Assembly: GCF_900106035.1 (NCBI RefSeq)
Contig: NZ_FNUC01000003.1
Coordinates: 1,729,501-1,793,500, forward strand
DNA length: 64,000 nt
Reading direction: 5' to 3'
From: Jiangella alba
Lineage (GTDB): Bacteria > Actinomycetota > Actinomycetes > Jiangellales > Jiangellaceae
Shown here piece by piece: positions 1 through 64,000 of this stretch. The translations under genes and the position numbers were made by a program. The notes beneath the pieces were generated by a model, which saw nothing but the letters and a program-made list of their open reading frames with translations, searched no databases and was not told the origin of the DNA. How positions within the stretch are numbered: the first letter of the stretch is position 1; each line of letters starts with the position of its first letter.

Positions 1-2
1 GG

Positions 3-599
3 TCGGTCGAGGTGCTCGGGTTCGTGCCGTTCTCGCAGATCGACCCCACGTCGCTGAACCGCGCCTACTACGCCGAGCCCACCGGCGACACCAAGCCGTA
101 CGCGCTGCTGCGCGACTCCCTCGAGCGCTCCGGCCGTGTCGGCGTCGTCAAGGTGGCGCTGCGCAACAAGGAGCGGCTGGCGGTGCTGCGCTCGTTCGAG
201 GGCACGCTGATCGTGCAGACCATGCTGTGGCCCGACGAGATCCGCAAGCCCGAGTTCGACTTCCTCGGCGAGGACATCGAGGTCCGCAAGCAGGAGATGG
301 CGATGGCCGAGTCCTACATCGACACCCTCTCCGGCGACTTCGACCCCGAGGAATACCACGACGACTACCGCGAGGCGCTGCTGAAGGTGGTCGAGGCCAA
401 GGCCGAGGGCGCCGAGGTCATCGCCGCGCCTGAGGCCGAGCCCGCCGAGGGCAAGGTCGTCGACCTCATGGAGGCGCTGCGCCGCAGCGTCGAGGAGGCC
501 AAGCAGAACCGCGCGGCGGGCAAGGCCGACGCCGAGGAAGCGCCGGCCCCGGCGAAGAAGACGGCGAAGAAGGCGGCCGCCAAGCGCAAGTCCGCCTGA
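3..599 (+). CDS. ku: Non-homologous end-joining protein Ku (5' partial)
   Basis: This is the C-terminal part of a bacterial Ku, the homodimer that threads onto DNA double-strand ends and recruits LigD for non-homologous end joining. The frame is open from base 3, so the true start lies before the window. The visible part contains the Ku core signature around SQIDP and SLNRAYYAEP, then the LERSGRVGVVKVALRNKERL strand-helix region. It ends in a low-complexity Lys/Ala tail (KKTAKKAAAKRKSA). Such basic extensions are known from mycobacterial and streptomycete Ku and are linked to DNA binding. The protein is cytoplasmic or nucleoid-bound. No ligD is visible, but it could lie upstream. Identity is secure; the position of the N-terminus cannot be judged. 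Confidence 0.95.
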   Translation, partial: SVEVLGFVPFSQIDPTSLNRAYYAEPTGDTKPYALLRDSLERSGRVGVVKVALRNKERLAVLRSFEGTLIVQTMLWPDEIRKPEFDFLGEDIEVRKQEMAMAESYIDTLSGDFDPEEYHDDYREALLKVVEAKAEGAEVIAAPEAEPAEGKVVDLMEALRRSVEEAKQNRAAGKADAEEAPAPAKKTAKKAAAKRKSA

Positions 600-620
600 C
601 GGCCGCCGGTGCGGGCGGGT

Positions 621-1091
621 TCAGCAGGAAGCGATCTTCTTGAAGCCGATCCAGAACTCGCCTCGGCTGTTGACGTTGGCGTTGGTCCCGAACGTCGTGG
701 GTGTGTGCGCGCCGACGACGCGCCCGATGCGTCCCTGCGACGCCTTGTCGATGTCGACGTAGGGCCGGCCCCAGATGTTCTTGTTGAAGGTCGCGGAGGC
801 ATCGTTCGACCAGGCGCCCGCCGTGCCGCTGGTCCAGCAGGCCCGCCCGGTGGAGATCACGCGCAGGACGAGGTCGCCGTTGCCCTGCATGCGGACCAGG
901 TAGTTGCCGTTGCAGATCGCCTTCCCGTTGCCGAGGGTCCCGGCGAACGAGGTGCCGACGCAGCCGGCCACCCGCGGAGAGGCGGCGGTGTCGGGCTGGG
1001 CCGTCGCCGGCGTGGCGCCGAAGTGCAGGAGCGCCAGGCCGAGCATGGCCGTGAGGAGTGCCGTGAGTCGGTGAGGACGTACCCGGGACAT
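621..1091 (-). CDS. Secreted protein with bulb-lectin-like repeat motif
   Basis: A 156-residue exported protein of unknown function. Residues 1-31 form a Sec signal peptide with a basic start and a hydrophobic core, ending near ATPATAQ. The mature part has four cysteines (about 44, 60, 85 and 156) that could pair outside the cell. Residues 64-77 (YLVRMQGNGDLVLR) resemble the QxDxNxVxY-type beta-strand of bulb/B-type lectins, so carbohydrate binding is possible, but only one such repeat is seen. The ATG start has a good ribosome site (AAGGGG, about 6 bases upstream). The gene is a single unit between Ku and the Nudix gene, both in other orientations or operons. Secretion is likely; the lectin idea is only a suggestion. 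Confidence 0.8.
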   Translation of the reverse strand: MSRVRPHRLTALLTAMLGLALLHFGATPATAQPDTAASPRVAGCVGTSFAGTLGNGKAICNGNYLVRMQGNGDLVLRVISTGRACWTSGTAGAWSNDASATFNKNIWGRPYVDIDKASQGRIGRVVGAHTPTTFGTNANVNSRGEFWIGFKKIASC

Positions 1092-1114
1092 GTCGTTCCC
1101 CTTCCGGTGGGGGT

Positions 1115-1138
1115 CGAGGCGGCCGGTCGGCCGCCTCG
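1115..1138. promoter_or_regulatory. 24-bp palindrome in the leader of the secreted lectin-like gene
   Basis: Two perfect 11-base arms (CGAGGCGGCCG and its complement) flank a 2-base centre, 24 bases upstream of the start codon at 1091 and just upstream of its ribosome site. It could be an operator or a leader hairpin. Farther upstream on the minus strand two CTGAAGA direct repeats occur near 1160-1175. No regulator is identified. Confidence 0.35.
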
Positions 1139-1193
1139 GTCCAGGGAACGCCCCGCGATCTTCAGGATCTCTTCAGAACGGCGTCTGCGCCGC

Positions 1194-2069
1194 TCAGCGG
1201 CCGCGGGAGGTCAGCTCGAACAGGGTGGACGGGCCGATGCTGCGTCCGCCCGCCGCGCCGACCCGGGCGCGCAGCTCGCGGTCCGCCGTCACCGCGACGA
1301 CGTGGTCGTCGGGGCGCGTGGCGACGGCGGAGGCGACGGTGGCCGCGATGGCGTCGTCGCCGCTGCCGGGCGCGTCGACGACCGTGACGCCGTCGAGCGA
1401 GGCGACGCCGCGGGCCCGTCCCTCGGCGACCAGCGTGACGCGCGGCCACCACTGGGCCGCCGGCAGCTCCAGCGCCGTCGCGGGCACCGGCGCCAGCAGG
1501 GTCAGCTCGTCGCGCAGCCGGGTCGTGGCGCCCACGCGGTCGCGCCACCAGCCGTCCGGCCGCGAGCCCACCACGTTGGCCGCGTCGACCACCAGCACGA
1601 GGTCTGACGGCGCCGCCGCACGGATGCGCGGCCACATCGCACCGAACGCCGGCAGCAGCGGCAGCGCCGCGACGTCGTCGAGCGGGATCCAGGTGATGTC
1701 GAGGCTCTCCGGGTCGGCCGCCCGCCCGTCCACCGGCCGCGACGCGCGGGCGACGATGGTCGTGTAGGACCAGGGGCCGTGGTCCTCGATCCAGGCGTGG
1801 CTGGGCCGGACGGCGTCGGGCGGCACGGCGGCCTCCTCGGCGGCCTCGCGCAGCGCCGCCTCCAGCGCCGTCTCGCCCGACGAGCGCGCGCCGCCCGGCA
1901 CACCCCAGGTTCCGCCGTGGTGGCTCCAGTGCGCGCGGTGCTGCAGCAGCACGCCGCGCTCGTCGTCGACCAGCATCAGGCCGGCCGCGCCGTACCGGCC
2001 CCAGTGCCGTTGGCCGCAGGCGCAGTCGATCCAGCCGTCGCCGTCGTGCCGGTGGTGGACGAGGGTCAA
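1194..2069 (-). CDS. Nudix hydrolase fused to a NYN/PIN-like domain
   Basis: A 291-residue cytoplasmic protein with two domains. Residues about 25-140 are a Nudix fold; the Nudix box is at 60-82 (G-x5-E-x7-REAAEEAAV), with Ala in place of the usual Gly near its end. A CACGQRHWG motif precedes it, as in many actinobacterial Nudix proteins. Residues about 155-285 begin with LVLVVDAANVVG and end with VTADRELRAR, an arrangement of acidic residues typical of YacP/NYN-type nucleases. The TTG start at 2069 was chosen because it overlaps the upstream stop (TTGA) and has GGAG 8 bases before it; a far longer N-terminal reading is out-of-frame noise. It is co-transcribed with the DUF6328 gene. Substrate is unknown; nucleotide sanitation or RNA decay are both possible. 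Confidence 0.85.
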   Translation of the reverse strand: MTLVHHRHDGDGWIDCACGQRHWGRYGAAGLMLVDDERGVLLQHRAHWSHHGGTWGVPGGARSSGETALEAALREAAEEAAVPPDAVRPSHAWIEDHGPWSYTTIVARASRPVDGRAADPESLDITWIPLDDVAALPLLPAFGAMWPRIRAAAPSDLVLVVDAANVVGSRPDGWWRDRVGATTRLRDELTLLAPVPATALELPAAQWWPRVTLVAEGRARGVASLDGVTVVDAPGSGDDAIAATVASAVATRPDDHVVAVTADRELRARVGAAGGRSIGPSTLFELTSRGR

Positions 2070-2542
2070 GACGAGCTCCGCGCGCGGACGCGGGCCGGGA
2101 TCACGTACCAGAACACGATGAACCAGAGTAGCGCCGCGCCGTCGATGGTGATCGCCAGCCAGCGCACCAGCACGACGTCCAGCGCCAGCAGCAGCCCGCC
2201 GCACACGGCCAGCATGAGCAGCGCCAGCCCGCCCGCGGTCATCCGCGACGCCAGCGGGATCATCCGGTCGCGCAGGCCCTGCCGGAACACGATGCGGTGG
2301 AACGAGACCGGCGCGATCAGCAGCGCCATCGACATCGCCGACAGCACGATCGTCACCGCGAACACGTCGTGGGTGAAGTCGTCGGCGTCGCGGAACGGCG
2401 AGGTGAACGCGATGGTCAGCAGGAACGCGAACAGGATCTGCACGCCGGTCTGCGCGATGCGCAGCTCCTGCAGCAGCTCGTTCCAATGCCGGTCGTAGCG
2501 CCCGGCCTGGTCCTCGTTGCGGGTGTACCGTGGCTCGTCCAC
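2066..2542 (-). CDS. DUF6328 family membrane protein
   Basis: A 158-residue membrane protein matching the DUF6328 pattern: a charged cytoplasmic start with RHWNELLQELRIAQTGVQIL, followed by a hydrophobic segment ending FLLTIAFTSPF, then three more transmembrane segments. The conserved LQELR-QTGVQ region and the SFHRIVFRQGLR loop between helices 2 and 3 are typical of the family, which has no established biochemical role. The GTG at 2542 is preferred over an upstream start because AGGAGG lies 4 bases upstream of it. Its stop overlaps the TTG of the downstream Nudix-NYN gene, so the two are translationally coupled. Family membership is firm; function is not known. Confidence 0.85.
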   Translation of the reverse strand: MDEPRYTRNEDQAGRYDRHWNELLQELRIAQTGVQILFAFLLTIAFTSPFRDADDFTHDVFAVTIVLSAMSMALLIAPVSFHRIVFRQGLRDRMIPLASRMTAGGLALLMLAVCGGLLLALDVVLVRWLAITIDGAALLWFIVFWYVIPARVRARSSS

Positions 2543-2615
2543 CGCACCTCCTATCCGGCGGATCGTACCCAAACCCGCCCAAATGAGCTTGCCCGCCGTT
2601 CGCGCCGGTGGTCGG

Positions 2616-2621
2616 TAGAGT
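2616..2621 (+). promoter_or_regulatory. -10 element (TAGAGT) for leaderless mRNA
   Basis: TAGAGT stands 6 bases before the GTG at 2628, with no Shine-Dalgarno in between. This fits the TANNNT rule for actinobacterial leaderless transcripts. Confidence 0.55.
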
Positions 2622-2627
2622 CCGACC

Positions 2628-3698
2628 GTGGCTCACAGCGCGGACCTCGCCGACTACGAGCGCCGGTTCCGGCGCAGTGGCCTGCCGTTGTTCATCGAGG
2701 ACTACACCGCGAGCGAGGACATCTTCACCCGCGCGGCGCCGTGGCTGGCGCTGGTGTTCCTGGGCGAGATGCTCGGCGCGACCGAGCTGGAGTGGCCGTT
2801 CCTGCTCAACGTGGCCGCCGCGCTCGGCGGGCTGGCCATCCTGGTCGCCGCGTTCGGGGCGCTCAACCGCATTCGCGGCCGCCGCTTCCTGGAGCTGCCG
2901 CGTGAGGTCGGACGGCCCGAGCTGGCGGCGTTCGTGCTGGTGCCGGCGCTGTTGCCGGTGATCTTCTCCGGTCAGTGGCGGCAGTTCTTCGGCATCATCA
3001 TCGGCAACTCGGTGTTCCTGCTGCTGGTGTACCTGGTGGTCGGGTACGGCCTGATCGCGACGGTGCTCTGGGCGCTCAGCCGCATGGCCGACGAGCTCGC
3101 GGCGTCGCTGGGGCGGCTGGTCCGGACGCTGCCGCTGCTGCTGATCTTCTCGCTCGTGCTGTTCGTCAACGCCGAGATGTGGCAGATGTTCGGGAACATG
3201 CCGCGGGCGTTCGCGCTGGTCGTGATGGGGTTCCTACTCGGCCTGGGCCTGGTGTTCTTCGCCGTCCGGGCGCCCGGCCTGGTGCGCCAGCTCGAGAGCG
3301 ACCTCAACGGCGACTCCCGGCCGCTGACCCGCCGCCAGCGCATCAACGTCGGGCTGACGCTCGTGGTGAGCCAGATCCTGCAGGTCTCCGTCGTCAGCGC
3401 CGGCGTCGGCGCGTTCTTCGTCGCGTTCGGACTGTTCGCGGTGACGCCGGAGGTGGGTGAGGCGTGGGCCGGCACCACCGGCTCGTGGAGCCAGACGATC
3501 TCGCTGTTCGGCCACGAGACGCTGCTGTCGGAGACGCTGCTGCGGGTGGCCGGCGGGATGGCGGCGTTCACGGGCCTCTACTACGCCATCTCCATCCTCA
3601 CCGACTCCACCTACCGCGACGAGTTCATGGCCGGCGTCACCACCGAGATGCGCGGCGTGTTCGAGGCCCGCACGCAGTACCTCGCCCTGCGCGACTGA
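2628..3698 (+). CDS. Polytopic membrane protein of unknown function
   Basis: A 356-residue integral membrane protein that I do not recognise as a named family. A short charged cytoplasmic start (about residues 1-38) is followed by roughly eight hydrophobic segments, with a cytoplasmic-looking linker near 222-240 (QLESDLNGDSRPLTRRQRIN) in the middle. The second half begins with a segment containing VGLTLVVSQILQVSVVS. No catalytic motif, metal ligand set or nucleotide site is visible. The GTG start has a TAGAGT hexamer 6 bases upstream and no ribosome site, so it is probably translated from a leaderless mRNA. It is divergent from the DUF6328 operon and convergent, 6 bases apart, with the TolB-like gene. 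No functional inference is justified. Confidence 0.8.
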   Translation: MAHSADLADYERRFRRSGLPLFIEDYTASEDIFTRAAPWLALVFLGEMLGATELEWPFLLNVAAALGGLAILVAAFGALNRIRGRRFLELPREVGRPELAAFVLVPALLPVIFSGQWRQFFGIIIGNSVFLLLVYLVVGYGLIATVLWALSRMADELAASLGRLVRTLPLLLIFSLVLFVNAEMWQMFGNMPRAFALVVMGFLLGLGLVFFAVRAPGLVRQLESDLNGDSRPLTRRQRINVGLTLVVSQILQVSVVSAGVGAFFVAFGLFAVTPEVGEAWAGTTGSWSQTISLFGHETLLSETLLRVAGGMAAFTGLYYAISILTDSTYRDEFMAGVTTEMRGVFEARTQYLALRD

Positions 3699-3704
3699 CG
3701 GCGC

Positions 3705-4901
3705 TCAGCCGAGCACGTACGGGTTGTCGAAGGCGTCGGGGTCGGGGTCGGCCGGCCGGACCTCGGTGGCCGACTCGCAGGCGTCGCCGACGGTGCACCG
3801 GACGAGCGCGGCGCTGGCGTCGTCGTGGGCCTCGATCACGACCGAGGTGGGCGACTCCCAGCGCAGCGCGTTGGCCGCCTGGAACGTGAACCGGCCCATC
3901 TCGGCGCCGGTACGGGCGTCGAGGATCACCACGTCGTCGGGCCGCTCGACGCTGTCCCACGTCTCGACCATGGCCAGGTACCGGCCGTCCGGCGAGAACT
4001 GGTGCAGGTAGCCGTCGGCCAGCCCCCACAGCGTCGTGCCGGTCGCGAGGTCGGTCACCTCGGCCGGTCCGGTGGTGCCCCCCAGGACGGCGAGCCCGCC
4101 GGGCGACACGGCACGGACGCCGAGGTCCTCACGGAGCAGTGCGACCTCGCCGCCGGGGGCCCAGGCGTAGGTGCCCCAGGACTCGTTCGCCGCCGCCTCC
4201 ACGACCACCCTGCCGTCGTCCAGGAAGCCCTTCGGCCGGGCACCCGGGCTGGGCGCGTCGGGCAGCTCGCCCACCACCTCGCCGGTGACGGCGTCGTAGA
4301 CCATGACGATGCTGGTGAGGCCGTCCTCGCGGGCCTGCTCGTCGGTGGCCCAGTCGTAGTCCGGCACGCCCCACGCGATCAGCTCGCCGCCGGGGGAGAC
4401 CGCCGGCGTGGTGACCCGGCCGTCGGCCAGCACGACCTCGTCGCCGTCGTCGGAGACCAGGGTCAGCGTGGAGTCGCCGTTGGCGGAGGCTTCCGACCCC
4501 CACGTCCACACCACGTAGCCGTCGCTCACCCGCTGGATGACCGGCCGGTCGGCCCTCGCCTCCCAGGCGATGCCGGTCGGCGTCACCTGGGAGCCGACGT
4601 GCAGGGCGCCGTCGGCGTACCAGGGCACTTCCGGCGCCGGCCCGGTGGGGAGCGCGCCGAGATCGATCACGTCCGCGTCGCCGGTGCCGGCCGGTGGGGC
4701 GTCGGTGCGTGGCGCCGATGGACCGACCAGCGCGACCCCGGCCGCGGCGGCCGCCACCACGAGCGCCGCGCCGCCGCCGGCGACGAACCGGGCCCGGCGC
4801 CGGGCGCGCACGGCCCGGCGGATGGCGCCGTCGGCGAAACCGGGCGGCACCTCACGGACCGCGTCGTCGACGGCGGCGCGCAGCAGGTGTTCGACGTTCA
4901 T
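3705..4901 (-). CDS. Membrane-anchored TolB-like beta-propeller protein, partner of SigE-family sigma factor
   Basis: A 398-residue protein. Residues 1-50 are a cytoplasmic segment starting MNVEHLLRAAVDDAVREV. A single membrane helix follows at about 55-75 (rich in Ala/Val), then a large outside domain. That domain has repeated blades with motifs such as SPGGELIAWG, SPGGLAVLGG and SPDGRYLAMV, the pattern of TolB/WD40-like propellers. Such proteins commonly follow SigE-family sigma genes in actinobacteria, and the short cytoplasmic part may act as an anti-sigma or sensing segment. The ATG is 2 bases after the sigma factor stop, so both genes form one operon. The pairing is well supported; the sensing role is inferred. 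Confidence 0.82.
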   Translation of the reverse strand: MNVEHLLRAAVDDAVREVPPGFADGAIRRAVRARRRARFVAGGGAALVVAAAAAGVALVGPSAPRTDAPPAGTGDADVIDLGALPTGPAPEVPWYADGALHVGSQVTPTGIAWEARADRPVIQRVSDGYVVWTWGSEASANGDSTLTLVSDDGDEVVLADGRVTTPAVSPGGELIAWGVPDYDWATDEQAREDGLTSIVMVYDAVTGEVVGELPDAPSPGARPKGFLDDGRVVVEAAANESWGTYAWAPGGEVALLREDLGVRAVSPGGLAVLGGTTGPAEVTDLATGTTLWGLADGYLHQFSPDGRYLAMVETWDSVERPDDVVILDARTGAEMGRFTFQAANALRWESPTSVVIEAHDDASAALVRCTVGDACESATEVRPADPDPDAFDNPYVLG

Positions 4902-4903
4902 CG

Positions 4904-5416
4904 TCAGGCTCCGTCCAGGGTCGGTTCGAGGGCGAGGGCGCGCAGCCGGGCGAGGGCCCGGTGCGCCTGGCTGCGCACCGTCCCGGTCGAGCAGCCGAGC
5001 AGGGCGGCGATCTCCCGCTCGGGCAGGTCCTCGTAGTAGCGCAGCACCAGCACGGCTCGCTGCCGCGGTGCGAGGCGCTGTAGCAGCCGCAGGACGTCCA
5101 GGCGGTCGCCGACGAGGTCGGCGGCGTCGGGCGCCGGTCCCTCCGGCACGTCGCCGACCGGGTCCTCGCGCAGCACCAGCCGCCGGCGCCACCGGGTGAC
5201 CTGGTCGTTGTAGATGACCCGGCGCACGTACGCTTCGGGGTCGTCCACCTTGCGCCAGCGCCGGTACAGCTTGGCCAGCGCGCCCTGTACGAGGTCCTCG
5301 GCCATGTGCCGGTCGCCGCACAGGGCGTACGCGGTGCGCAGTAGCGCCAGCGACCGCCCGGTGACGAATCGCCGGAACTCCTCGTCGTCCTGCGGATCCA
5401 CCCTGCCTCCAGTCAT
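4904..5416 (-). CDS. SigE-family RNA polymerase sigma factor (ECF type)
   Basis: A 170-residue group 4 sigma factor. Region 2 spans about residues 12-80, with CGDRHMAEDLVQGALAKLYR and RRVIYNDQVTRWRRR (the -10 recognition part). Region 4 spans about 105-160, with LAPRQRAVLVLRYYEDLPER and a helix-turn-helix ending STGTVRSQAHRALARLR. This spacing and the N-terminal DDEEFRRFVTGR motif match the actinobacterial SigE (ECF39/40-like) family. It would direct RNA polymerase to a small regulon that includes its own operon. The start is ATG at 5416; the longer upstream reading is low-complexity noise. The downstream gene is a membrane-anchored partner that may control it. The inducing signal is unknown. 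Confidence 0.93.
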   Translation of the reverse strand: MTGGRVDPQDDEEFRRFVTGRSLALLRTAYALCGDRHMAEDLVQGALAKLYRRWRKVDDPEAYVRRVIYNDQVTRWRRRLVLREDPVGDVPEGPAPDAADLVGDRLDVLRLLQRLAPRQRAVLVLRYYEDLPEREIAALLGCSTGTVRSQAHRALARLRALALEPTLDGA

Positions 5417-5565
5417 GCGCCGTCACATCCGAGGACGCACGAACGGGCCGGAACGCTGCATGGAGCGTGCGCGAAGGATGCGGCCTATGCAACGGGTTCG
5501 GCGGCCCGGCCCGTCTTCGGGGTGAGGCGGGCGGTGTGCCCGCACCGGCGACCGGAGGGCCCGCC

Positions 5566-6184
5566 ATGCCTCGATCGATGCTGCCTGCCTGCGCACTGAC
5601 ACTGCTGGTCAGCGCGGTCGTGGGGTGCGCGGTGCCGGAGCCGGTCGCGGCACCTGCGTCGGGTCCGCGACGGCGACGGCGTGCTGGTGGTGGGCGACTC
5701 CATCGCCCGGGCGACGGTGGACGACCTGGCCGCGCGGGTGGGCGCGGCGTCCGGGCTGTCCGTGGCCGTCACCGCGCACGCGGGCCGGCCGACGGCGCCG
5801 GCGGTGGACTGGATCGTCGCGAACGCGGGGCTGATCCCGGACCGCGGCCTCGTCGTCGTCAGCGGGGCGAACGACGTGTTCGCGCCGCTGGGCTGGTGGC
5901 GGCAGGTGGAGCGGGTGCTGGACGCGGCGGACGGCCGCCCGGTCTACTGGCTCACCGTCCACGTGGACCGCTGGCGCGGCGACGCGACGCAGCGTTCGGC
6001 CGACCGCGCGCACTCGGACTGGCTGAACGACCAGTTGCGGGCGGTCGCGGAGCGGCACCCGAACCTGGTGGTCGTCGACTGGGCCGGCGCGCTGTCCGAC
6101 GACTGGCTGTCCGACGGCGTGCATCCGTCCGACGCCGGCGTCGCCGCCTGGTGCGGGCTGCTGGAACGTGCGATGGGGCTGTAG
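5566..6184 (+). pseudogene. SGNH/GDSL hydrolase lipoprotein with apparent frameshift
   Basis: From ATG 5566, with GGAGGG upstream, the frame encodes a clean lipoprotein signal (MPRSMLPACALTLLVSAVVG, then Cys) up to about base 5660. The frame then runs on as low-complexity Arg. From about 5663, in the next frame, an SGNH hydrolase domain begins: LVVGDSI (block I serine), SGANDVF (block III) and SDGVHPSDAG (block V Asp-His), ending at 6184. Removing one G from the GGG at 5661-5663 joins signal and enzyme into a coherent protein of about 205 residues. The domain could start alone at GTG 5681, but that start removes strand 1 and leaves the protein without its signal. A pseudogene, a sequencing error or a slippage site are all possible. 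Confidence 0.7.
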
Positions 6185-6213
6185 GGGCTCGAACGCGACT
6201 TCCGCTGACGGCG

Positions 6214-7653
6214 TCAGGGTGCGGCGATGGGGGCGAGCGCGCGGACGTCGTCGGGGGAGGCGAGGTCCTGGACGGCGACGAAGACGGTGCGGACGCCGCG
6301 ATCGAACAGCTCGCGGTACCGCAGCGCCGTCTGCTCGGCCGTCGCCGCGTGGTGCTTGCGCGCGTACGCCGCCGCGGTGGCGTTGCCGCGGGCCCGTTCG
6401 ACTCGCCGCCAGACGTCGTCGCGGTCGCGGCCGACGATGGGGAGGTCGAGGACGGTGACGGCGACGTCGCGGCCGGTGCGGTCGCGGTGCTTCTCGAACA
6501 CCGCCAGCCGTTCGTCGAAGCCGTCGTCGGTGCGCAGGTTGCAGGCGTCGCCGAGGGCCGCGGCGATGCGCAGCGACCGGTCGCCGGACCCGCCGACGAC
6601 GATCTCCGGCCGTCCCGCGGGCCGTGGGTAGGACGTCGTCTCGGGCAGCTCGACCCGGTCGCCGGAGTACGCCTTGGTGCCCGGCGCCCACAGCGCGCGG
6701 ATCGTCTCGATGGCCCGTTCCAGCTCGTCCAGCCGCTCCTTCGGGCCCGGGAAGGCCAGCCCGTGCACCTCGTGCTCCCGGCCGAACCAGCCGGCGCCGA
6801 TGCCGACGAACGCTCGGCCGCCGCTGAGCACGTCCAGCGTCGCGACCGACTTCGCGATGATGCCGCCGCGGCGGAACGTCACCGGGGTGCACAGCGGGCC
6901 CAGGCGCAGGCCGGTGCCGAGGCCGGCGATCATCCCGAGGGTGGTGAACGGCTCCGGGATCGGGTCCCAGGCGCGGCCGACCTGCGGGATCTGGATCAGG
7001 TGGTCCATCAGCGCCAGCCCGGCGAACCCGGCGTCGTCGGCGGCCAGCGCGACCTCCTTGAGCCAGCCGGCCGGGTCGTCGCCCCACGGGAAACGGGAGA
7101 CCTGCAGGATCACCTGGCGCTCGCCCGGCGTGTCGGCGGCGGGCGCCGCGGGGGTCGCGACGGCGTCGTCGCGCGGCGCGTCCGCCGTGACCGTGACGAC
7201 CAGGTCCCAGCCCTCGCCGTCCAGCTCGGCCGCGACCTCGCCCGCGCGGCGCAGCTGGCCGGCCAGCGCGGGCGCCGGGACCGGCCGGTCGCGGGCGGCG
7301 TTGCGGGCCCGGCACAACTCGGCGGGGGTGTCGAAGCGGACGGCGACGGCGGGCAGCCCGGCCTCGCGGGCGACGGCGAGGTAGCCGCGGCGGCGATCGG
7401 CGTCGAGGCCCAGCGTGTCGACGACGACGGTGAGCCCGCGCCCGGCCCGCGCGGCGACGATGCGGTCGAGCAGCGCGAACGCGTCGTCCGTCGCGTCGAG
7501 GTCGTGCCGGCCACTGCCCACGACGCCGCGCAGGTCGTCGGAGGACACGATCTCCTGCGCGCGGTAGTGGTCTCGCGCCCACACCGACTTGCCCGCGCCG
7601 GAGGCGCCGACCAGCACCACCAGAGCGGGGTCCGGGATCGGCTGTGTCGTCAC
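6214..7653 (-). CDS. P-loop kinase fused to F420-type LLM oxidoreductase
   Basis: A 479-residue cytoplasmic fusion. Residues 1 to about 165 are a polynucleotide-kinase-like AAA_33 domain: Walker A GASGAGKS at about 16-23, VSSDDLRG after strand 2, and VVVDTLGLDADRR as the second acidic motif. After a Pro/Ala linker near 170-185, residues about 190-479 form a luciferase-like TIM barrel, with HLIQIPQVGRAWDP, GTGLRLGPLCTPVTFR and GGRAFVGIGAGWFGREHE. These are typical of actinobacterial F420-dependent LLM oxidoreductases. The kinase may phosphorylate a nucleic acid end or a small molecule; the oxidoreductase would use F420 or FMN. GTG 7653 has TAACCT 6 bases upstream and no ribosome site. Domain calls are firm; the joint function is unknown. 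Confidence 0.88.
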   Translation of the reverse strand: MTTQPIPDPALVVLVGASGAGKSVWARDHYRAQEIVSSDDLRGVVGSGRHDLDATDDAFALLDRIVAARAGRGLTVVVDTLGLDADRRRGYLAVAREAGLPAVAVRFDTPAELCRARNAARDRPVPAPALAGQLRRAGEVAAELDGEGWDLVVTVTADAPRDDAVATPAAPAADTPGERQVILQVSRFPWGDDPAGWLKEVALAADDAGFAGLALMDHLIQIPQVGRAWDPIPEPFTTLGMIAGLGTGLRLGPLCTPVTFRRGGIIAKSVATLDVLSGGRAFVGIGAGWFGREHEVHGLAFPGPKERLDELERAIETIRALWAPGTKAYSGDRVELPETTSYPRPAGRPEIVVGGSGDRSLRIAAALGDACNLRTDDGFDERLAVFEKHRDRTGRDVAVTVLDLPIVGRDRDDVWRRVERARGNATAAAYARKHHAATAEQTALRYRELFDRGVRTVFVAVQDLASPDDVRALAPIAAP

Positions 7654-7659
7654 GGGCTC

Positions 7660-7665
7660 AGGTTA
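7660..7665 (-). promoter_or_regulatory. -10 element (TAACCT) for leaderless mRNA
   Basis: TAACCT on the minus strand stands 6 bases before the GTG at 7653, with no ribosome site. It fits the leaderless TANNNT pattern; no convincing -35 is seen. Confidence 0.5.
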
Positions 7666-7754
7666 GGGGGTGGACCGGCGCCATCCTGCGGTGCGCGTCC
7701 TCCGTATCACCTCTCATGGGCCGCGAACTCGCGGCAGGTAGGGGGAACGTCATC

Positions 7755-8273
7755 ATGAGGATCAGCACTGTGGCCGTCCTCGGCACCGGACTCGTGCTCG
7801 CGCTGGCCGGCTGCTCGGACAACGGCGGGGGTGGGAGCAGTGCCGCGCCCGCGGCGCCCACCTCGTCGTCCGGATCGTCGGAGGCGCCGTCCGCGCCGGT
7901 CGCGGCCGCCGGCCTGGCGGTGTCGTCCAGCGACCTCGGCGAGATCGTGGTCGACGGCAAGGGCATGACGGTGTACGTCTACACCAAAGACACGCAGGGT
8001 GCCGGCACGTCCACGTGCAGCGACCAGTGCGCGGCCGCCTGGCCGGCCGTCCCCGCCGCGTCGGCCACCCCGGCGGTCCAGGGGGTCACCGGCGAGGTCG
8101 GCACCATCACCGGCGTCGACGGCAAGCCGCAGCTCACTCTGAACGGCTGGCCGCTCTACACGTACGCCGCGGACCAGGCTCCAGGCGACGTCACCGGTGA
8201 GGACGTCGGCGAGGTCTGGTACGTGGTGTCGCCGGCCGGTGAGCCGATCAAGGAGTCCGGCGACTCGTCCTAG
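7755..8273 (+). CDS. COG4315-type secreted-repeat lipoprotein
   Basis: A 172-residue lipoprotein. The signal ends in LALAGC with the lipidated Cys at residue 20. A Gly/Ser/Ala/Pro linker follows to about residue 55. Residues about 58-170 carry the paired 'lipoprotein with Yx(FWY)xxD' motifs of PF03640: MTVYVYTKDTQGAGTSTCSD with CxxxCAAAWP, then WPLYTYAADQAPGDVTGE ending in WYVVSPAG. The family is common in actinobacteria, and its role at the cell surface is not established; electron transfer or heme-related roles have been guessed. The ATG has a GGGGGAA ribosome site. Its stop overlaps the stop of the convergent siderophore-interacting gene at a shared CTAG. Confidence 0.9.
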   Translation: MRISTVAVLGTGLVLALAGCSDNGGGGSSAAPAAPTSSSGSSEAPSAPVAAAGLAVSSSDLGEIVVDGKGMTVYVYTKDTQGAGTSTCSDQCAAAWPAVPAASATPAVQGVTGEVGTITGVDGKPQLTLNGWPLYTYAADQAPGDVTGEDVGEVWYVVSPAGEPIKESGDSS

Positions 8274-9073
8274 TCCTCGTCGTGCCCGGCGATGCCGCGC
8301 TTCCAGTAGCCGGTCACGAGCGCGTCGGCCTCGCCGCGCCGCCAGCTCCGCAGCGGCTTGACGTCGCCCGCCTCGCCCGCCGCGAACAGGAACGTCCGCC
8401 CGGGTGGCCGCGGCAGCGCGTCGACGGTCGCGGCCAGCGCCGTGCCGGCGACCGGCCGGTGCACCGTCACCCGCTCACCGCCGGGGACCGGATAGTCGCC
8501 CTCGTCCGCCACGACGACGTCGGCGCTGACGCCCGCCGGCGCCGACTCCAGCCAGCGGGCGACCGCCGGCAGCCCGGTCGCGTCGACGGCGAAGACGTAG
8601 TGGTCGTAGGTGTACGGGAACGCCTTGCCGCCCGGCGGGCCGGCGATCGTCACCTCGTCGCCGATCTCCACGCCCGCCGCCCACGTCGAGGCCAGCCCGC
8701 CGTCGTGCAGCACGACGTCGAGGTCCACCTCGAGCCCGTCCGGGTCGAAGCGGCGGATCGTGTAGTCGCGGGTCGGGGGGAGCGGCCGCGGCCAGTCCAG
8801 CAGCTGGCGGTCGTTGGGTACCGGCGCGCGCAGGACGCCGTCGCCGTCGGGGAAGACGATCTTGACGTGGTCGTCGGCGTGGTAGGTGTGGAAGCCGGCC
8901 AGGCCGGGCCCGCCGAGCGTCAGGCGCAGCATCCGCGGCGTCACCTGCTCGCGGCGGCGCACGGCGACGGCGCGGACGCCGATGGGGTACGGGATGCGGG
9001 TGACGCCGCTGCCGGACCGGTGGTGCGCGGCGACCTTGGGGCCCGGGTCGTCGCGGTCCTCGGGCGCCCTCAC
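8270..9073 (-). CDS. Siderophore-interacting FAD-binding reductase (SIP family)
   Basis: A 267-residue cytoplasmic flavoprotein of the ViuB/SIP family, which reduces ferric siderophore and releases iron. The N-terminal barrel holds REQVTPRMLRLTLGGPGLAG and the FAD-contacting RDYTIRRFD, with FPDGDGVLR between them. The C-terminal NAD(P)H-type domain has DATGLPAVARWLE and a LFAAGEAGDVKPLR motif. It ends with the family's hallmark VTGYWKRG. GTG 9073 overlaps the stop of the upstream iron-binding lipoprotein gene (GTGA), so the two are translationally coupled and probably share the iron box at 10054-10072. A start farther downstream would cut the first strand. Family and role are well supported; the siderophore is unknown. 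Confidence 0.93.
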   Translation of the reverse strand: MRAPEDRDDPGPKVAAHHRSGSGVTRIPYPIGVRAVAVRRREQVTPRMLRLTLGGPGLAGFHTYHADDHVKIVFPDGDGVLRAPVPNDRQLLDWPRPLPPTRDYTIRRFDPDGLEVDLDVVLHDGGLASTWAAGVEIGDEVTIAGPPGGKAFPYTYDHYVFAVDATGLPAVARWLESAPAGVSADVVVADEGDYPVPGGERVTVHRPVAGTALAATVDALPRPPGRTFLFAAGEAGDVKPLRSWRRGEADALVTGYWKRGIAGHDED

Positions 9074-10053
9074 CGGGCGTCCAGCAGCGGCGCCAGCGCC
9101 TCGTCCAGCGCGTCGAGGGTGAACATCGCCGAGGGGTACGTCGACGCCTCGGTGAAGCGGACCGGGAACGCGCGGCCGGCCCGCACCGCGGGCAGGTTCT
9201 GCCACAGGCCGGAGTCGAGCACCGCCTGCACCGACGGGTTCGGCGTGCCGTCGGGCTGGACCGTGTAGGTGATCGCGTCGGCCTCGCCGAGGCTGTCGGT
9301 GATCTGCTCCAGCGACACGTACTCCGAGACGTCCCGGCCGCCGCCGCCCGGCACGGCCACCTCGCCGTAGTACGTCACGCCGACGTCCTCGGCGATGTTC
9401 GTGCCCCACGACCGCGAGAACTCGCGCTGGAACGTCCCCTCCTCGGCGATGCCGTACCCGCCGACGTGGCCGAACTCCAGGCCGGCGAGGGCGTCCTCGT
9501 ACTCGGCCGCCAGTTCCGCGGCCCGTTCCTCGTACGCCGTCCGGTCCTCCTCGAAGTGGTCCAGCCGGTCCGTCGCGTCGGTCTGCCGCTCGGACAGCTC
9601 GCGCCAGGCGTCGGGCACCGTCGGCCCGATGGCGACGACCGGGGCGATGGACTCCAGGTAGTCCAGGTCGATGTCGCCCATGACCGGCTGCGGGATGCCC
9701 AGCACGATGAGGTCGGGCCGCAGCTCGGCGATCGCCTCGTAGTCCGTCTCCGCCGCGGACTCGCCGGCCACTCGCGGCAGTTCGTCGTACGTCGCACGGT
9801 CGTCGTCGGTCATCATCGACAGCCCGCGCTCCCAGGACGAGATGCCGACCAGCGCCGCGTCGGCCTCGATCAGCGCGGGGACGGCGTACCCGGTGGCGAC
9901 CACGCGCTGCGGGTCGGCGGGGATCTCGATGTCGCCGTTGTCGGCGGCGAACACCCGGGTGTCGTCGCTCGCGGTGCTCTCGGTGCCGCCGTCGTCGCCG
10001 CAGGCCGTGGCCACGGCGAGCACGAGGGCGAGGGGGAGGATCAGACTACGCAT
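9070..10053 (-). CDS. Ferric-siderophore ABC transporter substrate-binding lipoprotein
   Basis: A 327-residue lipoprotein (lipobox ending AVATAC, Cys 18) with a type III periplasmic-binding fold. The signature DIEIPADPQRVVATGY opens the domain, the strand AELRPDLIVLGIP lies mid-lobe, and a long helix (about 165-195) joins the lobes. It would capture a ferric siderophore for an ABC importer, but no permease or ATPase is adjacent. The ATG has no ribosome site; TAGCCT stands 7 bases upstream inside an IdeR-type iron box, so transcription is probably leaderless and iron-repressed. It is coupled to the downstream SIP reductase and divergent from an AraC regulator. Ligand identity cannot be told. 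Confidence 0.92.
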   Translation of the reverse strand: MRSLILPLALVLAVATACGDDGGTESTASDDTRVFAADNGDIEIPADPQRVVATGYAVPALIEADAALVGISSWERGLSMMTDDDRATYDELPRVAGESAAETDYEAIAELRPDLIVLGIPQPVMGDIDLDYLESIAPVVAIGPTVPDAWRELSERQTDATDRLDHFEEDRTAYEERAAELAAEYEDALAGLEFGHVGGYGIAEEGTFQREFSRSWGTNIAEDVGVTYYGEVAVPGGGGRDVSEYVSLEQITDSLGEADAITYTVQPDGTPNPSVQAVLDSGLWQNLPAVRAGRAFPVRFTEASTYPSAMFTLDALDEALAPLLDAR

Positions 10054-10072
10054 GCAGGTGAGGCTAGCCTTA
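10054..10072. promoter_or_regulatory. IdeR/DmdR-type iron box over the -10 element
   Basis: GCAGGTGAGGCTAGCCTTA matches the 19-bp DtxR/IdeR consensus at about 14 positions and keeps its palindromic GGCTAGCC core. Read on the minus strand, the core contains TAGCCT, 7 bases before the ATG at 10053. A bound repressor would therefore block a leaderless promoter of the iron-uptake genes, and perhaps also the divergent araC-type gene. Confidence 0.75.
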
Positions 10073-10108
10073 CTATGCCTGCGGGAACTGTCGATGAGAG
10101 GTCGGGTT

Positions 10109-10897
10109 GTGTCGCTGACGGAGCGGTGGGGGAGCGATCCGCTGTGGTGCGAGGAGTACGGCTACGGCATCGGCAGCCCCGGCGGCATCTACCTGCTCAA
10201 GTACCGGTCGGTCGGGGTGCTGGACTTCGGCGAGCGGCGCCAGGACTTCCTGCACCAGCTGTACTGGGCGCCCGGCGGGGTGCTGACGGCGCGGCACGGG
10301 GTGAGCGTGCGGTTCGTCGGCGAGGGCGAGGCGTTCTGGGTGCATCGCGCGGTCAGCCACGAGGTCCGCGTCACCGGCGGCGACCTCGTCTACCGGGTGT
10401 GCCTGCGCGAGGTGCCGCCAGCGCTCGACGGGCTGCGCGCCGGTGCCGTCTCCGTCGACGCGGAGGCGGGGCGGCTGCTGCGGGCGATCGCCCGGCCCGG
10501 GTACGAGGAGCGGCGCGCGTTGGAGGCGCGGGGGCGGATCCTGGCCGGGCTCGGAGTGTTCGCCGACGAGCTGCCCGGCCGGGCGGTGACCGGCGCCGGC
10601 CTCGCCGCGACGGTGGCGCGGGCGCTCGCGCACGACCCCGGCGACGACACCCGGCTGGACGAGTGGGCGGCGCGGCTGCACACCAGCGTCACGACGTTGC
10701 AGCGCGACTTCCGCCGCGAGTTCGGCACGTCGTACCGGCGGTACCGGACGCAGGTGCGGCTGCGGGCCGCCCGCGTGCTGCTGCAGACCGAGCCCGTCAC
10801 CCGGGTGGCCCGCCGGGTCGGCTACGCCAGCCCGTCCGCGTTCGTGGCCGCCTACGGCAAGGAGTTCGGTCACACCCCGGGCGGCCGGCGGCGCTAG
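10109..10897 (+). CDS. AraC-family transcriptional regulator
   Basis: A 262-residue regulator. The N-terminal half (about 1-120) is an effector or cupin-like domain, with GSPGGIYLLKYRSVGVLDFG and QLYWAPGGVL. The C-terminal AraC double helix-turn-helix covers about 165-262, with RLHTSVTTLQRDFRREFGTS and VARRVGYASPSAFVAAYGKE FGHTP. AraC regulators next to siderophore uptake genes often sense the siderophore and activate uptake. The gene is divergent from the iron-binding lipoprotein and shares its iron box. GTG 10109 was chosen because AGAGG lies 7 bases upstream; ATG 10094 in the same frame is the alternative. Its stop shares a CTAG with the convergent lipoprotein gene. Confidence 0.88.
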   Translation: MSLTERWGSDPLWCEEYGYGIGSPGGIYLLKYRSVGVLDFGERRQDFLHQLYWAPGGVLTARHGVSVRFVGEGEAFWVHRAVSHEVRVTGGDLVYRVCLREVPPALDGLRAGAVSVDAEAGRLLRAIARPGYEERRALEARGRILAGLGVFADELPGRAVTGAGLAATVARALAHDPGDDTRLDEWAARLHTSVTTLQRDFRREFGTSYRRYRTQVRLRAARVLLQTEPVTRVARRVGYASPSAFVAAYGKEFGHTPGGRRR

Positions 10898-11781
10898 CCG
10901 GTGCCCATGCAGGTGACATCCGCGACGTCGGCAGGCAGGTCCGTGGCGAACGGCGGGATGTCCCTGGTGACGTTCCAGGCGGTGCGGACGACGACGTCCT
11001 CCGGCACCTCTCCGGACGGGGCGATGGTCCGGAACGCCTCGGTGAGGTCGACGCTGATCGTCAGCGATGTGCCCGCCTCGATCAGGACGACCTCGGCCAC
11101 GGCGTCCATGCCCATGATCGCTTCCTGGGCGCCGGGATTCTCGAGCAGTGCGCTGGAGTTGGGGAAGCCCAGGTCGGCGGGTGCGGTGATCTCGTAGGTG
11201 GAGCCGGACGACGTCGTCTCGAGGTGCCGCGGCTCGCCGGTCGCGGCGGCGAGGAACTCCAGCGGCTCGACGATCAGCAGGTCGCCGGGCTGGAGGTCGG
11301 CGCCCGTGAGCTCGGCGGACGCGGCGTCGGTCAGGTCGATCCAGTGGGTGCCGCACGTCTCCACGGTGTTCGGGTGCCACATGAGCATGGCGGTGTCGGT
11401 GTAGACGAACCGGAGCTCGCCGCCAGGGGCGGCGTCGGTGCTCATGTCGTCGGAGACGGAGACCGTCCGCTCCATGTACCGCGCCTCGAGGTCGAAGCGG
11501 ACCGTTTCCTCCATGAGCGTCATCGGGCCCATGCCGCCGCCGGTGATGCCGATGGTCTCGGTGTAGCTGCCGCGCCTGGCGGCCTGGAACGCGTCGACGG
11601 TGTCCCAGGGGACGGCGTCGCCGGGCGCCGTTTCGGCCGCCGGCCGAGGTGCGTCGGCGGCGCCGGACGGCGTCTCCCCTGCGCGGGCGCAACCCGCTGT
11701 GAGCACCGCGAGGACGGCGAGACCGGCGGCGGCACGGGCCGTCACGCGCAGTGTCACAGATGTTCGAAGCGTGGCTGTCAC
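10894..11781 (-). CDS. Putative lipoprotein of unknown function
   Basis: A 295-residue exported protein. The N-terminus is long and basic (MTATLRTSVTLRVTARAAAG), followed by a hydrophobic stretch and a lipobox, LTAGC, with Cys at residue 31. The mature part, rich in Thr, Glu and Asp, looks like an LppX/LprG-style beta-rich fold (alternating ETVRFDLEARYMERTVSV, GGELRFVYTDTAMLMW), but I cannot assign it with certainty. Two further cysteines (in ETCGTHWIDL and DVTCMGTG) could form a disulfide. GTG 11781 has TAGAGT 6 bases upstream and no ribosome site, so it is probably leaderless. No conserved enzyme motif is seen. Confidence 0.75.
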   Translation of the reverse strand: MTATLRTSVTLRVTARAAAGLAVLAVLTAGCARAGETPSGAADAPRPAAETAPGDAVPWDTVDAFQAARRGSYTETIGITGGGMGPMTLMEETVRFDLEARYMERTVSVSDDMSTDAAPGGELRFVYTDTAMLMWHPNTVETCGTHWIDLTDAASAELTGADLQPGDLLIVEPLEFLAAATGEPRHLETTSSGSTYEITAPADLGFPNSSALLENPGAQEAIMGMDAVAEVVLIEAGTSLTISVDLTEAFRTIAPSGEVPEDVVVRTAWNVTRDIPPFATDLPADVADVTCMGTG

Positions 11782-11787
11782 GAGCGG

Positions 11788-11793
11788 ACTCTA
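11788..11793 (-). promoter_or_regulatory. -10 element (TAGAGT) for leaderless mRNA
   Basis: TAGAGT on the minus strand stands 6 bases before GTG 11781 with no ribosome site. The same hexamer and spacing precede the gene at 2628. Confidence 0.5.
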
Positions 11794-11822
11794 GCGGCAA
11801 TCCAAGCCGCCCGCGAGCAGGG

Positions 11823-12266
11823 TCAGGTGCGGCCGCCGTGTGCCCAGCCGGAGCAGGTGCTGGTGCCGTCGATGCACACCTGCACCGACACCGCGCGGCC
11901 CTCGGGGAAGCTGAGGTTCCAGTCGTCGGCCGCGGTGTCGATGGTGTACGTCGCCGTCCCGAACCCCTCCACCGACAGGTAGGCCTTGAGGCCGTGGCCG
12001 TCGGTGGAGTTCTCGCGGGCGTAGAAGCCCTCGCCGTAGGCCCAGAAGCCGACCTCGTAGAACAGGCCGGTGCCGGTGTAGAGCGACGCGAACACGTCGC
12101 GCCCGCCGGCGTCGTCGTCCGAGGCGTACGACTCGTCGTGGGGGTACCAGGTCCGGGCCGCCTCCGCGTCGGAGGTGCCCGCCCCCGCGGCGGTCACCCC
12201 CGTTCCGGCGACCGTGGCCGCCAGGCCGCACAGCACCATCGTCGTCAGTCGTCGTGTCGTCCGCAC
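11823..12266 (-). CDS. Small secreted protein of unknown function
   Basis: A 147-residue protein with a Sec signal peptide (basic MRTTRRL, hydrophobic core, cleavage after about residue 31). The mature 115 residues are acidic and aromatic-rich (GLFYEVGFWAYGEGFYAREN) with two cysteines near the C-terminus (VQVCIDGTSTC) suited to one disulfide. The pattern of alternating aromatic strands resembles small secreted beta-sandwich proteins of actinomycetes, but no family is recognised. The ATG has GAGGAG 9 bases upstream. It lies between a lipoprotein gene and the response regulator of the D-Ala operon, all on the same strand but separated by 40-75 bases. A link to that operon is possible but unproven. 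Confidence 0.72.
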   Translation of the reverse strand: MRTTRRLTTMVLCGLAATVAGTGVTAAGAGTSDAEAARTWYPHDESYASDDDAGGRDVFASLYTGTGLFYEVGFWAYGEGFYARENSTDGHGLKAYLSVEGFGTATYTIDTAADDWNLSFPEGRAVSVQVCIDGTSTCSGWAHGGRT

Positions 12267-12341
12267 GTCTCCTCCTCAGGTCGTCGTGACAGGACGCCTT
12301 CGACCGTCGGCCGGGCCGCTTGCCGCGCGCTTGCGCCGCGC

Positions 12342-13013
12342 TTACGGCTGGTCGAGGAGGCCGTGCTCGTGTGCGAAGACGACGATCTGGACGCGGTCGC
12401 GCAGCGCCAGCTTGCGCAGGATCGCGCCGACATGCGTCTTCACCGTCGACTCGCTGGCGAACACGAGGCCGGCGATCTCGGTGTTGGACAGCCCGCGCGC
12501 CACCGCCGTGAACACCTCGCGCTCCTTGTCCGTCAGCGACAGGTACGCCGCCGGCACCGCGGTGCGGGACCGGAACTGGCCGTCCAGCAGCGTCGCGAGA
12601 TCCTGCGGCGCCAGCACCGCGTTGCCCGCGTACACCGTGCGGATCGCGTCGCGCAGCTGCAGCGGCGTGGTGTCCTTGAGCAGGAACCCGCTGGCGCCGT
12701 ACCGGATCGCCGTCGCCGCGCGGTCGTCGAGGTTGAACGTGGTCAGGACGACGACGCGCACCGGCGTGGACCGGCGCGACACCCGGTCGGGCAGGAAGAC
12801 CTGCCGGGTCGCCTCGACGCCGTCCATGTCGGGCATCCGGATGTCCATGAGGACGACGTCGGGGGAGAGGTCGTCGACCAGGCGGACCGCCTCGAGCCCG
12901 TCGCCGGCCGAGCCGACCACCGTCATGCCGTCCTGGGCGTCGACGATGACGCGGACGCCCTCGCGGAACAGCTCCTGGTCGTCGACCAGGAGCACCCGGA
13001 TGTCAGCGGTCAT
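12342..13013 (-). CDS. NarL/LuxR-type response regulator of the D-Ala operon
   Basis: A 223-residue response regulator. The receiver domain (about 1-120) has the acidic pair VDDQ at its start, the phosphoacceptor in LMDIRMPDMDG near residue 55, and the conserved Lys in FLLKDTT. The LuxR-type DNA-binding domain (about 155-217) reads LTDKEREVFTAVARGLSNTE through STVKTHVGAILRKL. ATG 13013 overlaps the kinase stop (ATGA), so it is coupled to the kinase and is the last of five overlapping genes starting with a VanX-like dipeptidase. Known glycopeptide-resistance regulators (VanR) are OmpR-type, so this pairing is unusual. It probably controls its own operon, but no binding site is proven. Confidence 0.93.
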   Translation of the reverse strand: MTADIRVLLVDDQELFREGVRVIVDAQDGMTVVGSAGDGLEAVRLVDDLSPDVVLMDIRMPDMDGVEATRQVFLPDRVSRRSTPVRVVVLTTFNLDDRAATAIRYGASGFLLKDTTPLQLRDAIRTVYAGNAVLAPQDLATLLDGQFRSRTAVPAAYLSLTDKEREVFTAVARGLSNTEIAGLVFASESTVKTHVGAILRKLALRDRVQIVVFAHEHGLLDQP

Positions 13014-14341
13014 GCGCCGCCCGCCCGCACGGGCACCCACGCCGTGGCGGTGAACGTCGACCTGCCGTCCTCGTCGCGGCGGCGGACGTCGAGGCGGCCG
13101 CCGACGGACTCGAGGCGGCGGCGCATGCCGTCCAGCCCGGCGCCGCCGCTGGCCTCGCTCGCGGCGAACGGCGACGGCGCGACGACGTTGCGGACCTCGA
13201 TGCGCAGCTCGCCCTCCCAGTGCCGCTCGACCTCGACGGGGGTGTCGCGGCGGCCGTGCTTGATGGCGTTGGTCAGCATCTCCTGCAGCACCCGGAACGC
13301 GACCACCTCCAGTTCCGGCGGCAGCGGGCGCGGCACCCCGATCTCCGTCGACACCACCTCGTGCCCGCTCGCCCGCACACCGTCGACCAGGGTGTCGAGG
13401 CCGGCCGGCGGGGCGTCGGGCTGCTGGGTGTCGGCCAGCACCTGCCGGACGTCGCGCAGGGACGTCCGCGCCGACGTCGCGATCTTCGCCATGGTGTCCT
13501 TCAGCGCCTTCGGGTCGGTGTCGTCGAGGTACTGGGCCGACTCGGCCTGCGCCAGGATGACGGCCAGCGAGTGCCCCACCACATCGTGCACGTCGTTGGC
13601 CAGCCGCGCCTGGTCTTCGCGCAGCCGGGCGATCTCGCGGGCCTGCTCGGTCTCGCTGACGGCGCGCGCGGCGTCCTCCTCGGCGGCCTCCTGCGACGCC
13701 CTCGACAGGCGCGCGCGGTCGCCGAAGCGCAGCGTCAGCCCGGCCAGCCACGGAGCTCCGAGCGCCGCCGCGCCGATGAGCGCGGCCGTCAGCTGCCACG
13801 TCGTGCTGAGCTCGCGGATGGTGTCGACCACGCTCTCGTTGCCGGCCAGGCCGGCCAGCCCGCCGAGGCCGCGCGAGTTGACGATGGCGATGACGATCAG
13901 GCCAGCGAGCGGGATGGACAGCGCGCTCAGCCACACCGTCACCGTGCTGCCCCAGCGCGCCGTCCCGAACGCGACCGCGGCGATCGTCACCTGCACGAGC
14001 ATGAGGTCGATGCCGGCCAGCAGCTGCAGCCCGCACACCCCCCACACCAGCGCCAGCGCGGCCGCTGGCAGCCGGCGGCTCAGCCCGACGGCGGCGGCGG
14101 TGCCGATCGCGACGAACACCAGCTCGACCCGGTTCCCCGGCAGCACCCATGCCGTCGCCGCCTCGTACAACCCGAGGAACGCGACGATCGCCGCCACGGC
14201 GAGGTCGGGCACCCACGCCCGCAGGTCGGCGACCGGGTCGCGGCGCGGTCGCCGACCGGCCGGCGGCGCGTCGGTGTCGAACGGGGCGATGGCGGGTCCT
14301 CCGGCGGAGTCGGTGCGGGCGTGTCCCAGCAATGGAACCAT
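13010..14341 (-). CDS. Sensor histidine kinase (HisKA_3/NarL-partner type)
   Basis: A 443-residue kinase. After a cytoplasmic Pro/Arg-rich start come about five to six membrane segments (about 45-205) with almost no external loop, so it may sense a membrane-embedded or membrane-proximal signal such as lipid II. Residues about 215-248 look coiled-coil. The HisKA_3 box is RLANDVHDVVGHSLAVILAQ with the phosphoacceptor His 252. The ATPase domain has MLTNAIKHG (N box) and GAGLDGMRRRLESVGG (G box). ATG 14341 was chosen because GGTGA precedes it; GTG 14350, which overlaps the ddl stop, is the alternative. It is coupled to the response regulator downstream. Its ligand is unknown. Confidence 0.92.
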   Translation of the reverse strand: MVPLLGHARTDSAGGPAIAPFDTDAPPAGRRPRRDPVADLRAWVPDLAVAAIVAFLGLYEAATAWVLPGNRVELVFVAIGTAAAVGLSRRLPAAALALVWGVCGLQLLAGIDLMLVQVTIAAVAFGTARWGSTVTVWLSALSIPLAGLIVIAIVNSRGLGGLAGLAGNESVVDTIRELSTTWQLTAALIGAAALGAPWLAGLTLRFGDRARLSRASQEAAEEDAARAVSETEQAREIARLREDQARLANDVHDVVGHSLAVILAQAESAQYLDDTDPKALKDTMAKIATSARTSLRDVRQVLADTQQPDAPPAGLDTLVDGVRASGHEVVSTEIGVPRPLPPELEVVAFRVLQEMLTNAIKHGRRDTPVEVERHWEGELRIEVRNVVAPSPFAASEASGGAGLDGMRRRLESVGGRLDVRRRDEDGRSTFTATAWVPVRAGGA

Positions 14342-14346
14342 GGCAC

Positions 14347-15285
14347 TCACCCGAGGACGTCGCGGACGAGCAGGTCGAGCAGCTCGGCGTACGACACACC
14401 GGCGGCGGCGAACATCTTCGGCACCTGCGACTGCTCGGTGAAGCCGGGCATCGTGTTGACCTCGTTGAGCACCGGCCCGGCCGCCGTCAGGAAGAAGTCC
14501 ACCCGGGCGACGCTCGCGCAGCCGAGGGCGTCGAACATCGCGACGGCGGCGTCCTCCAGTTCCTTGCGCTCGGTGTCGGCCAGGTCGGCGGGGATGCGGA
14601 AGTCGGCGCCGCCGCCGTACTTCGTCGCGAAGTCGAACAGCCCGTCCACCACGATCTCCAGCGCGGGCGCCACCGTGCGTGACCCGTCCGGCCGCCCGAG
14701 CACGGCGAGGTCGACCTCGCGGCCGGCGACGACGTCCTCGACGAGGACGCGGCGGTCCAGCGCGAACGCGGCGTCCAGCGCGGCCGGCAGCTCGTCCGCG
14801 GCGCGGACGAGCGACACCCCCTGGCTCGACCCCGCCGAGACCGGCTTGACGACCACCGGGTGGGTCCAGCGGTGGGCGGGCGCCGTCGACGGGGTCAGCA
14901 GGACGCCGGGCGCCACCGCGATCCCGAGATCGGCCGCTACCAGCTTCGTCGCCCACTTGTCCATCGCCAGCGCCCCGGCCAGCACGCCGGACCCGACGTA
15001 CGGGACGCCGGCCTGATCGCACAGCGCGGCCAGCGTGCCGTCCTCGCCGCGCGGGCCGTGCAGCACCGGGACGGCGACGTCGCAGGTGCGCAGGACGTGG
15101 ATCGCGTCGGTGAGGTCGACGGGACAGCCGTCGCCCTGGCGCCAGGCGCCGTCACGGCCGATGGTGAGCCGGACGACGGCGTACCCGGCGGACTCCAGCG
15201 CGCCGCCGACGGCCGCCGCCGAGGCCAGCGAGACGTCGTGCTCGCAGTTCTGCCCGCCGCCGATCACCGCCACGCGCGCCCTCAT
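14347..15285 (-). CDS. D-alanine--D-alanine (or D-Ala--D-X) ligase, ATP-grasp
   Basis: A 312-residue ATP-grasp ligase that joins D-Ala to a second D-amino acid for peptidoglycan. Visible motifs are CEHDVSLASA with Glu 15 (first D-Ala subsite), MDKWATK, VVVKPVSAGSSQGVSLV, LVEDVVAGREVDLAVLG and the Mg site NEVNTMPGF. The specificity loop reads FDFATKYGGG with Tyr 223 where D-Ala-D-Ala and D-Ala-D-Ser ligases carry an aromatic residue and VanA-type D-Ala-D-Lac ligases have a His motif. The CEHDVS opening recalls Van ligases. ATG 15285 has GGAG 8 bases upstream and overlaps the alr stop (ATGA). It is probably an accessory ligase; the second substrate is open. Confidence 0.92.
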   Translation of the reverse strand: MRARVAVIGGGQNCEHDVSLASAAAVGGALESAGYAVVRLTIGRDGAWRQGDGCPVDLTDAIHVLRTCDVAVPVLHGPRGEDGTLAALCDQAGVPYVGSGVLAGALAMDKWATKLVAADLGIAVAPGVLLTPSTAPAHRWTHPVVVKPVSAGSSQGVSLVRAADELPAALDAAFALDRRVLVEDVVAGREVDLAVLGRPDGSRTVAPALEIVVDGLFDFATKYGGGADFRIPADLADTERKELEDAAVAMFDALGCASVARVDFFLTAAGPVLNEVNTMPGFTEQSQVPKMFAAAGVSYAELLDLLVRDVLG

Positions 15286-16487
15286 CGGACGCTCCGGAGG
15301 GTGGGTGCGGCCGCTTTGCAATGAGCACCTATGGGCACCGGTGCGTAGGGGTGCTCATTGCAAAGGGCCTGACGGGTGACGCGCGGGCCGATGCCGGTGA
15401 CGATCTCGTGCTCGATCGTCCCGGCCCAGCCGGCCCACTCCGCGGCCGTCGGCTCGCCGTCGTCGCCGGGCCCGAAGACCGTCGCGACCTCGCCGGGCGC
15501 GACCTCCTCGTCGCCGAGGTCGACGACCGCCTGGTCCATCGACAGCAGCCCGACCAACGGCCGGCGGCGGCCGCGGACCAGCACCTCGGCCCGTCCGGAC
15601 GCGGCCCGCGGCAGCCCGTCGGCGTACCCGAGCGGCAGCAGCCCCAGGTGCGTCGCGACCGGCGCCGTCCACGCGTGCCCGTACCCGACCGGGGTGCCGG
15701 CGCGGACCCGGCGGACGGTCACAACCGGCGCGGTCAGCGTCAGCGCGGGCCGCAGCCGCACCGTCCGGGACGGGTCGATGCCGAACAGGCCGGCGCCGAC
15801 GCGGACCAGCGTGTGGTGGGTGCGCGGGTCGGTGAGGGTCGCGGCGGTCGCGGCGAGGTGCCGGTGCGGCGGGCGCAGCCCGAGCGAGCGGGCCACCTCG
15901 ACGCCCCAGGCGAACCGGGTGCGCCCCGTCGCGTTGGACCCGTCGGCCGGGGCGTCCGCGCAGGCCAGGTGGCCCATGACGCCGTCGACCCGGATGAGGC
16001 CGCGCTGCTCGGCCAGGCGGGCCGAGCTACACAGCCGGGCCCACTCGGCCGGCGGCGCGCCGTCGCGGGCCAGGCCGGTGTCGAGGTGGAGGTGGACGCG
16101 GGCGCCCGGCGCGGCGGCCGTGACGGCGTCCAGGTGCACGCGGCTGGGGACGGCGAGGTCGATCCCGGCGGCGACGGCGGCGGCGAAGTCCGCGTCGACC
16201 GGGTTCAGCCAGCTGAGGACGGGCGCGCGCACACCGGCCGCGCGCAGCGCCAGCGCCTCGTCGACGCTGGTGACGCCGAGCCGGGTCGCGCCCGCGGCGA
16301 GCGCCGTCCGGGCCACGTCCGCGGCGCCGTGCCCGAACCCGTCCGCCTTGACGACGGCCATCAGCGCCGAGCCCGGCGCGTGGGCGGCGATCGTCCGCGT
16401 GTTGGCGGCGACGGCGGCGAGGTCGGCGGTGAGGGTGGCGCGGCTGGTCATGGCCTGCGGGTGCGCGTCGATGGTCGCGGCGCTCAC
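15282..16487 (-). CDS. alr: Alanine racemase with palindrome-encoded C-terminal tail
   Basis: A 401-residue PLP enzyme that makes D-Ala from L-Ala (or D-Ser from L-Ser in VanT-like cases). The PLP lysine is Lys 47 in MAVVKADGFGHG, and the catalytic Tyr lies in TPVGYGHAW about 220 residues later. Also visible are HLHLDTGLARDG and LGYADGLPR. The family normally ends soon after EIVTGIGPRV; here about 26 extra residues (ALCNEHPYAPVPIGAHCKAA onward) follow, nearly all encoded by a 52-bp palindrome at 15314-15365. GTG 16487 overlaps the stop of the VanX-like gene (GTGA), and the stop overlaps the ligase start. It is cytoplasmic. Substrate preference between Ala and Ser is unknown. Confidence 0.92.
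   Translation of the reverse strand: MSAATIDAHPQAMTSRATLTADLAAVAANTRTIAAHAPGSALMAVVKADGFGHGAADVARTALAAGATRLGVTSVDEALALRAAGVRAPVLSWLNPVDADFAAAVAAGIDLAVPSRVHLDAVTAAAPGARVHLHLDTGLARDGAPPAEWARLCSSARLAEQRGLIRVDGVMGHLACADAPADGSNATGRTRFAWGVEVARSLGLRPPHRHLAATAATLTDPRTHHTLVRVGAGLFGIDPSRTVRLRPALTLTAPVVTVRRVRAGTPVGYGHAWTAPVATHLGLLPLGYADGLPRAASGRAEVLVRGRRRPLVGLLSMDQAVVDLGDEEVAPGEVATVFGPGDDGEPTAAEWAGWAGTIEHEIVTGIGPRVTRQALCNEHPYAPVPIGAHCKAAAPTLRSVR
15314..15365. repeat. 52-bp palindromic element inside alr
   Basis: Two perfect 16-base arms, CTTTGCAATGAGCACC and its exact complement, flank 20 bases whose centre, CACCGGTG, is itself palindromic. The whole unit can form one long, slightly interrupted hairpin. 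It lies in frame in the 3' end of alr and encodes LCNEH...GAHCK. Because of the symmetry, the other strand also reads LCNEH...GAHCK. It may be an inserted REP/RPE-like element, an attenuator before ddl, or both. Confidence 0.8.
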
Positions 16488-17116
16488 GCGGCCACCAGGT
16501 GCGCGCCGATCGGGCCGTACAGCGCCGCCGGCGCGCCCGTCGTCAGGGCCCAGTAGCGGTCGCCGTAGCTCCAGTGCCACCACTCGGTCGGGTAGTTCAC
16601 CAGCCCGGCCGACCCGAGGACGTCGGCCAGCAGCGCACGGTGGACGCGGGCGTTGGCGGAGATGTCGCGCGCGGCGAAGTAGCAGGCGCCGTCGCTCTGC
16701 TCCGGCGTCGCGTCGATGGGCGTGCCGAGGTCCAGGTCCCGCCCGTCGCGGTCCACCAGCGTGAGGTCGACGGCCGCGCCCGCCACGTGCGGCGCGACCC
16801 CGACCGGTGCGACGAACCGGCTGGTCAGACGCTCCAGCTCGGCGAGGTCGTGGTCGATGCCGGGGTGGGCCGCGGACACCTCGGCGGCGTACCGGGCGAT
16901 GATCGCGCGCTGGTCGGCGATGCTGCGGTGCCCCTCGACCACCCGCAGCCCGATGCCGTCGGGGAGGCGGTCGCGGGCGAGGAGCAGCCGCTGGGCGAGG
17001 GAGACCCGCACCCGCGCACGGGCCGGGCCGAACGGTTCGGTCAGCTCCACCAGCGGCTCGCCCTCGTCTTCGACGGGGATCGCGGAGACGCGCGGGTCGG
17101 ACAGCAGGATCGTCAT
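16484..17116 (-). CDS. VanX-like D-Ala-D-Ala dipeptidase (peptidase M15D)
   Basis: A 210-residue zinc dipeptidase. The VanX ligand set is complete: HVAGAAVD gives His 110 and Asp 117 (VanX His116, Asp123), and EWWHWSYGDR gives the catalytic Glu 178 and zinc His 181 (VanX Glu181, His184). The transition-state Arg corresponds to VVEGHRSIADQ, Arg 64. No signal peptide is present, so it is cytoplasmic, where VanX enzymes destroy D-Ala-D-Ala made by the house-keeping ligase. The ATG at 17116 has TAGCGT 7 bases upstream and no ribosome site, so the five-gene operon probably begins as a leaderless mRNA here. Its presence beside alr and ddl points to remodelling of the D-Ala-D-X pool. Confidence 0.93.
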   Translation of the reverse strand: MTILLSDPRVSAIPVEDEGEPLVELTEPFGPARARVRVSLAQRLLLARDRLPDGIGLRVVEGHRSIADQRAIIARYAAEVSAAHPGIDHDLAELERLTSRFVAPVGVAPHVAGAAVDLTLVDRDGRDLDLGTPIDATPEQSDGACYFAARDISANARVHRALLADVLGSAGLVNYPTEWWHWSYGDRYWALTTGAPAALYGPIGAHLVAA

Positions 17117-17123
17117 GACCAGC

Positions 17124-17129
17124 ACGCTA
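17124..17129 (-). promoter_or_regulatory. -10 element (TAGCGT) of the vanX-alr-ddl-kinase-regulator operon
   Basis: TAGCGT stands 7 bases before the ATG at 17116. The mRNA would begin at or next to the start codon. The same hexamer and spacing occur before the genes at 28913 and 35260. Confidence 0.6.
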
Positions 17130-17248
17130 GGAACCGCGGCCGGTGCGGGACCTCCACCTGAGGTGCCGAAGCGCTGTCCTCGGGTACGAGATCCCTGACC
17201 TGCGGGTCCAGGGGTAGGCTGCGCGCACCGGCGATGGGGGAGAGGCGC

Positions 17249-18709
17249 GTGCGGCGGTGGACGGGGTGGTTCAACCGGCCGATCCTGTGGCTCGTCCTCG
17301 CTCTCGTCGCGGCCCTTGCGGGCCTGGTGTTCGCCACCGAGGCGGCGCGGGCGTTCTCCCGCCCCGCCGAGCCGACCGGCATCGCCCGGTGCGACCGTGA
17401 TTTCGACACGGGTTGCCTCACCAGCCGCGACGCGGTGCCGGAAACGCCTTTCGACCGCCGCGGCAACCGCTTCACCGGGATCCGGACGTGGCGACTGGAC
17501 GTCCAGGGCGACTGGCCCCGCCGACCGTACGAGCGACGGCTCGAACTGGAACTCCGCAGCCAGGCGGGCCGAGACGAGCTGGGCGCAGGCATCACGGTGG
17601 AGGTCGTCTTCGCCGGCTCCGAGGCGGTCTGGGTTCGGTTGCCGTCCGGAACCGTGCTCGAGACGACAGCACATCCGTGGCAGGCCGTCCCGTCCGGCGG
17701 CTTCCTTGCGCTGATGTTCGTCGGCGGTGCGGTGTGGGCTACGGACATCGCGGTCCGCAGCGCACGCCGGCGCCGGTCATGGGTCCGGGCCGGGCACGCC
17801 GAGGTGGAGCCCGGCATCGCGATGGCCCTGTTCGGCGTCGGCGCCCTCGGCGTCCTGGTGCAGTTCGGTTACCCGCGGCCTACGCCGCTCGGTGTGGCCG
17901 GGCTGGTCCTGACCGGCTGGGTTGGCTGGGTCGTCGTGCGGCACCGGCACCGGCTCCGGCGGGAGCGGAGCGATCGGCCCGTCACCGCGTCGCGGTACCT
18001 CGCACGCCGTCGTCGCGCCGACCTGATGGATGAGCTGACGCGGCTCACCGTCACCGCAATGCCCGGCGCGGACCGCCGCAACGGCCACCTCGCCGTGGTC
18101 GTCCGGCCGTCAGCGCCGCGCCAGTGGGCGCTTGACTCCGAAGGTGTCGCGGCCGCGGCCGGGCGCGCGCTGGCGGCGCGTGGCCGGGACGGCTTCGCGC
18201 CTGACCTGACGGCCGGTGGCTGGATCCGGGTCGGCGACGGTGTCCGGCTCACCCGCGGGATTGGCGTCGACGGCCGGGCGGACGAGGACGGGCTGCTGGA
18301 GGTCAGCGCGCGCGACGACGGCACGATCCTGCTCGCCTGCGGACGGGGGACCTCGTACGCCGCCGAACCCTCGCCAGTGCCGAACGGCGGTGACCCGGCG
18401 CAGGGCCCCCCGGTGGTGCTGCCGGCGCTGCTGCTCGGGCTGACCCAGGCGGCTCTGCTGCTCGCCGCCGAGCTGTCGGTGGGCGACCCGCCGCAGGAGT
18501 GGACCGTGGGCGTGCGCATCGACCGGTTGCGTGGGGCCGTGACGCGTGAATCGCTGCTCGTCGGCGGCGATCCGCTGCCGCTCGACCGGGATTCCTACGT
18601 GATGGCCGTGCAGGCGAGCGCCGCGGACGTGCCGGGGGACTTCGACGGCATCAGCCGGCGCCTGCTCAGCCCGCTGTTGCGTGACCTCGGTGTCGCTGAC
18701 GCGACCTGA
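17249..18709 (+). CDS. Membrane protein of unknown function
   Basis: A 486-residue protein. A transmembrane helix at about residues 12-32 is followed by an outside domain to about 155 (with two cysteines, RCDRDFDTGC). Three more hydrophobic segments lie between about 155 and 230. A soluble, probably cytoplasmic, C-terminal domain of some 240 residues starts SRYLARRRRADLMDELTRLT and includes GGWIRVGDGVRLTRGIGVDG. I do not recognise a family or catalytic motif. GTG 17249 is preferred over ATG 17234 because GGGGGAGAGG ends 3 bases before it. Codon use is slightly less GC-extreme than in its neighbours. It is divergent from the D-Ala operon with 132 bases between, so a link is possible but not shown. 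Confidence 0.75.
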   Translation: MRRWTGWFNRPILWLVLALVAALAGLVFATEAARAFSRPAEPTGIARCDRDFDTGCLTSRDAVPETPFDRRGNRFTGIRTWRLDVQGDWPRRPYERRLELELRSQAGRDELGAGITVEVVFAGSEAVWVRLPSGTVLETTAHPWQAVPSGGFLALMFVGGAVWATDIAVRSARRRRSWVRAGHAEVEPGIAMALFGVGALGVLVQFGYPRPTPLGVAGLVLTGWVGWVVVRHRHRLRRERSDRPVTASRYLARRRRADLMDELTRLTVTAMPGADRRNGHLAVVVRPSAPRQWALDSEGVAAAAGRALAARGRDGFAPDLTAGGWIRVGDGVRLTRGIGVDGRADEDGLLEVSARDDGTILLACGRGTSYAAEPSPVPNGGDPAQGPPVVLPALLLGLTQAALLLAAELSVGDPPQEWTVGVRIDRLRGAVTRESLLVGGDPLPLDRDSYVMAVQASAADVPGDFDGISRRLLSPLLRDLGVADAT

Positions 18710-18719
18710 CTCGCGACGA

Positions 18720-18760
18720 CGTTCAGCGGAACGTCACCTTCCGTCATACTGGCCGTCAAC
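18720..18760 (+). promoter_or_regulatory. Probable PHO box (PhoP site) and -10 of phoD
   Basis: Four direct repeats resembling GTTCACC lie here: GTTCAGC, CGTCACC, CGTCATA and CGTCAAC. Their TCA cores are spaced 11, 10 and 12 bases, the spacing of actinobacterial PHO boxes. CATACT at 18745-18750 could be the -10. The position upstream of an alkaline phosphatase supports control by phosphate starvation. Confidence 0.55.
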
Positions 18761-18781
18761 CCGCGTGGGAAGCGTGCACCC

Positions 18782-20455
18782 ATGGATGTCCTCGCCCAGC
18801 GTCCCCTGTCCCGTCGTCTCTTCGTCACCGGCCTCGGCGCGAGCGTCGCGGCCGCCTCCGTCCCCAGCCTGATCCGCGTCGACGGCGCGCTGGCGGCGCC
18901 GCCCGGCACCGGCGGCGCGCTGCCGGACGGCGTCTTCTCGCTCGGCGTCGCGTCCGGCGACCCGCTGCCCGGCGGCGTCGTCCTGTGGACGCGGCTCGCG
19001 CCGGACCCGCTGAACGGCGGCGGCATGCCGGACCGTCCGTTCCCCGTCGAATGGGAGATCGCCGACGACGACACGTTCGCCCGCGTCGTCCGCCGCGGCC
19101 GCACCGTCGCGCTCCCGCAGCACGGCCACAGCGTCCACGCCGAGGTCGACGGCCTGCGGCCGGGCGCCGGCTACGCCTACCGCTTCCGCGCCGGCGGCCA
19201 GGTCTCGCCGGTCGGCCGCACGAGGACGGCGCCCGCGGGCTCCGTCGCCGCCGTCCGGTTCGCGTTCGCGAGCTGCCAGAACTGGCAGGACGGCTACTTC
19301 ACCGCTTATCACCATCTTGCCGGTGAGAACGTGGACTTCGTCGCGTTCCTCGGCGACTACATCTACGAGTCGGTGCCGCGCACCACCACCGTCCGCACCC
19401 ACGAGGGCACCGGCGAGCCGGCCACGCTGGCCGAGTACCGCAACCGGCACGCCCAGTACCGCTCCGACCCGAACCTGCAGGCCGCCCACGCCGCGTTCCC
19501 CTGGGTCGTCACCTGGGACGACCACGAGGTCGACAACAACTGGGCCGACGAGATCCCGCAGGACCCCGACCTCCAGACGCCCGAGGCGTTCCGGGCCCGC
19601 CGGCAGGCCGCCTTCCAGGCGTACTACGAGCACCTGCCGCTGCGCCGGGGTTCCCGCCCGCGCGGCCTCGACCTGCAGCTGTACCGGCGGCTGCGGTTCG
19701 GCGACCTCGTCGACCTGCACGTCGTCGACACCCGGCAGTACCGCTCGGACCAGCCGTCGACGCTGGAACAGGCCGAGACGGCGCCGCTGACGATGACCGG
19801 CGACGAGCAGGAGCGCTGGCTCACCGACGGGCTCACCGACGGCGGCACGCGGTGGAACCTGCTGGCCAACCAGGTGATGTGGGCGCAGAACGACCGCACC
19901 GCCGGCGAGGTCGACACGTTCGACTTCGACAACTGGGACGGCTACCGCGTCCAGCGCCGCCGGCTGCTCGAGCTGTTCGGCAGCGACGCCGTGACCAACC
20001 CGGTCGTGCTGACGGGGGACCGGCACTGCACCTGGGTCGCCGACCTGCACCCCGACTTCGACGACCCGGCGTCGCCGGTCGTCGGCGCCGAGATCACCGG
20101 CACGTCGATCTCGTCCGGCGGCAACTCCGACCCGGTCGCGTTCCAGAACACGTACCGGCCGATCGCCGCCGAGAGCCCGCACTGGAAGTACTTCGACAAC
20201 CAGCGCGGCTACGTCGTCTGCGACGTCACGCCGGAGCGGTTGCTCAGCTCGCTGCGCCTGGTCGACACCGTCTGGCAGCCCGACGGCGCCACGGTGCGGA
20301 CGGCGGCGGAGTTCGTGGTCGAGGCCGGCCGGCCCGGCGTCACCGTCGAGTACGAGGAGCCGCGGTCGGTGGAGCAGCGGGCCCAGGCCCGCCGCGACGC
20401 CGGCCCGCGCTACGACGTCGACGACGTGGACGAGACGGCCGACCTGCAGCGCTGA
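18782..20455 (+). CDS. phoD: Alkaline phosphatase PhoD
   Basis: A 557-residue secreted phosphodiesterase/phosphomonoesterase that frees phosphate from organic esters. The N-terminus is a Tat signal (LSRRLFVTGLGA) ending near GALAAPP. The PhoD N-domain begins GVFSLGVASGDPLPGGVVLW. The metallophosphatase core has RFAFASCQNWQDGYFTAYHH, FVAFLGDYIYES, VVTWDDHEVDNNW, VDTRQYRSDQPS and LTGDRHCTWVADLH, which supply the Ca/Fe ligands. Length fits the family. A PHO-box-like array upstream suggests control by PhoRP. The convergent VOC gene ends 6 bases downstream. This assignment is secure. Confidence 0.95.
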   Translation: MDVLAQRPLSRRLFVTGLGASVAAASVPSLIRVDGALAAPPGTGGALPDGVFSLGVASGDPLPGGVVLWTRLAPDPLNGGGMPDRPFPVEWEIADDDTFARVVRRGRTVALPQHGHSVHAEVDGLRPGAGYAYRFRAGGQVSPVGRTRTAPAGSVAAVRFAFASCQNWQDGYFTAYHHLAGENVDFVAFLGDYIYESVPRTTTVRTHEGTGEPATLAEYRNRHAQYRSDPNLQAAHAAFPWVVTWDDHEVDNNWADEIPQDPDLQTPEAFRARRQAAFQAYYEHLPLRRGSRPRGLDLQLYRRLRFGDLVDLHVVDTRQYRSDQPSTLEQAETAPLTMTGDEQERWLTDGLTDGGTRWNLLANQVMWAQNDRTAGEVDTFDFDNWDGYRVQRRRLLELFGSDAVTNPVVLTGDRHCTWVADLHPDFDDPASPVVGAEITGTSISSGGNSDPVAFQNTYRPIAAESPHWKYFDNQRGYVVCDVTPERLLSSLRLVDTVWQPDGATVRTAAEFVVEAGRPGVTVEYEEPRSVEQRAQARRDAGPRYDVDDVDETADLQR

Positions 20456-20461
20456 CGGCCG

Positions 20462-21124
20462 TCAGTCCCGCCCGGTCGCGCAGGTCACGTCGGCCTCGTT
20501 GCCCTCGGCGTCGGCCAGCGTCCACCACGTCGGCGCGGCGTCGCGGACCAGCCGGCCGCCGGCCGCGAGCGCCGCCGCGACACGTGCCTCGGCCAGCTCC
20601 GGCGCCACCCAGATGTCGAGGTGGAAACGGTTGCGCTGCGGGCGGGGCGCGTCCATGTCCTGGAACCAGATGGACGGGCCCCGCCAGCGCGGGTCGACGA
20701 GGTCCTCGTCCGGGCTGTCGGCGCGCCGCGCGTACCCGAGCACGGCCGCCCAGAAGGGCATGACGTCGGCGCTGACGAGAGCGTCGATCGTCACCTGGAC
20801 GGTCTGGACCAGCGCCGGGTCGGCGGCGAGGCCCTGCTCGCGGGCCAGCTCGGAGATGCGAACCGCGAGCTCGACGTCGTCCGTCGTCATGCCCATGTAG
20901 TCGGGCGTCTCGGTGAGCAGGCGGACGGCGACGGTGTCGTGCCGCAGGTCGACGTCCGGACGGTGCGGCCCGGCGCCGCCCGCGGCCGCGATGGCCGCGA
21001 CCAGCCGGGCGCCGGCCGCGAACGACCCGGTGCGGAAGACCGCGGTGGCGCCGTCGCCGACGACCCGCCAGCCGCGGGTGCGGTCGTCGGCGTGGAAGGC
21101 GCGCATGGTGATCGGCTCGGACAT
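20462..21124 (-). CDS. Pterin-dehydratase-like domain fused to a VOC (glyoxalase-like) domain
   Basis: A 220-residue cytoplasmic protein. Residues about 5-95 resemble 4a-hydroxytetrahydrobiopterin dehydratase (WRVVGDGATAVFRTGSFAAG and GPHRPDVDLRHDTVAVRL); the usual His-His-Pro motif is reduced to PHRP, so activity is doubtful. Residues about 108-215 form a VOC domain with ALVQTVQVTIDALVSADVMP, FHLDIWVAPE and a TLADAEGNEADVT end. This fused layout is known from actinobacterial 'VOC family' proteins without assigned function. It is followed, 2 bases upstream in transcription order, by the DinB gene and belongs to a three-gene operon. Fold calls are good; function is unknown. Confidence 0.82.
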   Translation of the reverse strand: MSEPITMRAFHADDRTRGWRVVGDGATAVFRTGSFAAGARLVAAIAAAGGAGPHRPDVDLRHDTVAVRLLTETPDYMGMTTDDVELAVRISELAREQGLAADPALVQTVQVTIDALVSADVMPFWAAVLGYARRADSPDEDLVDPRWRGPSIWFQDMDAPRPQRNRFHLDIWVAPELAEARVAAALAAGGRLVRDAAPTWWTLADAEGNEADVTCATGRD

Positions 21125-21126
21125 GG

Positions 21127-21666
21127 TCACTCCCCGGTGCTGCCGTCGACGGACTCGCGGATGAGGTCGGCGTGGCCGTTGTGCCGCGCGTACTCCTCGA
21201 TCATGTGCGTCAGGATCCAACGCACGCTGGCCGCGCGGCCGTCGCGCCAGGCGCGGTCGGCGGGCCGGCTCAGCCCGCCGTCGGCCACCGCCTCGGCCAG
21301 GTTCGCCCGGGACCGCTGGACCGACTCGTCCCACAGCGCGAACAGCTGCTCGGGCGTGTCGCCGGCGGCGGAGTTCCAGTCCCAGTCGTAGTCGGCGGCC
21401 CAGTCGACGGTGGCCCAGGGCGCGCTGCGTTCGCGGCCGAAGAGCCAGAACGTGAACCAGTCGTCCTCGACGTAGGCGAGGTGCTTGAGCAGCCCGCCGA
21501 GCGTCATCGTCGACGCGCCGACGGTGGCGTTCAGGCCGGCGGCGTCGACGTCGCGGCACTTCCAGGCCAGCGTGGCGCGCTGGTAGTCGAGGAAGCCGGT
21601 CAGCGTGTGCAGCTCGTCGCCGTCGACCGGGGGCTCGGGACGGCCGTGCTCGTCGACGTCGCTCAC
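21127..21666 (-). CDS. DinB-like (DUF664) protein
   Basis: A 179-residue four-helix-bundle protein of the DinB/YfiT-like superfamily, DUF664 group. The metal-binding histidine pattern is visible: GGLLKHLAYVEDDWF (first His) and THMIEEYARHNGHADLIRE (paired His near the C-terminus). Members may act as mycothiol- or bacillithiol-dependent transferases, or have lost activity. The GTG at 21666 overlaps the stop of the upstream hydrolase gene (GTGA), so the start is well fixed. It is cytoplasmic and lies between the hydrolase and the VOC fusion in one operon. Its substrate cannot be told from sequence. Confidence 0.88.
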   Translation of the reverse strand: MSDVDEHGRPEPPVDGDELHTLTGFLDYQRATLAWKCRDVDAAGLNATVGASTMTLGGLLKHLAYVEDDWFTFWLFGRERSAPWATVDWAADYDWDWNSAAGDTPEQLFALWDESVQRSRANLAEAVADGGLSRPADRAWRDGRAASVRWILTHMIEEYARHNGHADLIRESVDGSTGE

Positions 21667-22367
21667 TTGGCGGCCGCCGCGTCGATGGCCCGGCCGAGCT
21701 CGTCGGGACGGCTGAACTGAGGCCAGTGCCCGGTCGGCAGGTCGACGTACTCGACGTCGCGCAGCCTGGTGAACTCCTGGACGGACGGTTCGCCGGCGTC
21801 GATCCACTCGCGCAGCTGGGCCGCGGAGAACTCCGGGCAGATGACGGTGACCGGGACGTCGTAGCGACGCTCGTCGGTGAGCCGGACCGGGTCGGTGGCG
21901 AACCGCTGCGGCGACGGGACGGCGCGGGCGCGGAAGTCGGCCCGGGCGGCGTCGTCGAGGTCCTTCAGGTCGTCCTCGCCAATGTCCTCCCAGGTGGGCA
22001 GCGGGATCTCGCCGTTCTCGGCGGGGAAGTTCCCGAGCGGCTCGCCGTCGCGGGCCGGGAAACCGCCGATGTAGACGGTGCGGGCGACGTGGTCCGGCCG
22101 GGCGTCGGCGGCCAGGTACGCCAGCGCCGAGCCCATCGAATGCCCGACGACCAGCACCTTCCCCTCGTCCTCCGGCACCGCGTCGACCGCCGCCACCACC
22201 GCGTCGATGTGGTCCTGCAGCGTGACGGCGGACCGGTCGGCGTCGCGGGACTCCAGACCGGGCAGCGTGAGTGGGTGCGTCGTGTGGCCGGCCCGCTCGA
22301 GGACGGGGATCACCCGGTCCCACGACGACCCGTCGAGCCAGAGGCCCGGGATCAGAACGATGTGCAT
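21663..22367 (-). CDS. Alpha/beta hydrolase
   Basis: A 234-residue serine hydrolase with no signal peptide. The strand-loop opening is IVLIPGLWLDGSSWDRV, the nucleophile elbow is VVGHSMGSALA (Ser near 96), and the catalytic His sits in LPTGHWPQFSRPDELG. It resembles small esterase-like hydrolases that are often regulated by a neighbouring ArsR protein. The ATG has GAGAGG upstream. The 64-base gap to the divergent ArsR-type gene holds a TGATCC-N8-GGATCA inverted repeat, so the hydrolase-DinB-VOC operon is probably repressed by that protein. Substrate is unknown. Confidence 0.9.
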   Translation of the reverse strand: MHIVLIPGLWLDGSSWDRVIPVLERAGHTTHPLTLPGLESRDADRSAVTLQDHIDAVVAAVDAVPEDEGKVLVVGHSMGSALAYLAADARPDHVARTVYIGGFPARDGEPLGNFPAENGEIPLPTWEDIGEDDLKDLDDAARADFRARAVPSPQRFATDPVRLTDERRYDVPVTVICPEFSAAQLREWIDAGEPSVQEFTRLRDVEYVDLPTGHWPQFSRPDELGRAIDAAAAK

Positions 22368-22385
22368 GGTGCGCCTCTCGGGTTA

Positions 22386-22405
22386 TGATCCAGATCTACG
22401 GATCA
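22386..22405. promoter_or_regulatory. Candidate ArsR-type operator (TGATCC-N8-GGATCA)
   Basis: A perfect 6-base inverted repeat with an 8-base spacer lies between the divergent hydrolase (start 22367) and HTH gene (start 22432). Its size and place fit a site for a winged-helix dimer controlling both directions. Confidence 0.5.
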
Positions 22406-22431
22406 ATCCAACGTAGTGGAACGGACCGGAA

Positions 22432-22995
22432 ATGTCGATCGATCGCGCGATGCCCGATTACGACCTGGACGACCAGGCCGTCGTCACGGCGCCGGCGCAG
22501 CTGCGCGCGATGTCCGACCCGCTGCGATCGACCATCCTCGAACTGGTCCTCGAGCGCGCCGCCACGGTGACGGAGCTGGCCGCCGCCGTCGGGCGCCCCA
22601 AGTCCACCGTCGCCCACCACGTCGGCGTCCTCGTCGACGCCGGCATGCTCCGTGTCGTCCGAACCCGGCGGGTGCGCGCCATCGACGAGCGCTACTACGG
22701 CCGCACGGCCCGGCTGTTCCGCATCGGCAAGATCGACCACCCCGTCATCTGGGAGAACGACCTCTCCGTCGCGGCCGCCGAGGCGCGGGCCGCGTACGAG
22801 GCCGACGTGATGATGAGCATCCACCGGCACGCCCGGATCCCGCGGGAGCGGGGGATGGAGTTCTGGGAGAAGGTGCTCGAGCTGGTCCGCGAGTTCAGCA
22901 CCATCCCTCGTTCCGGCGACACCGTGTTCGGCTTCGTGGCCGGGCTCTACCCGACGGAGCACCCCGCCCTGCCCGATCCCGCCCCCGAGGAGTGA
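22432..22995 (+). CDS. Winged-helix (ArsR/HTH_20) transcriptional regulator
   Basis: A 187-residue regulator. The winged helix covers about residues 18-90: QLRAMSDPLRSTILELVLER, then TVTELAAAVGRPKSTVAHHV as recognition helix, then a wing around VRTRRVRAIDERYYG. The remaining 95 residues form a helical domain (EADVMMSIHRHARIPRERGM) typical of ArsR-like regulators with an effector or dimer part. No cysteine metal site is seen, so a metal sensor is unlikely. It is divergent from the hydrolase operon across a TGATCC-N8-GGATCA repeat and likely represses that operon and itself. Effector unknown. Confidence 0.88.
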   Translation: MSIDRAMPDYDLDDQAVVTAPAQLRAMSDPLRSTILELVLERAATVTELAAAVGRPKSTVAHHVGVLVDAGMLRVVRTRRVRAIDERYYGRTARLFRIGKIDHPVIWENDLSVAAAEARAAYEADVMMSIHRHARIPRERGMEFWEKVLELVREFSTIPRSGDTVFGFVAGLYPTEHPALPDPAPEE

Positions 22996-23027
22996 GGCGT
23001 CGGCGGGCCGGTCATCGTCGACGCCGT

Positions 23028-23064
23028 GGTGACGACGACGGCAACTGTTGGCGCCGGCGTCACC
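23028..23064. repeat. 37-bp imperfect palindrome, family of the 30704 element
   Basis: Outer arms GGTGACG/CGTCACC and inner CAAC-T-GTTG form an imperfect hairpin. It matches the perfect palindrome at 30704-30740 at 29 of 37 positions, including the central GTTGGCG. It stands between the HTH gene and argG and could also end transcription of the former. Confidence 0.55.
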
Positions 23065-23075
23065 ATGCCCGGTGA

Positions 23076-24584
<1,509 letters not shown>

Positions 24585-24600
24585 CGCACGAACGACGCCG

Positions 24601-24635
24601 ACGGCGGCGGCCCCCGCACAGGGAGCCGCCGCCGT
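24601..24635. terminator. Bidirectional terminator after argG
   Basis: ACGGCGGCGGC and its complement GCCGCCGCCGT form an 11-bp stem around a 13-base loop, with further CCC/GGG pairing possible. It lies between the convergent argG and hydrolase genes. No T-run is present, as is common in high-GC actinobacteria. Confidence 0.65.
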
Positions 24636-24644
24636 CGTCGTCGA

Positions 24645-25445
24645 TCAGCGGGTCAGGAAGGTGCGGACGGACTCGGCGACGGATGCGGGCGCCATCCAGA
24701 ACGCCGAGTGGTCCAGGCCGGGCAGCACCTCGACGGTGACGGCGGGCAGCACGCCGGCCAGCGCCTGGGCGCCCTCGTGCATGAACGGCTCGCCGTTCTC
24801 GCCCACCTGCACCAGCACGGGCGCCTCGATGGACCAGCGGTCGCGGGGGAGCGGCTTGCCGTCCTGGGTGCCTTCCACGATGCGGCCGTCATAGGCGTAG
24901 GTGTGCGCGAGCGCGGCCATCGCCTCCCACGACGGGTCCTGCTTCATGCCCTCGACCCATTCGGCCGGGACCAGCAGCAGCTGCGTCATGAAGTACTCGA
25001 CCGCCTCGCTGCGCCTCCCGGCCGCGACCAGCGCCTCCTGGTGCGCGACGTAGCCGGCGGGCGACGGCGGGCGGATGTCGCTGACGATGAACGGCGGCTC
25101 GAACAGGCCCAGGGCGGTGACCTTGGGGCCGAGCGCCGAGGCGGCGTCGAGCGCGAGCATGCACCCACCCGAACCGCTGACCAGCGCGGCCCGGCCACCG
25201 ACGGTGTCGATGAGCGCCTCGATGTCGTCGATCTCGCGGGCCGGGTCGTACGGCTGCGGGTCGCCGCTGCCGCCGCGGCCGCGCCGGTCGAAGTTGACGA
25301 CGGTGAAGTGCTGGCCCAGCTCGGCCGCGATGCCGGTGACGCCGGTGTGGTCCTCGGCGACCGTGCTGACGACGATGACCGCCGGGCCGGAACCCGTGGT
25401 CTCGTACGCGATGGTGGTGCCGTCCTTCGAGGTCAGAGTGTTCAT
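24645..25445 (-). CDS. Alpha/beta hydrolase
   Basis: A 266-residue cytoplasmic hydrolase. It opens with the family start SKDGTTIAYETTGSGPAVIV, has NFDRRGRGGSGDPQPYDPAR, and a nucleophile elbow ALVSGSGGCMLAL in which the serine lies in SGSGG. The catalytic His is in LPGLDHSAFWMAP near the end. The same family occurs at 43506 in a copy that lacks the N-terminal 20 or so residues. It is third in an operon ArsR-SRPBCC-hydrolase; the ATG has AAGGAG upstream. Such triplets are common in actinobacteria and may act on a foreign ester or lactone, but no substrate is known. Confidence 0.88.
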   Translation of the reverse strand: MNTLTSKDGTTIAYETTGSGPAVIVVSTVAEDHTGVTGIAAELGQHFTVVNFDRRGRGGSGDPQPYDPAREIDDIEALIDTVGGRAALVSGSGGCMLALDAASALGPKVTALGLFEPPFIVSDIRPPSPAGYVAHQEALVAAGRRSEAVEYFMTQLLLVPAEWVEGMKQDPSWEAMAALAHTYAYDGRIVEGTQDGKPLPRDRWSIEAPVLVQVGENGEPFMHEGAQALAGVLPAVTVEVLPGLDHSAFWMAPASVAESVRTFLTR

Positions 25446-25455
25446 GGTGGCTCCT

Positions 25456-25935
25456 TCAGAGAATCGTGCCGAGGCGTTCGAGGGCTTCCTGGTAGCCCTC
25501 GCCCATGCCGCTCGCGACGCCCCGCTGGAGCGCCTCGCCGTCGGCGAACACGGCGGCGATGGCGACCCGGGTGCCGGTGCCGTCGGCGGTGAACGTGACG
25601 TCGGTGGGTGTGCCGTCGCCGATGATGGTCCAGTCCTCGGATGCGAACTGGTCGACGTAGCCGAGGTGCTGGTGCGGGCGCACCTCGCGGTACGTGACGA
25701 CGATGTGGACGGCGTCGGCCGAACCGTCGTCGGGGGTCATGGAGAAGCGCCACTGGCCGCCCGGGCGGACGTCCATCCGCTCGACCGTGGTGGTCCAGCC
25801 GTGCGGTCCCCACCAGCGGGCGACGGCGACCGGGTCGGTCCACGCCGCCCAGACGCGGCCGGCCGCCGCGGAGTAGCGCCGCGTGATGGTCAGCGTGTTG
25901 GTCTGCTCGTCGATGACGATGCCGTCGGCGCTCAC
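25456..25935 (-). CDS. SRPBCC/AHSA1-family protein
   Basis: A 159-residue helix-grip (START/AHSA1) protein. Signature parts are NTLTITRRYSAAAGRVWAAW, DPVAVARWWGPHGW, MDVRPGGQWRFSM, and the long C-terminal helix ending GEGYQEALERLGTIL. These proteins form a hydrophobic cavity for a lipid-like or aromatic ligand and are very often co-encoded with an ArsR regulator, as here. GTG 25935 overlaps the ArsR stop (GTGA), fixing the start. It is cytoplasmic. It probably binds the small molecule that the operon responds to; that is inference. Confidence 0.9.
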   Translation of the reverse strand: MSADGIVIDEQTNTLTITRRYSAAAGRVWAAWTDPVAVARWWGPHGWTTTVERMDVRPGGQWRFSMTPDDGSADAVHIVVTYREVRPHQHLGYVDQFASEDWTIIGDGTPTDVTFTADGTGTRVAIAAVFADGEALQRGVASGMGEGYQEALERLGTIL

Positions 25936-26264
25936 GTGTGGTCTCCGTTCGGGTCGGTGTCGTCGAGGAAGTCGCCGAGGCGGTCGAGCCGCCCGGTCCA
26001 CAGGACGGCGAAGCTCTGCGCCCAGGCGCCGATGTCGCGCAGCGGCTCGGGACGCAGCCGGTAGATGCGCTGCTGCGCCTGCCGCGTCGCGTCGACGACA
26101 CCGGCGTCGGCCAGCAGCCGCAGGTGCCGCGACACGTGCGGCTGCGCCATCCCGAGCGCGTCGACGATGCCGCCGACGCTGTGCGGGCCGGAGCGCAGCA
26201 GCTCCACGATGCGGAACCGGCTGGGTTCCGCGATCACGCTCAGCTGGTGCTGCAGCTCGTCCAT
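25932..26264 (-). CDS. ArsR-family repressor
   Basis: A 110-residue winged-helix repressor: LSVIAEPSRFRIVELLRSG, then GGIVDALGMAQPHVSRHLRL as helix-turn-helix, then a beta wing around DATRQAQQRIYRLRPEPL. The C-terminal helix has the DIGAWAQSFAVLWTGRLDRL motif typical of the SRPBCC-linked group. No metal-binding Cys cluster is present. The ATG has TATGTT 6 bases upstream and TTGCAT as -35, with no ribosome site, so the operon is likely leaderless. The site TACAT-N8-ATGTA covers this promoter and that of the divergent epoxide hydrolase, so both are probably controlled by it. Confidence 0.92.
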   Translation of the reverse strand: MDELQHQLSVIAEPSRFRIVELLRSGPHSVGGIVDALGMAQPHVSRHLRLLADAGVVDATRQAQQRIYRLRPEPLRDIGAWAQSFAVLWTGRLDRLGDFLDDTDPNGDHT

Positions 26265-26270
26265 GGCTCG

Positions 26271-26299
26271 AACATACACAAGAACATATATACATGCAA
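26271..26299 (-). promoter_or_regulatory. Promoter of the arsR-SRPBCC-hydrolase operon
   Basis: On the minus strand, TTGCAT (26294-26299), a 17-base spacer and TATGTT (26271-26276) stand 6 bases before ATG 26264. It is unusually AT-rich for this region and fits a leaderless promoter. Confidence 0.6.
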
Positions 26300-26308
26300 G
26301 CAGATGTA
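26291..26308. promoter_or_regulatory. Candidate ArsR operator (TACAT-N8-ATGTA)
   Basis: A perfect inverted repeat with 5-base arms lies between the divergent promoters of arsR and the epoxide hydrolase. It overlaps the -35 of arsR and stands just before the -10 of the hydrolase. Confidence 0.5.
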
Positions 26309-26310
26309 CG

Positions 26311-26316
26311 TAGCCT
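26311..26316 (+). promoter_or_regulatory. -10 element (TAGCCT) of the epoxide hydrolase gene
   Basis: TAGCCT stands 6 bases before ATG 26323 with no ribosome site, fitting the leaderless pattern. Confidence 0.55.
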
Positions 26317-26322
26317 GGGTCG

Positions 26323-27438
26323 ATGGACCTCGAACCGGTGACGGTCGCGGTCGGACGCGACGTGCTGGACGGGCTCGGCGACCGGCTGCGGGCGACGCGC
26401 TGGCCGGCCCGGACGTCGGCCGGCGACGAGCTGGGGCCGGCGACCGCCGAGCTGCGCGAGCTGTGCGATTGGTGGGCGGGCGGATTCGACTGGCCGGCCG
26501 TGCAGCGGCGGCTCAACCGGGCTCGGCACCTGCTCGTCCGGGCCGGCGGCGGCGCCGTCCACGTGGCGGTGCACGACGGCGACGATCGGCCGCCGCTGCT
26601 GCTGTTGCACGGCTGGCCGAGCAGCTTCCTGGAGTTCGAGCGGCTGGTCCCGCTGCTGGCGCCGCGCACCGTCGTCGTCGCGTCGCTGCCGGGCTACGGC
26701 TGGTCCGAGCGGCCCGCCGGACGGTGGACGACGCGCGACACGGCGGGCTTGCTGGCTGAGGTGATGGCCGCGCTCGGGCTCCGCCGGTTCGTCGCGCACG
26801 GCACCGACTTCGGCTCCGACGTCGCCAGCTGGCTGGCGCTGGACCGGCCGGAACTCGTCGCCGGGCTGCACCTGTCCAACGTCGACCTCGGTCCGACGCT
26901 GGCCGCGGGCGAGCAGCCGTCCGCGGCGGAGCGCGACTACCTGGACCGCTTCGACGGCTGGTGGCAGGGCGAGCGCGGCTACAAGGAGATCCAGTCGACC
27001 CGGCCCGGCGCGCTGGTCCCGGCGCTGCTGGACTCGCCGGCCGGGCTGGCCGCGTGGGTGCTGGACAAGTGGAGCACGTGGACCGATCCCGCGCTCGGCC
27101 CGACGGTGGCCGCGCGGGCCGGGCGCGACACCCTGCCCGAGCTGCTGACCTGGTGGTGGGCGACCGGCACCGCGGAGACATCGGTGCTCGACTACGCCGA
27201 CAACCGCGCCGCCGGGACGACGATGCTGCCGGCGGGCGCCCGGATCGAGGTGCCGACGGCGGTCGCCCGGTTCGGCCACGAGCGCGGCTTCCGCGAGGAC
27301 CCGCCGCGGTCCTGGCTGGAGCGGATGTACCGGCTGGAGCGCTGGACCGACCAGCCGCGCGGCGGCCACTTCGCCGCGGTGGAGGCGCCCGATCTGCTCG
27401 CCGCCGACCTCCTCGCCTTCGCCGCCGCTGCCGGCTGA
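26323..27438 (+). CDS. Epoxide hydrolase (EHN domain, alpha/beta fold)
   Basis: A 371-residue enzyme that opens epoxides to diols. Residues 1 to about 75 form the N-terminal EHN domain (LGDRLRATRWP, CDWWAGGFDWPAVQRRLNR). The hydrolase core has LLLLHGWPSSFLEFERLVPL with the oxyanion HGWP, and a nucleophile elbow HGTDFGSDVAS with Asp in place of the usual GGDWG arrangement. Also seen are GYGWSERP and the C-terminal catalytic His in RGGHFAAVEAPDLLA. A cap region lies between about 205 and 290. It is cytoplasmic, divergent from an ArsR operon, and followed 15 bases on by a PPOX-fold gene. The natural epoxide is unknown. Confidence 0.92.
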   Translation: MDLEPVTVAVGRDVLDGLGDRLRATRWPARTSAGDELGPATAELRELCDWWAGGFDWPAVQRRLNRARHLLVRAGGGAVHVAVHDGDDRPPLLLLHGWPSSFLEFERLVPLLAPRTVVVASLPGYGWSERPAGRWTTRDTAGLLAEVMAALGLRRFVAHGTDFGSDVASWLALDRPELVAGLHLSNVDLGPTLAAGEQPSAAERDYLDRFDGWWQGERGYKEIQSTRPGALVPALLDSPAGLAAWVLDKWSTWTDPALGPTVAARAGRDTLPELLTWWWATGTAETSVLDYADNRAAGTTMLPAGARIEVPTAVARFGHERGFREDPPRSWLERMYRLERWTDQPRGGHFAAVEAPDLLAADLLAFAAAAG

Positions 27439-27453
27439 TGAGAGGCTGCCGTC

Positions 27454-27930
27454 ATGACCGCGACCCACCGCGTCCCGTGGCCGCTGCAGCGCCGCCGCCT
27501 CGAGCGGGCCACCGACTACTGGCTGTCCACCACCCGCCCCGACGGCCGCCCGCACGTGGTGCCGATGTGGGGCGTCTGGCAGGACGGCCGCCTGTACTTC
27601 AGCACCGACCCCGCGTCGGTGAAGGGCCGCAACCTGGCCGTCGAGCCGCGCGCCGCCGTGCACCTCGACGGCGGGCAGGACGTGCTGGTCATCGAGGGGA
27701 CGACGGCGCGGGTGCACGACGACGAGGTGTGGGCGCGGGTCGACGACGAGATGGCGGCGAAGTACGTCACACCCGACGGCACGCCCTACCGGATGGCGAT
27801 GGACCCGCCGAACCGGCTCTTCGAGCTGCGCCCGGAACGTGCGCTGGCCTGGTGGGAGGCGGTGACCGGGTCGACGTTCACCCGGTGGGCGTGGAACGGC
27901 GGGCCCGACCCCGAGCCGGTGCTCGACTGA
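27454..27930 (+). CDS. PPOX-fold (pyridoxamine phosphate oxidase-like) flavin/F420 protein
   Basis: A 158-residue split-beta-barrel protein. Signature parts are ATDYWLSTTRPDGRPHVVPM, GVWQDGRLYFSTDPASVKGR and NLAVEPRAAVHLDGGQDVLV. Actinobacterial members bind F420, FMN or heme and often act as small-molecule reductases. The final residues (WWEAVTGSTFTRWAWNGG) match the usual C-terminus. It starts 15 bases after the epoxide hydrolase and is probably in its operon. Its last 53 bases overlap the convergent LysR gene. Cofactor choice cannot be decided here. Confidence 0.9.
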   Translation: MTATHRVPWPLQRRRLERATDYWLSTTRPDGRPHVVPMWGVWQDGRLYFSTDPASVKGRNLAVEPRAAVHLDGGQDVLVIEGTTARVHDDEVWARVDDEMAAKYVTPDGTPYRMAMDPPNRLFELRPERALAWWEAVTGSTFTRWAWNGGPDPEPVLD

Positions 27931-28834
27931 CCAGCGCGCTGCCGGCCGCGAGCGCCTCGGCCGTGGCGACGACGACCCGCTGCATGGCCGCGGCCGCCCG
28001 CGTCAGCGTGACGTCGGAGCGGTGCGCCAGGCTGACGGTACGGGTCAGCCGCGGCGCCGTGAGCCGCACCGAGCGCAGCGCCGGGCGGTCCAGCAGCACC
28101 ATCGCGGGCACGACGGCCACGCCGAGGCCGCGCTCGACGAAGCGCAGCACGGCGTCCATCTCGGCCCCCTCCAGCACGACGGACGGGGTGAGGCCGGCGG
28201 CGCGGAACGCCGCCTCGGTGGTGACGCGCAGGTCGTAGCTCTCGTGGAAGACGATCTGCGGCAGCCGGGCCAGCCGGCGCAGGTCGATGGCCGGGCCGGA
28301 CGAGACCGGCGGCCGCGCCGCGGACGAGACCACCACGAGCTCCTCGGTCAGCAGCGGCGTGCGGGTGAGGCTGGCCGGCCGGTCCTCGGCCTCGGTGATC
28401 AGCGCGAGGTCCAGCGCGCCGCCGGCCAGCTCGTCGATCAGCACCCGCGAGCCGCCCTCGGTGACGTGCAGGTCGATGCCCGGGTGGGCGCCGTGGAAGG
28501 CGCTGACCGCCTCCGCGACCAGGCTGACGCACAGCGTCGGCGTGGCGCCCAGCCGGACCCGGCCGCGGCGCAGCCCGGCGAGCTCGGCCATCTCGCGGCG
28601 GACGGTGTCGGCGTCGGCCAGCATGCGCCGGGCCAGCGGCAGCAGCGTCTCGCCGGCCGCGGTGAGGGAGATGTGCCCGCGGGCGCGGTGGAACAGCTCG
28701 GCGCCGAGGTCGGACTCGAGCGCCGAGATCTGCCGGCTGAGCGACGGCTGCGCCAGATGCAGGTGCTCGGCGGCGCGGGTGAAGTGGCCGAGCCGGGCCA
28801 CCTCGACGAATCCGCGCAACTGCTCCAGGTTCAT
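27878..28834 (-). CDS. LysR-family transcriptional regulator
   Basis: A 318-residue LysR regulator. The N-terminal winged helix (about 1-60) reads LEQLRGFVEVARLGHFTRAA and LHLAQPSLSRQISALESDLG. A linker helix follows, then the two-lobed effector domain with RVRLGATPTLCVSLVAEAVS and IVFHESYDLRVTTEAAFRAA. The final 20 residues are Arg/Ala-rich and low in complexity, perhaps because they overlap the convergent PPOX gene. ATG 28834 has TACGCT 7 bases upstream and no ribosome site. It is divergent from the flavoprotein gene at 28913 and probably controls it in response to that enzyme's substrate. Confidence 0.93.
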   Translation of the reverse strand: MNLEQLRGFVEVARLGHFTRAAEHLHLAQPSLSRQISALESDLGAELFHRARGHISLTAAGETLLPLARRMLADADTVRREMAELAGLRRGRVRLGATPTLCVSLVAEAVSAFHGAHPGIDLHVTEGGSRVLIDELAGGALDLALITEAEDRPASLTRTPLLTEELVVVSSAARPPVSSGPAIDLRRLARLPQIVFHESYDLRVTTEAAFRAAGLTPSVVLEGAEMDAVLRFVERGLGVAVVPAMVLLDRPALRSVRLTAPRLTRTVSLAHRSDVTLTRAAAAMQRVVVATAEALAAGSALVSRAPARGRARRSTPTG

Positions 28835-28841
28835 GGGTCAT

Positions 28842-28871
28842 AGCGTAGGCGCATCGAAACGACGCGAACAA
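28842..28871 (-). promoter_or_regulatory. Promoter of the lysR gene
   Basis: On the minus strand, TTGTTC (28866-28871), an 18-base spacer and TACGCT (28842-28847) stand 7 bases before ATG 28834. This is a leaderless layout. Confidence 0.55.
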
Positions 28872-28875
28872 TGCA

Positions 28876-28906
28876 TTGGAGTTATCGAAGGGCCACGCTT
28901 AGCGTG
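28876..28906 (+). promoter_or_regulatory. Promoter and CACGCT-T-AGCGTG repeat of the flavoprotein gene
   Basis: TTGGAG (28876-28881), an 18-base spacer and TAGCGT (28900-28905) stand 7 bases before ATG 28913. The -10 lies inside a perfect 13-bp inverted repeat (28894-28906), a possible regulator site; RNA polymerase and regulator would compete here. Confidence 0.6.
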
Positions 28907-28912
28907 AAGGGC

Positions 28913-30649
28913 ATGAGCGCAGGCATCTCCCATCGCCAGCTGTCCACCACCGTGCTCGTCATCGGGACGGGAGGGTCGGGGCTGCGGGCGGCCATCGAGG
29001 TCGCCGAGCAGGGCGTCGACGTGCTCGCCGTCGGCAAGCGCCCCCGCGACGACGCGCACACCGCGCTCGCGGCCGGCGGCATCAACGCGGCGCTGGGCAC
29101 CATGGACGCCGGCGACAGCTGGCAGCAGCACGCCGCCGACACCATCAAGGAGAGCTACGACCTCGCCAACCCGCACACGGTCGAGATCGTCACGCAGGGC
29201 GCCGAGCGCGGCATCCGCGACCTCGAGCGCTACGGCATGCAGTTCGCCCGCGAGGCCGACGGCCGCATCTCGCAGCGCTTCTTCGGCGCGCACACGTTCC
29301 GGCGCACCGCGTTCGCCGGCGACTACACGGGCCTGGAGATCCAGCGCACGCTGGTGCGGCGCACCGAGCAGCTGGGCATCCCGATCCTCGACTCCGTCTA
29401 CGTCACCCGCATCCTGGTGCGCGACAACGTCGTCTTCGGCGCCTACGGCTTCGACCTGCGCGACGGCACCCGCTACCTCATCCACGCCGACGCCGTCGTG
29501 CTGGCGGCCGGCGGCCACACCCGCATCTGGCGGCGCACGTCGTCGCGGCGCGACGAGAACACCGGCGACGCGTTCCGGCTCGCCGTCGAGGCCGGCGCCC
29601 GGCTGCGCGATCCCGAGCTGGTGCAGTTCCACCCGTCCGGCATCATCGAGCCCGAGAACGCGGCGGGGACGCTGATCTCCGAGGCCGCACGGGGCGAGGG
29701 TGGCATCCTGCGCAACGCGCTCGGCGAGCGGTTCATGCAGCGCTACGACCCCGAGCGCATGGAGCTGTCCACCCGCGACCGCGTCGCGCTGGCCGCGTAC
29801 ACCGAGATCAAGGAGGGGCGCGGCACCGAGAAGGGCGGCGTCTGGCTGGACGTGTCGGGGCTGCCGCGCGAGACCGTCATGACGCGGCTGCCGCGGGTCT
29901 ACCAGACCATGCTCGAGGTGCAGATGCTCGACATCACCGCCGACCCCATCGAGGTCGCGCCCACGGCGCACTACTCCATGGGCGGGGTGTGGGTCCGGCC
30001 CGACGACCACGGCACCGACGTCGGCGGCCTGTACGCGGTCGGCGAGGCGTCCAGCGGGCTGCACGGCGCCAACCGGCTCGGCGGCAACTCGCTCATCGAG
30101 CTGCTGGTCTTCGGCCGCATCGTGGGCCGGGCCGCCGTCGCGCACGCAGCCGGTCTCGACGCCCAGCGCCGCTCGGCCGACGCCGTCGCCCAGGCCCGGG
30201 CCGAGGTCGACGAGCTGCTGGCGGCGGACGGCCACGAGAACGTGCGCGCCCTGCAGCGCTCCATCCGCAACACCATGACCGAGCACGCCGGCGTCGTCCG
30301 CGACGAGGCCGGGCTGAAGGCGGGGCTGGCCGAGCTCGACCACCTCGACGAGCGCATGGCCGACGTCGGCATCCACCCCGACATCGCCGGCTTCCAGGAC
30401 CTCGCGCACGCCTTCGACCTCAAGGCGTCCGCGCTGGCCGCCCGGGCGACGCTGGAGGCCGCGCGGGAGCGGCGCGAGACCCGCGGCTGCCACAACCGCG
30501 CCGACTACCCGGACCTCGACCCCGCGCTGCGGGTCAACCTTGTGTGGTCGCCCGCGACGGGCGTGGTGCGCGAGGAGATCCCGCCGGTGCCCGGCGAGAT
30601 CGCCGCCCTGATCCGGGACGTCTCGACCGAGGGCAAGCTGGTCGAGTGA
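28913..30649 (+). CDS. Succinate dehydrogenase/fumarate reductase-type flavoprotein (stand-alone)
   Basis: A 578-residue FAD protein of the SdhA/FrdA/L-aspartate oxidase group. Seen are the dinucleotide motif VLVIGTGGSGLRAAIEVAEQ, the FAD-contact AALAAGGINAALGT, a RTAFAGDYTGLEI segment in the region of the histidyl-FAD, the substrate-loop LVQFHPSGIIEPE, ARGEGGILRN, and AVGEASSGLHGANRLGGNSL. The C-terminal helical domain (about 430-578) holds NTMTEHAGVVRDEAGL and RETRGCHNRADYP. No iron-sulfur or membrane-anchor subunit is next to it, so it is not a classical complex II member. It may oxidise a dicarboxylate-like substrate for a specific pathway under LysR control. Family is firm; substrate is open. 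Confidence 0.9.
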   Translation: MSAGISHRQLSTTVLVIGTGGSGLRAAIEVAEQGVDVLAVGKRPRDDAHTALAAGGINAALGTMDAGDSWQQHAADTIKESYDLANPHTVEIVTQGAERGIRDLERYGMQFAREADGRISQRFFGAHTFRRTAFAGDYTGLEIQRTLVRRTEQLGIPILDSVYVTRILVRDNVVFGAYGFDLRDGTRYLIHADAVVLAAGGHTRIWRRTSSRRDENTGDAFRLAVEAGARLRDPELVQFHPSGIIEPENAAGTLISEAARGEGGILRNALGERFMQRYDPERMELSTRDRVALAAYTEIKEGRGTEKGGVWLDVSGLPRETVMTRLPRVYQTMLEVQMLDITADPIEVAPTAHYSMGGVWVRPDDHGTDVGGLYAVGEASSGLHGANRLGGNSLIELLVFGRIVGRAAVAHAAGLDAQRRSADAVAQARAEVDELLAADGHENVRALQRSIRNTMTEHAGVVRDEAGLKAGLAELDHLDERMADVGIHPDIAGFQDLAHAFDLKASALAARATLEAARERRETRGCHNRADYPDLDPALRVNLVWSPATGVVREEIPPVPGEIAALIRDVSTEGKLVE

Positions 30650-30703
30650 TCCCCAGCCGGTGCGGGTCGCCCGCGCCCGGGGTGGGGTGGTGCGTTCGCG
30701 GCT

Positions 30704-30740
30704 GTTGACGCTGACGCCAACGGTTGGCGTCAGCGTCAAC
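30704..30740. repeat. 37-bp perfect palindrome (REP-like; possible terminator)
   Basis: GTTGACGCTGACGCCAAC and its exact complement flank a single G. It lies between the convergent flavoprotein and methyltransferase genes, where an 18-bp hairpin could stop transcription from both sides. A diverged copy (29 of 37 identical) at 23028-23064 shows it is a repeated element and not only a terminator. Confidence 0.75.
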
Positions 30741-30786
30741 CTGGTCGAGGAGAGGTCGTCGCCGCCGTGGGCGGGCGGATCCCAGG

Positions 30787-31530
30787 TCAGGGCAGCGCCA
30801 GCAGCACCCGCTCGTCGAGGTCCTGCCAGACGATCGCCGACTCGGTGAACCCGGCGGTGTCCAGCGCCGCCTGGTGGAACGCCAGCGACGCGGACGCGAA
30901 CCCGCGGCCGTCCTCGGGCCAGAGCCCGGCCCTGGCGGCGTGCTCGGCGGCGAGGTCCGGGTCGGCCCGCAGCGCCTCCCACCAGGCGGCCCAGTCGTCG
31001 GCTCCGGCGGCGACGGCGTCGTCCTGACGGCGCTGGTCGACGCGCTGGGCGGCGGCGCGGATGCGGGGCGTCTCGCGGGGGAACGGGAAGTGGTCGCCGT
31101 TGAGGAACGGCCCGCCCGACTCCGCCAGCAGCTCGCGCAGCGTCCGGTACAGCGGCGCCAGCTCCTCCGGCCGCAGCCAGTGCAGCGCGGTGGTGGAGAC
31201 GACGGCGTCGACGCGGCCGGCGCCCAGCGCCGAGGGCCACTCCGGGTCGCGCAGGTCGGCCCGGATCCAGGTGAGCCGGCCGCCGGCGTCGCCGTACGCG
31301 TCGCGGCCGAGCCGCTGCAGCACCGGGTCGACGTCGACGGCGAGGCAGCGGGCGCCGGGCAGCCGGTCCAGCACCCGGACCGCCGTCGAGCCGGGCCCCG
31401 CCGCGAGGTCCAGCACCAGCGGCTCGGCCGGCGCCAGCTCCTCCAGGAACGCCAGCATGACGTCGTAGCGGCGCTCGCGGTCGCGGATGTAGACCTCCTG
31501 CTGGCGGTCCCAGCTGTCGAGCCAGTTCAT
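30787..31530 (-). CDS. SAM-dependent methyltransferase (second, end of transport operon)
   Basis: A 247-residue class I methyltransferase. The SAM motif I is PLVLDLAAGPGSTAVRVLDR, motif II includes CLAVDVDPVLQRLG, and motif IV-like AVVSTTALHWLRPEELAPLY follows. The N-terminus, MNWLDSWDRQQEVYIRDRER, is typical of a small group of actinobacterial methyltransferases of unknown target. ATG 31530 overlaps the stop of the other methyltransferase (ATGA). It is the last of five overlapping genes that begin with a FecCD-type permease. A likely role is to modify the imported compound or a metallophore, but this is inference. Confidence 0.88.
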   Translation of the reverse strand: MNWLDSWDRQQEVYIRDRERRYDVMLAFLEELAPAEPLVLDLAAGPGSTAVRVLDRLPGARCLAVDVDPVLQRLGRDAYGDAGGRLTWIRADLRDPEWPSALGAGRVDAVVSTTALHWLRPEELAPLYRTLRELLAESGGPFLNGDHFPFPRETPRIRAAAQRVDQRRQDDAVAAGADDWAAWWEALRADPDLAAEHAARAGLWPEDGRGFASASLAFHQAALDTAGFTESAIVWQDLDERVLLALP

Positions 31531-32218
31531 GCCGCCCGCCCGGTGATGAGGAACTGCAGCTGCACCTCGTGGCCGTCGGCGACGCCGAAGCGCCGGTCGA
31601 GGTCGAGGATCTCCGGCAGCGGGGTGACGACGACGTCGGCGAACCCGGCCGCGCGCACCTGCGCCGCGGAGTCGTCGATGCTGGCCGCCTCCGCCAGCGG
31701 CAGCAGCGACAGCGCCCGGCGGTTGTACAGCGTGTCCAGGGGCACACCGGACGGGAACCAGGTGCTGTCGACGGCGGCCAGCAGCCCGCCCGGCCGCAGC
31801 AGCGCCCGCCAGTGGCGCAGCGCGATCTCGGGCGTGCGCAGCGTCCACAGCAGGTACCGGCTGGTGATGACGTCGAAGCTCGCGTCCGGGAAGGACGGCG
31901 CGACGGCGTCGCCGATCAGCAGCTCCGGCGGGTGTGCCAGCCCGGCCGCCTTCTCCCGCGCCTTCGCCAGCATGCCGGGCGAGAGGTCGGTGCCGACGAC
32001 GTCGTGGCCGAGCTCGGCGAGCAGCAGCGCGACGTGCCCGGTGCCGGTGCCGACGTCGAGCACCCGGGCCGGCGGGGCGGGCAGCGCGCGCCGCCACACG
32101 TCCGTCCAACCGGCCTTCACCTCGGCGTTGCCGAGCTGCTCGCGGTGGTGGGCGTCGTAGGAGTCGGCGCGGCCGGTCCAGTACCGGGTGATGCTGTCCT
32201 GGGCGGTGGTCAGGTCGG

Positions 32219-32222
<4 letters not shown>
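31527..32222 (-). CDS. SAM-dependent methyltransferase (first, transport operon)
   Basis: A 231-residue class I methyltransferase. The N-terminal motif SITRYWTGRADSYDAHHREQ is followed by the SAM site RVLDVGTGTGHVALLLAELG and acidic loop VVGTDLSPGMLAKAREKAAG. SFDVITSRYLLWTLRTPEIA and LRPGGLLAAVDSTWF complete the fold. Methyltransferases with a YW...R...YD start are often found beside FecBCD-type metal-chelate transporters in diverse bacteria. The start overlaps the ATPase stop (ATGA) and its stop overlaps the next methyltransferase. It is cytoplasmic. The acceptor is unknown. Confidence 0.9.
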
Positions 32223-32997
<775 letters not shown>

Positions 32998-33001
<4 letters not shown>

Positions 33002-33957
33002 GGGAGGAACCGCTCGGCGATGCGTTCCAGCCCGTCGATCGACAGCGGCGTGGGCGGCTCGGTGAAGTTGAACAGCTGCACGAGGATGTCGCCGTTGCGG
33101 ACCGCCGTCAGGTCCTCGGCGCCGGGAAGGGCGACGACGGCGTCCTCGACGGCGGCCGGGTCGCCGTCGACGTGCAGCAGCACCAGCACGTCCGGGTCGG
33201 CGGCGATGATCTGCTCCAGCGTCACCTCGAACACCCGCTCGTCGACGTCGCCGAAGACGTTGGTGAAGCCGGCCGCCTCGAGCTGCGGGTGCGCCATGCT
33301 GCGGTTGCCGTAGGCGTAGCCGCTGCCGCCGCCGACAGTGGGGTAGAGGACGGCGGCGGTGCGCTCCGGCGCGCCCTCGGCGGCGGCCTCGACCGCCGCG
33401 ACCCGGTCCTTCAGCTCGCCGACCAGCGCGTCGGCCTCGTCCGTGCGGTCGAAGACCCGGCCGTACGTCTCGACCTGCTCGTACACGTCGTCGAACGTGG
33501 TCGCGTCGACGCCGGCGGGGCAGTACACCGGCTGGATCAGCGCGTTGATGCCGACGCCGGACAGCCCTTCGCGGGTGATGCCGTCGGGCAGCCCCAGCAC
33601 CAGCTCGGGCTGCTCGGCGATGATGACCTCCTGCGAGATCTGCAGGTGGCCGCTGGTGTCGACGTCGTCGCCGAGCGACTCGACGGCGGCGATGGCGGCG
33701 TTCGTCTCGTCGTCGTAGTACGCCTCGGGGAACGCGCCGGCCCGCAGCACCGCGGCGTCCAGCACGCCGAGCTCGTGCATGATCGTCACCGGCGCGCTCT
33801 CCAGCAGCACCACCCGCTCCGGCGGCGCGTCGAACGTCACGTCCACGCCGCAGTTGTCGACGGTGACGGCCTCGGCGGCGGCGTCGCCGGCGTCGTCGGA
33901 CCCGCAGGCCGCGGTCACCAGGACCAGGGCGACGGCGGCGGGCGGCAGGTAACGCAT
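32998..33957 (-). CDS. Metal-chelate ABC transporter substrate-binding lipoprotein (FecB/BtuF family)
   Basis: A 319-residue lipoprotein with lipobox VTAAC (Cys 18). The domain opens TVDNCGVDVTFDAPPERVVL, which has an extra Cys, followed by SAPVTIMHELGVLDAAVLRA, VIIAEQPELVLGLP and the lobe-linking helix around DRTDEADALVGELKDRVAAV. The end, RNGDILVQLFNFTEPPTPLS, forms the second lobe. It would capture a siderophore, heme, cobalamin or other chelate. The ATG has GAGGAG 5 bases upstream, 16 bases after the permease stop. The DNCG start also occurs in proposed F420-precursor binding proteins, so non-metal cargo is not excluded. Confidence 0.9.
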
Positions 33958-33973
33958 GGGTCTCCTCGGTGGG

Positions 33974-35068
33974 TCAGGCGCCGGCGGAGTGGAACCGCCG
34001 GACCAGGATCAGCAGGAACGGTGCGCCCACGAGCGCGGTGATGATGCCGATCGGCAGCTCGCGCGGCTCCAGCAGCGTCCGGGCGGCGACGTCGGCCCAG
34101 ACGAGGAAGATCGCGCCGATCAGCGCCGCCACCGGGACGACGCGCCCGTGCGCCGCCCCGACGAACCGGCGGGCGACGTGCGGGATGACGAGGCCGACGA
34201 AGCCGATGCCGCCGGACGCCGCGACGACCGCGCCCACGCACAGCGACACGACCACCAGCAACTGCACCCGGAACCGGGTCGGCGGCACGCCCAGCGTGTG
34301 GGCGGTCTCGTCGCCGATGGCCAGCGCGTCCAGCCGCCGGCTCCACAGCAGCAGCGCCGCCAGCGTCAGCGCCACCACCACGACGACGATTGCCAGCGGC
34401 ACGCCCCAGCGGGCCAGGCCGAGCGAGCCGAGCAGCCAGAACAGCACCGACCGGGCGCCCTCGGCGGAGTCGGCGGCGAAGATCAGGAAGCTGGTGGCGG
34501 CGTACAGCGCGTACCCGACGGCGACGCCGGCCATCAGCAGCCGCAGCGACGTGATCCGCCCGCCCGCCCGCGCCACCACGAACACCGCCGCCGACGCCGC
34601 CAGCGCCCCGAGGAACGCGCTCGCCGACAGCGCGTTCTCGCCGAACCCGGCGCCCAGCCCGAACAGGATCGCCGCGGCCGCGCCGGTGGACGCGCCGGAG
34701 GTGACGCCGAGCAGGTACGGGTCGGCCAGCAGGTTGCGCACCATCGCCTGCAGCGCGACCCCGCACACGGCCAGCGCCGCCCCGACGACGACGCCGAGGA
34801 CCACGCGGGGGAGACGCACCTGCCAGACGATGGAGTCCTCGGCCCGCGTCCACGTGACGCCGGCCGGGCTGCCCAGCGTGTGGTGGCCGACGATGCGGGC
34901 GACCGTGCCGGGACTGATGCCGACGGCGCCGATGCCGACCGCCAGCACCACGGTGACCAGCAGCCCGGCGGCCAGCCCGCCGATCCAGAGCGCCGTGCGG
35001 CGCCGCTGCGCCCCCTGGCCCAGGTCGTCGTCGACGAGGGGCTCGGCGACCACGCCGGTCAGACTCAC
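33974..35068 (-). CDS. FecCD-family ABC permease
   Basis: A 364-residue permease with about ten membrane helices. Signature parts are WQVRLPRVVLGVVVGAALAV, MVRNLLADPYLLGVTSGAST, the ATPase-contact loop ETAHTLGVP, and GGIGFVGLVIPHVARRFVG. It transports chelated iron, cobalamin or similar together with the ATPase and binding lipoprotein that follow it. GTG 35068 was chosen because GGAGG lies 4 bases upstream; an ATG 14 codons earlier falls inside the palindrome at 35095-35109 and is unlikely. It is the first gene of the operon. A single permease gene suggests a homodimer. Confidence 0.93.
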   Translation of the reverse strand: MSLTGVVAEPLVDDDLGQGAQRRRTALWIGGLAAGLLVTVVLAVGIGAVGISPGTVARIVGHHTLGSPAGVTWTRAEDSIVWQVRLPRVVLGVVVGAALAVCGVALQAMVRNLLADPYLLGVTSGASTGAAAAILFGLGAGFGENALSASAFLGALAASAAVFVVARAGGRITSLRLLMAGVAVGYALYAATSFLIFAADSAEGARSVLFWLLGSLGLARWGVPLAIVVVVVALTLAALLLWSRRLDALAIGDETAHTLGVPPTRFRVQLLVVVSLCVGAVVAASGGIGFVGLVIPHVARRFVGAAHGRVVPVAALIGAIFLVWADVAARTLLEPRELPIGIITALVGAPFLLILVRRFHSAGA

Positions 35069-35094
35069 GACACCTCCGGAGACCAGATCGCACC

Positions 35095-35109
35095 TGCGAC
35101 TCAGTCGCA
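35095..35109. promoter_or_regulatory. Candidate Fur/Nur-type operator (TGCGA-N5-TCGCA)
   Basis: A perfect inverted repeat, TGCGA-CTCAG-TCGCA with the spacer outer bases also pairing, lies 27 bases upstream of the permease start. The 5-N5-5 layout resembles the streptomycete nickel regulator site (TGCAA-N5-TTGCA). A nickel or other Fur-family signal is therefore possible; the match is partial. Confidence 0.45.
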
Positions 35110-35220
35110 TCTTGCCGGACGTCCGGGCCGGAATCCAGCCCGGAGCCGCGTGTTCACCGACCGCTCCGTCCCCGTTTCCGCCGATGTCGGCGGGTGGACG
35201 GAGATCGCCGAGAGTTACAT

Positions 35221-35252
35221 ACTTGACAAAGTTTATTAAGTCTTCGTAGCGT
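35221..35252 (+). promoter_or_regulatory. Promoter of the alpha-galactoside ROK gene with overlapping palindrome
   Basis: TTGACA (35223-35228), an 18-base spacer and TAGCGT (35247-35252) stand 7 bases before GTG 35260: a near-ideal leaderless promoter. Bases 35221-35241 form an imperfect 21-bp palindrome (ACTT...AAA-G-TTT...AAGT, 8 of 10 pairs) over the -35, typical of a ROK repressor site. The region is strikingly AT-rich for this window. Confidence 0.75.
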
Positions 35253-35259
35253 CGGTCCC

Positions 35260-36492
35260 GTGCCGATCCAGCGAGGCGGCCCGGTCGAGGGAACTCCGGC
35301 CGAGGGCGCCGTCTTCCTCACCGCGTTGACCGCCGGTCCCATCGCCCGCGTCGACATCGCCCGCGAGACGGGGTTGTCGTCGGCCGCCGTCACGCGGGTG
35401 GCGAAGCTGCTCATCGACGAGGGCTACCTCGAGTACGCGCCGGACCAGCCGCAGCCCAACGGCGACGAGACCCGGATGGGGCGGCCGAGCAGCCCGCTGC
35501 GGGTGCACGCGCGGCAGACCGGCTCGTTCGGCATCATCGTCCGGCGCGACGAGCTGATCGGCATGGTGTGCGACCTCGCCGGCGCGCCGCGGGTGTCCGA
35601 GCGCCGGGCGCTGGCCGACACCACCGTCGGCGCCGCCGTGGCGGCCATCGCCGCGTTCTACCGCGAGCTGGTCGAGCGGGCCGAGGCCGCCGGATTCGTC
35701 GTCGCGCCGCACGACCTCGGGCTGAGCCTGTCCGGCGACATCGACCACGACACCGGCTACGTCCGCTACTCGCCGTTCCTCGGCTGGCGCGACGTCGACC
35801 TCGGCGCCGCGGTGAGCGCCGCCGTCGGCGCCCCCGTCGTCGTCGAGAACGACGTCAAGGCGCTCACCGTCGCCGAGCAGTGGTTCGGGCTCGGCCGCGG
35901 CATCACGAACTTCGCCGTCGTCACCATCGGCACCGGCATCGGCTGCGCGCTCGTCGTCGACGGCGGGCTGGTGCGCGGCGCGCACAGCGTCGCGGGGGAG
36001 ATCGGGCACCTGCCGCTCGGCGACCCGTCCGTCCAGTGCCACTGCGGCGCGCACGGCTGCGTCGAGGCCGAAGCGTCGACGAAGGCGCTGCTGGAGCGCT
36101 GCCGCGCCGCCACCGGCCGCGACGACCTCACCATCGAGACCGCGGTCGAGCTGGCCCGCTCCGGCGACGAGAGCGTCCGCGCGATCTTCGCCCGGGCCGG
36201 CCGGCTGATCGGCCTGGCGCTGGCCTCGGTGGCCAACCTGCTCGGCCCGGAACGCGTCATCGTCGCCGGTGAGGGCGTGTCCAGCTACGACCTGTTCGAG
36301 ACGGCGATCCGCGAGGCGTTCGCCGAGCAGGCGTTCGGCGCCGCCCACCAGGTGCCCATCCACGTGCGCGACCTCCCGTTCGAGGAGTGGGCCCGCGGCG
36401 CCGCCGCGGTCGCCATCCAGGAGCTCGTCTTCCCGTCCCGCCAGCGTGTCGCCGCCGACACCCGCCGCCGTCCCGGAGTCCGTCGTGTCTGA
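35260..36492 (+). CDS. ROK-family (NagC/XylR-type) sugar repressor
   Basis: A 410-residue regulator. The winged helix is at about 15-75 (GPIARVDIARETGLSSAAVT and VAKLLIDEGYLEYAP). The ROK sugar-kinase-like domain follows, with VVIGTG-like segment VVTIGTGIGCALVVDGGLVR, EIGHLPLGDPS, and the zinc motif CHCGAHGCVEAEAS. ROK repressors leave DNA when the inducing sugar binds. GTG 35260 lies 7 bases after a -10 hexamer, so the mRNA is likely leaderless. The downstream GH97 gene overlaps its stop by 8 bases, so the repressor and the alpha-galactoside genes are one unit. The inducer is presumably galactose, melibiose or a related sugar. Confidence 0.94.
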   Translation: MPIQRGGPVEGTPAEGAVFLTALTAGPIARVDIARETGLSSAAVTRVAKLLIDEGYLEYAPDQPQPNGDETRMGRPSSPLRVHARQTGSFGIIVRRDELIGMVCDLAGAPRVSERRALADTTVGAAVAAIAAFYRELVERAEAAGFVVAPHDLGLSLSGDIDHDTGYVRYSPFLGWRDVDLGAAVSAAVGAPVVVENDVKALTVAEQWFGLGRGITNFAVVTIGTGIGCALVVDGGLVRGAHSVAGEIGHLPLGDPSVQCHCGAHGCVEAEASTKALLERCRAATGRDDLTIETAVELARSGDESVRAIFARAGRLIGLALASVANLLGPERVIVAGEGVSSYDLFETAIREAFAEQAFGAAHQVPIHVRDLPFEEWARGAAAVAIQELVFPSRQRVAADTRRRPGVRRV

Positions 36493-38959
36493 GTCCACCA
36501 CTTGGTCCGCGCGGCACGGCCGCCACACCGTCGCCGTCACCTGGTTCCGCGGCCGGCTCACCTGGACGGCGCTCTCCGGCGGCGTGCAGGTCACCCCGCC
36601 CGCGCCGCTGCACCTGCGCACGGGCGACGGCCGCGACCTGCTGTCCGGCGTCGCGTACGTGTCCGACGCCGCCCGCGACGTGGCCGAGGAGTACGAGCTG
36701 GTCGTCGGCAAGCGGGTCGGCCGGCACACCGTCGACCACCACGAGCGGTCGGTCCGGTTCGCCTGTGCGGACGGCGGCGAGGTCACCGTCGTGCTGCGGG
36801 CCGCGCCGGACGGCGTCGCGCTGCGGTTCGTGCTGCACGGCCTCGACGGCGCGACGGTGACCGGCGGCGACGTCGCCCTGCGGTTCCCGGCGGCGGCGCC
36901 GGTCTGGCCGCTCACGTACACGCCCTGGTACGAGACCACGAGGTTCAGCAGCACGCTGGACGCGCTGGAGCCCGGCGACTACGGCTTCCCGTTCCTCGCC
37001 GAACTGGGCGACGACACGTTCGCACTGGTCACCGAGGCGGACCTGGACGGCCGGTATGGCGGCTCGCTGGCCCGGTACGCGGGCGGCGGCGGGCTCACCG
37101 TCACGCTCGCGAACGACGTCGTGCTGTCCGGCGACGCCGTCGCGACGCCGTGGCGGGTGCTGATCCTCGGTGACCTCGCGACCGTCGTCGCGTCGCACCT
37201 GGTGGACGACCTCGCGCCGCCCGCACCGGCGGGGCCGCCGCCCTGGGCGCGGCCGGGCCGGGCGGCGTGGTCGTGGTGGTCGGACTTCTACAGTGGCGCC
37301 CAGCTGTCCAAGCAGCTGCGCATGCTCGACTACGCCGCCGAGCGCGGCTGGGAGTACGTGCTGGTCGACTGCGGCTGGGACGGCGTCTGGATGCCCGAGC
37401 TGGTGGCCGCGGCCAGCGAGCGCGGCGTCGGCGTGTTCGTCTGGGTGGTCTGGGACCACCTCGCCACCCCGGAGCAACGGGCCAAGCTGGCCGAGTGGGC
37501 GTCGTGGGGCGTCGCCGGCGTCAAGGTCGACTTCATGGAGTCCGAGGCGCAGGAGCGCTACCGCTGGTACGACGAGGTCATCGCCGAGTGCGCCCGCGTC
37601 GGCCTGATGATCAACTTCCACGGCTCGGTCATCCCACGCGGCTGGGCCCGCACGTACCCGCACGTCATGAGCTACGAGGCGGTGCGCGGCGCGGAGTACT
37701 ACGTCTTCTACAGCGAGCCGCTGACGCCCGAGCACAACACGATCGTCCCGTTCACCCGCAACGTCGTCGGGTCGGCCGACTACACGCCGGTGACGTTCTC
37801 GGCCGCGGCCCGGCTGACCACCGAGGCGCACGAGCTGGCGCTGGCCGTCGTGCTGGAGTCGGGGCTGCTGAACTTCGCCGACGACGTCGACGAGTACGCG
37901 AAGCGGCCCATCGCGGAGGCGGCCATCGAGCGCGTCCGGGCGCACTGGGACGAGACCCGGCTGCTGGCCGGGCGGCCGGGGGAGTACGTCGTACTGGCCC
38001 GCCGCTCGGGTGACGAGTGGATCGTCGGCGCACTGTCCGCGCTCGCGGAGCCGAAGGCCGTCACCCTCGACCTCGGCCTGCTCGGTGCGGGCGACTTCAC
38101 CGCCACGATCATCACCGACGACGACGCCGACCGGCTCACCCAGGAGGTTCGTCCGGCCTCCGGCACCGTCGACGTCACGCTGCGGCCCAACGGCGGCGCG
38201 GTGGTGCTGCTGGCGCCGTCCGGCCACACCCGCGGGCCGGCCGCTGAGCCGCGTCCCACCGTCACCGTCGCCGAGCCGATCGTGCGCGGCGTCCCCGGCG
38301 AGCCGGTCGAGATCGAGGCCGTCGTCAGCGGCGCCGAGCCGCACCTCGTCGTGCCGCCCGGCTGGGACGCGCCGCGACCGCTGCGCCCCGGCGCCTGGAC
38401 GGTCACCGTCCCCGCGGACACCGAGCCCGGCCACGTCGCCGTCCTGGCCGTCCACGCGGGCGACCCGCTCGGCGCCCGCCGCTCCACCCTCGCGCACGTG
38501 CGCGTCGTCAGCCCCCTCGGCGCGGACCCCGCGTCGCTCGTCGCGCTCACCCCCCTCGCCGCCGCCAACGGCAGCGGCCCGGTCGAGCGGGACATGTCCA
38601 ACGGCGAGGGCAACCCCGCCGACGGCCGGCCGATGTCCGTGGCCGGCACGCACCACCCCGAGGGCCTCGGCGTCTGCGCCCCGTCGGACGTCACCTGGGT
38701 GATCGACGGCGCACCGGCGCGGCTCACCGCGTCCGTCGGCGTCGACGACGAGAGCCCCGCCGGCGCGACGGCCACCTGCTCCGTCGTCGGCGACGGCCGC
38801 GTCCTCACCACGGTCGAGCTCACCGCGGGCGACCCCGCACGGGAGCTCGACGTGGACCTCGCCGGCGTCACCCGGCTGCGACTGGTCGTGCGGTCGCCCG
38901 ACGGTGCCGAGCCCGCGCACGTGGACTGGATCGATCCGCACGTGCGGCCCCTGAACTGA
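36485..38959 (+). CDS. GH97 glycoside hydrolase with NPCBM domain
   Basis: An 824-residue cytoplasmic glycosidase. The GH97 N-terminal beta-supersandwich spans to about 250 (ARDVAEEYELVVGKRVGRHT). The TIM barrel then has WSWWSDFYSGAQLSKQLRML, VLVDCGWDG, GVAGVKVDFMESEAQERY and LMINFHGSVIPRGWARTYPH. The Asp in VKVDFM fits the nucleophile of retaining GH97 alpha-galactosidases. A C-terminal sandwich is followed by an NPCBM-associated region near 590-680 and an NPCBM carbohydrate-binding domain (about 690-824, ending AEPAHVDWIDPHV). GTG 36485 has GGAG upstream and overlaps the ROK gene. No signal peptide is present, so it acts on imported sugars, probably alpha-galactosides. Confidence 0.9.
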   Translation: MSESTTWSARHGRHTVAVTWFRGRLTWTALSGGVQVTPPAPLHLRTGDGRDLLSGVAYVSDAARDVAEEYELVVGKRVGRHTVDHHERSVRFACADGGEVTVVLRAAPDGVALRFVLHGLDGATVTGGDVALRFPAAAPVWPLTYTPWYETTRFSSTLDALEPGDYGFPFLAELGDDTFALVTEADLDGRYGGSLARYAGGGGLTVTLANDVVLSGDAVATPWRVLILGDLATVVASHLVDDLAPPAPAGPPPWARPGRAAWSWWSDFYSGAQLSKQLRMLDYAAERGWEYVLVDCGWDGVWMPELVAAASERGVGVFVWVVWDHLATPEQRAKLAEWASWGVAGVKVDFMESEAQERYRWYDEVIAECARVGLMINFHGSVIPRGWARTYPHVMSYEAVRGAEYYVFYSEPLTPEHNTIVPFTRNVVGSADYTPVTFSAAARLTTEAHELALAVVLESGLLNFADDVDEYAKRPIAEAAIERVRAHWDETRLLAGRPGEYVVLARRSGDEWIVGALSALAEPKAVTLDLGLLGAGDFTATIITDDDADRLTQEVRPASGTVDVTLRPNGGAVVLLAPSGHTRGPAAEPRPTVTVAEPIVRGVPGEPVEIEAVVSGAEPHLVVPPGWDAPRPLRPGAWTVTVPADTEPGHVAVLAVHAGDPLGARRSTLAHVRVVSPLGADPASLVALTPLAAANGSGPVERDMSNGEGNPADGRPMSVAGTHHPEGLGVCAPSDVTWVIDGAPARLTASVGVDDESPAGATATCSVVGDGRVLTTVELTAGDPARELDVDLAGVTRLRLVVRSPDGAEPAHVDWIDPHVRPLN

Positions 38960-38991
38960 ACGCACCCCATCCGAACGAGAGGCACACGACG

Positions 38992-40287
38992 ATGAAGTCG
39001 ACGAAGACCATGCTCGCCCTGGCGGCCACCGCGGCCGTCCTGACACTGGCCGCGTGCGGCGACAACGGCGCCTCGGCCGGCGGTTCGGGCGGCGACGGCG
39101 GCGACGGCGAGGACGTCAACCTCACCTTCGCGACGTTCTCGCCCGACCAGGAGCCGGCGATCCGGCAGATCCTCGACGTGTTCGAGGAGGAGAACCCGGG
39201 CGTCACGGTGGAGATCCAGATCATCCCGTGGACCGACTACTGGAGCACGCTGCAGACGTCCACCGCCGGCGGCACCGGCCCGGACGTCGCCTGGATGCTC
39301 GGCGCGAAGATCGGCCAGTACATCGACGGCGGCGTGCTGCTGCCGCTGGACGACGCGTTCGCCGAGTCCGGCCTGGACATCGAGAAGTACCCGGAGCAGC
39401 TGGTCGACCTGTTCGTCGACGACGGCACCACGTACGCGCTGCCCAAGGACTTCGACACCATCGGGCTCTGGTACAACAAGGCGCTGTTCGACGAGGCCGG
39501 CGTGGCCTACCCGACGCCGGACTGGACCTGGGACGACGTCATCGCCAACGCGCAGGCGCTGACCAAGCCCGACGGCAGCGTGTACGGCATCGGCGCGCCG
39601 ATGGACCCGCAGGCCACCTACTACAACACGATCTACCAGGCCGGCGGCGAGGTGATCTCGGAGGACGGCACGACGTCGGGCTACGACAGCCCCGAGGCGA
39701 TCGCCGGCATCCAGTTCTGGACCGACATGATCAACACGTACCACGTGTCGCCGACGCTGGAGTCGTTCGCCGACACCGAGTCCGTCGCCCAGTTCATGTC
39801 CGGCCGGCTGGCCATGCTCACCACCGGCTCGTTCTACGCCATCCGGTTCGCGAACGACGAGTACGCGTCGCAGAACTTCGACGTCACCGAGCTGCCCGGC
39901 GGCGCCCAGGAGGCGACCATCATCAACGGCATCGGCAACGTCGCGCTCGCCTCGACCGAGCACCCCGAGGAGGCCGCCCGGCTGGCCGTCTTCCTCAGCG
40001 GCGAGGAGGCCTCGCAGATCTCCAGCGAGACCGGCACCGTCATCGGCTCCTACGAGGGCACCGAGCAGGCCTTCATCGACGCGTTCCCGCAGTTCAACCT
40101 GCAGGCGTTCCTCGACCAGGCCGACAACGGCGTCGTCCTGCCGGTCTCGCGCAACACCGACGCGTGGGCCAGCCGCGAGGGCGAGTTCCTCACCCCGGCG
40201 TGGACCGGCGAGCAGAGCGTCGAGGACGCCGCGGCCGGGCTGGCCGGCGCGATGAACGAGGCGCTGGCGCAGGAGAACCAGGGCTGA
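38992..40287 (+). CDS. Sugar ABC transporter substrate-binding lipoprotein
   Basis: A 431-residue lipoprotein (lipobox VLTLAAC, Cys near 19) of the MalE-like (CUT1) family. It opens with VNLTFATFSPDQEPAIRQIL, has VEIQIIPWTDYWSTLQTSTA and GTGPDVAWMLGAKIGQYIDG, and the aromatic sugar-contact FWTDMINTYHVSPTLESFAD. It delivers an oligosaccharide to the permease pair directly downstream. The ATG has GAGAGG upstream, 32 bases after the GH97 gene. The locus, with GH97 and GH36 enzymes, suggests raffinose-family or melibiose-like alpha-galactosides. Family is firm; ligand is inferred. Confidence 0.94.
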   Translation: MKSTKTMLALAATAAVLTLAACGDNGASAGGSGGDGGDGEDVNLTFATFSPDQEPAIRQILDVFEEENPGVTVEIQIIPWTDYWSTLQTSTAGGTGPDVAWMLGAKIGQYIDGGVLLPLDDAFAESGLDIEKYPEQLVDLFVDDGTTYALPKDFDTIGLWYNKALFDEAGVAYPTPDWTWDDVIANAQALTKPDGSVYGIGAPMDPQATYYNTIYQAGGEVISEDGTTSGYDSPEAIAGIQFWTDMINTYHVSPTLESFADTESVAQFMSGRLAMLTTGSFYAIRFANDEYASQNFDVTELPGGAQEATIINGIGNVALASTEHPEEAARLAVFLSGEEASQISSETGTVIGSYEGTEQAFIDAFPQFNLQAFLDQADNGVVLPVSRNTDAWASREGEFLTPAWTGEQSVEDAAAGLAGAMNEALAQENQG

Positions 40288-40288
40288 G

Positions 40289-41233
40289 ATGACCCTCATG
40301 CGGACGAAGGGCTCGGCGGCGCCGCCCGGCGCCGCCCAGCCCCGCCGCCGGCCGAACCGGCACCCGGACAACGCGTGGGCGGCGATGCTGCTCGCGATGC
40401 CGTTCGGCGGGCTGGTGGTCTTCTACCTGTGGCCGCTGCTGCGCACCGTCCTGCTCAGCTTCTCCGAGGGGACCGCGTTCACCGGCTACACCCTCAGCGG
40501 CCTGCAGAACTGGCAGCGGCTGTTCGAGAACGGCGACGACGTGTGGCGGGCGCTGGTCAACACGCTGGTGTACGCGGCGATCGTGCTGCTGGGCGTGCCC
40601 ATCGCGATGGTGATCGCGGCGTTGCTGCACCAGCGCGGACTGCGCGGCCGGTCGTTCTACCGGACGCTGTACTTCGTCCCCGTCGTGACCATGCCGGTGG
40701 CCGTCGCGATGGTCTGGCGCTACATCTACAACGGCGACTTCGGGCTGCTCAACGAGGTGCTCGACACCGTCGGCGGGCCGACCCGCGCCTGGGTGGCCGA
40801 CCCCGACACCGCGCTGTACGCCGTCGCCGTCGTCGGCATCTGGATGGCGCTCGGCACCAACCTCATCATCCTGGCGGCCGGGCTGGAGTCCGTCCCGCAG
40901 ACCCTGGAGGAGGCGGCGATGCTGGACGGCGCGGGTCCGGTCCGGCGGTTCTTCTCCGTCACCGTGCCGCTGCTGACGCCGTCGATCTTCCTGGTGTCGG
41001 TGCTGTCGGTGATCGGGTCGCTGCAGATGTTCGACCTGCTGTTCATCATGCTCGGCCGGACGAACCCGGCGCTGGCCGACTCCAAGACGATCGTCTACCT
41101 GTTCTACGAGGAGGCGTTCGTGCGCAACGACCGCCCGCTCGGCGCGGTGATCGCGCTCGTCACCCTGGTGGTGACGCTCGCGGTGACGGCCGTGCAGTTC
41201 CGGCTGCAGCGGAGGTGGGTGACCTATGCGTGA
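40289..41233 (+). CDS. Sugar ABC permease, MalF type
   Basis: A 314-residue CUT1 permease with six membrane helices after a basic Pro-rich start (PRRRPNRHPDN). The EAA loop that docks the ATPase reads LEEAAMLDGAGPVRRFFSVT, and an upstream motif, TLYFVPVVTMPVAVAMVWRY, is typical of MalF-like proteins. It starts one base after the binding-protein stop. It overlaps the MalG-type gene by 8 bases and would form a heterodimer with it. No ATPase gene is present in the locus, so a shared MsiK-type ATPase elsewhere in the genome is expected, as in streptomycetes. Confidence 0.94.
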   Translation: MTLMRTKGSAAPPGAAQPRRRPNRHPDNAWAAMLLAMPFGGLVVFYLWPLLRTVLLSFSEGTAFTGYTLSGLQNWQRLFENGDDVWRALVNTLVYAAIVLLGVPIAMVIAALLHQRGLRGRSFYRTLYFVPVVTMPVAVAMVWRYIYNGDFGLLNEVLDTVGGPTRAWVADPDTALYAVAVVGIWMALGTNLIILAAGLESVPQTLEEAAMLDGAGPVRRFFSVTVPLLTPSIFLVSVLSVIGSLQMFDLLFIMLGRTNPALADSKTIVYLFYEEAFVRNDRPLGAVIALVTLVVTLAVTAVQFRLQRRWVTYA

Positions 41234-42044
41234 GCGCCGCCACGTCATCACCCATGTCGTCCTGATGGCCGGCGCGCTGCTCATGGTGTCGCCGTTCCTC
41301 TGGCAGTTCCTCACGTCGCTGAAGACGCTGGGGGAGTCGACCCGCATCCCGCTGACCTTCCTGCCGGCGTCGCCGCAGTGGTCGAACTACTCGGCCTTCT
41401 TCGACGTCGTCCCGGTGGCGTCGATGGCGGTGAACAGCGTGCTGGCGCTGGTGCTGCGGGTGGCCGGGCAGCTGCTGGTCGCGTCGCTGGCGGCGTACGT
41501 GTTCGCCCGGCTGCGGTTCCGGTTCCGCGGGCCGCTGCTGGCCGGCTTCCTCGTCGTGCTGATGGTGCCGCCGCAGCTGTTCGTGATCCCGCAGTACGAG
41601 GTGATCCGCACGATGGGCTGGCTGAACTCCGTCCAGGCGCTGGCGCTGCCCGGCATGTTCAGCGCGTTCGGCGTCTTCGTCCTGTACCAGTTCATGCGGA
41701 CGCTGCCGACCGAGCTGGACGAGGCGGCCCGCATGGACGGCGCCAACCCGTTCCAGATCTACCTGCGGATCATCCTGCCGCTGTGCCGGCCGGCGCTGGC
41801 CGCGCTGACCATCCTCACCTCCCTGTTCTCCTGGAACGACCTGCTCTGGCCGCTGATCGTCAACACCGTCCCGGACCGGATGACGCTGCCGGTCGGGCTG
41901 GCCACGCTGCAGGGCGCCCAGGGCACCGACTACCCCGTCCTGATGGCGGGCTCGCTGCTGACGATTCTGCCGATGGTGCTGGTCTTCGTCCTGCTGCAGA
42001 AACAGTTCATCCGCGGCATCGCGATGTCCGGACTCAAGGCCTGA
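41226..42044 (+). CDS. Sugar ABC permease, MalG type
   Basis: A 272-residue CUT1 permease with six membrane helices. Visible motifs are SLKTLGESTRIPLTFLPASP near the start, LLVASLAAYVFARLRFRFRG, the EAA loop LPTELDEAARMDGANPFQIY, and LPLCRPALAALTILTSLFSW. It pairs with the MalF-type protein; the 8-base overlap keeps their synthesis linked. The C-terminus, LQKQFIRGIAMSGLKA, is the usual cytoplasmic ending of the family. It lies 26 bases before the GH36 gene in the same operon. Confidence 0.94.
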   Translation: MRERRHVITHVVLMAGALLMVSPFLWQFLTSLKTLGESTRIPLTFLPASPQWSNYSAFFDVVPVASMAVNSVLALVLRVAGQLLVASLAAYVFARLRFRFRGPLLAGFLVVLMVPPQLFVIPQYEVIRTMGWLNSVQALALPGMFSAFGVFVLYQFMRTLPTELDEAARMDGANPFQIYLRIILPLCRPALAALTILTSLFSWNDLLWPLIVNTVPDRMTLPVGLATLQGAQGTDYPVLMAGSLLTILPMVLVFVLLQKQFIRGIAMSGLKA

Positions 42045-42070
42045 CGGCCCCTTCTCCCGAGGTTCTCTCC

Positions 42071-43393
42071 ATGTCTCTCTCGCCCGGTTTCGACGTCGTC
42101 CACGAGGTTGCTGTCTCCGACGGCGCCGAGGTCTTCGAGCACGGCTGGCAGTCGTTCAGCCCGACCACCACGTACGCGCTGGGTGCGCGGCCGCACCGGC
42201 CCACGTCGGAGCGGAACCGGATGCTCAACTACCGGCAGTCGTCACACCCGGGTCCGGACGGGTACTTCGGCGAGGGCGTGCTGGCCGTCTCTGACGGCGC
42301 CGGTTCCGTGCACGTCGTGGCGGCCGAGGACCCGTTCACGACGGGGGTGCGGCTGCAGGCCGTCGTCTCGGGGTCCGTTGTCGTCGTCGGTGCGGACGGG
42401 CCGGTGGCCGTTCGTGTCGTGCCCGGGTCCTCCGTTCAGGAGGCGCTGCGGTCGTGGGCGGTGTCGGCCGTCGCGGCCGCGGGGCTGCCGGCGGCTCGTC
42501 CCGCGCCGACCGCCTGGTGCTCCTGGTACGAGTACTGGGGCGGCGTGCGCCGTGAGGACATCGTCGAGAACCTCTCCGCGATGCGCAGCCTCGAGCTCCC
42601 CGTCGACGTCGTCCAGATCGACGACGGCTACTCCGCCGAGATCGGCGACTGGCTGACCCCGTCCGCCACCTTCGCCGACCTGCGCGGATTGGTGGAGCAG
42701 ATCCGCGGCGAGGGCCGCCGGGCCGGCATCTGGCTGGCCCCGTTCTTCGCCGGCGCCCGGTCCCGGCTGGCCGCCGAGCATCCCGACTGGCTGCTGCGGC
42801 ACCCGCACGGCGGCGCGCTGCACGCCGGGAACAACTGGAACCAGGACCTGTACTCGCTGGACCTGTCGCACCCCGGCGCGGCGGAGTGGATGCACACGGT
42901 GTTCTCGACGTTCGCGTCGTGGGGCATCGACTACTTCAAGATCGACTTCATCGCGGCGGGGGCCATTCCGGGTGTTCGTGCGTCGGGGGCGGATCCGGTG
43001 ACGGCGTACCGGGACGGGCTGCGTCTCATCCGGTCCGCCGTCGGGCCGTCCGCGCACATCCTGGGCTGCGGTGCGCCCGTTCTCCCGTCCGTCGGCCTGG
43101 TCGACTCCATCCGCGTCAGCGCCGACACCGGCCACACCTTCGCCCCCGACGACGGTGACATGTGCTCGCCCAGCCAGGAGGCGGCACTGCTCAGCGCGCG
43201 CGGGCGGCAGTTCATGAACGGCGTGTTCTTCGCCAACGACCCCGACTGCCTCATCGTCGGCCCCAAGGTCGAGAACCGCGACGCCTGGGCCGCACACGTC
43301 GAGGCCGTGGGCGGCGCGGTGGTCAGCAGCGACCGCCTGGCCGGCCTGGACGACTGGGGCCTCGAGACGACGCGGCGGCTGCTCACCCGTTGA
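42071..43393 (+). CDS. GH36 alpha-galactosidase (short, TmGalA-like)
   Basis: A 440-residue cytoplasmic enzyme that removes terminal alpha-galactose. It is shorter than classical GH36 (about 700) and close to the short Thermotoga GalA type. The barrel has PTAWCSWYEYWGG, VVQIDDGYSAEIGDW, the nucleophile Asp 292 in YFKIDFIAAGAIPG, and the probable acid/base Asp 352 in IRVSADTGH; LGCGAPVLPSVGLVDS and FFANDPDCLIVGP are also conserved. A short beta domain covers about 1-140. ATG 42071 has GAGG 8 bases upstream. As the last gene of the ROK-controlled operon it complements the GH97 enzyme. Assignment to GH36 is strong; exact linkage preference is inferred. Confidence 0.93.
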   Translation: MSLSPGFDVVHEVAVSDGAEVFEHGWQSFSPTTTYALGARPHRPTSERNRMLNYRQSSHPGPDGYFGEGVLAVSDGAGSVHVVAAEDPFTTGVRLQAVVSGSVVVVGADGPVAVRVVPGSSVQEALRSWAVSAVAAAGLPAARPAPTAWCSWYEYWGGVRREDIVENLSAMRSLELPVDVVQIDDGYSAEIGDWLTPSATFADLRGLVEQIRGEGRRAGIWLAPFFAGARSRLAAEHPDWLLRHPHGGALHAGNNWNQDLYSLDLSHPGAAEWMHTVFSTFASWGIDYFKIDFIAAGAIPGVRASGADPVTAYRDGLRLIRSAVGPSAHILGCGAPVLPSVGLVDSIRVSADTGHTFAPDDGDMCSPSQEAALLSARGRQFMNGVFFANDPDCLIVGPKVENRDAWAAHVEAVGGAVVSSDRLAGLDDWGLETTRRLLTR

Positions 43394-43427
43394 GGTTGGG
43401 TGCGGTTCGCCGGCCGCTTCTGGGTTT

Positions 43428-43471
43428 TCATCCACCTTTTGCGTTGTCAGGGCAGCACAGAAGGTTGATGA
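43428..43471. repeat. REP-like inverted repeat upstream of the truncated hydrolase
   Basis: TCATCCACCTTTTG and CAGAAGGTTGATGA are 14-base arms that pair at 12 of 14 positions around a 16-base spacer. It lies 34 bases upstream of the first ATG of the hydrolase at 43506, where that gene's missing N-terminus and ribosome site would be expected. It may be an inserted element; it could also terminate the GH36 operon. Confidence 0.6.
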
Positions 43472-43505
43472 TCTGGCGCTGACGGCCAGCGACGACGGGC
43501 CGGCG

Positions 43506-44243
43506 ATGGTGCTCGTCGGCGGCGGGCTGGACGACGGCAGCGAGAACGTGCCGCTGGGCCAGCACCTCGCCGCCGCCGGGTTCGCCGTCGTCAACTACCG
43601 GCGCCGCGGCCGGGGCGACAGCGGCGACACCGCGCCGTACGCCGTCGAGCGGGAGGTCGACGACCTCGCCGCGGTGATCGAGGCGGCCGGCGGGCGGGCG
43701 CACCTGTTCGGCGCGTCGTCGGGCGGGGCGCTGGCGCTGGAGGCGGCGGCCGCCGGGCTGCCGGTGGACCGCATCGCCGTCCACGAGGTCCCGTACCTGG
43801 TCGGCGAGCCGATGGTCGCGGCCTGGCACGCGTACGTCGCCGAGCTCGGCGACGCCCTCGGCCGCGGTGACCGCGACGAGGCGCTGCGGCTGTTCATGCG
43901 GCTGGCCGGGTCGCCGGACGACCAGATCGCGGCGGCCGAGGCGGCGCCGGTCTGGCCGGCGCTGCGCGAGCTGGCCCCGACGCTGCGCTACGACGCCGCG
44001 TGCCTCGGCGACGGCCCGCCGCCGGCGGTCCGGCTGGCGGCGGTCGGGCAGCCGGTGCTGCTGTCGACCGGTGCGACCGTCGACCCGCACTCGGCCGGGC
44101 TGCCGGTCGACTTCTTCGGCGCCGCGGCCGACGTCGCCGCCGCGAGCCTGCCGGACGCCCGGCGGCTCACCGTCGAGGTCGCCGGCCATGTCGCCGACCC
44201 GGCGCTGCTGGCGCCGGAGCTGGCCGCCTTCTACCGCGGCTGA
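43506..44243 (+). CDS. Alpha/beta hydrolase, N-terminally truncated
   Basis: A 245-residue reading frame from ATG 43506. The family, as shown by the intact relative at 24645-25445, normally begins with about 20 residues of SKDGTTIAYETTGSGPAV type. Here only a remnant (TASDDGPAMVLVGG) can be read in frame upstream, without a start codon or ribosome site, and a REP-like palindrome stands there. The rest is well kept: NYRRRGRGDSGDTAPYAVER, nucleophile elbow LFGASSGGALAL, and final His in VEVAGHVADPALL. It may be translated weakly from ATG 43506 or be a decaying gene. It overlaps the convergent hydrolase by 13 bases. Confidence 0.65.
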   Translation: MVLVGGGLDDGSENVPLGQHLAAAGFAVVNYRRRGRGDSGDTAPYAVEREVDDLAAVIEAAGGRAHLFGASSGGALALEAAAAGLPVDRIAVHEVPYLVGEPMVAAWHAYVAELGDALGRGDRDEALRLFMRLAGSPDDQIAAAEAAPVWPALRELAPTLRYDAACLGDGPPPAVRLAAVGQPVLLSTGATVDPHSAGLPVDFFGAAADVAAASLPDARRLTVEVAGHVADPALLAPELAAFYRG

Positions 44244-45022
44244 TCCGACGCCCGCCGCACCGGGATCGACGTCGGGACGGCGTCGTGGGTGAGGAACTCG
44301 GCGACGACGGCGGTGACGGCGGCCGGCTTGTCGGTCAGCAGGTCGTGCGACGTGCCGGGGACGACCGCCAGCTCGCCGCGCGGGAGGGCGCGGTAGAGGG
44401 CCAGCGTGTGCTCCAGCGCGATGATGTCGTCGTCGGCCGCGACGACGAGGGTCCGGACGTCCAGCCGGGCAAGGTCGGCGGGCGTGATGCCGAGTTCCTC
44501 CGCCGTCAGCGCCATGATCTTCGCCGCGACGACGGGGAAGTGGTCGCGGCCGTCCGGCGAGACCTCCGCGTAGGCGTCGACGACCTCGGCCGGCATCCCC
44601 GCGAGCGGGTCGTCGTCGACGTCGTCAGGGCCGGGCTCCGCCGCGAACAGCCAGCCGGACGGGTCGAACACGCCGCTGATCAGCACCAGCCGTTCGACGA
44701 GGTCGGGCCGGCGCAGGGCGGTCAGCAGCGCGACCACCGCGCCGTCGCTGTAGCCCGCCAGCCGCGCCGGACCGCCCAGCCGCGACAGCAGCGCGACGGT
44801 GTCGTCGGCCATGACGTGCTGCGACAGCGGCCCGTCGACGTCGGGGGAGCGGCCGTGCCCGCGCCGGTCCGGCCGCACGACGCGGAAGTCGCCGGCCAGC
44901 CCGGCCAGGTTGCCGGTGAACTCGCGCCCGTCGCTGAAGCCGCCGTGCAGCAGGACCAGCGGCGGGCCGGCGCCGTCCTCCGCGACCCAGCAGCGGGCGC
45001 CGTTCAGCTCGGTGTACGTCAT
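44231..45022 (-). CDS. Alpha/beta hydrolase
   Basis: A 263-residue cytoplasmic hydrolase. It has GPPLVLLHGGFSDGREFTGN with the oxyanion loop HGG, VVRPDRRGHGRSPDVDGPLS, nucleophile elbow RLAGYSDGAVVALL (Ser in GYSDG), RTLVVAADDDIIALEHTLAL with the acid, and His in VPGTSHDLLTDKPA. The layout is that of lactonase, esterase or haloperoxidase-like hydrolases. It is a single gene 44 bases after (in transcription sense, before) the ECF42 operon's end and convergent with the truncated hydrolase. Substrate cannot be told. Confidence 0.88.
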   Translation of the reverse strand: MTYTELNGARCWVAEDGAGPPLVLLHGGFSDGREFTGNLAGLAGDFRVVRPDRRGHGRSPDVDGPLSQHVMADDTVALLSRLGGPARLAGYSDGAVVALLTALRRPDLVERLVLISGVFDPSGWLFAAEPGPDDVDDDPLAGMPAEVVDAYAEVSPDGRDHFPVVAAKIMALTAEELGITPADLARLDVRTLVVAADDDIIALEHTLALYRALPRGELAVVPGTSHDLLTDKPAAVTAVVAEFLTHDAVPTSIPVRRASDQPR

Positions 45023-45066
45023 GACCGGAGTAGACCAGGCGCGGTGGCGGAACTCATCGAGGGGGC

Positions 45067-46260
45067 TCAGGCCCAGCGCAGCCGCTCGTGCAGGATGGCC
45101 TGCTCGGCCGGGTTGGTGGTGAGCTCCAGCGCCCGCGCGTCCGCTGCCCGGGCCTCGTCCGGACGGCCGAGGTCGCGCAGCAGCCCGGCCCGGGTCGCGT
45201 GCAGCAGGTGGTAGCCGTCCAGCCGGTCATCCAGGGCGTCCAGCGAGCGCAGCGCGGCGGCGGGGCCGGCGGTGTAGCGCAGCGCGACCGCCCGGTGCAG
45301 CCGCGTCACCGGCGACGGCGCGAGGGTCAGCAGCAGGTCGTAGAGCAGCACGATCTGCTCCCAGTCGGTGTCCTCCCAGCGGGCCGCCTCGGCGTGACAG
45401 GCGACGATCGCGGCCTGCAGCTGGTAGGGCCCGGGCCGGCCACGGCGCGCCGTCCGCACCAGGAGGGCGACGGCGTCCGCGATGGCCGCGTGGTCCCAGC
45501 GGGACCGGTCCTGGTCGGCCAGCAGCACGAGGCCGCCGTCGGCGCCGAAGCGGCCGCCGGAGCGGGCCCGGTGCAGCCTGATCAGCGCCAGCAGCCCGGC
45601 CACCTCCGGCTCGTCCGGCAGCAGCTCGTGCAGCAGCGCCGCCAGCCAGGCCGCGTCGTCGACCAGCCGCTGCGAGGCCACCTCGCCGCCGGAGGAGAGG
45701 TAGCCCTCGTTCAGCATCAGGTAGACGACGGTGAGCGCCTCGCCGACGCGGTCGCCGAGGTCGGCGTCGGTCGGCAGCCGGTACGGGATGCCGGCGTCGG
45801 CGATCTTCCGCTTCGCCCGGGTGATGCGCTGCGCCACCGTCGACTCCGGGACGAGGAACGCGCGGGCGACCTGCGCCGTCGTCAGCCCGCACACCACCCG
45901 CAGCGTCAGCGCGACCTGCGCGGACCGCGGCAGCGCCGGGTGGCAGCAGGTGAACACCAGCCGCAGCCGCTCGTCCGGCTCCGGCGGGACCGGCCACTGC
46001 ACACGGGCCAGCTTCTCCCGGTACCGGGTCTCGCGCCGCAGCACGTCCAGGCCGCGCCGCCGGGCGACGGTGAACAGCCAGGCGTCCGGCCGGTCCGGGA
46101 TGCCGTCGACCGGCCAGCGCTCCAGCGCCGCGACGACGGCGTCCTGGACGAGGTCCTCGGCGGTGGAGAAGTCGCCGATCAGCCGCACCAGGGCGGCCGC
46201 GAGCCGGCCCGCGTGCTCGCGCACCACCCGGGCCAGCTCGTCGTGGGCGTCGTCGGTCAC
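45067..46260 (-). CDS. ECF42-type RNA polymerase sigma factor with C-terminal helical extension
   Basis: A 397-residue sigma factor. Region 2 (about 15-85) has DFSTAEDLVQDAVVAALERW and RPDAWLFTVARRRGLDVLRR. Region 4 (about 110-165) has LPRSAQVALTLRVVCGLTTA and VPESTVAQRITRAKRKI. A large C-terminal domain of TPR-like helices (about 180-397) follows, with LNEGYLSSGGEVASQRLVDD and LLLTLAPSPVTRLHRAVALR. This domain is the hallmark of ECF42, whose genes are linked to DGPF/YCII proteins, as here. GTG 46260 overlaps the YCII stop (GTGA). The C-terminal domain replaces an anti-sigma factor in controlling activity. The signal is unknown. Confidence 0.94.
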   Translation of the reverse strand: MTDDAHDELARVVREHAGRLAAALVRLIGDFSTAEDLVQDAVVAALERWPVDGIPDRPDAWLFTVARRRGLDVLRRETRYREKLARVQWPVPPEPDERLRLVFTCCHPALPRSAQVALTLRVVCGLTTAQVARAFLVPESTVAQRITRAKRKIADAGIPYRLPTDADLGDRVGEALTVVYLMLNEGYLSSGGEVASQRLVDDAAWLAALLHELLPDEPEVAGLLALIRLHRARSGGRFGADGGLVLLADQDRSRWDHAAIADAVALLVRTARRGRPGPYQLQAAIVACHAEAARWEDTDWEQIVLLYDLLLTLAPSPVTRLHRAVALRYTAGPAAALRSLDALDDRLDGYHLLHATRAGLLRDLGRPDEARAADARALELTTNPAEQAILHERLRWA

Positions 46261-46598
46261 GACTCCAGCGGCCGGATCTCGACGACCGGGCAGCCCGGCC
46301 ACGTCCGCACCATGCGCAGCGCCTCGTCGAGGTCGGCGACCTCGATCTCGAGGTAGCCGCTGACCACCTCCTTGCCCTCGACGAACGGGCCGTCGGTGAC
46401 GATCGGCACCGGCCCGTCGAGGCGGACGGTGGTGGCGGTGTCCGGGTCCTGCAGCTTGTTGCCGCCGCGGATGACGTGACGGTGCTCGGCCATCCACTCG
46501 TCCACCTTGGCGAACGCGCGGGCCCGGTCGTCCGGCGTCAGCGCCTCGAGATCGGCGTGGAACTGCTCGGTGTCGACGAACAGCAGGACGTACTTCAT
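46257..46598 (-). CDS. DGPF/YCII-domain protein
   Basis: A 113-residue ferredoxin-like protein of the YCII-related (DGPF) family. It starts MKYVLLFVDTEQFHADLEAL, has the family mark VTDGPFVEGKEVVSGYLEIE, and ends around ALRMVRTWPGCPVVEIRPLE. Such proteins are encoded beside ECF42 sigma factors; their biochemical role is not settled, though the sigma factor often drives their synthesis. The start overlaps the stop of the VOC gene by one base (TGATG) and its own stop overlaps the sigma factor start. It is cytoplasmic. Confidence 0.92.
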   Translation of the reverse strand: MKYVLLFVDTEQFHADLEALTPDDRARAFAKVDEWMAEHRHVIRGGNKLQDPDTATTVRLDGPVPIVTDGPFVEGKEVVSGYLEIEVADLDEALRMVRTWPGCPVVEIRPLES

Positions 46599-47065
46599 CA
46601 GGCTCCCTGTAGTGCGGCGAGGCGCCGCGCCAGTTCGTCCTCGGCGACGTCCTCGACGTGGGTCGCGATGGTCCAGCCGTGCCCGAACGGGTCGACGACG
46701 TAGCCGTCGCGGTCGCCGTAGAACTGGTTCTCCGGCGCCCGCTTCAGCGTCGCGCCCTGCTCGACGGCGCGCGCCACGACCGCGTCGACGTCCTCGACGT
46801 AGACGAACAGGAACGCCGGCGAGCCGGGCAGCCCGCCCTCCGGCGGCGGCTCGGTGCCCATCATCGGCGACGCGTCCTCGACGATCAGCACGGAGTCGCC
46901 GATGACGATCTCGGCGTGGGCGACGCTGCCGCCGGGCCCGGGGAAGCGCAGGCGCTCGGTCGCGCCGAACACGTCGGCGTAGAACTCCAGCGCCTGCGCC
47001 GCCCCGCGCACGACGAGGCAGGGGGTGACCCGGCGATAGGTGTCCGGGATCGGTGTCACGCTCAT
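46598..47065 (-). CDS. VOC-family (PhnB/glyoxalase-like) protein
   Basis: A 155-residue VOC protein of the PhnB-like group. It opens with TPCLVVRGAAQALEFYADVF, has GSVAHAEIVIGDSVLIVEDA, AFLFVYVEDVDAVVARAVEQ and ENQFYGDRDGYVVDPFGHGW, which carry the usual metal-side residues. It is the first gene of an operon that continues with the DGPF protein and ECF42 sigma factor. Its ribosome site (AGGAGG) lies in one arm of a hairpin, so translation may be controlled by RNA structure. Function is unknown; these proteins may bind or modify a small toxic compound. Confidence 0.9.
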   Translation of the reverse strand: MSVTPIPDTYRRVTPCLVVRGAAQALEFYADVFGATERLRFPGPGGSVAHAEIVIGDSVLIVEDASPMMGTEPPPEGGLPGSPAFLFVYVEDVDAVVARAVEQGATLKRAPENQFYGDRDGYVVDPFGHGWTIATHVEDVAEDELARRLAALQGA

Positions 47066-47069
47066 CAGT

Positions 47070-47102
47070 CCTCCTGGGTCTTCGGTCCTTTCTACCCAGG
47101 AG
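47070..47102 (-). promoter_or_regulatory. Leader hairpin hiding the ribosome site of the ECF42 operon
   Basis: CTCCTGGGT (47071-47079) and ACCCAGGAG (47094-47102) are perfect 9-base complements around a 14-base loop. On the minus-strand mRNA one arm contains most of the AGGAGG ribosome site for ATG 47065. Melting or ligand-driven opening would be needed for translation. Hairpin is seen; control is inferred. Confidence 0.5.
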
Positions 47103-47162
47103 ACGAACGGAGAGCAGCCTGTTACGACATCACGGCCGCCCGGGCCGGCGGACGGGGCGACC

Positions 47163-47768
47163 TCACGCAGGGGCGCCGAGCGGCGGGTGCTCGAGTACGC
47201 GAGGCTTGTACTCGACCAGCTGGATGCGGCCGTCGAAGGTCCGGTGCTCGGTCATCTCGAGGGCGACGTCCGGGTAGCCGTCGTAGACGCGTTCGGCGCC
47301 CGTGGCCCCGGTGATCACCGGGAAGATCCCGACCCGGAAGCGGTCGACGAGCCCGGCTCGCAGCAGGGACCGGCACAGGCTGAGGCTGCCGATCGTGCTC
47401 AGCAGCCCCGAGCCGCTCGACTTCATGGCGCGGACCGCCTCGACGGCGTCGTCGCGGACCAGCGTGGAGTTGGCCCACGTCAGTGGCTCCTCGATCGAGG
47501 AGGAGAACACCACCTTGGACGCTCGGGTCAGCTCGTCGACGGACGCCTCTTCCTCGGGCCTGAACTCCTCCTGGCCGTTGGGGACCTCGCCGGCTGAGAA
47601 GCCCGACATCAGGCGGTAGGTGTTCGCTCCCATCAGGTAGGTGACCTCGGGCTGTTCGCCGAGCCACGCGAGGTACTCCGGGCCCTCGAGACCCCAGAAC
47701 CCGGGCCATCCCTCGCCCGACGCGTAGCCGTCGAGGGAGGTGATGAAGTCGACCAGAAGCTCCGGCAT
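47163..47768 (-). CDS. Dihydrofolate reductase-like (RibD C-terminal) protein
   Basis: A 201-residue Rossmann-like reductase of the RibD_C/DHFR family. The start LLVDFITSLDGYASGEGWPG and the NADPH-side VTYLMGANTYRLMSGFSAGE are typical, followed by SKVVFSSSIEEPLTWANSTL, a GSGLLSTIGSLSLCRSLLRA loop and VDRFRVGIFPVITGATGAER. Such stand-alone proteins occur in many copies in actinobacteria, with unknown substrates; few are true folate or riboflavin enzymes. The ATG has AGGAAAGGAA upstream. It is single-gene, between the ECF42 operon and tctA, all on the minus strand. Confidence 0.9.
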   Translation of the reverse strand: MPELLVDFITSLDGYASGEGWPGFWGLEGPEYLAWLGEQPEVTYLMGANTYRLMSGFSAGEVPNGQEEFRPEEEASVDELTRASKVVFSSSIEEPLTWANSTLVRDDAVEAVRAMKSSGSGLLSTIGSLSLCRSLLRAGLVDRFRVGIFPVITGATGAERVYDGYPDVALEMTEHRTFDGRIQLVEYKPRVLEHPPLGAPA

Positions 47769-47860
47769 GGCGGTTCCTTTCCTCAGATGTCACGAGCTCG
47801 GACCGGCCGGTAGCCACGAACTCATCGGCCGGGCCCGCGCCTCGCCAGTACCCGGCGCGG

Positions 47861-49387
47861 CTACGACATCACCGCCGGTTCCTTCTCGTTCAGCCGCCGT
47901 TCGCGCTGCCGCGCCCACATCGCCAGGGCGAGCAGCACCAGCAGCAGGCCATACGCCACGGCCGCGAACGGGCTGGTCACGAGCGCCGTCAGGTCGCCCT
48001 GGCTGATCGCCAGCGTCCGGCGGACCTGCTCCTCCGCCATCGGGCCGAGGATCATGCCGACGACGAGGGGCGCGGCCGGGTAGCCGTGCCGGCGCATGAA
48101 GAACCCGGCCAGCCCGATGCCCAGCAGCAACAGCAGGTCGACAGGGGAGAAGTTGAGCGCGTAGCTGCCCAGCGCGGCGAAGGTGAGGATGCCCGCGTAG
48201 AGGTAGTGGCGGGGGATCTGCAGCACCTTCACCCACAGCCCGACCAGCGGCAGGTTGAACACCAGCAGCATGAGGTTGCCGATGTAGAGGCTGGCCACCA
48301 GCGTCCACACCAGCACCGGCTGGTTCTCGAACAGCAGCGGCCCGGGCTGGATGCCGTACGTCTGGAACGCCGCGATCATCACCGCGGCGGTCGCCGTCGT
48401 CGGCAGGCCGAGCGTCAGCAGCGGCACCAGCACCCCGGCGGCCGCGGCGTTGTTGGCCGCCTCGGGACCGGCGACGCCCTCGATGGCGCCGTGGCCGAAC
48501 TCGTCCTTGCGGCGGCCCTTGGCCAGCTTCTTCTCCGTCGCGTAGGAGAGGAAGGTGGAGACGTCGGCGCCGCCGGCCGGGATGGTCCCGACGGGGAAGC
48601 CGATGGCGGTGCCGCGCAGCCACGGCCGCCACGACCGCGACCAGTCCGACCGCGACATCCACGACCGCCAGCCGCGCGGCACCGGGATCACCTCGACCGG
48701 CCCGTGCCGCAGCCGCGACGCGACGTACAACGCCTCGCCGACGGCGAACACGCCCACCGCCACGACCACGACGTCGACGCCGTCGGCCAGCAGCGGGACG
48801 CCGAACGTGAACCGCTGCTGCCCGGTGAGGGTGTCGGTGCCGATCAGCCCGACGAACAGGCCCAGCGCCAGCGACGCCAGCCCGCGCGCCACCGACGACC
48901 CGAGCAGCGCGCCCACCGTCACGAACGCGACGACCATCAGCGCGACGTAGTCGGCCGGGCCGAGTTGCACGGCCCAGTCGGCGATCACCGGCGCCAGCAG
49001 CGTCAGCGCCAGCGTGCCGATGGTCCCGGCGACGAACGACCCCAGGGCGGCCGTCGCGAGCGCGGCCGCACCCCGCCCGGCCTTCGCCATCTTGTTGCCC
49101 TCGACGGCGGTGACGATCGACGCGGACTCGCCGGGCGTGTTGAGCAGGATCGACGTCGTCGAGCCGCCGTACATGCCGCCGTAGTAGATGCCGGCGAACA
49201 CGATCATCGCGGCGGTGACGTCCAGCTCGTAGGTGAGCGGCAGCAGCAGCGCGACGGCCATCGCCGGGCCGATGCCGGGCAGCACGCCGACGGCCGTCCC
49301 GACGAACACGCCGAGCAGCGCGTACAGCAGGTACATGGGCTGGAGGGCGTTGGCGAAGCCGTCCAGCACCGCGGTCGCGTCAGCCAT
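47861..49387 (-). CDS. tctA: Tripartite tricarboxylate transporter, large membrane subunit TctA
   Basis: A 508-residue permease with about twelve helices. Family marks are [40 protein letters not shown] with [20 protein letters not shown], and, in the second half, [20 protein letters not shown] and [20 protein letters not shown]. It couples uptake of a citrate-like carboxylate to an ion gradient, with TctB and the binding protein TctC. ATG 49387 overlaps the tctB stop by 8 bases, and the C-terminus is short (NEKEPAVMS). It is the last gene of the tctCBA operon. Confidence 0.95.
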
Positions 49388-49982
49388 CGATGAGCGGCAC
49401 CCCTTCCAGCCAGCCGGCGGGCAGCGACAGCCCGAGCCCGGTCCCGAACACCACCTGCAGCACCAGCGCGAGCACGATGCCGGCGACGACCGGCCGCCAC
49501 CACGGCCGCGCGCCCAGCGTCCACGCGGCGCCGGCGAACAGGACGGCGATCGCCAGCGGCCAGCCGGCCCGCTCGATCAGCCAGGTGTGCACGAGGAACA
49601 CCGCGACCAGCTGCACGACGGTGCGCCAGTCGGTGCCGGCGTTCGGGTCGACGTCCTCGCCGTCCTCGGCCGCGCCGACCCGGCCGCGCGCCGTCGCCAC
49701 CAGCACCGCGATGCCGGCGCCGACGAGCACGGCGCCGACGACGTACGGGAAGGTCCGCGGCCCCATCGCGTTCGACGACCCGGGCACCGCGATGGTCGCG
49801 GTGTCGGCCAGCACGAACACGCCGAGACCGGCGATGAGCGCGCCGATGACGTACTCCTCGGCCCGGCCGAGGAGGGAACGCCCGGGCCCCGGCCCGCCGA
49901 GCCGCCCGCCGGAGTCCGGCGGGCCGGGGAGACCGGTGCCGCTCGCGGCCGGCGCCGGTCCGTCAGTGGCGGGCACGGTCAC
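49380..49982 (-). CDS. tctB: Tripartite tricarboxylate transporter, small membrane subunit TctB
   Basis: A 200-residue protein with four membrane helices. A Pro/Gly-rich cytoplasmic start of about 45 residues precedes [20 protein letters not shown], then [20 protein letters not shown], the typical TctB motif (PRxFP). An acidic linker, [20 protein letters not shown], separates the helical pairs. It assists TctA in uptake. GTG 49982 overlaps the tctC stop, so the start is well fixed. TctB proteins vary greatly in sequence; the neighbours make this call secure. Confidence 0.92.
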
Positions 49983-50983
49983 TGCACCAGCCCGATGTCG
50001 CGCAGCACGTCCTGCACGGAGCCGATCTCCTCGTCGAGGAACGCGTCGAACTCGTCGCCGGCGAGGAACGTGTCGCCCCACCCGGCCCGGTCCAGCTCGG
50101 CCTTCCACTCCTCGGAGCCGTGCAACTCGGTGACGAGGTCGACCAGAGCCGCACGGTCCTCGTCGGAGATGTCGCCGGACGCGACCAGCCCGCGCCAGTT
50201 CGTCAGCTCGACGTCGTAGCCGGCCTCGGTCAGTGTCGGCGCGTCGATGCCCTCGACCGGCTCCGGGCCGGACACCGCGAGCGCGCGCAGCTCACCGGCC
50301 GCGACCTGCTCGGAGTACTCGCCGACGCCGGAGATGCCGGCGTCGACCTGGCCGCCGAGCAGCGCCGCCAGCGACTCGCCGCCGCCGGAGTAGGCGATGT
50401 AGTTGAGCGTGTCGATCAGCTCCTCGGCCGGCACCCCGGCGTCCTTGAGCAGCAGGCCCGCGAGGATGTGGTCGGCGCCGCCGGCCGACCCGCCGGTGAC
50501 GGCGACGTCCTTCCCGGTGGCGACGATGTCGTCGACCAGGTCGTTCACGGTCTGGTACGGCGACTCCGCCGGGACGACGACGATGAGGTCCTCCGACGTC
50601 AGCCGGGCGATCGGGGTGGTGTCCTCGAGCCGGGCCTGCGACTGGTTCGTCTCGACCGCGCCGACCATGACGAGGCCGGTCACCATCAGCGTGGTGCCGC
50701 CGCCGCGCTGGTTGGCCAGCTGGGCCAGGCCGACCGTGCCGCCGGCGCCACCCACGTTCGTCACCTCGGCGCCGCTGGCCAGGCCGGTCTCGTCGAGCGC
50801 CTTCTGGAACGCGCGGCCGGTCTGGTCCCAGCCGCCGCCCGGGTCGGCCGGCACCATGATGGACAGGTCCTCGACGCCGGCGCCGGAGTCCGTCGTCGAG
50901 TCGCCGTCGTCGCTGCCGCCGCAGGCCGCCAGCACCGTCGCCAGCGCCACGGCGCCGATCGCGACCCGGATGGGACCTCGCAT
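49979..50983 (-). CDS. tctC: Tripartite tricarboxylate transporter, substrate-binding lipoprotein TctC
   Basis: A 334-residue lipoprotein with lipobox ATVLAAC (Cys near 21). The Bug/TctC fold is shown by LSIMVPADPGGGWDQTGRAF, VTNVGGAGGTVGLAQLANQR, LMVTGLVMVGAVETNQSQAR, and GGSAGGADHILAGLLLKDAG. It captures a carboxylate (citrate-like or other) outside the membrane. ATG 50983 has AGGAG 4 bases upstream, and it is the first gene of tctCBA. A divergent sensor kinase/regulator pair starts 150 bases away and probably controls it. The actual ligand cannot be told; Bug proteins vary widely. Confidence 0.94.
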   Translation of the reverse strand: MRGPIRVAIGAVALATVLAACGGSDDGDSTTDSGAGVEDLSIMVPADPGGGWDQTGRAFQKALDETGLASGAEVTNVGGAGGTVGLAQLANQRGGGTTLMVTGLVMVGAVETNQSQARLEDTTPIARLTSEDLIVVVPAESPYQTVNDLVDDIVATGKDVAVTGGSAGGADHILAGLLLKDAGVPAEELIDTLNYIAYSGGGESLAALLGGQVDAGISGVGEYSEQVAAGELRALAVSGPEPVEGIDAPTLTEAGYDVELTNWRGLVASGDISDEDRAALVDLVTELHGSEEWKAELDRAGWGDTFLAGDEFDAFLDEEIGSVQDVLRDIGLVQ

Positions 50984-51005
50984 GACTCCTCCTGGTGTCT
51001 GTGGT

Positions 51006-51024
51006 CCACGCCACAGCGGCGTGG
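51006..51024. promoter_or_regulatory. Inverted repeat (CCACGCC-N5-GGCGTGG) upstream of tctC
   Basis: A perfect 7-base inverted repeat lies 23 bases upstream of the tctC start, between the divergent operons. It could be a regulator site or a leader hairpin. Confidence 0.35.
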
Positions 51025-51069
51025 TGACGTTGGAGGCTAGGAGCGGGGCGCACATCCCCGGAACTCTCC

Positions 51070-51102
51070 GGTCGTACTGGTCGTATTGATCATTTCGGTC
51101 GT
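51070..51102. promoter_or_regulatory. GGTCGT direct repeats between tctC and the sensor kinase
   Basis: GGTCGT occurs at 51070, 51079 and 51097, that is at 9- and 18-base spacing, in a notably AT-rich stretch. Such phased direct repeats are typical of response-regulator binding sites, and the neighbouring CitB-type regulator is the obvious candidate. Confidence 0.45.
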
Positions 51103-51134
51103 GTTTCGGTCCGGTGCCGCCTCGGTGCACACTG

Positions 51135-52718
51135 ATGCGCATGCTCAGGTCGGTCTCGTTGCGGGTGCAACTGCTCGCGCTGCAGCTGGCGATCGTGCTC
51201 GTCACGGTCGTCTCCGCAGGTGGGCTGGCCGCGTGGCTGCAGGCCGAGCAGATCCGCGACAGCTACCAGGACCGCATGATCGCCGTCGCCGACAGCGTCG
51301 CCGGGCTGCCGTCGGTGCTCGACGCGTTCGACGACTCGGACCCATCGTCGACCATCCAGCCGCTGGCCGAGCTGATCCGCGAGGCCTCCAACGTCACCTA
51401 CGTCGTCGTCACCGACGAGGCCGGCATCCGCTACTCGCACCCGGACCCGGAGCGCATCGGCGAGCCGGTCTCCACCGACCCGAGCGTGCCGCTGTCCGGC
51501 GAGGTGTACGTGGGGACGCAGACCGGCACTCTGGGCCGCTCGTGGCGGGTGAAGGTGCCGGTGTTCGACGCCGGCGGCGCCGTCATCGGCACGGTGTCGG
51601 TGGGCACGCTGGAGTCGGAGCTGCAGGACGACCTCCTCGAGGACATCCCGACGCTGCTGGCCTGGCTGGCCGCCGCCGCGGTGCTCGGCACCCTCGGCGC
51701 GACCTGGGTGACGCACGTCGTCAGGCGGCGCATCTTCAAGCTGGAGCCTGACGAGATCGCGACGCTGCTGGAGACCCGCGACGCCATGCTGCACGGCATC
51801 CGCGAGGGCGTCGTCGCGCTGGACGACGCCGGGCGCATCGCGCTGGTCAACGACGAGGCGCGGCGGCTGCTCGACCTCGACGGAGACGTGAGCGGGCGGC
51901 CGGCGCCCGAGGTGCTGGAGCCGACGCTGGCCGCCGTCGCCACCGACGACGCCGACGTCACCGACCGGCTGGTGCTGGCCGGGGTGCGCATCCTGGTCGT
52001 GAACCGGCGCTCCGCGACGTCCGACGGCCGCTCCGTCGGCGTGGTGCTGACGCTGCGCGACCGCACCGAGCTGCACGACGCGCTGCGCGAGCTGGAGGGC
52101 GCGCGGTCGCTGACCGAGGCGCTGCGGGCGCAGGCGCACGAGTTCTCCAACCACCTGCACGTGGTGTCCGGGCTGCTGGAGCTGGGCCGCACCGACGACG
52201 CCGTGTCGTTCATCGACCGGGTCGGGCGCGGCGGCACCGTCACCCGCACCGTCGCCGACGGGGTGACGGCGCCCGCGGTGTCGGCGCTGCTCCTGGCCAA
52301 GGCCGCGACGTGCCGCGAGCGGGGGCTGACGCTACGGGTCGACGCGCGGTCGCGGCTGGACGACGACGGCGACGAGCTGGTGACGATCCTCGGCAACCTG
52401 GTCGACAACGCCGCCGACGCGACCGGCCACGGCGGCACCGTCGACGTCCGCATCGACCAGTCCGACGGCGGCGAGGTGCGGGTGCTGGTGGCCGACGACG
52501 GCCCGGGCGTGCCGGTCGAGCAGCGGACGCTGATCTTCGCCGCCGGGTTCAGCTCGAAGAGCGCGTCGAAGGGCGCCGGGCGCGGCATCGGGCTGGCGCT
52601 GGTGCACCGCATCGTGCAGCGCCGCGGCGGCCGCGTGACGGTGCGCGACTCCGCCAGCGGGGGCGCCGAGTTCGAGGTCGTGCTGCCCGCGCGGGTGCCG
52701 GCGGGTGTTCGTCCGTGA
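51135..52718 (+). CDS. Sensor histidine kinase, CitA/DcuS type
   Basis: A 527-residue membrane kinase. Helix 1 (about 12-35) is followed by an external PAS-like (sCache) domain of about 130 residues, with RDSYQDRMIAVADSVAGLPS and VTYVVVTDEAGIRYSHPDPE, the carboxylate-sensing type. Helix 2 (about 170-195) leads to a cytoplasmic PAS domain (GVVALDDAGRIALVNDEARR), the phosphoacceptor region AQAHEFSNHLHVVSGLLELG (His in AHEF), and an ATPase domain with GNLVDNAADAT and GRGIGLALVHRIVQ. The start could also be ATG 51141, where CACACT lies 7 bases upstream. It is divergent from tctCBA and probably senses its substrate. Confidence 0.93.
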   Translation: MRMLRSVSLRVQLLALQLAIVLVTVVSAGGLAAWLQAEQIRDSYQDRMIAVADSVAGLPSVLDAFDDSDPSSTIQPLAELIREASNVTYVVVTDEAGIRYSHPDPERIGEPVSTDPSVPLSGEVYVGTQTGTLGRSWRVKVPVFDAGGAVIGTVSVGTLESELQDDLLEDIPTLLAWLAAAAVLGTLGATWVTHVVRRRIFKLEPDEIATLLETRDAMLHGIREGVVALDDAGRIALVNDEARRLLDLDGDVSGRPAPEVLEPTLAAVATDDADVTDRLVLAGVRILVVNRRSATSDGRSVGVVLTLRDRTELHDALRELEGARSLTEALRAQAHEFSNHLHVVSGLLELGRTDDAVSFIDRVGRGGTVTRTVADGVTAPAVSALLLAKAATCRERGLTLRVDARSRLDDDGDELVTILGNLVDNAADATGHGGTVDVRIDQSDGGEVRVLVADDGPGVPVEQRTLIFAAGFSSKSASKGAGRGIGLALVHRIVQRRGGRVTVRDSASGGAEFEVVLPARVPAGVRP

Positions 52719-53419
52719 GCGACGTCCGCACCCTCGTCGTCGACGACGACTTCGCCGTCGCCGCGATCCACCGCGGGTTCGTCGAGGCGGTGCCGGGGTT
52801 CAGCGTCGTCGGCGAGGTGCACCTGGGCGCCGACGCGCTGCGCGCCGTCGAGGAACTGCAGCCGGAGCTGATCCTGCTCGACATCTACCTGCCGGACATC
52901 TCCGGCATCGAGTTCCTCAACCGGCTGAGGGCCCGGTCCGCGCCGCAGGTCGACGTCATCGCGATCACCGCGGCGCGCGAGCTGGCCACCGTCCGCGCCG
53001 CGATGGCCGGCGGCGTCGTCGACTACCTGGTGAAGCCGTTCACGCTGGACGTGTTCGCCGACCGGATGAACACGTACCTGGCCCGCCGCGAACAGCTGCG
53101 CCGCACCGCGGCCCGGGCCACCGGCGGGCGACTGGACCAGGACCAGGTCGACGAACTGCTGCGCAGCCCCGCCGCCGGCGCGGGCGCCGCCAAGCTGCCG
53201 AAGGGGCTGTCCGAGCGCACGCTGGACCTCGTGTCGGCCGAGCTGGCCGGCGCCGACGGCGACCTGTCCGCGTCCGAGCTGGCCGAGCGGGTGGGGCTGT
53301 CGCGCATCAGCGCGCGCCGCTACCTCGAGCACCTGGCGGCGACGGGACGCGCGACGGTGGCGCCGCGGTACGGGTCGGCGGGCCGGCCGGAGCACGGGTA
53401 CCGCTGGATGCCGCACTGA
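52715..53419 (+). CDS. Response regulator, CitB/DcuR type
   Basis: A 234-residue regulator. The receiver (about 1-120) has VVDDDFAVAAIHRGFVEAVP, the phosphoacceptor Asp in LILLDIYLPDISGIEFLNRL, and VVDYLVKPFTLDVFADRMNT with the conserved Lys. The C-terminal part ends in a helix-turn-helix, LSASELAERVGLSRISARRY, and the family ending GRPEHGYRWM. This is the CitB/DcuR group that works with CitA-type kinases. GTG 52715 overlaps the kinase stop. It probably binds near 51070-51102 to activate tctCBA in response to a carboxylate. Confidence 0.93.
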   Translation: MSDVRTLVVDDDFAVAAIHRGFVEAVPGFSVVGEVHLGADALRAVEELQPELILLDIYLPDISGIEFLNRLRARSAPQVDVIAITAARELATVRAAMAGGVVDYLVKPFTLDVFADRMNTYLARREQLRRTAARATGGRLDQDQVDELLRSPAAGAGAAKLPKGLSERTLDLVSAELAGADGDLSASELAERVGLSRISARRYLEHLAATGRATVAPRYGSAGRPEHGYRWMPH

Positions 53420-53463
53420 TCACATTTCCGCCGAATGCGCCGCGCGCGGCCCGGCGGCCCGGT

Positions 53464-53469
53464 TACCGT
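53464..53469 (+). promoter_or_regulatory. -10 element (TACCGT) of the beta-helix lipoprotein gene
   Basis: TACCGT stands 6 bases before GTG 53476 with no ribosome site, fitting the leaderless pattern. Confidence 0.5.
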
Positions 53470-53475
53470 GCGGCG

Positions 53476-54795
53476 GTGAGACCACGTCTGCGCCACGCGG
53501 CCCTGCTCGTCGCCGCCCTCGTCGCCGCCGGCTGCTCCTCGTCCGACGACTCCGCCTCGTCCGGCTCGACCCCGACGGGTGGCGGCGCCGAGGTGGTGCG
53601 GGTGCCGGCCGACGCGGCGACGATCACCGAGGCCGTCGCCGCGGTCGCGCCGGGCGGGCTGGTGCTGGTCGAGGCCGGGACGTACCCCGAGGCGGTCGTC
53701 GTCGACAAGGCCGACGTCACCGTGCGCGGCCTGGACCGCAACGGCGTCGTCGTCGACGGCGAGGGTGAGCGGGCCATCGGGATCCTCGGCATCGCCGACG
53801 GCGTCCGCGTGCAGAACCTCACCGCGACCCGGCACACGCTGGCCGGCGTGCTGATCTCCGGCGTGCACGACGCGTCCGGCAACGTGCCCGGCGGCGGCTA
53901 CAGCAGCGAGGCGCCCGAGGCGGAACTGCTGCAGCGCTACGAGGTGCGCAACGTGACCTCGACGAACAACGGCCTGTACGGCATCTACGCGTTCCACTCC
54001 CAGCACGGCGCCATCGTCGACAGCTACGCCTCCGGCGGCGCCGACTCCGGCTTCTACCTGGGCCAGTGCGAGGACTGCGACGCCGTCGTCAGCGGCAACG
54101 TGGCCGAGCGCAACGCCGTCGGGTTCGAGAACGCCAACGCCTCCGGCGGCGTGCTGATCACCGGGAACCGGTTCGCCGGCAACCGGGTCGGCCTGACGCT
54201 CACCTCGGACTACCAGGAGGCGTTCGTCCCGCAGCGCGACAACCTCGTCGTCGGCAACGTCATCACCGACAACGTGCAGCCCGACTCGCCGGCGCAGGCC
54301 GAGGGCGGGTTCGGCGTCGGCATCGGCATCGCCGGCGGCCAGCAGAACGTCATCGAACGCAATCTCATCGGCGGCAACACCACCGCCGGCACCCTCATCT
54401 CCAGCGCCGAGGACGTGCCGTCGCTGGACAACCGGTTCGTCGCCAACACGTTCAGCCAGAACCGCTACGACATCGCCGACGTCTCCACCGACCGGGCGCC
54501 GTCGACCGGCACCTGCCTGGACGGCAACGGGTTCGCGTCGGTGCTGCCGGACGCGCTGGGCACGGCCGTCTGCCCGGCCGGCACGCCGGCCATCTCCGGG
54601 GCGACGCTCACCGACGTCCCGGCCGCCCCGCCCGGCGTCCCCTTTCTCGACGTCACGCCACCCGGGCCGCAACCGGACCTCGAGGGCGACCTCACCGCCG
54701 TCCCGGACCCGCTGCCGGCCGCGCCGGAGCGCCCGGCCACCGACGCCCTGCCCGTTCCCGACGCGGCGCTGCTCGCGGACCGCTCCGCGCTCTGA
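53476..54795 (+). CDS. Right-handed beta-helix lipoprotein (NosD-like)
   Basis: A 439-residue surface lipoprotein. The lipobox is LVAAGC (Cys near 21), followed by a Ser-rich spacer. The domain opens with VVRVPADAATITEAVAAVAP and GGLVLVEAGTYPEAVVVDKA, the start of pectate-lyase/NosD-like parallel beta-helices, and continues with coils such as GILGIADGVRVQNLTATRHT, SYASGGADSGFYLGQCEDCD and GGVLITGNRFAGNRVGLTLT. A Pro-rich tail (about 375-439) ends the protein. Such proteins may bind or cleave extracellular polysaccharide, but no lyase residues are clear. It has TACCGT 6 bases before GTG 53476. Fold is clear; function is unknown. Confidence 0.88.
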   Translation: MRPRLRHAALLVAALVAAGCSSSDDSASSGSTPTGGGAEVVRVPADAATITEAVAAVAPGGLVLVEAGTYPEAVVVDKADVTVRGLDRNGVVVDGEGERAIGILGIADGVRVQNLTATRHTLAGVLISGVHDASGNVPGGGYSSEAPEAELLQRYEVRNVTSTNNGLYGIYAFHSQHGAIVDSYASGGADSGFYLGQCEDCDAVVSGNVAERNAVGFENANASGGVLITGNRFAGNRVGLTLTSDYQEAFVPQRDNLVVGNVITDNVQPDSPAQAEGGFGVGIGIAGGQQNVIERNLIGGNTTAGTLISSAEDVPSLDNRFVANTFSQNRYDIADVSTDRAPSTGTCLDGNGFASVLPDALGTAVCPAGTPAISGATLTDVPAAPPGVPFLDVTPPGPQPDLEGDLTAVPDPLPAAPERPATDALPVPDAALLADRSAL

Positions 54796-54849
54796 GCTCA
54801 CCCGCCAGGGGTGAGGCGCCCGGGCACCCCGCGCGGGAGCGTTCGGGAC

Positions 54850-55284
54850 ATGACCGACATCGAGACGCCGACAGGCGCAGGGCCTCGCCGCCGGGAGCCG
54901 TCCGCGTGGGCCGTCGGATGGACCGTGTTCGCCGCCGTCATGATGGCGATGGTCGGCACGTGGCACGCGATCGCCGGGCTGGTCGCGCTGTTCGACGACG
55001 ACTTCTTCACCCGGGCGCAGGAGTGGGTCTTCGACTTCGACGCGACGACCTGGGGCTGGGTCAACCTCATCCTGGGCATCGTGCTGGTGATCGCGGGCGC
55101 CGCCCTGATCACCGGGTCGGTCGCGGCGCGCGCCGTAGGCGTCGTGTTCGCGGCGATCAGCATGGTGGCGGCGTTCGCGTGGCTGCCGTACTACCCGGTG
55201 TGGGCGATCCTCATCGTCGCCGCGTCCGTCGCCGTCATCTGGTCGCTGACCGTGCACGGCCGGGACATCACCGCCGGCACCTGA
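54850..55284 (+). CDS. DUF7144-like four-helix membrane protein
   Basis: A 144-residue membrane protein with four helices. Family-like marks are WAVGWTVFAAVMMAMVGTWH, IAGLVALFDDDFF, ATTWGWVNLILGIVLVIAGA and the closing LPYYPVWAILIVAASVAVIW. This WxxG-H...D(D)FF...WGW pattern is shared by many actinobacterial proteins of DUF7144 type with no known role. The start is ATG 54850, with weak GGGAGC upstream; a longer reading to 54811 lacks support. It is followed 13 bases on by the DUF4239-like gene and may be in its operon. Confidence 0.82.
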   Translation: MTDIETPTGAGPRRREPSAWAVGWTVFAAVMMAMVGTWHAIAGLVALFDDDFFTRAQEWVFDFDATTWGWVNLILGIVLVIAGAALITGSVAARAVGVVFAAISMVAAFAWLPYYPVWAILIVAASVAVIWSLTVHGRDITAGT

Positions 55285-55297
55285 CCGCGCGGCGCCG

Positions 55298-56134
55298 ATG
55301 AACATCGTCGCCGCCGCGGTGATCGTCGCCGTGGTGACGTCGGTGGCGATCGGCGCCATGCTGCTGGTCCGGCGGCGGGCGCCGGACGGCAGCTACTTCC
55401 ACGACGGCGACCGCGCCGCCGGGGTGTTCGGCGTGCTGGCCACGGGGTTCGCGGTGCTGCTCGGCTTCGTCGTGTTCCTGTCCTTCACCAGCTACGACGC
55501 GGCGCGGACCGGCGCCGAGGACGAGGCCCTGCTGGTCGCGCAGCAGGTCGAGACGGCGCAGCTGCTGCCGCAACCCGCAGCCGCGGAGCTCACCGGAGAG
55601 CTGGTCTGCTACGCGCGGTCGGTCGCCGGCGTGCAGTGGGAGCGCATGTACGCCGGCACGCTCGGCGAAGAGCTCAACCCGTGGGGCGCGCAGCTGTTCG
55701 GCACCATCCGCACGGTCCAGCCGGAGACCTCGGTCCAGGAGTCGGCGTTCGACACCTGGCTCAGCCAGACGTCGGAGCGGGAGGCGGCGCGCAACGACCG
55801 CATCCACGGCGCGGTCGGCGTCATCCCGGCGCCCCTGTGGATCGTACTGATCTTCGCCTCGGTGCTGATCTTCGTGTACATGCTGTTCTTCGCCGACAGC
55901 GGCGAGGCGATCCAGGTGCAGGCGCTGCTCATGGGCACGGTCGTCTCCGTCATCACGGCGCTGCTGCTGCTCGTGCAGGCGCTCGACGACCCGTTCCACC
56001 CGGGCGTCGGCGGGCTGCGGCCGGTGGCGATGGAGCGGGCGCTGCAGGTCATCGACCAGGAGCTGGAGCTCGCCGGCACCGACGAGCCGCCGCCCTGTGA
56101 CGAGCGCGGCGTCGCGACGGCGGCCGGCCGATGA
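55298..56134 (+). CDS. DUF4239-like membrane protein (first of tandem pair)
   Basis: A 278-residue membrane protein. Helix 1 (about 3-25) and helix 2 (about 43-65) are followed by a cytoplasmic or external helical region, LLVAQQVETAQLLPQPAAAE. Two more helices at about 180-235 (LWIVLIFASVLIFVYMLFFA) follow, then a short tail, MERALQVIDQELELAG. This two-plus-two layout with EAL(L)...AA.. region is that of bestrophin-like DUF4239 proteins. No selective pore motif is clear. The next gene starts 4 bases before its end and has the same layout. Role unknown; stress-linked channel activity has only been guessed for the family. Confidence 0.8.
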   Translation: MNIVAAAVIVAVVTSVAIGAMLLVRRRAPDGSYFHDGDRAAGVFGVLATGFAVLLGFVVFLSFTSYDAARTGAEDEALLVAQQVETAQLLPQPAAAELTGELVCYARSVAGVQWERMYAGTLGEELNPWGAQLFGTIRTVQPETSVQESAFDTWLSQTSEREAARNDRIHGAVGVIPAPLWIVLIFASVLIFVYMLFFADSGEAIQVQALLMGTVVSVITALLLLVQALDDPFHPGVGGLRPVAMERALQVIDQELELAGTDEPPPCDERGVATAAGR

Positions 56135-56928
56135 GCTGGCTCAGCTCGCTGCCGACCGGCCTGCTCGTGGTGGGCTGCCTGGTGCTGGCGCTGCTGGTGG
56201 TCGTCGCGTCGACGGTGGCCGTGCGGGCGCTGGTGCCGGAGGCCGGACGGGACCGCGTGCAGCAGATCGCCGCGCCGCTGATGCCGGCGCTGGGCGCGGC
56301 GTTCGCCATCCTCACCGCGCTGACGCTGTCCAGCGAGGCCGGCTACCTGCGGGCGGCGGAGGGCTACGTCAGCGACGAGGGCGCCGCCGCGGCGCGCCTG
56401 GCCTGGGCCGCCACCAACCCGGGCGTCGACGCCGAGCCCGTCCACGCGGCCCTGCGCGACTACCTGACGACCACCCGCGCCCACGAGTGGAGCGGCGCGG
56501 CCGCCGCCAGCGGCGACGACGTCGGCACCGAGCGGTCGATCGCGGCGCTGGAGCGGGCGGTCCGCACCGAGGCGGCCCGCTGGCAGGAGATCGGCACCCC
56601 GGCGTCGACCGAGCTGCTGACCTCGGTGGACGCCGTGACGAGCACACGCCGGGCCCGCATCGTCGCCGCCGGCCACGAGATCCCGGGGCTCTACGTGGGC
56701 ACGCTGGTGGCCAGCGGTGTCGCCCTGATCGTCAACGCGAGCGCGCTGGCCGTCCGCGGCGGGACGCGGATCTCGCTGCTGGTCGTCGGCCTCGCGGGGG
56801 TGGTGGGGCTCAGCCTCGCGCTGCTGTTCGCGCTCAGCGCGCCGTGGCGCGGCCCGATCACCGTCGGCGGCGACGCCATCGACGCCGTGATCAGCGACCT
56901 CGACACCGGCTTCTTCACGAGCAGATGA
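56131..56928 (+). CDS. DUF4239-like membrane protein (second of tandem pair)
   Basis: A 265-residue membrane protein with the same two-plus-two helix layout as its upstream neighbour: LLVVGCLVLALLVVVASTVA, then MPALGAAFAILTALTLSSEA, a long helical middle with GYLRAAEGYVSDEGAAAARL and AARWQEIGTPASTELLTSVD, and a second pair of helices around GLYVGTLVASGVALIVNASA and LLVVGLAGVVGLSLALLFAL. It ends with GGDAIDAVISDLDTGFF. ATG 56131 overlaps the previous stop by 4 bases. The two may form a hetero-oligomer. No biochemical role is established. Confidence 0.78.
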   Translation: MSWLSSLPTGLLVVGCLVLALLVVVASTVAVRALVPEAGRDRVQQIAAPLMPALGAAFAILTALTLSSEAGYLRAAEGYVSDEGAAAARLAWAATNPGVDAEPVHAALRDYLTTTRAHEWSGAAAASGDDVGTERSIAALERAVRTEAARWQEIGTPASTELLTSVDAVTSTRRARIVAAGHEIPGLYVGTLVASGVALIVNASALAVRGGTRISLLVVGLAGVVGLSLALLFALSAPWRGPITVGGDAIDAVISDLDTGFFTSR

Positions 56929-57002
56929 GAGCGCTCTAACCCGCAACGGGTGATGGCGCGCGCCCGGGTCCGTGCAGAGAGTGGGCTGGGGGGTGAGGCA
57001 TC

Positions 57003-59597
57003 GTGACGGGGCACGCTGCCAGAACGACCGAGGGTGCGCGCGTGGACGGTGGCCGGGTGCGGCCGCCGGTCACCCGCCTGAGTCCGCCGCCGCACGCGTT
57101 CCCCGTCGTCGACCGGCACCGCCTGGCCGACGCCATCGGGGACGGGGTCCGCGGCACGCCGCTCACGCTGGTCCGCGCGCCCGCGGGGGCGGGGAAGACG
57201 GTGGCCGCGGCGACCTGGGCGGCCCAGCCAGCGTCGGCGGCCGCGCTGGCCGGCCCGCCCGCGTGGCTGACGCTCGACGAGGCCGACGAGCGGCCCGGCG
57301 CGTTCTGGCCGGACGTGGTCGCCGCCCTGGCCCGGGTGGGCGTGCACGTCGACGGCGGCGACGCCGCCGACCCGGCGCACGTCGACCGGCTCGCGGCCGG
57401 GCTGCTCGCGCACGACGCGCCGGTGGCGCTCGTGCTCGACCAGGCCGAACGCCTCACCGACCGCCGTGCCGGCCGTCAGCTGGACCAGCTGCTGCGGGCC
57501 GCCGCGCCGCGGTTCCGGCTGGTCCTGGTGACGCGCGCCGAGCCGGTGCTGCCGCTGCACCGCTACCTCCTGGACGCGACGGTGACCGAGGTCCGCTACG
57601 ACGACCTCGCCTTCACCCTGCCCGAGGTCGGCGCGCTGCTCGACCTGCACGGGGTGCGCACCCCGGAGCTGGCCCGGATCGTCGCCGAACGCACCGAGGG
57701 CTGGGCGGCCGGCGTCCGGTTCCTGGCGCTCGCGGCGCAGCAGCGGCCCGCCGGCGCCGCCGCCGAGGTCGCCCGCGCCGCCCTCGTGCCGGCCGGTTCG
57801 GCGCTGGCCGCGTACCTGGCCGCGGAGGTGCTCGAGGCACTGCCGCCGGACCACCTCGACTTCCTGGCCCGCGTCAGCGTCGCGGCCGAACTGCCGCCCG
57901 GCCTGGCCCGCGAGCTGACCGGGCGCGGCGACAGCGACCGGCTGCTGTCCGAGCTCGCCCGCGGCAACGCCTTCGTGCTGCCGGTGCCCGGCACGGCCGG
58001 CAGCTACCGGACGCACCCGCTGCTCCGCGCCCTGCTGGGCGCGGAGCTGGCCGACGAGAGCCCCGCGGCGGCCGCCGAGCTGCGCCGCCGGGCCGCCTAC
58101 TGGTTCGCCGGTGCGGGCCGCCTCGCCGCGGCGGTGGAGCAGCTCGTGGCCGCGGGGGACTGGGCCGGTGCGGCGGCGCTCCTCGTCGACGATGCCGCCC
58201 TCGCGCCGCTGCTGGTGCCGGGCGCGCCGCCGGAGCTGTCCCGGCGGCTGGAGCAGCTGCCCGACGACCTGGACGCTCCCGCCGTCGCGGTGCTGCGGGC
58301 GGCGCTCGCCGTCCGGCACGGCGACCCGAGCCGGGCAGCGCGCGAGCTGTCCCGGTGCGACGAGCACCTGGCCGCGGCCGGCGCCGGGCCGGCCCTGGCC
58401 GTCGCCGTCACCCGCACCATGCTGTCCGACGCGGTGGGCGACGCGGACGCGACGCTCGCGGCCGCGGGGCGCCTGCTGGACGCGCTCGGCTCGTCGTCCA
58501 CCGCGCGCGCGGGCCGGAACGACGAGCTGCGGGCGCTGGCGCTGCTCGCGGCCGGCACCGCGCGGCTGCGGTCCGGCGACCCCGCCGGCGCCCGTACCGA
58601 CCTGACCGCCGCGCTCGCCGCCACCGGGGACGACGGCGAGCGCGGCGGCCCGGCCGGCGGCCGCGACGGCGACGGCCGCGGCGGCCCGGACGGCGGCGCG
58701 GCCGCGGCGATCCGGCTGCGCGCCCTGGGGATGCTGGCGCTGGCCGAGGCCGGCCGGGGAGCACTGACGCGGGTCGCGGACCTCGCCGGCGCGGCCGACG
58801 AGCTGGCCGCCAGCTGCTCCGTCGCCGCCACGGACCGGCCCGCCGCCGCCCACCTGGCGCGCGCCTGGGTGGCGTCGCAGCGGCAGGACCTGACCGCCGC
58901 CGAGCACTGGCTGCGCCGGGCCCTCCGGGTGCCGGAGTGCCGCGCCGACGGGCTGCTGTCGTCGGTAGCGACGCTGCTGCAGGTGCGCCTGCGCCGCGAC
59001 CACGGCGACACCGAGGGCGCGCGGCGGCTCGCGGGCGCCGCCGGCGCCGGTCCGCCGTGGGTGCGGGCGCTGATCGACGCCGAGGCGGCCGGCGACGACA
59101 CCGCCACGGCGCCGCGCCCGGCCGGGATCGAGCCGGAGGCCGCCCGGGTCGAGCAATTGCTTCGGCACGCGCACGGCCAGCTCGGCCGGGGCGCCGCCGG
59201 AACCGGCCGGTCCGACGTCGTCCGGGCGCTGGCCCTGGCCCGGCGCGAGGGCTTGCGCCGCCCGTTCGCCCACCTCTCGCCGCGGGTCCGGCGGCTGATC
59301 CGGTCCGACGCGGCGGTGGCGGCGCGGGCGGACTGGTTGCGCCCGGCGCCGAGCCCGCCGCGTGGCCGCGCGGCCGGGCCGCAGACCGGCCCGCCGCCGG
59401 TCGGGCGGGCCCTGACCGACCGCGAACTGGAGGTGCTGCGGCACCTGTCGTCGCTGCTCACGACCGAGGAGGTCGCGGCCGCCATGTACATCTCCGTCAA
59501 CACCGTGCGCACGCACGTCCGCGGGATCCTGCACAAGCTGTCCGTGACGCGGCGCAACGAGGCGGTCCGCCGGGCCCGCCAGCTGGGCCTGGTCTGA
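57003..59597 (+). CDS. LuxR-family regulator of the MalT/LAL type
   Basis: An 864-residue regulator. The STAND-type ATPase (about 30-330) has Walker A LVRAPAGAGKTVAAATW and Walker B-like VALVLDQAERLTDR, and GWAAGVRFLALAAQQRPAGA. A long helical repeat region (about 330-790) follows; it holds a Gly/Asp/Arg low-complexity insert near 535-555. The C-terminal LuxR helix-turn-helix (about 800-864) has LTDRELEVLRHLSSLLTTEE and VNTVRTHVRGILHKLSVTRR. Such proteins bind an inducer and ATP, then activate nearby genes. GTG 57003 has GGGGTGAGG upstream. Only 10 bases separate it from cydA, so it may be in its operon or control it. Confidence 0.9.
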   Translation: MTGHAARTTEGARVDGGRVRPPVTRLSPPPHAFPVVDRHRLADAIGDGVRGTPLTLVRAPAGAGKTVAAATWAAQPASAAALAGPPAWLTLDEADERPGAFWPDVVAALARVGVHVDGGDAADPAHVDRLAAGLLAHDAPVALVLDQAERLTDRRAGRQLDQLLRAAAPRFRLVLVTRAEPVLPLHRYLLDATVTEVRYDDLAFTLPEVGALLDLHGVRTPELARIVAERTEGWAAGVRFLALAAQQRPAGAAAEVARAALVPAGSALAAYLAAEVLEALPPDHLDFLARVSVAAELPPGLARELTGRGDSDRLLSELARGNAFVLPVPGTAGSYRTHPLLRALLGAELADESPAAAAELRRRAAYWFAGAGRLAAAVEQLVAAGDWAGAAALLVDDAALAPLLVPGAPPELSRRLEQLPDDLDAPAVAVLRAALAVRHGDPSRAARELSRCDEHLAAAGAGPALAVAVTRTMLSDAVGDADATLAAAGRLLDALGSSSTARAGRNDELRALALLAAGTARLRSGDPAGARTDLTAALAATGDDGERGGPAGGRDGDGRGGPDGGAAAAIRLRALGMLALAEAGRGALTRVADLAGAADELAASCSVAATDRPAAAHLARAWVASQRQDLTAAEHWLRRALRVPECRADGLLSSVATLLQVRLRRDHGDTEGARRLAGAAGAGPPWVRALIDAEAAGDDTATAPRPAGIEPEAARVEQLLRHAHGQLGRGAAGTGRSDVVRALALARREGLRRPFAHLSPRVRRLIRSDAAVAARADWLRPAPSPPRGRAAGPQTGPPPVGRALTDRELEVLRHLSSLLTTEEVAAAMYISVNTVRTHVRGILHKLSVTRRNEAVRRARQLGLV

Positions 59598-59607
59598 GGC
59601 GCCGCCC

Positions 59608-61017
59608 ATGGGCTCCGGACTCGCCACGCTGGCCACCGTCGACCCCGTGCCGTGGGCACGCGGCCAGATGGCCTTCACGCTCGGCTTCCACATCATCCTG
59701 GTGCCGCTCGGGGTGTCGTGGGCCTTCCTCACCCTCATCGCGAACTACCGCGCCCTCAAGCACGACGACGGCGACGCGCTGCTGCTGGCCCAGCGGTGGT
59801 CGAGGTACATGGCCGTGACGTTCGCCGTCGGCGCGGTGACCGGCACCGTCCTGAGCTTCGAGTTCGGCCTGCTCTGGCCCCGGTTCATGGGCCAGTGGGG
59901 CGAGGCGTTCGGCATCCCGTTCATGTTCGAGGGGATCTTCTTCTTCACCGAGGCCATCTTCATCGCCATCTACATCTTCGGCTGGCGCCGGCTGCGGCCC
60001 TGGACGCACTTCTGGACCGGCGTCCCGATCGTGCTGGCCGGCATCTTCGGCAGCGCCTCCGTGGTCGCCGCCAACGCCTGGATGAACGCACCGGGCGGCT
60101 TCACGCTGGACGGCGACGGCAACATCGTCGACGTCGACCCGTGGAAGGTGATCTTCAACGACGCGATGCCGCTGCAGGCCGCCCACATGATCATCGCCGC
60201 CTATCTCGTCGGCGGGTTCCTGGTCGCGTCGGTGTACGCGACGGGGATGCTGCGCGGCCGCCGCGACCGCTACCACCGGGTCGGCTTCACCATCGCGTTC
60301 ACCGTCGCCGCGATCATGACGCCGATCCAGCTGGGCGTCGGCGACGCGCTGGCCCGCTGGGTCTACGACAACCAGCCGGCGAAGTTCGCCGCCATCGAAC
60401 TGGTCCCGGAGACCGCCAGCGACGTGCCCGAGACGCTGCTCGGGAGGCTGAACGACGACGGCACCGTCAGCGGCGGCATCGCGATCCCCGGCCTGGCGTC
60501 GTGGCTGTCCGACCCAGGCTCGGGCACGTCCACCGTGGTGCAGGGCCTCGACAGCTTCCCGGCGGACGAGCGGCCCACCACCCGGCAGGTGAACATCGTG
60601 CACCTGTCCTGGGACATCATGGTCGGGCTCGGGACACTGCTGTTCCTGCTCTCCGTCTGGTACGGCGTCGTCTGGGCGGTCCGCCGCCGGATGCCGCGGA
60701 GCAGGTGGTTCCTGCGCGCAGCCGCCGCGTCCGGGGTGCTGGCCGTCGTCACGATGGAGGCCGGCTGGGTCGTCACGGAGGTCGGCCGGCAGCCGTGGAT
60801 CGTCTACGGCCACATGAAGGTCGAGGACGCCGCCACCGGCAACACCGGCGTCTGGATCCTGTTCGTCGCCGTCGTGGTGCTCTACACCGCGCTCGGCGTG
60901 ACGACGGTGCTCGTGCTGCGCGGGATGAGCCGGCGCTGGCGGCGCGGCGACGGCGGCTCCGACGACGAAGCGCCCTACGGCCCGCGCGCGCCGGCCGAAC
61001 GGGAGGCGGCGCCGTGA
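59608..61017 (+). CDS. cydA: Cytochrome bd oxidase subunit I
   Basis: A 469-residue membrane subunit that oxidises quinol and carries hemes b558, b595 and d. Seen are the heme ligand His in LGFHIILVPLGVSW, the two Glu residues in FEGIFFFTEAIFIAIY, the b558 His in MPLQAAHMIIAAYLVGG, and the Met ligand in WDIMVGLGTLLF. The quinol-loop end EVGRQPWIVYGHMKVEDA is present with a short Q-loop. The ATG is preceded by GAGGCGCC. It overlaps cydB by 4 bases. No cydC or cydD, needed for assembly, is visible within the window. It gives low-oxygen or inhibitor-resistant respiration. Confidence 0.97.
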   Translation: MGSGLATLATVDPVPWARGQMAFTLGFHIILVPLGVSWAFLTLIANYRALKHDDGDALLLAQRWSRYMAVTFAVGAVTGTVLSFEFGLLWPRFMGQWGEAFGIPFMFEGIFFFTEAIFIAIYIFGWRRLRPWTHFWTGVPIVLAGIFGSASVVAANAWMNAPGGFTLDGDGNIVDVDPWKVIFNDAMPLQAAHMIIAAYLVGGFLVASVYATGMLRGRRDRYHRVGFTIAFTVAAIMTPIQLGVGDALARWVYDNQPAKFAAIELVPETASDVPETLLGRLNDDGTVSGGIAIPGLASWLSDPGSGTSTVVQGLDSFPADERPTTRQVNIVHLSWDIMVGLGTLLFLLSVWYGVVWAVRRRMPRSRWFLRAAAASGVLAVVTMEAGWVVTEVGRQPWIVYGHMKVEDAATGNTGVWILFVAVVVLYTALGVTTVLVLRGMSRRWRRGDGGSDDEAPYGPRAPAEREAAP

Positions 61018-62014
61018 GCACGGCGGTCGCCATCGTGCTGATGGCCGGGATCGTGGCCTATGCGGTCTTCGCCGGCGCCGACTTCGGGGCCGGCTTCTGG
61101 GACCTCGTCGCGGGCGGCGCCGAACGCGGCGCCCGGCCGCGCGCCGTCATCGAGCACTCGATCGGGCCGGTGTGGGAGGCCAACCACGTGTGGCTGATCT
61201 TCGTGTTCGCGGTGCTGTGGACGTCGTTCTCGCAAGGCTACGCGTCGATCACGCTGACGCTGTTCGTGCCGCTGGCCATCGCGGCCCTCGGCATCGTGCT
61301 GCGCGGCGCCGGCTTCGCGTTCCGGAAGTCGGTCGATCGCCTGGCGTACCGCCGGGTCTTCGGCGCGGCGTTCGCGCTGTCCTCGGTGATCGTGCCGTAC
61401 GCGCTGGGCGCGATCGCCGGCGGCATCGCGTCGGGCCGGGTGCCGGCGGGCGGGCGGGCCGGCGACCCGGTGTCCAGCTGGGTCAACCCGACGTCCGTCC
61501 TCGGCGGCGTGCTGGCGGTCGCGGCCGTCGCCTACCTGGCCGCCGCCTACCTCGTCTGGGACGCACGGCGGCTGGGCGACGCGACGATGGCGGCGTACTT
61601 CCGCCGCCGCGCGGTGGCCGCCGCGGTCGCCGTCGCCGTCATCGCCGCGGCCGGGGTGTTCGTGCTGCGCGCCGACGCGGAGTACGTGTTCGACGGGCTG
61701 ACGGGACGGGCGCTGCCGCTGGTGATCCTGAGCGTCGCCTGCGGCGCCGGCGCCCTGGTGCTGCTGGTCCGCGACGCCGCGCGCGGCGGCCGGCTGCTGG
61801 CCGTCGGCGCGGTCGCGAGCATCGTCGCCGCATGGGGCGTCGCGCAGTGGCCCTACCTGCTGCCCGAGAGCCTGAAGGTGTCCGCGGCCGCCGCGCCCGA
61901 CGCCACCCTGATCACCGTCCTGGTCGTCGTCGGGCTCGCCGCGATCGTCGTGGTGCCCGGCTTCATCGTCCTCTACGTCCTGGACCAGCGCGGACTTCTA
62001 CCCGAGGAGGGCTC

Positions 62015-62018
<4 letters not shown>
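61014..62018 (+). CDS. cydB: Cytochrome bd oxidase subunit II
   Basis: A 334-residue subunit that pairs with CydA. The start IVAYAVFAGADFGAGFWDLV and the EHSIGPVWEANHVWLIFVFA motif are diagnostic, as is FRKSVDRLAYRRVFGAAFAL in the middle. About eight to nine membrane helices are seen; the last, IVVVPGFIVLYVLDQRGLLP, has the usual LD...RG end. GTG 61014 overlaps the cydA stop (GTGA), and its own stop overlaps the GH15 start (ATGA), so the three genes are coupled. Assignment is secure. Confidence 0.97.
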
Positions 62019-63879
<1,861 letters not shown>

Positions 63880-63883
<4 letters not shown>

Positions 63884-64000
63884 GCGGGAGCGCGGACCGC
63901 GTGCTCGTCCTCGGCGGCGGGCTGGCCGGGGTCGCCTGTGCCCGCCGGCTGGCCGAGGACGGCGTCGGTGTGACGCTGGTCGACCGCAACGACTACCACC
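63880..64000 (+). CDS. NADH dehydrogenase-like FAD oxidoreductase (3' partial)
   Basis: The first 40 residues of a flavoprotein. It starts GTG 63880, overlapping the GH15 stop, and reads VLVLGGGLAGVACARRLAED followed by VGVTLVDRNDYH. The Rossmann GxGxxG motif is here GGGLAG, and the second strand ending in Asp plus DRNDYH is that of type II NADH dehydrogenases and related disulfide oxidoreductases. It would feed electrons into the quinone pool that the adjacent cytochrome bd oxidises. The remainder lies beyond the window, so the family choice is likely but not final. Confidence 0.8.

Follow-up and report, generated by a model that had tools for sequence, protein, structure and literature searches.

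A conserved five-gene operon of Jiangella and other Actinobacteria joins a VanX-like dipeptidase, a racemase and a Ddl-type ligase to a NarL-type two-component system and is a candidate for precursor remodelling

The window analysed here, a stretch of 64,000 nucleotides from Jiangella alba, carries on its minus strand, from position 17116 to 12342, genes for a dipeptidase, a racemase, a ligase, a kinase and a regulator, in that order of transcription. The gene set is widespread and dedicated in soil actinobacteria, and it looks built for the destruction of the normal end of cell-wall precursors and its replacement, the means by which some enterococci withstand vancomycin. Judged from residues and gene neighbours, it is probably (at roughly 0.55) an inducible accessory precursor-remodelling operon, which would make D-Ala-D-X, with D-Ser as the probable X, and would work like the VanC, VanE and VanG systems. 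The five genes are the following.

16484..17116, minus strand: VanX-like cytoplasmic D,D-dipeptidase of the M15D type (PF01427, Peptidase_M15, 55 bits; AlphaFold model; zinc and catalytic residues)
15282..16487, minus strand: racemase with an alanine racemase fold and His at the Tyr354 position, a candidate serine or broad racemase (GTG start; PF01168, Ala_racemase_N, 187 bits; PF00842, Ala_racemase_C, 133 bits)
14347..15285, minus strand: ATP-grasp ligase of Ddl fold with Gln287 where DdlB has Leu282, a candidate D-Ala-D-X ligase (PF07478, Dala_Dala_lig_C, 169 bits)
13010..14341, minus strand: HisKA_3 sensor histidine kinase (PF07730, HisKA_3, 52 bits, and PF02518; orthologues at the same position 45-97% identical)
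12342..13013, minus strand: NarL/LuxR-type response regulator (PF00072, Response_reg, 86 bits, and PF00196, GerE, 59 bits; orthologues 71-98% identical)

The first-pass annotation had described five overlapping genes. The genes, their strand and their coordinates stand, and the naming of the racemase, ligase, kinase and NarL-type regulator is borne out by the Pfam domains; three of the junctions indeed overlap by 4 nt, but the ligase and kinase genes are 5 nt apart. With a HisKA_3 kinase and a Response_reg-GerE regulator, the last two genes encode a two-component system of the NarL/LuxR class. The start of the kinase gene is uncertain, since its first ~20 codons fall inside the remnant of an AT3 acyltransferase gene (see below), and the true start may be located downstream. 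The genome measures 7.68 Mb, and its nearest named relatives are J. muralis and J. endophytica.

When GTDB 220 was scanned with a single genome for each species, 267 relatives of the ligase were obtained. The exact order dipeptidase-racemase-ligase-kinase-regulator was found in 66 of the best 80 (named relatives) of these, distributed over ~14 genera that include Jiangella, Nocardioides, Pimelobacter, Kineosporia, Microlunatus, Actinopolymorpha, Modestobacter, Cellulomonas, Actinoplanes, Hamadaea, Allorhizocola, Sanguibacter, Motilibacter, Frankia and others. Such recurrence is far beyond chance. Ten of the 11 other Jiangella genomes share this five-gene order, and a single one (G005) lacks the cluster.

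The dipeptidase had been described earlier as retaining all zinc and catalytic residues. This is correct: His110, Asp117, Glu178, His181 and Arg64 are present, and they are invariant in 16 homologues including VanX. Likewise, the M15D zinc and catalytic motif, HxxGxAxD / ExxH, is found in the window (APHVAGAAVDL...EWWHW) and in nearly all homologues. Against the NCBIfam equivalog model of VanX, the protein scores 34 bits, the cut-off being 320. Its AlphaFold model (pLDDT 90.7) has VanX (1r44, E 4.6e-9) as best match in the PDB, followed by VanYB and VanXYC. The TM-scores are modest, about 0.5, and the enzyme is therefore a distant cousin of VanX; on sequence, it is a relative rather than an orthologue. 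A secreted VanY-type carboxypeptidase was considered and rejected, given the M15D motif and a sequence in which no signal peptide is seen.

The genome encodes four Ddl-type ligases, the operon copy included. One of the others adjoins thiL, which is also where Tsukamurella has its housekeeping Ddl, another is a VanA-type enzyme within a complete vanRS-vanHAX cluster elsewhere in the genome (L011), and the third is a divergent Ddl-like copy adjoining parAB (L013). A second, ordinary alanine racemase gene is located at C4:74066. Because a housekeeping Ddl and Alr, the parAB-linked Ddl-like gene and vanRS-vanHAX are already there, the five-gene set is accessory, and ordinary wall synthesis does not need it. 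The possibility that the operon ligase is the only Ddl of the genome, named earlier as one that would speak against a Van-like function, is thereby rejected; each of 13 further genomes (cluster-bearing genomes, VanRS-linked relatives and G005) also contains two or three Ddl-type ligases.

The specificity of the racemase was considered by alignment with the Alr of Streptomyces coelicolor (5fac) and with VanTG (4ecl), and residue counts across loci were taken by regex or from MAFFT columns. The cluster racemases retain the PLP Lys and the equivalents of the catalytic Tyr265 and of Arg219. In Alr, the pair Tyr265/Tyr354 sets the specificity for alanine; VanT has Asn, and the substitution Tyr354Asn gives an Alr that racemizes both Ala and Ser (PMC3485190, PMC5025676). 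Tyr occupies the 354 position in published Alrs, in that of S. coelicolor and in the genome's own housekeeping Alr. The operon racemase departs from this mark of alanine racemases with a His, as do nearly all its counterparts in the cluster: His is present in 104 of 105, and Asn, as in VanT, once (L145). The Tyr43 equivalent is Phe in 99 cluster racemases, that of the window among them. For His at position 354, no published specificity was found, and the enzyme could still be an alanine racemase.

For the ligase, Tyr223 had previously been proposed as an indication of D-Ala-D-Ala or D-Ala-D-Ser as product, D-Lac ligases carrying a His motif instead. The residue is present in the omega loop (Lys222-Tyr223), as in the Ddl of Mycobacterium tuberculosis, and it argues against D-Lac, but it is an incomplete guide to specificity, since Ddls share the Tyr. 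Indeed, loops of the ATKY/xKY type occur in true Ddls too, and the omega-loop motif was rejected as a discriminator between Ddls and cluster ligases, as it is variable in both groups. A D-Ala-D-Lac operon was rejected as well: vanH is missing, the omega loop is of the Lys-Tyr type, and the ligase lies outside the VanA group in the tree. On the alignments, it is the position of Leu282 in Escherichia coli DdlB, i.e., Gln287, and not Tyr223, that tells Ddl from Van ligases. Gln is found there in 107 of 108 cluster ligases, whereas all 31 housekeeping Ddls examined, none with a racemase gene next to it, have a hydrophobic residue here (Met in 25, Val in 3, Leu in 3), and VanA and VanG have Arg. 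The operon ligase has neither the hydrophobic residue of a housekeeping Ddl nor the position of sole or main Ddl, with three other ligases beside it. Mutation of Arg322 at the same position in VanC2 reportedly shifts the enzyme towards D-Ala-D-Ala; a paper on the reversion of VanC2 (Healy 1998) is cited in PMC12004154. Gln at this position is not known to be a D-Ser determinant. Both Gln287 and the His of the racemase point to a second residue that is not D-Ala. The AlphaFold model of the ligase has a pLDDT of 85.8. In a maximum-likelihood tree in which the Van ligases were one solved VanG, one VanG-like protein and two VanA, the cluster ligases fall together (93/90) and are distinct from the joint group of VanA and VanG (100/99) and from the housekeeping Ddls.

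These two substitutions also disfavour D-Ala recycling, which the first-pass annotation had offered as an alternative. In a related scenario, the racemase and ligase would boost ordinary D-Ala-D-Ala as an emergency supply when precursor synthesis is blocked, e.g., under D-cycloserine or when D-Ala runs out, with the dipeptidase recycling D-Ala-D-Ala derived from muropeptides. The intact PLP-racemase core, the Ddl-type omega loop shared with the M. tuberculosis enzyme and the existence of NarL-type envelope-stress systems (AbrB1/B2, LiaRS, VraSR) are in line with such a role. It is nevertheless rather unlikely, as both known substrate-selecting positions are changed together in about 105 loci, a D-Ala-D-Ala dipeptidase from the operon itself would destroy what the ligase makes, and relatives exist that are linked to VanRS.

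In three of these relatives (L102-L104), the racemase-ligase pair adjoins OmpR-type VanR and VanS, which are 83-90% and 58-70% identical, respectively, to the vanHAX-linked VanRS of the window genome, and L103 and L104 add a VanY-like gene. Their ligases nest within the cluster-ligase clade of the maximum-likelihood tree, and the VanRS-linked relatives lack the NarL-type kinase/regulator pair. On a Streptomyces plasmid, racemase and ligase are fused into one protein that has the same His and Gln and whose gene adjoins an AT3 gene; the ligase half of this fusion groups with those of L105 and L107, both of which adjoin a VanR-like gene. Thus, the pair of His-racemase and Gln-ligase travels with two types of regulator and with VanX-like, VanY-like and AT3 partners. 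Conceivably, the X of D-Ala-D-X is not D-Ser but Gly, D-Asn, D-Thr or similar, and D-Ala-D-X serves wall architecture during growth or development instead of resistance. The His and Gln are unlike the Asn and Arg solutions in VanT and VanG, and the cluster is common in species without a known link to glycopeptides, such as many Nocardioides. However, the Van-type two-component systems, VanY and AT3 found with the relatives indicate a glycopeptide theme, which makes another residue or a developmental role distinctly unlikely.

The DNA around the dipeptidase start and within the racemase gene contains the following elements.

17124..17129, minus strand: probable -10 element TAGCGT, 13 nt upstream of the dipeptidase ATG (CCTAGCGT conserved in Jiangella and Nocardioides)
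17152..17168, minus strand: operator CGGCACCTCAGGTGGAG with palindrome CACCTCAGGTG, a candidate regulator site (kept in relatives, ahead of the dipeptidase gene)
17178..17185, minus strand: imperfect repeat of the operator, ACCCGAGG, located 21 bp further upstream (alignment of upstream regions)
15314..15365, no strand assigned: palindromic repeat element inserted in the racemase gene at its 3' end, after the domain-coding part (hairpin of -39.8 kcal/mol, z -6.4)

The arrangement at the dipeptidase start is probably leaderless. Upstream, two palindrome copies of the ACCTCAGG type lie 21 bp apart, a spacing that is kept in L093, and the operator is also found ahead of the dipeptidase gene at further loci of Jiangella and Nocardioides. 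An exact match to CGGCACCTNAGGTGGAG occurs once in the 7.68-Mb genome; the four other matches, with 2 mismatches, correspond to the control level. Because the operator is exclusive in the genome and positioned upstream of the dipeptidase gene, we infer that it is bound by the NarL-type regulator. The palindromic repeat in the racemase gene has ~140 half-sites genome-wide and is absent from the other Jiangella loci (L046-L055). A search for RNA elements between positions 11000 and 19000 gave no Rfam match, and a role in anti-phage defence was discarded, as PADLOC yielded no relevant match.

Two further features are found where the ligase and kinase genes meet.

14284..14344, minus strand: remnant of an AT3 acyltransferase gene, about 60 bp, at the kinase start (seen on aligning the DNA with L049 and with the complete AT3 genes in L127 and L145)
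14329..14342, minus strand: DNA element CATGGTTCCATTGC, conserved at the ligase-kinase junction (TGGTTCCATT unchanged in all 12 loci aligned)

About a third of the 80 loci (29) have an extra AT3-like gene of ~1 kb between ligase and kinase. The AT3 acyltransferase domain (PF01757), which also occurs in VanT, was confirmed in the two of these genes that were tested, and the identity of the others rests on reading of their translations. In the window species, the gene has been deleted and only the remnant is left, yet TGGTTCCATT was kept in the 12 aligned loci despite the loss of the gene around it. An ECF-type antisense promoter at this element was considered and dropped, as its spacing, judged by eye, is not conserved. 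The gap between ligase and kinase varies from about 0 to 1.3 kb across loci and can hold both an extra gene and this separately conserved element, and the VanRS-linked relatives do without the NarL-type pair. Hence, the dipeptidase-racemase-ligase genes and the kinase-regulator genes might be two adjacent units that function independently. This is very improbable, considering that order and strand are constant in 66 of 80 loci from about 14 genera and that the unique operator precedes the first gene.

An inducible operon making D-Ala-D-X is supported by the conserved gene order, the presence of other Ddls, the change of Tyr354 to His, the Gln of the ligase and the AT3-like gene, as well as by the VanRS-linked relatives that share the ligase clade and by an operator that is unique in the genome. 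It agrees with the earlier proposal of a Van-like precursor-replacement operon that has a NarL-type pair and is not vanHAX-like. In such an operon, the kinase would sense cell-wall or glycopeptide stress and phosphorylate the regulator, which would then bind its private operator and activate the dipeptidase promoter. The dipeptidase would hydrolyse D-Ala-D-Ala supplied by the housekeeping Ddl, and the racemase, opened at the Tyr354 position, would provide D-Ser or a different small polar D-amino acid. With Gln287 in its pocket for the second residue, the ligase would make D-Ala-D-X, which MurF would build into precursors that glycopeptides bind poorly. The enzymatic steps in this scheme are suggested by residues and gene neighbours, and we infer the substrates, the inducing signal and the resistance phenotype. 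A point against this reading is that NarL-type pairs respond to many signals. More tentatively, and at somewhat less than even odds, the cluster may be a separately evolved route to precursors insensitive to glycopeptides, in which a His instead of Asn in the racemase and a Gln instead of Arg in the ligase switch from D-Ala to D-Ser or another D-residue; this route would be widespread in Actinobacteria and under a dedicated NarL-type system with a regulon of one operon.

The clinical van genes are believed to stem from Actinobacteria. Should D-Ala-D-Ser or a similar terminus be what the operon produces, it would represent a large lineage, beyond the named van families, that serves as a reservoir of precursor-remodelling enzymes and in which the selectivity residues were reached via other amino acids. 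No report of a NarL-regulated form of the racemase-ligase cluster was found in the literature. The published clusters of vanRSY with a racemase and a Ddl-like gene in Allonocardiopsis, Murinocardiopsis and Geodermatophilales, for which a D-Ala-D-Ser-like mechanism was suggested in 2021 (PMC8698665), share the racemase-ligase pair, and L102-L104, with ligases in the operon's clade, appear to be of this type. However, they have OmpR-type VanRS and a secreted VanY, whereas the operon has a NarL-type pair and a cytoplasmic VanX-like enzyme; how a NarL-type pair came to occupy the place of the OmpR-type VanRS has become a testable question. For Jiangellales, the same paper gives only vanHAX-type arrangements, and the term NarL is absent from it. 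The vanRS-vanHAX cluster of the same genome, of the D-Ala-D-Lac type, resembles the operon in combining dipeptidase, ligase and two-component system, but vanH is absent from the operon, and its own VanA-type ligase and full-length VanX differ from the proteins of the operon. In the pdx operon of Micromonosporales, VanX-like and Ddl-like genes are also found with a regulator pair, but the latter is VanRS-like, and a dehydratase-like PLP enzyme (PALP) takes the place of the racemase (PMC8698665). LiaRS, VraSR and AbrB1-B2 are NarL-type envelope-stress systems with a regulator tied to the vancomycin response (PMC7581861); unlike the present set, they are not in an operon with precursor-remodelling enzymes.

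The closest parallel in function would be the D-Ala-D-Ser operons of the VanC/E/G/L/N type in enterococci and clostridia, which consist of a ligase, VanXY, VanT and VanRS. Shared features are the ligase, the D,D-peptidase, the racemase, the two-component system and AT3, which is a domain in VanT and a gene in relatives of the cluster. The racemase is changed at the Tyr354 position in both, but in the cluster to His, with the Asn of VanT in L145 only. In contrast, the operon ligase belongs, in a tree with VanA and VanG representatives, to a clade separate from both and has Gln instead of Arg, the dipeptidase is of the M15D and VanXY of the M15B type, and a HisKA_3/NarL pair stands in for OmpR-type VanRS. 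Whereas AT3 is fused to the racemase in VanT, the operon racemase is soluble, with His instead of Asn, and AT3 is a separate gene, lost in the window. The AT3 of the cluster and that of VanT share no BLASTP similarity; literal homology to a split VanT was therefore rejected, and by sequence their kinship is at the level of the Pfam family only. Still, a partner that is often a separate gene and sometimes lost makes the role of the AT3 part of VanT open to testing. Thus, the operon would work like the VanC/E/G systems but, by its sequences, is not a member, as it differs in ligase lineage, peptidase subfamily, form of the racemase and type of regulator.

Two short elements within the operon, one at a gene junction and one inside a coding region, and a small gene downstream of it stand out:

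Window 14329-14342: DNA element CRTGGTTCCATTRC at the ligase-kinase junction, also found in L046-L055 (other Jiangella loci of the cluster) and in L126, L145, L161 and L184 (loci of further relatives).
Window 15314-15365: palindromic element CTTTGCAATGAGCACC...GGTGCTCATTGCAAAG, within the 3' end of the racemase gene.
Window 11823-12266, downstream of the regulator gene: small protein whose N-terminus is signal-like.

Element CRTGGTTCCATTRC is unchanged among these loci, with or without a surviving gene for the PF01757 acyltransferase (AT3) around it, and the codons that it forms inside intact AT3 genes are unusual at this GC content. A longer form of it is present in one copy in the Jiangella alba genome. 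Perhaps the kinase and regulator genes have their promoter or operator in this element. L145 of Nocardioides sp. zg-1308, one of the loci that retain AT3, also has the only cluster racemase in which the Tyr354 position is occupied by Asn, as in VanT.

The palindromic element has a folding energy of -39.8 kcal/mol. Its half-sites number ~140 in the genome of the window, 81 in G008 and 55 in G010 (genome-wide counts), and they are few or absent in other Jiangella genomes. The element is an expanding REP/MITE-like repeat that has inserted in the 3' end of the racemase gene. Another copy, at C4:74853-74904, immediately precedes the housekeeping alr on its upstream side. At L046 and L049, further Jiangella loci, the small protein gene again lies downstream.

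Ligase genes also occur elsewhere in this genome, and racemase-ligase pairs outside the NarL-type operon:

L011 5724-10094 (G000:C4 ~3663.7-3668.1 kb): complete vanR-vanS and vanH-vanA-vanX, as divergent halves.
L013 ~6346-7300 (G000:C4:1202378): very divergent Ddl-like gene whose neighbours are parAB and a gene for an amidase.
L108 3882-7168 (Streptomyces anthocyanicus plasmid NZ_CP109206.1): 728-aa protein in which racemase and ligase are fused, then an AT3 acyltransferase gene.

The Ddl-like gene of L013 forms the longest branch in the ligase tree. The L108 fusion, annotated merely as 'alanine racemase', has His and Gln residues identical to those of the cluster racemases and ligases. In L102, L103 and L104, the first from a genome of the same family as the window organism, racemase-ligase pairs are linked to VanRS, and their VanR shares 83-90% identity with that of the Jiangella vanHAX locus.

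What the first reader, a model, noticed from the sequence alone, without database searches (positions are those of the whole stretch)
15314..15365. A 52-bp palindrome is translated as the C-terminal tail of alanine racemase
Two perfect 16-base arms and a palindromic centre lie in frame at the end of alr, adding about 26 residues beyond the usual end of the family. Owing to the symmetry, LCNEH...GAHCK can be read on either strand. This resembles the protein-coding palindromic elements described in Rickettsia (RPE), but in an actinobacterium and in an essential-type enzyme. As RNA, the hairpin sits just before ddl and could also tune the ratio of racemase to ligase.
Basis: partly seen in the sequence, partly recalled or inferred. 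Interest (0 to 1): 0.75.

Follow-up and report, generated by a model that had tools for sequence, protein, structure and literature searches.

The report
Dispersed palindrome repeat inside alr end
The palindrome at the end of this alanine racemase gene is one of about 57 near-identical hairpin-forming repeats scattered through a Jiangella genome, mostly between gene ends, and the extra protein tail looks like a harmless by-product; the repeats matter because their sequence changes in step across a whole genome and the known transposase for such repeats is missing.

Summary
Positions 15314-15365 are a 52-bp palindrome with perfect 16-bp arms, read in frame as the last residues of an Alr-type racemase, beyond the conserved fold. 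It is not a local curiosity: the host (genus Jiangella) has about 57 copies of the same paired 26-nt inverted repeat, and two congeners have 36 and 31. Most copies lie between genes, favouring 3' ends and convergent gaps; alr (C-terminus) and cobD (N-terminus) are the clear in-frame cases. In alr the tail is present in four species and absent in seven. Its codons change amino acids about as freely as silent sites, while several arm changes are mirrored, so any selection acts on the nucleic acid, not the peptide. The family looks most like REPINs (inverted doublets with 16-nt invariant ends), but no RAYT/Y1 transposase exists in six genomes tested. Two unexpected features: at 25 orthologous sites one species has switched arm position 25 in 46 of 50 arms (a genome-wide 'dialect'), and arm spacing comes in steps of 10-11 bp. 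I read it as a REPIN-like population kept by an unknown sequence-specific factor, probably acting at transcript ends; the alr tail is a passenger.

The parts
15314..15365 (.). 52-bp palindromic repeat, one copy of the dispersed family
15314..15339 (+). 26-nt arm: invariant outer block CTTTGCAATGAGCACC, variable TATGG, inner block GCACC
15340..15365 (-). second 26-nt arm, same motif on the minus strand (CTTTGCAATGAGCACCCCTACGCACC)
15285..15368 (-). extra C-terminal tail of Alr beyond the conserved fold, about 28 codons, most of them made by the palindrome
15282..16487 (-). alr (Alr-type racemase), second alr copy of the genome
14347..15285 (-). ddl (D-Ala-D-Ala ligase family), ATG overlaps the alr stop (ATGA)
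16484..17125 (-). M15 / VanX-VanY type D-Ala-D-Ala peptidase, upstream in the same operon
13010..14350 (-). sensor histidine kinase of the cluster
12342..13013 (-). LuxR-type response regulator of the cluster

Best explanation
The palindrome is one copy of a genus-specific, REPIN-like repeat: two inverted 26-nt arms (CTTTGCAATGAGCACC-N5-GCAYC) with a centre of 0, about 10.5 or about 21 bp. SHOWN: about 57 copies in this genome, mostly between genes and enriched in convergent gaps; most sites shared with related species; arms evolve far more slowly than flanks except at one position that changed in nearly all copies of one species; whole genomes either keep many copies or almost none. INFERRED: a sequence-specific factor in trans recognises the paired arms on the DNA (helical spacing) or as a hairpin in RNA, and keeps or homogenises the population; most copies act as, or settle at, transcript 3' ends (hairpin terminator or stabiliser-like role). 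At alr a copy sits in the free linker between the end of the Alr fold and the ddl start; it happens to be in an open frame, so it is translated as a passenger tail that keeps the ATGA coupling to ddl. The peptide itself has no detectable function.
For: Copy number and genus restriction; no exact full copy in other genome or viral collections. Context: in the material fetched, 17 convergent, 20 tandem and 2 divergent gaps carry it versus 7, 64 and 41 gaps without (Fisher p = 4e-7 for convergent versus rest). Shared sites: 26 loci paired between G000 and G010, many with G008, some with G011, G003, G002, G005. Arm positions 3-16 changed 26/700 between orthologues against 12.4% in flanks; position 25 changed 46/50. 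Insert lengths 10-12 (34 cases), 19-22 (11), none at 1-9 or 13-18. All-or-none: 57, 36, 31 copies against 0 in four congeners, including G009, sister of G000+G010. Tail: absent in seven species; pN 0.19 and pS 0.16 in the element against 0.037 and 0.175 in the Alr core.
Against: No trans factor was identified; Y1/RAYT is absent and no gene family recurs next to copies beyond common ones. The concerted change could come from short gene conversion without any function. Length steps could reflect a few founder lineages. Orientation statistics use home-made gene calls and loci chosen around elements. No RNA or protein data. Some copies sit in 5' or divergent gaps.
Confidence: 0.66

Rival explanations
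1. Rickettsia-RPE-like element: selfish palindromes that preferentially enter protein-coding genes in frame and add peptide segments.
For: In-frame at alr C-terminus in four species and at cobD N-terminus in three (G000, G010, and G008 with a GTG start), same frame LCNEHxYA..GAHCK; a lone arm in a 32-codon ORF between two genes.
Against: About 48 of 50 sites are between genes; peptide not conserved in alr; in-frame copies sit at free ends of proteins at operon junctions, not inside folds; several other genes simply stop at the TGA inside the arm.
Confidence: 0.08
2. MITE: the arms are terminal inverted repeats moved by a classical DDE transposase elsewhere in the genome.
For: Inverted repeat ends, dispersed copies, clean empty sites in relatives.
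Against: No conserved interior; centre from 0 to over 100 bp with unrelated sequence; occupied and empty sites differ by more than the element and show no constant target duplication; one traceable new copy carried about 100 bp of alr/ddl flank with it.
Confidence: 0.12
3. Selection is only for an RNA hairpin that ends or protects transcripts; no dedicated binding factor, and identity between copies comes from occasional recombination.
For: 3'-end and convergent preference; at the same convergent gap G010 has an unrelated long palindrome where G000 has the repeat (L086); the only other 16-bp perfect palindrome of the window also sits in a convergent gap; mirrored arm changes at both alr loci.
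Against: Primary sequence of 15 outer bases is nearly invariant, which pairing alone does not require, while inner positions 17-21 are often mismatched; near-total loss in sister genomes; helical spacing.
Confidence: 0.3
4. The hairpin in alr is a regulatory attenuator that sets the Alr to Ddl ratio.
For: Hairpin lies 28 nt before the ddl start inside a translationally coupled junction; strong fold; kept in four species.
Against: Seven species with the same operon do without it; the ddl ribosome-binding region is outside the stem; no expression data.
Confidence: 0.12

Closest known systems
REPINs (REP doublets forming hairpins; Bertels and Rainey 2011, PMC3116915)
   Same: Two invariant 16-nt ends as inverted repeats, spacer constrained mainly in length, hairpin capacity, compensatory changes, intergenic, singlets as remnants, tandem clusters that include flanks.
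   Different: No RAYT/Y1 transposase in six genomes; I saw no internal REP-type hairpin in the single arm; tens rather than hundreds of copies; stepwise spacing; species-wide single-base switch.
Rickettsia palindromic elements (RPE), as described in PMC10969869
   Same: Palindromic dispersed repeat that can be read in frame in host genes.
   Different: RPEs are about 150 bp, nearly half lie in ORFs and encode a conserved peptide; here 42-86 bp, mostly intergenic, peptide unconstrained in alr.
DNA uptake sequences of Neisseriaceae and their dialects (PMC3630211)
   Same: Inverted pairs between genes forming terminator-like stem-loops; closely related species carry genome-wide sequence variants.
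   Different: About 57 pairs in 7.7 Mb instead of thousands of copies per genome; no competence link known or tested.
Prokaryotic MITEs (review PMC10969869)
   Same: Non-autonomous, inverted-repeat, dispersed.
   Different: No conserved interior, no constant target duplication seen, no source element found.

Membership tests
REPIN / REP-RAYT | Inverted doublet of a highly conserved 16-mer with a length-limited spacer | tested here: met
REPIN / REP-RAYT | Cognate RAYT (Y1 transposase, PF01797) in the genome | tested here: not met
   0 of 6 Jiangella genomes including G000, G008, G010; control genomes such as E. coli positive
REPIN / REP-RAYT | Extragenic location | tested here: met
   exceptions alr and cobD
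REPIN / REP-RAYT | Excision intermediates in population sequencing | not testable with these tools
   no read data
RPE (Rickettsia palindromic element) | Large share of copies in frame inside ORFs | tested here: not met
   2 clear cases among about 50 loci examined
RPE (Rickettsia palindromic element) | Conserved encoded peptide | tested here: not met
   alr: pN about equal to pS; the cobD reading is more alike between G000, G010 and G008
MITE | Constant target-site duplication at insertion | tested here: inconclusive
   occupied versus empty sites show no constant duplication, but sites are old
MITE | Parental transposase with the same ends | tested here: inconclusive
   no recurrent neighbour family pointing to one; whole-genome search for a parent not possible
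DNA uptake sequence | Very high copy number and link to a competence receptor | tested here: not met
   57 doublets in 7.7 Mb; receptor not tested
Rho-independent terminator | GC-rich stem followed by a U-tract | tested here: not met
   strong stem but no U-run after CAAAG
Known structured RNA | Match to an Rfam family | tested here: not met

The most novel reading that the evidence does not exclude
A population of paired 26-nt repeats that behaves like REPINs but without RAYT: an unknown sequence-specific factor recognises both arms on one face of the DNA, its target base switched in one species with all copies following, and when the factor is lost the whole population disappears. Its copies serve as transcript ends and occasionally become protein termini.
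Probability: 0.38. Interest if true: 0.75.

Novelty: new variant of a known kind. Interest (0 to 1): 0.55.

Why it matters
Paired palindromic repeats of this shape are thought to be kept alive by RAYT transposases. Here a REPIN-shaped family persists over a genus without one, and it offers a clean natural experiment: orthologous sites, unchanged centres, one arm base switched almost everywhere in one species. That makes it possible to ask whether such repeats are homogenised by copying or follow a coevolving binding partner. It also shows how repeat DNA becomes protein ends (Alr C-terminus, CobD N-terminus) without apparent constraint on the peptide.

Tried and rejected
Exact full-palindrome scans of genome and viral collections gave nothing (the own genus may be left out of the first). 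Rfam: none. Y1/RAYT: none. Recurrent neighbour genes that could be a dedicated enzyme: only common families such as ABC transporters and permeases. I first expected covariation to prove an RNA stem; in G000 it does not, because the outer arm hardly varies and inner positions are often mismatched; mirrored changes are seen between orthologues and could also come from palindrome correction by template switching. Precise MITE insertion was set aside because empty and occupied sites differ by irregular lengths. The core comparison G000 with G011 is misaligned by an indel and is not used. One pair (L026 with L153) is partly mis-assigned in an array, so its counts are approximate. Papers found on Jiangella mention no such repeat; the actinobacterial examples of the REP survey RepRanger do not include Jiangella.

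Full report
WHAT IS THERE. The palindrome is real and exactly placed: 15314-15365, two perfect 16-bp outer arms inside 26-nt arms, centre GCACCGGTGC. It folds much better than shuffles and is one of two such perfect inverted repeats in the window. It lies in the alr reading frame; alr ends TGA at 15282-15284, overlapping the ddl start as ATGA. Solved Alr structures align only up to residue 374-376 of 402, so about 28 residues are extra.

THE GENE CONTEXT. The window alr is not the only alr. It belongs to a cluster read on the minus strand: M15/VanX-VanY-type peptidase, alr, ddl, sensor kinase, LuxR-type regulator. A second alr lies at G000:C4:73634-74749. By coincidence or not, that gene also has a copy of the palindrome just upstream, in the same four species.

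THE FAMILY. The arm occurs 78 times forward and 74 reverse in the host genome with up to two mismatches, against 1 and 5 for the reversed control. A covariance model finds 57 whole elements in the host G000, 36 in G008, 31 in G010, about 7 in G011, one to three in G001, G002, G003, G005 and none in G004, G006, G007, G009 (counts are lower bounds because the first look is capped). The genus is Jiangella: G003 has exactly the 5,585,780 bases published for J. gansuensis YIM 002T (PMC5292007). The consensus CTTTGCAATGAGCACCNATACGCACC-centre-GGTGCGTATNGGTGCTCATTGCAAAG is a perfect palindrome in its shortest form and has no stop in two of three frames.

WHERE COPIES SIT. Of about 50 host loci examined nearly all are between genes. 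With a simple trained gene finder, gaps holding the repeat are 17 convergent, 20 tandem, 2 divergent; other gaps in the same material are 7, 64, 41 (p = 4e-7 for convergent versus rest). The background is not a random genome sample. In several genes the TGA inside the arm is the stop codon. At one convergent gap (L086) G010 lacks the repeat but has an unrelated long palindrome at the same place, and the other long palindrome of the window (30704-30740) is also in a convergent gap. This suits a role at transcript ends, though there is no U-tract.

IN-FRAME CASES. alr: the four species with the palindrome (G000, G010, G008, G011) have the long tail; seven species lack both, with a short variable linker instead. 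cobD: the element forms the N-terminus just after an ATGA or GTGA junction (MSPLCNEHYYAPVRIGAHCK in G000, similar in G010, GTG start in G008), while G009 and G007 start directly with a short leader. The true cobD start is not proven. A lone arm lies in a small ORF between two coupled genes and is shared with G010. All use the frame LCNEHxYA. In alr, G000 against G010, the element codons show pN 0.19 and pS 0.16, the core 0.037 and 0.175. So the tail is not held at the protein level. Several changes are mirrored in both arms (positions 13 and 25 in G010, an A to G change in the outer arm in G011), which keeps the palindrome at the cost of amino acids.

HOW IT EVOLVES. 26 host loci could be paired with G010 element loci, and many G008 sites match too. 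G011, G003, G002 and G005 share some. Yet G009, sister to G000+G010 in a tree of the region, has none, and five species have the same short empty site at the housekeeping alr. The simplest reading is an old population lost as a whole several times; parallel gain is not excluded. Between 25 orthologous pairs the arms changed at 3.7% of positions 3-16 against 12.4% of flanks, while position 25 changed in 46 of 50 arms, from GCACC in G000 to GCATC in G010, although centres are clearly orthologous (for example ACCTGGTGCC in both). This is concerted change of arms only. It may be copying between repeats or selection by a changed binding partner.

SPACING. Added centre lengths in G000 and G008 are 10-12 (34 cases), 19-22 (11), 24, 25, 27, 34, with none at 1-9 or 13-18; a 42-bp form lacks 10. 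Steps of 10-11 bp suggest that both half-sites must lie on one face of the DNA, but common descent of a few forms could mimic this.

SPREAD. One new copy can be traced: at G000:C2 a 172-bp insertion, absent from the relatives compared (G002 has a different insert there), contains 153 bp of the alr/ddl junction, 97% identical, with the palindrome in the middle. The finding's own locus was thus most likely the donor. No target duplication of constant size is visible. Tandem arrays of single arms also occur.

WHAT IT IS. Architecture, location and population behaviour match REPINs (PMC3116915), but the defining RAYT is absent, so I do not file it there. RPE membership fails on location and peptide conservation (RPE features taken from PMC10969869). 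MITE membership is unproven. The dialect-like shift recalls DNA uptake sequences (PMC3630211), but numbers are far too low.

VERDICT. Observation confirmed; the RPE reading is partly right in form, wrong in emphasis. The alr tail is most likely a passenger. The repeat family itself is the interesting object.

Noticed in passing
window 30704-30740: A second perfect palindrome (18-bp arms, 1-nt centre, GTTGACGCTGACGCCAAC) in a convergent gap; no copy in the loci fetched, so probably a single strong hairpin at two gene ends.
   Followed up: partly
L087:3082-4053 (G000:C4) and orthologues L277, L279: The same palindrome forms the N-terminus of cobD in three species, right after an overlapping stop/start; absent in G009 and G007.
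   Followed up: yes
L097:3926-4099 (G000:C2, about 18.6 kb): 172-bp insertion unique to the host genome carrying a 153-bp copy of the alr-ddl junction with the palindrome, next to a MarR-type gene.
   Followed up: yes
L026:1499-1826, L015:1499-1924, L085, L086, L098: Tandem arrays of one arm plus flank (periods about 38, 149, 73, 32 and 49 bp), reminiscent of slippage or ordered REPIN clusters.
   Followed up: partly
L074:4054-4104 (G000:C4:74853-74904): The housekeeping alr locus also carries a copy, in the same four species as the window alr; the gene upstream ends at the TGA inside the arm.
   Followed up: partly
L019 and L020 flanks; L162 (G010): Other long palindromes of different sequence lie at or beside repeat sites (for example CACCAGCAAACCGCCAGCCAT, CCATGATCATCAATGATC), perhaps further families.
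   Followed up: no
window 12342-17125: Peptidase-alr-ddl-kinase-regulator cluster resembling vancomycin-type cell wall remodelling operons; function and link to resistance not tested.
   Followed up: partly
L075:4003-4400: Tandem repeats of about 74 bp directly beside a lone right arm in the host, absent in G010.
   Followed up: no
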